From: Anaerolinea sp.
GTDB lineage: Bacteria; Chloroflexota; Anaerolineae; Anaerolineales; Anaerolineaceae
Direction of reading: 5' to 3'
Assembly: GCA_020216845.1 (NCBI GenBank)
Contig: JAIWNK010000140.1
Location: 1-10,000, forward strand
Length of the DNA stretch: 10,000 nucleotides
Shown here: positions 1-10,000 of the stretch, one piece after another
Position numbering within the stretch: position 1 is the first letter of the stretch
How the letters are laid out: each line of letters starts with the position of its first letter
The notes under the pieces: model-generated
Seen by the model: the letters and a program-made list of their open reading frames with translations, nothing else
What the model was told of the DNA's origin: nothing
Database searches by the model: none
Translations under genes and position numbers: made by a program

Positions 1-59
1 AATCCTTAGCGCCCCCGGGGAGGCTCGAATATCATCCCCTTTCGGGGGCTCCCAACCTC
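1..59 (-). repeat. Partial duplication of the tRNA-Arg 3' segment, split by 19 bp
   Basis: Positions 1-29 are identical to 64-92, which hold the T-loop, 3' T-stem, 3' acceptor strand and 3' flank of the adjacent tRNA-Arg. Positions 49-59 are identical to 93-103, the variable loop and 5' T-stem. The two matching blocks are contiguous in the tRNA gene but are separated here by 19 bp (30-48) that contain a CCCC-GAAA-GGGG hairpin on the minus strand. The repeat lacks a 5' acceptor strand, D-arm and anticodon arm, so it is not a tRNA gene. It may continue to the left of the window. A direct repeat of a tRNA 3' end is typical of an attachment site left by a tRNA-targeting integrase, but no integrase is visible. 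A degenerate tandem tRNA copy is the alternative. Confidence 0.75.
11..49 (-). other. Potential tRNA-like minihelix downstream of tRNA-Arg
   Basis: Read on the minus strand, GCCCCC (49-44) can pair with GGGGGC (16-11), and GGGG (39-36) can pair with CCCC (20-17). This leaves a GAAA bulge (43-40) and a 15-nt loop that still contains the TTCGAG of a T-loop. The fold resembles a stacked acceptor and T-arm. A competing fold is a simple CCCC-GAAA-GGGG tetraloop hairpin at 47-36. No T-run follows either stem, so it is not a canonical intrinsic terminator, although it could help 3' processing of the tRNA. The pairing is seen in the sequence; any function is inference. Confidence 0.35.
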
Positions 60-72
60 ACACAATCCTTAG

Positions 73-146
73 CGCCCCCGGGGAGGCTCGAACTCCCAAC
101 CTCTGGATTCGAAGTCCATCACTCTGTCCAATTGAGCTACGAGGGC
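73..146 (-). tRNA. tRNA-Arg (anticodon UCG)
   Basis: A complete 74-nt cloverleaf on the minus strand. The acceptor strands GCCCTCG (146-140) and CGGGGGC (80-74) pair fully, with one T-G wobble, and the discriminator base is G (73). The D-arm stem is GCTC/GAGT with the conserved GG in its loop. The anticodon loop is CTTCGAA, giving anticodon TCG, which reads the arginine codon CGA. The variable loop is 5 nt, and the T-arm is GGGAG-TTCGAGC-CTCCC. The first pair of the anticodon stem (A27-G43) is mismatched, a minor oddity. CCA is not encoded, so it must be added after transcription. The gene follows the membrane-protein gene by 25 bp and has its own likely promoter. Confidence 0.96.
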
Positions 147-156
147 GAACGTGCCT

Positions 157-165
157 ATTGTATCA
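157..165 (-). promoter_or_regulatory. Probable extended -10 promoter for tRNA-Arg
   Basis: The minus strand reads TGATACAAT, an extended -10 element (TG, one base, TACAAT) just after the stop codon of the membrane-protein gene. Transcription would start near position 150, a few bases before the tRNA 5' end at 146. The -35 region would fall in the last codons of the upstream gene and has only weak matches (TTTGGT/TTGGTG), which fits an extended -10 type. This would let the tRNA be transcribed independently of the nuo operon. Confidence 0.45.
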
Positions 166-171
166 CAAAAA

Positions 172-1497
172 TCAAAACACCAAAGGCCCAGCCAACACAA
201 TCAGCAACGCCCAGGCCGGATAGATCCACCCCGCCAACGCCAGCGTGCGCTGCACCGCCGCCACCCACCCGGCGGCCCCAGCGCGCAGCATACGCACCTC
301 CATCAACCCCAGCAAAAACAAATTGATCGCATTCCAACCCAAAATCGTCACACGGTTGATCGTATACCCGCCCTGCAGCGTGCGATAAATCACCGCCGCC
401 ATCGCATGACTGCACACCAACAACACCAGGCCCACCAACACCATCACCCCAAGTCGCAAAGCAGTGCGCCACTGTTCCGAAATCTCCTCCTCATCCAGCG
501 GCGTCAGGCCCAAAATCTGCACCATCACTGCAAACAACAGCAAGTTATACACAATCAGCACATCGCGATCCTGAAACGGCTTGAGGAAATTGAACAACAT
601 GAACCCCAAATACAGCACCAACACCACAATGCTGAGCGGCAGCAAAACGCGCATCAACAATAGCACCAACCGCCCTAGCCCGCGTTCACTCACCTGCTCA
701 TCTGCCCGGCGGCTCGGATCATAATTGCCTGCCGCGGCCAGCAAAATAGCCACAGCCACCGCTGCGCCCATCAATCCCTGCGTCAACCAATAGGGCAAAT
801 TGACCGACAAAGCATCAAACAAGCCAAACGTCAACACCAGAAAGAGCATTGCGACAATTGAAAACACACCGCCGGCCACAAACACTTCCAAAGACTTGCG
901 CAAAAACGCAAACACAGTGCGGCTTTCACGTCCCACCATCGCAAAGCCAACGGCCGCCCAACTCAACAACGCCAGGTTAACCATCAGCAACGTTTCGTAA
1001 TTGCGGCTCTCCGAAAACCAGCGAAACCACCCCGTTTGAGATGCAAACCACGTTCCCAGGCCGCTGACCAGCACCAAAGCGCCCCCCAAGAACCCGGCCC
1101 GTCGGATGGATACCGTGCTGCGTTCGCTGACGCCGAAATAGATCATCAATCCCAGCCCAATCAGCGGCGGAATCAAAAACAGCCAGGGCTGCTGCCCGCG
1201 AAACGAAGTCCTTTGCAGCGCCGTATCGTTTGAGAAAACACCCGCCAGCACAGCCACTGTCAGGCCTATCGGCAGCAGCCATTTCCAATTCAGGCGCGGC
1301 TCAGACAGGCGCTTTGCCTCTTGTGCCAGGCGATGATGCCAGACCTGCCAGATCAATTGCTGCGGCTCAGCAACATACCACACTTCCAGCGCCTCAGCGA
1401 ACAGCAGTTCCTCCCCCTTACGTCGCGCCTGTTGATACAGCAATTCCAGCCCCTCAGCATCCCCGCGTCGTCCTCCAAGCTCAGCGTGATAGTCCAT
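172..1497 (-). CDS. Polytopic membrane protein of unknown function, DUF4153-like
   Basis: I do not recognise a specific function. The 441-residue product starts with a roughly 60-residue charged, probably cytoplasmic helical segment (Arg/Glu-rich, with several Trp). About eleven hydrophobic segments follow, to a C-terminus ending in GPLVF. The later part, with long Leu-rich helices and a short YTINRVTILGWN motif between the last helices, resembles DUF4153-type membrane proteins; this assignment comes from pattern memory only. The gene begins right after nuoN, whose TAG stop lies at 1516-1514, and is probably co-transcribed with it. An in-frame ATG at 1512 exists, but the strong GGAGG at 1508-1504 sits 6 nt before the ATG at 1497 (3 nt before another at 1500), so I prefer 1497. 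It is not a canonical complex I subunit. It could be an accessory or assembly factor, or an unrelated neighbour. Confidence 0.8.
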   Translation of the reverse strand: MDYHAELGGRRGDAEGLELLYQQARRKGEELLFAEALEVWYVAEPQQLIWQVWHHRLAQEAKRLSEPRLNWKWLLPIGLTVAVLAGVFSNDTALQRTSFRGQQPWLFLIPPLIGLGLMIYFGVSERSTVSIRRAGFLGGALVLVSGLGTWFASQTGWFRWFSESRNYETLLMVNLALLSWAAVGFAMVGRESRTVFAFLRKSLEVFVAGGVFSIVAMLFLVLTFGLFDALSVNLPYWLTQGLMGAAVAVAILLAAAGNYDPSRRADEQVSERGLGRLVLLLMRVLLPLSIVVLVLYLGFMLFNFLKPFQDRDVLIVYNLLLFAVMVQILGLTPLDEEEISEQWRTALRLGVMVLVGLVLLVCSHAMAAVIYRTLQGGYTINRVTILGWNAINLFLLGLMEVRMLRAGAAGWVAAVQRTLALAGWIYPAWALLIVLAGPLVF

Positions 1498-1500
1498 CAT

Positions 1501-1508
1501 CTCCCTCC
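1501..1508 (-). promoter_or_regulatory. Ribosome binding site deciding the start of the DUF4153-like gene
   Basis: GGAGGGAG on the minus strand directly precedes a double ATG (1500 and 1497). Spacing from its GGAGG core is 3 nt to the first ATG and 6 nt to the second. It lies downstream of the ATG at 1512, which has no comparable signal, so that upstream ATG is unlikely to be the start. Confidence 0.65.
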
Positions 1509-1513
1509 ACATC

Positions 1514-2959
1514 CTATGGCAACGCCAACACCGCCTGTCCCATCGCCTGCAACAACGGCCCCGGCAAAAAGCTCAACCCCACCACCAGAATGGCCAACAA
1601 CACAGCCAACAACGTCAACCAACGTTGCCCCTGAACCTGTGGCGTTCCAACAGCATAAAGCCGCAAAATCACCCGCAGCGAATAATACGCCGAGAACAAC
1701 GATGTCAGCACGCCCACCAACGCCAGGCCAATGTAACCGCCCTCCACCGCCACACGGAAGAGATAAAACTTGCCCCAAAAGCCAAGCGTGAGCGGAACGC
1801 CGGTATAAGAGAGCAAGAAAATTACCAACGGCACGGCCAACCAGGGATACCGAAAGCCCAAGCCAGCATACTCCTCAATCTCCAGGCCACGGCCCTCGCT
1901 CTGCTCCAGGGCCACCACCACCGCCCAAGCGCCAAAGCTCGTCAAGGCATAGGCCACGAGGTAGAACAGCATCGCCGAAACCGATTCGCCAGCCATCTTG
2001 CCCTGACCATAGGGCACAAACGCCATCAGCAAATAGCCGGCGCTTGCCACACCGGCATACGCCAATAAGCGTTTCATATTCGTCTGCGCCATTGCCAGCA
2101 AGTTGCCCACCACCATGCTCAACACCGCCAATGCCGCCACCAGAGGGGAAAGTTGTGCCGCCAGGGATGGAAAAGCCACCAAAAAGACGCGCAGCAAAGC
2201 CGCCAACCCTGCCGCCTTGACACCAACCGACATGAAGCCAGTTACCGGTGAAGGTGCGCCTTGATACACATCCGGTGACCACATATGGAACGGCACTGCC
2301 GCAACTTTGAAGGCAAACCCAACCAACAGCAAAGTCGCCCCAGCCACAAACAGCGGCACCGTTGCCGATACCCCGGCCATCGCCTCCACAATCCCTGGCA
2401 GCGAGGTATTGGCCGTTGCGCCAAAAATAAGCGCCACGCCATACAACAAGAAAGCCGAAGAGAACGTGCCCAACAAGAAATACTTCAGCGCCGCCTCTTC
2501 CGAATCCAAGCGCGGACGCGCAATACCGGTGAGAATATACAGCGGCAGCGAGAGCATCTCCAGCGCCAGGAAAACGATCAACAAGTCATTTGCCTGCGCC
2601 ATCAACATCATCCCCGCCACGCTGATCATCAATAGCGGATAATACTCACCATGCTCAATCCGCAAACGGCGCAAATAGTCAAACGCCAGTGCAATCGCCA
2701 CCAGACCGCTGCTCAGGAAAACAATCTCCAAAAAGACGGCAAAGCCATCGCGCACGACCATGTCCTGAAAAGCCATCAACGGCGAAAGGCCACGCTGCGC
2801 CAGGGCCAGGCCAAGCGCCAACGCCAAACCCGCCGCTGAAAGCCAGGCCGTCAACGACTTGCGTTCTTTTGGAATCCAGGCATCCACCAACAGCAACGCC
2901 AGCGCCCAAACGACTACAACCAAGGTTGGAAGGATCACAAACAGATCTTGTATGCTCAT
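1514..2959 (-). CDS. nuoN: NADH-quinone oxidoreductase subunit N (NuoN)
   Basis: This is the antiporter-like membrane subunit of complex I next to NuoK, one of three homologous proton-translocating modules. The 481-residue product matches the usual length and is almost entirely hydrophobic, with about 14 membrane segments. Key features are the Glu of the LALEMLSLPLY motif (E134), the Lys of FAFKVAAVPFHMWSPDVY (K218) and the Lys of GFMSVGVKAAG (K248). These correspond in the family to the TM5 Glu and the central proton-channel lysines. A GTG at 2965 is in frame, but GGAG at 2970-2967 is only 1 nt from it and 7 nt from the ATG at 2959, so the ATG is preferred. It lies 12 bp after nuoM and is the last recognisable complex I gene here. 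Confidence 0.96.
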   Translation of the reverse strand: MSIQDLFVILPTLVVVVWALALLLVDAWIPKERKSLTAWLSAAGLALALGLALAQRGLSPLMAFQDMVVRDGFAVFLEIVFLSSGLVAIALAFDYLRRLRIEHGEYYPLLMISVAGMMLMAQANDLLIVFLALEMLSLPLYILTGIARPRLDSEEAALKYFLLGTFSSAFLLYGVALIFGATANTSLPGIVEAMAGVSATVPLFVAGATLLLVGFAFKVAAVPFHMWSPDVYQGAPSPVTGFMSVGVKAAGLAALLRVFLVAFPSLAAQLSPLVAALAVLSMVVGNLLAMAQTNMKRLLAYAGVASAGYLLMAFVPYGQGKMAGESVSAMLFYLVAYALTSFGAWAVVVALEQSEGRGLEIEEYAGLGFRYPWLAVPLVIFLLSYTGVPLTLGFWGKFYLFRVAVEGGYIGLALVGVLTSLFSAYYSLRVILRLYAVGTPQVQGQRWLTLLAVLLAILVVGLSFLPGPLLQAMGQAVLALP

Positions 2960-2971
2960 TCTCACGCTCCG

Positions 2972-4459
2972 CTACGGCTGCGCCGCCAACATCAACAACC
3001 GTTCGACCGCCGGAGAAATCAGGTCAAAAATCGGCTGCGGATAAATGCCAATTGCCACCACCAGCACAACAATCGGCAGCAGGGTCAACACTTCGCGGAT
3101 ATTCAGATCCGCCAGGCTACGATTCTCCTCATGCACCAGCGGGCCGAGGAAAACCTTTTCGAACATTTTGAGCAGATAGGCCGCCGCCAGGATGACCCCC
3201 ACCGTGCCCAAACCAGCGAACCAAACGTTGCCAAGCGCCGAAGCATTGAACGCCCCGGCCAGAATATTGAATTCGCCCACAAAACCATTCAGCCCCGGCA
3301 CCGCCAGCGAAGAGAGCGTCACAATCAACGCCAAAGCGGATAACACGGGCAACACCTTCCACAACCCGCCAAAAGCCGCCAGTTCGCGGGTATGTCGTCG
3401 CTCGTACAACATGCCCACAAGCAGGAACAACGCCCCCGTGCTCAGGCCATGGTTGACCATCTGCAACACCGCTCCGCTGACCGCCTGTGGCGTGAGCGCA
3501 AAGATGCCCAGCATGACAAAGCCCAGGTGACTGACCGAGGAATAGGCGACCAGTTTCTTCCAGTCCTTTTGCGCAAAGGCCACCCCCGCGCCATACAAAA
3601 TTCCCACCACCGCCAGGCCGGCCATCCACGGGGCCAATTGTTGGCTAGCCTGCGGGAAGAGCGGCAAATTGAAGCGCAAAAAGCCATAGGCGCCCATCTT
3701 CAGCAACACACCGGCCAAAATTACCGAGCCCGCAGTTGGCGCTTCGACGTGCGCATCCGGCAGCCACGAATGCAATGGCCACAGCGGCACCTTGATGGCA
3801 AAGGCCAGCCCAAAAGCCAGAAAGAGCGCCGTTTGCGCACCCGCAAAAGTCGCCCGATTTTGGATCAGTGCCGGCAAATCAAAGCTACCCACCTGCAAAC
3901 CGACAAACAGAATGCCCACCAACAACAAGACGGAACCGACCATGGTGTAAAGGAAGAATTTAAGCGCCGCATAAATGCGCCGTTCGCCGCCCCAAATGGC
4001 AATCAGGAAAATCATCGGCACCAGCGTAAATTCCCAGAAGATATAAAACAGCACCAGGTCGAGCGCTAAAAAGACGCCATTCATGCCCACTTCCAACAAC
4101 AGGAACAGCGCCAAAAAGCCCTTCAAGCGCTCCCCCTGCACCGCCGTCCAGGTCGAAAGCAGCGCCAACGGCATCAGGAACGTCGTCAGCAACACCATCA
4201 ACAAACTGATGCCATCGGCCCCCAGGTGAAAGCGCACCGCCAGCCTGCCCAGGCGCAACCAGGGCAAGCTCAATTCAGTCAAGGCGCCCTGCCGGTCAAG
4301 CAACAAAGCCCACACGGCCAGGCCAAACGTCACCAAACTCGTCAACAGCGCCACCCAGCGCAACGAACGTTCATTGCGCCCATCCAACAAAAGAAGCAGC
4401 GCCAGCCCGAATAAGGGCAAGAACGTGATGAGCACCAACGGATGAAACCATGCATTCAC
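2972..4459 (-). CDS. nuoM: NADH-quinone oxidoreductase subunit M (NuoM)
   Basis: This is the middle antiporter-like pump of the complex I membrane arm. The 495-residue product has about 14 membrane helices. Visible hallmarks are FYIFWEFTLVPMI with the essential Glu (E143), IKVPLWPLHSWLPDAHVEAPT with the channel Lys (K223) and downstream His, and a late helix PGLNGFVGEFNILAG carrying the conserved Glu of the terminal channel. Starting at the ATG at 4498 would add a charged, cysteine-containing extension overlapping nuoL by 26 bp. AGGAGG (4473-4468) lies 8 nt before the GTG at 4459, and from there the protein reads MNAWFHPLVLITFLPL, a normal NuoM start. I therefore call GTG 4459. The gene lies 13 bp after the nuoL stop. 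Confidence 0.97.
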   Translation of the reverse strand: MNAWFHPLVLITFLPLFGLALLLLLDGRNERSLRWVALLTSLVTFGLAVWALLLDRQGALTELSLPWLRLGRLAVRFHLGADGISLLMVLLTTFLMPLALLSTWTAVQGERLKGFLALFLLLEVGMNGVFLALDLVLFYIFWEFTLVPMIFLIAIWGGERRIYAALKFFLYTMVGSVLLLVGILFVGLQVGSFDLPALIQNRATFAGAQTALFLAFGLAFAIKVPLWPLHSWLPDAHVEAPTAGSVILAGVLLKMGAYGFLRFNLPLFPQASQQLAPWMAGLAVVGILYGAGVAFAQKDWKKLVAYSSVSHLGFVMLGIFALTPQAVSGAVLQMVNHGLSTGALFLLVGMLYERRHTRELAAFGGLWKVLPVLSALALIVTLSSLAVPGLNGFVGEFNILAGAFNASALGNVWFAGLGTVGVILAAAYLLKMFEKVFLGPLVHEENRSLADLNIREVLTLLPIVVLVVAIGIYPQPIFDLISPAVERLLMLAAQP

Positions 4460-4467
4460 AGGCCGCT

Positions 4468-4473
4468 CCTCCT
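4468..4473 (-). promoter_or_regulatory. Ribosome binding site fixing a GTG start for nuoM
   Basis: AGGAGG on the minus strand shares its first base with the nuoL stop codon (TGA at 4475-4473) and is 8 nt upstream of the GTG at 4459. An upstream in-frame ATG at 4498 lies inside nuoL and would place this site within the coding sequence, so it is not the likely start. Confidence 0.75.
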
Positions 4474-6416
4474 CATCGCACCCAAAGCAAATAGGCAAAC
4501 ATTGCCACCACGCCCACCATCACCACCAGGGCATAAGAGCGCACCAGGCCATTTTGCAGTTTGCGCAGCCAGTTCGCCGAAAGCTGCGACCCCTGCCCCA
4601 AACCATCCCCCAGGCTGTTAATCAACCCAAGGTCCACCGGCCCTGCCAACACCTGCGCCAACCACCCCAAGGGACGCAACAACACCAGGCGGTAGAATTC
4701 ATCCACCCACCATTTCCGCTCAAAAGCACGGTAGAGCGGCCCAAGCGGACGTGCCAGCGCGTCCTGCTCCGTTGGAGCACGGCGGCCATACACCAACCAG
4801 GCCAGCCCCAGCCCCAGCAGCGCCACAGCCAAAGACCCAAGCGCCACGGCCCAAACAAAATGCCCTTCTTTGACGCCCACCAGGCTGTGTTCCAGCCAAT
4901 GTTCCAGGCTATGCAGCCCCGGCAAGTTCAACGCGCCGCCCAAGGCAGAGAACACTGCCAACACCACCAATGGCATCGTCACCAGCGGACGGCTCTCACC
5001 CGCATGGTGCGCCGCCTTGCTGCGCGGTTCACCAAAAAAGACCAAAATCAGTTGCCGGCCCATGTAAAAAGCTGTCAGGAACGCCGCCGCCAACAACAGA
5101 CCAAATACAACCGGGAAGCGTTCACTCGCTGCCACCAAGATCTCATCCTTGGAGAAGAAACCAGCCAGCGGCGCCACGCCCGCCAAAGCCAACGCCCCCA
5201 CCAGATACACCGCAAAAGTCAGCGGCATGCGCTTGCGCAGCCCGCCCATCTGACGCATATCCTGTGGATCAAAAGGATCGTGTCCCTCACCAGCGTGTTC
5301 ATGGCCATGTTCCAACCCAAGGATGACCGAGCCCGCCGCGAGGAAAAGCAGCGCCTTGAAGAACGCGTGAGTCACCAAGTGGAAAATCCCCGCCACCGCT
5401 GCGCCCATCCCCACAGCTGCCACCATAAAGCCCAACTGACTGATCGTGGAATAGGCCAGCACTTTCTTGATGTCATACTGCCCCAGCGCAATCGTCGCCG
5501 CAAACAGCGCCGTCAGGCCCCCTACCCAGGTCACTGCTGCCTGCGCCTGCGGCACGGGCAAGAACAGCGCCTGTGAACGCGCCACCAAATATACCCCCGC
5601 TGTCACCATCGTTGCCGCATGGATGAGCGCCGAAACCGGCGTTGGACCGGCCATCGCATCCGGCAGCCACACAAACAGCGGCAGCTGCGCCGATTTGCCG
5701 GTCACACCCAAAAGCATGAACAGCGTGATAGCCACCAACAAAGCAGGGGCTGCCTGCGCCGCCTGTGCAAAAACGCCATCAAAATCGAGGGTGCCAAACG
5801 CCCCAATCATCAAGAAAATGGCAATCAGCAAACCGAAATCGCCGACACGATTGACGATGAACGCCTTTTTTGCCGCTCGCGCATTGCCCAACCCGCCTTC
5901 ACCCTTCTCAAACCAAAAGCCAATCAGCAGGTAAGAGCACAGCCCCACGCCTTCCCAGCCAACAAACAGCACCAGGAAGTTGTTGGCGCTGACCAGCAGC
6001 AACATCGCCGCCACAAACAGATTCAGGTAGATGAAAAAACGGCGAAAGCGCTGCGGGTCACCGTTATGGCGCACATCGGCGTGCATATAACCGATGGAAT
6101 AGATGTGAATCAGTGTGCCAACGCCCGAGACGACCAACATCATCGTCACCGAAAGCGTGTCCACCCGGAAGCTCCAATCCACAGTCAGGCTTCCCAGGTT
6201 AAACCAGGTTGCCAGGCGGTAAATGCCGCCCTCCGGATGCTGCAAAAGCGCCAAAGCCAGCAACCCCGAAAGGACGAAAGACCCTCCCGCTGCCAGGCTT
6301 GCCACCGCGCCAATGCCCTTCTCGCCCAGCCGACGCCCCACCACCAGGTTGACCACAATCCCACCCAGCGGCAGCAGCACGGCCCAGACCACCCATGCAA
6401 GCTGTGTATCGCTCAT
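4473..6416 (-). CDS. nuoL: NADH-quinone oxidoreductase subunit L (NuoL)
   Basis: This is the distal antiporter-like pump of complex I and the largest membrane subunit. The 647-residue product has about 16 helices, including the long C-terminal region that forms the lateral helix and final anchor. Landmarks are FVGWEGVGLCSYLLIGFWFE with the essential Glu (E155), TGKSAQLPLFVWLPDAMAGPTPV with the channel Lys (K241), SALIHAATMVTAGVY with the conserved His (H266), and VLAYSTISQLGFM. A cytoplasmic loop around residues 368-380 is unusually rich in His (LEHGHEHAGEGHD) before the normal DMRQMGGL. An ATG at 6422 overlaps the nuoK stop as ATGA, but AAAGGA (6427-6422) is 5 nt before the ATG at 6416, which I prefer. 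Coupling to nuoK is likely either way. Confidence 0.97.
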   Translation of the reverse strand: MSDTQLAWVVWAVLLPLGGIVVNLVVGRRLGEKGIGAVASLAAGGSFVLSGLLALALLQHPEGGIYRLATWFNLGSLTVDWSFRVDTLSVTMMLVVSGVGTLIHIYSIGYMHADVRHNGDPQRFRRFFIYLNLFVAAMLLLVSANNFLVLFVGWEGVGLCSYLLIGFWFEKGEGGLGNARAAKKAFIVNRVGDFGLLIAIFLMIGAFGTLDFDGVFAQAAQAAPALLVAITLFMLLGVTGKSAQLPLFVWLPDAMAGPTPVSALIHAATMVTAGVYLVARSQALFLPVPQAQAAVTWVGGLTALFAATIALGQYDIKKVLAYSTISQLGFMVAAVGMGAAVAGIFHLVTHAFFKALLFLAAGSVILGLEHGHEHAGEGHDPFDPQDMRQMGGLRKRMPLTFAVYLVGALALAGVAPLAGFFSKDEILVAASERFPVVFGLLLAAAFLTAFYMGRQLILVFFGEPRSKAAHHAGESRPLVTMPLVVLAVFSALGGALNLPGLHSLEHWLEHSLVGVKEGHFVWAVALGSLAVALLGLGLAWLVYGRRAPTEQDALARPLGPLYRAFERKWWVDEFYRLVLLRPLGWLAQVLAGPVDLGLINSLGDGLGQGSQLSANWLRKLQNGLVRSYALVVMVGVVAMFAYLLWVR

Positions 6417-6418
6417 GC

Positions 6419-6718
6419 TCATCCTTTCAACGCACTCATCTGATCCACATCAATGCTGTGCTTGGTGCGGAAGATTGCCACCATCAACGCCAGCCCGACT
6501 GCCACTTCTGCTGCCGCCACCGTCATCACAAAGAAGACGAACAATTGGCTGTTAATCAGCTGATAGTAAGCCGCATACGCCACAAAGACCAGGTTGGCCG
6601 CATTGAACATCAACTCCAGCGACATGAAGATGACGATGGCATTGCGCCGAACCAAGACGCCCACCGCCCCCAGGGCAAATAAAATCACCGACAAAGCCAG
6701 ATAGTACGTAATCGTCAT
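6419..6718 (-). CDS. nuoK: NADH-quinone oxidoreductase subunit K (NuoK)
   Basis: This small three-helix membrane subunit is homologous to MrpC and forms part of the proton path between the quinone site and NuoN. At 99 residues it matches the family size. The two buried acidic residues are present: E35 in FMSLELMFNAANL and E71 in TVAAAEVAVGLALMVAIFR. An upstream ATG at 6736 would overlap nuoJ. GGAGG at 6727-6723 lies 4 nt before the ATG at 6718, giving the usual MTITYYLALSVILFALG N-terminus. The gene follows nuoJ by 14 bp, and its TGA stop overlaps the SD region and an alternative start codon of nuoL. Confidence 0.97.
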   Translation of the reverse strand: MTITYYLALSVILFALGAVGVLVRRNAIVIFMSLELMFNAANLVFVAYAAYYQLINSQLFVFFVMTVAAAEVAVGLALMVAIFRTKHSIDVDQMSALKG

Positions 6719-6732
6719 GGTTCCTCCATCCT

Positions 6733-7248
6733 TCACGATCGCTGTTTTTCTTGACGGGTAAGCAAAATGGCACCCACCAAGGCTGAAAGCAAAATGACCG
6801 ATGTAATCTCAAACGGCAGCTGATACTGTTCAAACAGCGCCAGCCCAACAGCTACCGGACTGCCAAAATCCGCTGTCAGCGCCGGCATGCCCGCCAGATT
6901 GCTGCCACGATAGGCCACATAGAGCCCCACCTCCGCCAGAAAAACCAGCGCCACCAACGCCGCCACCCAACGCTGCCGCCCTGAGCGTGCCGTATCCGGC
7001 AGCTTTTCGGCGCCCAGCAACATGATGACGAACAGGAACAGAATCATGATCGCTCCAGCATAGACGGTGATCTGCGTCAGGGCAATAAACGGTGCGCCCA
7101 AGATGAGGTACAGCAGCGCAACGGTCGCAAAATTCAACACCAGGAACAACGCCGCATACACCGCATTTCGGCTGAACAACATCCCAAGCGCAGAACCGAC
7201 CACTACCAACGCCAAAACCGCAAATAAAATCACACTCCCCAAAGCCAT
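6733..7248 (-). CDS. nuoJ: NADH-quinone oxidoreductase subunit J (NuoJ)
   Basis: This is the membrane subunit of complex I beside NuoK and NuoA; its third helix takes part in coupling through a pi-bulge. The 171-residue product has five hydrophobic helices. It contains the family signature NAVYAALFLVLNFATVALLY followed by GAPFIALTQITVYAGAIMIL and FVIMLLG, and the last helix lies before a short basic tail (TRQEKQRS). The ATG at 7248 is preceded by AGGAGG (7258-7253) at 4 nt. That site overlaps the nuoI stop codon, and the two genes are 8 bp apart, so translation is probably coupled. Confidence 0.97.
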   Translation of the reverse strand: MALGSVILFAVLALVVVGSALGMLFSRNAVYAALFLVLNFATVALLYLILGAPFIALTQITVYAGAIMILFLFVIMLLGAEKLPDTARSGRQRWVAALVALVFLAEVGLYVAYRGSNLAGMPALTADFGSPVAVGLALFEQYQLPFEITSVILLSALVGAILLTRQEKQRS

Positions 7249-7256
7249 CTTCCCTC

Positions 7257-7745
7257 CTATTCTGGGTCTTTCATCACCGGCACCGCCCGGTCAAACAGGC
7301 CCGGCTCGGTCACCTGTGGGGTTGGTTTCCCGCCCTCTGGGACAGGCTCAATCAACATCTCTTTGGTGTAAATGGAAGCAGAACGCTCCGTGAACGCCAG
7401 TTCATAATCATGCCCCAGCACAATCGCCTCGGTGGGACAGGCATCTTCGCAAAAGCCACAGTAAATGCACCGCATCAGGTTGATTTCATACGTGCTGGCA
7501 TAACGCTCGCCGGGGGAATAGCGTTCAGCATCCGTGTTTTGTGCCGCCTCAACAAAGATTGCATCCGCCGGACAAGCCGCCGCACACAAAGCACAGCCAA
7601 TGCACTTCTCCAGGCCATTGTCATACCGCTTGAGCACATGGCGGCCCTTGAAGCGCTGCCGCACAGGGCGTTTTTGCTCCGGATATTGAATCGTCACCGG
7701 CTTATCGAACATCTCACGAAACGTCGTCAACAGACCCTTAAGCAT
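7257..7745 (-). CDS. nuoI: NADH-quinone oxidoreductase subunit I (NuoI), 2x[4Fe-4S]
   Basis: This ferredoxin-like subunit carries clusters N6a and N6b and passes electrons from NuoG towards N2 and quinone at the foot of the peripheral arm. The 162-residue product has an N-terminal amphipathic helix (MLKGLLTTFREMF) and two complete CxxCxxCxxxCP motifs: CIGCALCAAACP (C48, C51, C54, C58) and CIYCGFCEDACP (C93, C96, C99, C103). Between them is the characteristic DAERYSPGERYASTYEINLMR stretch. The C-terminal tail of about 35 residues is Pro-rich and probably packs on neighbouring subunits. The frame stays open upstream to 7835 inside nuoH, but GGAGG at 7754-7750, 4 nt before the ATG at 7745, fixes the start. 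It lies 14 bp after nuoH. Confidence 0.97.
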   Translation of the reverse strand: MLKGLLTTFREMFDKPVTIQYPEQKRPVRQRFKGRHVLKRYDNGLEKCIGCALCAAACPADAIFVEAAQNTDAERYSPGERYASTYEINLMRCIYCGFCEDACPTEAIVLGHDYELAFTERSASIYTKEMLIEPVPEGGKPTPQVTEPGLFDRAVPVMKDPE

Positions 7746-7759
7746 TGCGCCTCCTTTTT

Positions 7760-8764
7760 CTATGCACTGGTCAGCACAAGCACCACTGCCGTCACCATCA
7801 CATTCAACAGCGAAACCGGCAAAAGCACCTTCCAACCCAGCGCCATCAGCTTATCATAGCGAATGCGCGGCAAGGTCGCGCGCACCCAAATCATCACGAA
7901 CAACCAAACAAACACCTTGGCGAACAGCCACACCGGCCCAAGCCAGGGCAATTGCGCCACAAACGGCCCCTGATAGCCACCCAAGAAAAGCGATGCGCCA
8001 ATCATTGCCACCGCAATCATTTTGATGTATTCCGCCATGAAAAACAGAGCGAACTTCATGCCCGAATATTCGGTGTGATAACCAGCGGTCAGCTCCTGCT
8101 CAGCCTCGGGCATATCAAACGGTGCCCGGTTGACCTCGGCCAGGCTGGCAACAAAGTAAATGAGAAAACCCGCAGGCTGAATGAACACGTACCACAGCCC
8201 CTGCTGCGCTGCAACAATGTCGCTCATGCTCAACGATCCCGCCAACATCACCGGCCCAATGAAAGCCAGCCCCAGCGCCAGCTCATAGCTAACCATCTGT
8301 GCCGTTGCGCGCAACCCGCCCATCGCCGCATACTTGTTGTTCGAAGACCAGCCCGCCAGCGTGATGCCGTACACTGAAATCGAGGTAACTGCCATGATGT
8401 ACAACACCGCCACATTGATATCGGTGATGCGCAGTGCAATCTCACGCCCACCGATCGTCACACTCGTGCCCCAGGGGATCACCGCTGTGACAATCAGAGC
8501 CGGAATGACCGTGATAATCGGCGCAAGGACGAAAATGCGCTTATCCGCCCCCGCAGGAATGAGCTCCTCTTTGAAGATCAGCTTAATCCCATCCGCCACC
8601 GGCTGCAACAACCCAAACGGGCCAGCCCGGTTGGGGCCAATGCGTGCCTGCATACGCGCCAACACCTTGCGCTCCAGCAAAGTTGTGTAAGCAAACCCAC
8701 CGGTCATCACCAGAATCAGGATGATGCCCTTAATCAGCCATTCCCAAAATAAAGCAGCCGTCAT
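7760..8764 (-). CDS. nuoH: NADH-quinone oxidoreductase subunit H (NuoH)
   Basis: This membrane subunit joins the peripheral arm to the membrane arm and helps form the quinone-binding chamber and the entrance to the proton-coupling path. The 334-residue product has 8 or 9 helices and all family signatures: LLERKVLARMQARIGPNRAG and GLLQPVADGIKLIFKE near the N-terminus, AEVNRAPFDMPEAEQELTAG with YHTEYSGMKFALFFMAEY in the middle, and WVRATLPRIRYDKLM near the end. The ATG at 8764 overlaps the TGA of the upstream endonuclease gene as ATGA. Its SD, AAGGAG at 8775-8770 (5 nt spacing), is part of the endonuclease coding sequence. The usual upstream neighbour, nuoG or another peripheral-arm gene, is absent from this position. 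Confidence 0.98.
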   Translation of the reverse strand: MTAALFWEWLIKGIILILVMTGGFAYTTLLERKVLARMQARIGPNRAGPFGLLQPVADGIKLIFKEELIPAGADKRIFVLAPIITVIPALIVTAVIPWGTSVTIGGREIALRITDINVAVLYIMAVTSISVYGITLAGWSSNNKYAAMGGLRATAQMVSYELALGLAFIGPVMLAGSLSMSDIVAAQQGLWYVFIQPAGFLIYFVASLAEVNRAPFDMPEAEQELTAGYHTEYSGMKFALFFMAEYIKMIAVAMIGASLFLGGYQGPFVAQLPWLGPVWLFAKVFVWLFVMIWVRATLPRIRYDKLMALGWKVLLPVSLLNVMVTAVVLVLTSA

Positions 8765-9705
8765 AGTTTCTCCTTAAACCAATACCGTTTTGGGACATAT
8801 TGCAACACGATATCTTCTAAGACTTCTAAATTGTGTAAGTTAATAAAATAATGACAATGCTCCACCAAACGTTGAAAATCTCGCTTTCTTGCCAGCCAAC
8901 CGCCTCCATCAACAAAATTAATAAAAACGCGCTTCTCTCCATAGCGGCTATTACTCCGTTCTACGCGTTCATAAGCCGCAAGCATATCGCGCGCTTTGGT
9001 AGATTGCCCACTGCTAGTTGTCTCCTGAAAAGAGCTCATCACAATTACCCAAGGATCATCTAAGCTTGGAATGGCAAAATCTATATTAGTGTCTACCATG
9101 CGGGATTTTCCTTTCTGATACGGAATGCCATAACGCAGCGTTACACCCTTGAGAACCTCCTCAATCCTAGCCTCAATTCGATATCCCTTAAGTCCAGCGT
9201 AAGTACCTATCAAAGATTTTTTATAACGCACCTGTCTAGCAATTGCCGAACTGGTACAAATTTCGGAGTAGTTCAGCATTTCCAAATAATAACGCGGAAT
9301 ATAAGCCTGCAAAGTAACATCGTGTTTGCCACTTAACAACAGACGAGCAATTATCTGGGCGAATTGAGCATCGCGCCGTAATTGTGTCTTGATGCGGTCA
9401 ATCCCCCACTCTACATCAAATTCTCCTTCCACCCAACCAATTCGGCGCAATAAAGTCACAATACGCAAGAACTTTTCTTCCGAAAGCTCAATATCTTTTA
9501 GAACAACATCCAATCCCAATTGATTTTGCACCAAGAAACTCTGTAATGTTTCAACACTTAACCCCAATGAAGATTGAGCATCCAGCCAATTTCCAACGGC
9601 CAACAAAGCCGCTACTTGAGCATCGATCTCCTCCTCCAAAGATTCATCAACCAAGAAAACCGTTGTTGTTTGCCAAGCTTGTTGAAATGATAGTTTAGGA
9701 ATCAT
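8761..9705 (-). CDS. Probable type II restriction endonuclease, DpnII/MboI-like
   Basis: A 314-residue soluble protein, presumably cutting unmodified DNA. The N-terminal half (about 1-180) is helical and unassigned. The C-terminal half resembles the DpnII/MboI PD-(D/E)XK core: ID (D209) in NIDFAIP, a buried strand VIVMSSF (220-226), TTSSGQSTKAR (229-239), VFINFVDGGGW (260-270), comparable to the VWITDGQGW of MboI, and a final INLHNLEVLEDI like the NLYTL region. At the place where the family normally carries the catalytic Glu there is Met or Val, so activity is uncertain. GGAG (9716-9713) 7 nt before the ATG at 9705 fixes the start; an ATG at 9786 would overlap the methyltransferase too far. 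It overlaps that gene by 11 bp and nuoH by 4 bp. Base composition is AT-richer than nuo, which suggests acquisition. The family assignment is from memory of motifs, so moderate. Confidence 0.7.
   Translation of the reverse strand: MIPKLSFQQAWQTTTVFLVDESLEEEIDAQVAALLAVGNWLDAQSSLGLSVETLQSFLVQNQLGLDVVLKDIELSEEKFLRIVTLLRRIGWVEGEFDVEWGIDRIKTQLRRDAQFAQIIARLLLSGKHDVTLQAYIPRYYLEMLNYSEICTSSAIARQVRYKKSLIGTYAGLKGYRIEARIEEVLKGVTLRYGIPYQKGKSRMVDTNIDFAIPSLDDPWVIVMSSFQETTSSGQSTKARDMLAAYERVERSNSRYGEKRVFINFVDGGGWLARKRDFQRLVEHCHYFINLHNLEVLEDIVLQYVPKRYWFKEKL
8770..8775 (-). promoter_or_regulatory. nuoH ribosome binding site inside the endonuclease 3' end
   Basis: AAGGAG on the minus strand encodes the Lys-Glu of the endonuclease C-terminus (KEKL) and stands 5 nt before the nuoH ATG. 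The endonuclease stop and nuoH start overlap as ATGA, an arrangement typical of translational coupling by terminating ribosomes. Confidence 0.7.
8830..8857 (-). promoter_or_regulatory. Weak candidate internal promoter upstream of nuoH
   Basis: On the minus strand TTGTCA (8857-8852) and CACAAT (8835-8830) are separated by 16 bp, about 65 bp upstream of nuoH and inside the endonuclease gene. The -35 is good, but the -10 matches only four of six positions. In AT-rich coding sequence such matches arise easily by chance. It is listed because nuoH-nuoN may need a transcription source close to the inserted cassette. Confidence 0.2.
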
Positions 9706-10000
9706 GTCGAATCTCCAGTTTTGCGGCTTTAAGGGCCTTTCCCCAATTAGGAAACACTTCTTGAAACGCTTGCAAATCATATGCACTTAATCGCTCCACA
9801 TCCTGTGGGGTTGGCAAACGGCCCAATTCCTGCGCTATTCGTCTTAAATCTTCCTGCAATGCTCGCTTAGAATAAATTGAGCGTGGACGAGGCAAAGAAT
9901 GACGCTCAACATAGCCCTGTTTTTGCACATCTATCAGCTTTTTGCGCATAATTTCAACATATTGAGCGTCCAAATCAATGGCCACATAGCGTCGTCCCAA
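9695..10000 (-). CDS. DNA methyltransferase, C-terminal part (cut by window edge), with HNH-repeat-like tail
   Basis: Only the last 101 codons are visible; the gene continues beyond position 10000, and the first codon seen (TTG) is an internal Leu, not a start. The fragment begins LGRRYVAIDLDAQYVEIMRKK, the stretch that follows the SAM-binding FxGxG motif at the C-terminal end of permuted (beta-type) N6-adenine or N4-cytosine methyltransferases. After a basic linker, residues 47-96 (ALQEDLRRIAQELGRLPTP, then FPNWGKALKAAKLE) resemble the homing-endonuclease-associated (HNH) repeat, a small DNA-binding module. The gene ends in TAA at 9697-9695 and overlaps the endonuclease start by 11 bp, the close M-then-R arrangement of a restriction-modification system. 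Its role would be to protect host DNA at the recognition site. The exact specificity cannot be read from this part. Confidence 0.8.
   Translation of the reverse strand: MGRRYVAIDLDAQYVEIMRKKLIDVQKQGYVERHSLPRPRSIYSKRALQEDLRRIAQELGRLPTPQDVERLSAYDLQAFQEVFPNWGKALKAAKLEIRHDS
9713..9716 (-). promoter_or_regulatory. Ribosome binding site deciding the endonuclease start
   Basis: GGAG on the minus strand, within the last codons of the methyltransferase gene, lies 7 nt upstream of the ATG at 9705. It supports a start giving MIPKLSFQQAW rather than the in-frame ATG at 9786, and implies that endonuclease translation depends on ribosomes reading through the methyltransferase end. Confidence 0.55.

Follow-up and report, generated by a model that had tools for sequence, protein, structure and literature searches.

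A probably mobile restriction-modification gene pair between nuoG and nuoH of a complex I operon

We found a DNA methyltransferase gene and a putative restriction endonuclease gene within a nuoA-N operon that is otherwise complete; they separate nuoG from nuoH. Very probably, these two genes represent a mobile Type II-like restriction-modification pair that was inserted into the operon, and they may now be read together with the respiratory genes on both sides.

Organization and composition of the locus

The window, that is, the whole stretch of DNA that was analysed, is a contig of exactly 10,000 bases (C14) from a metagenome-type assembly of an uncultured bacterium (1.83 Mb in 168 contigs; completeness, 75.73%), and C15 is its continuation beyond position 10000. 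Five of the seven contigs seen (C4, C12, C13, C14, and C15, not C16 and C116) were exactly 10,000 bases long, which suggests that longer contigs had been cut, apparently before binning; gene fragments at the ends of such contigs may be artefacts of the cutting. The join of C14 to C15 is probable from the methyltransferase gene itself: in the 1,800 bases read around the cut, its reading frame stayed open for 401 aa, and the joined protein aligned with a homologue (L072) over residues 44-561 at 56% identity and without a gap where the contigs meet. The database entry for the methyltransferase is the C15 fragment of 458 aa, counted from the ATG; this fragment, from a 10,000-base contig, was all that the protein listing of the genome contained, and no full-length methyltransferase was listed as a single protein. 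The endonuclease protein was recorded on two contigs, the longer of which has 83,536 bases.

Upstream of the methyltransferase, C15 carried nuoG, nuoF, nuoE, nuoD, nuoC, nuoB, and nuoA in this order and on the same strand, each with a Pfam match, giving the overall order nuoA-G, methyltransferase-endonuclease, nuoH-N, with only two genes between nuoG and nuoH (table 1). The stop codon of nuoG (TGA) ends 8 nt ahead of the methyltransferase ATG and overlaps the alternative GTG start. The coordinates confirmed the initial annotation, which had placed both genes directly before nuoH, on its strand and joined to it by an ATGA overlap, and which had proposed the extension past position 10000 as a check; nuoA-G indeed resumed upstream of the methyltransferase. 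It had further located the cassette where nuoG or another peripheral-arm gene would be expected: the cassette does lie directly before nuoH, but nuoG is not missing and is found just upstream of the methyltransferase. Likewise, of the proposal that the insertion had split the operon or replaced its upstream part, the splitting stood, whereas replacement was ruled out because nuoA-G are present on C15; thus, the operon was interrupted. In the downstream half, nuoJ, nuoK, nuoL, nuoM, and nuoN had Pfam matches and were distinguished by order and length.

Table 1. Coordinates of features at the nuoG-nuoH junction and in the downstream half of the operon (positions in the window unless C15 is named)
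Feature	Position	Strand	Remarks
Methyltransferase, 3' part	9695..10000	(-)	Last 101 codons and stop; includes PF18780 HNH_repeat
Methyltransferase, remainder	C15:1-1374 (L009, ATG start) or to 1386 (GTG start)		
Restriction endonuclease gene (putative)	8761..9705	(-)	314 aa
Methyltransferase 3' end overlapping the endonuclease start	9695..9705	(-)	11 nt
ATGA	8761..8764	(-)	Endonuclease stop TGA overlapping the nuoH ATG (8764-8762)
AAGGAG	8770..8775	(-)	Likely nuoH ribosome-binding site, within the last endonuclease codons (tail FKEKL)
nuoH, complex I subunit H	7760..8764	(-)	First gene of the downstream half, nuoH-N
nuoI, J, K, L, M, N	1514..7748	(-)	Rest of the downstream half; nuoI start approximate

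A tRNA-Arg gene (anticodon TCG; 72-146, minus strand) was observed near the start of the window. It lies downstream of nuoN and also of an open reading frame of membrane type (172-1512), which had a below-threshold match to DUF6056. Two further complex I-like clusters occurred in the assembly, one on C4 (L006), with matches to nuoA, H, J, K, L, and M and a weak one to nuoN, and the other on C116 (L007), with matches to nuoB, C, D, H, I, and L, plus M and N.

The cassette also differed in composition from the operon. Both cassette genes had a G+C content of 0.42 versus 0.50-0.60 in the 14 nuo genes (4 of them, nuoB, I, K, and M, with approximate starts), and their GC3 values were 0.36-0.38 versus 0.59-0.74. 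The compositional shift described at the junction was thereby borne out, and a recount of positions 8821-8880 again gave 18 G+C in 60.

The methyltransferase and the putative endonuclease

The methyltransferase has 559 aa from the ATG and is a beta-class, adenine-type enzyme. Its PF01555 match (137.5 bits, at C15:4-600) was above the cut-off, as expected for beta-class amino-methyltransferases. In this class, DPPY lies N-terminal to the SAM-binding GxG motif, and in the catalytic half of the cassette enzyme DPPY likewise precedes a GTGTT motif. The C15 part of the protein retained 126 of the 133 columns that were invariant in 19 homologues. Its nearest match was M.MboIIA (1g60), which it resembles, as it does other beta-class methyltransferases, in the catalytic half (profile positions 239-482); in contrast to M.MboIIA, it carries an additional methyltransferase-like half without DPPY in front and the PF18780 HNH_repeat at the C-terminus. 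The N-terminal half resembled the middle of the catalytic half, as judged by matching residues 66-179 against relatives that have a single domain. The protein reads as two fused methyltransferase-like units, of which the first lacks DPPY and has a conserved C-x2-C segment, and the second is the catalytic half. This architecture in one chain may recall the heterodimeric METTL3-METTL14 adenine methyltransferases, to which fold matches were weak; the M.MboIIA and METTL-type comparisons were both run with homologues from other genomes or a profile of these. No NCBIfam family was matched by its 101-aa end, with which that collection was queried.

The endonuclease gene probably starts at ATG 9705, close to which the homologues begin; the GTG at 9786 given in the open reading frame list is probably unused, as homologues start near the ATG. 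At E<=1e-5, 425 proteins, its own entry included, matched the endonuclease (3411 candidates), and of the 81 alignment columns that did not vary among 23 homologues it retained 80; the gene is thus more than a chance open reading frame. The match to the DpnII family (PF04556) reached 21 bits over residues 214-321, below the curated cut-off of 23 and confined to the C-terminal third, which does not make it a member; several homologues are named as DpnII family at their source and carry a precomputed PF04556 match. The match to the BanI family was weak and well under the cut-off, PADLOC returned only weak matches (best E, 0.012), and no NCBIfam family was found. In the PDB, the single sequence had no match, and a profile search gave two poor ones (E, 0.15 and 0.57) to unrelated proteins. 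The predicted structure (pLDDT 85.8) was closest in fold to BsoBI and BstEII, with TM-scores of only 0.39-0.42 and just 9-12% identity; the matches to solved restriction endonucleases with a PD-(D/E)XK-type fold exceeded those to unrelated entries. Residues D209, E228, and K237 were invariant in the homologues, and the textbook PD-(D/E)XK spacing was not evident. The weak family matches, the source names of the homologues, and the predicted fold point to a putative endonuclease role. With a DNA methyltransferase gene and a putative endonuclease gene adjacent to each other, and no stop or frameshift in either, the cassette has the form of a Type II-like restriction-modification pair.

Empty sites and cassette relatives at other loci

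The initial annotation had proposed capture of a mobile module in the nuo operon, and had suggested comparing the regions upstream of nuoH in relatives. We searched 61 genomes, 55 of which had a NuoH match, and read 29 loci, the best-scoring among the 54 that remained once the genome of the window was set aside. In 28 of the 29, nuoG was directly upstream of nuoH, at -4 to 210 bp, in one of them (L036) with N in the end of nuoG; the remaining locus is broken by N. None of the 28 junctions contained the cassette. The relatives listed included no genome of the same genus. At nuoG-nuoH, a same-strand pair therefore separates functionally linked genes that relatives keep side by side, the arrangement expected from insertion into an operon; together with the resumption of nuoA-G upstream, the deviating composition, and the presence of cassette relatives elsewhere, this supported the capture of a mobile module.

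Relatives of the endonuclease were found in 9 of 101 genomes, including that of the window, and a two-motif scan of named genomes located them at 41 loci. Judging by their titles, 35 of these belong to Chloroflexota; the other 6 are labelled Thermodesulfovibrionales, Nitrospira, Bacteroidia, Proteobacteria, Chloroherpetonaceae, and Gammaproteobacteria. A methyltransferase match accompanied the endonuclease at 38 of the 41 loci, and nuoG or nuoH was present at none of them. In Bellilinea caldifistulae (L075), the cassette sits between two M42-peptidase genes, and the same is true of Anaerolinea thermolimosa (L078). For comparison, 29 other loci were read, chosen by best score from 59 genomes in which a match was found, and one of them is from the genome of the window itself. 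This M42 gene pair was adjacent and on one strand in 28 of them; the 29th shows the second gene only in part. In a distant branch (L102, L104-L106) the gene order was reversed, the endonuclease coming first and a sequence that matches the catalytic half of the methyltransferase second. A different genome, from the same taxonomic order as that of the window, has an endonuclease copy with one internal stop (L056/L064, G056 contig 59), which precedes a gene of the DNA polymerase III delta' type.

When 140-160 bases were compared per edge of the cassette, nothing beyond one 8-base match was found as an edge repeat; no mobility gene was noticed by eye among the open reading frames of C14 and C15; the plasmid collection gave no match; and the phage records gave one match of 31.8%, to a Streptococcus phage. 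In 26 of 27 relatives (L028 and L036 were dropped for N runs), NuoG extends further than in the genome of the window, by about 8 residues or more, and the insertion may have removed the NuoG tail; however, NuoG is also short in L024, a relative without the cassette. The M42 protein upstream of the Bellilinea cassette aligned with most relatives up to its last residues.

A family-wide preference for operons appeared when neighbours were read by hand, and was abandoned after comparison with control gene pairs gave no significant excess. With one gene-calling script, the upstream neighbour was co-directional with the cassette at 19 of 26 loci, the downstream neighbour at 22 of 29, and both at 14 of 26, compared with 185 of 272 control pairs (68%; p 0.37 upstream, 0.24 downstream). 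The 29 loci were the window and 28 of the 41 scan loci; the other 13 (L095, L097, L099-L102, L104-L107, and L109-L111) were left out as edge-cut, devoid of a methyltransferase match, or of the distant type, although L100 would have qualified. The hand reading indicated that the script apparently miscalled strands upstream at L085, L086, and L108 and downstream at L081; corrected counts would be 22 of 26 and 23 of 29, with control pairs not corrected likewise.

Transcription, alternative explanations, and implications

The gene overlaps suggest that the cassette and the nuo genes probably share a transcript. That the cassette is instead transcribed from a promoter of its own, separately from nuo, its position in the operon being incidental, is unlikely, and is the alternative that fares best. 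Between positions 8400 and 10000, 6 promoter-like matches were found versus 2.5 expected, 2 of them on the coding strand; a weak match resembling a terminator, located where nuoG ends (1 of 5 in the region versus 2.5 expected), would, if real, argue against read-through; and the co-directional neighbours of the family were at background level. However, a scan of C15:1-2000 gave no promoter-like match on the coding strand ahead of the methyltransferase start, and the spacer is nearly nil at both ends of the cassette. As a whole, the promoter and terminator scans are uninformative. We regard as still less probable an old, vertically inherited arrangement, in which both genes had long been part of the nuo operon of this lineage and may have a role in complex I or its regulation, not in defence. 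The overlapping junctions do appear settled, and the M42 site is common to Bellilinea and A. thermolimosa, so that insertions of this kind are able to persist across genera; against this, the 28 intact junctions of relatives lack the cassette, its composition is still deviant, and the endonuclease has kept nearly all of the positions invariant in its family. An assembly or binning artefact that joined a cassette from elsewhere, or from another organism, to the nuo genes might be suspected from the cut contigs, the incomplete assembly, the deviating G+C content, and the protein listing without a full-length methyltransferase, and is very improbable given that the nuoG-methyltransferase junction lies within C15 and the endonuclease-nuoH junction within C14, that both agree with the gene order of a single operon and join genes that overlap or nearly do so, and that the methyltransferase is continuous exactly across the cut.

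Mobile forms of restriction-modification systems are reportedly the subject of a survey by Furuta and colleagues from 2010. Insertion of such systems into host operons has already been published, and the nuo case is unusual mainly for its operon and the tightness of its junctions; we found no report of a restriction-modification pair in a nuo operon in the open-access literature searched. According to two papers, PabI-family pairs were inserted in the glutamate-synthase and histidine operons of Helicobacter/Campylobacter, where they replaced short segments (62 bp and 4 bp), and the authors proposed that post-segregational killing perhaps enforces upkeep of the operon (PMC4615327, PMC10273834). 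In both cases, the restriction-modification pair has the orientation of the operon and separates genes that are linked in function; the cases differ in enzyme family, PabI being a DNA glycosylase, in hosts, and in operons. Fukuda et al. (2008; PMC2614495), cited for operon insertion in PMC4615327, describe, in the part concerned, mcrBC insertion into restriction-modification complexes, not host operons.

Under the favoured reading, insertion between nuoG and nuoH, the cassette would be read from the nuo promoter within one polycistronic message. The methyltransferase would be made first and the endonuclease would follow by translational coupling, which would suit safe expression, and translation of nuoH would depend in the same way on that of the endonuclease, within whose coding sequence the likely ribosome-binding site of nuoH is located. 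The pair would defend against incoming unmethylated DNA and, by analogy with known restriction-modification systems, may maintain itself by killing cells from which it has been lost; its selfish behaviour is something that we only infer. Polar effects on complex I could be cushioned by the additional complex I-like clusters on C4 and C116. A tentative and rather doubtful extension is that the cassette is more than a passenger, namely a translationally locked-in hostage-taker: with the likely ribosome-binding site and the start of nuoH within the endonuclease end, mutations abolishing translation of the endonuclease would lower nuoH and all later genes, so that complex I would select for a readable endonuclease and the endonuclease for the methyltransferase.

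Taken together, this locus presents a well-resolved case, with empty sites in relatives, of a defence module within a core energy-metabolism operon. For the other insertion from this cassette family, between the M42-peptidase genes of Bellilinea, the window's own genome provides an empty site. The case makes it testable whether restriction-modification pairs tie themselves to important operons.
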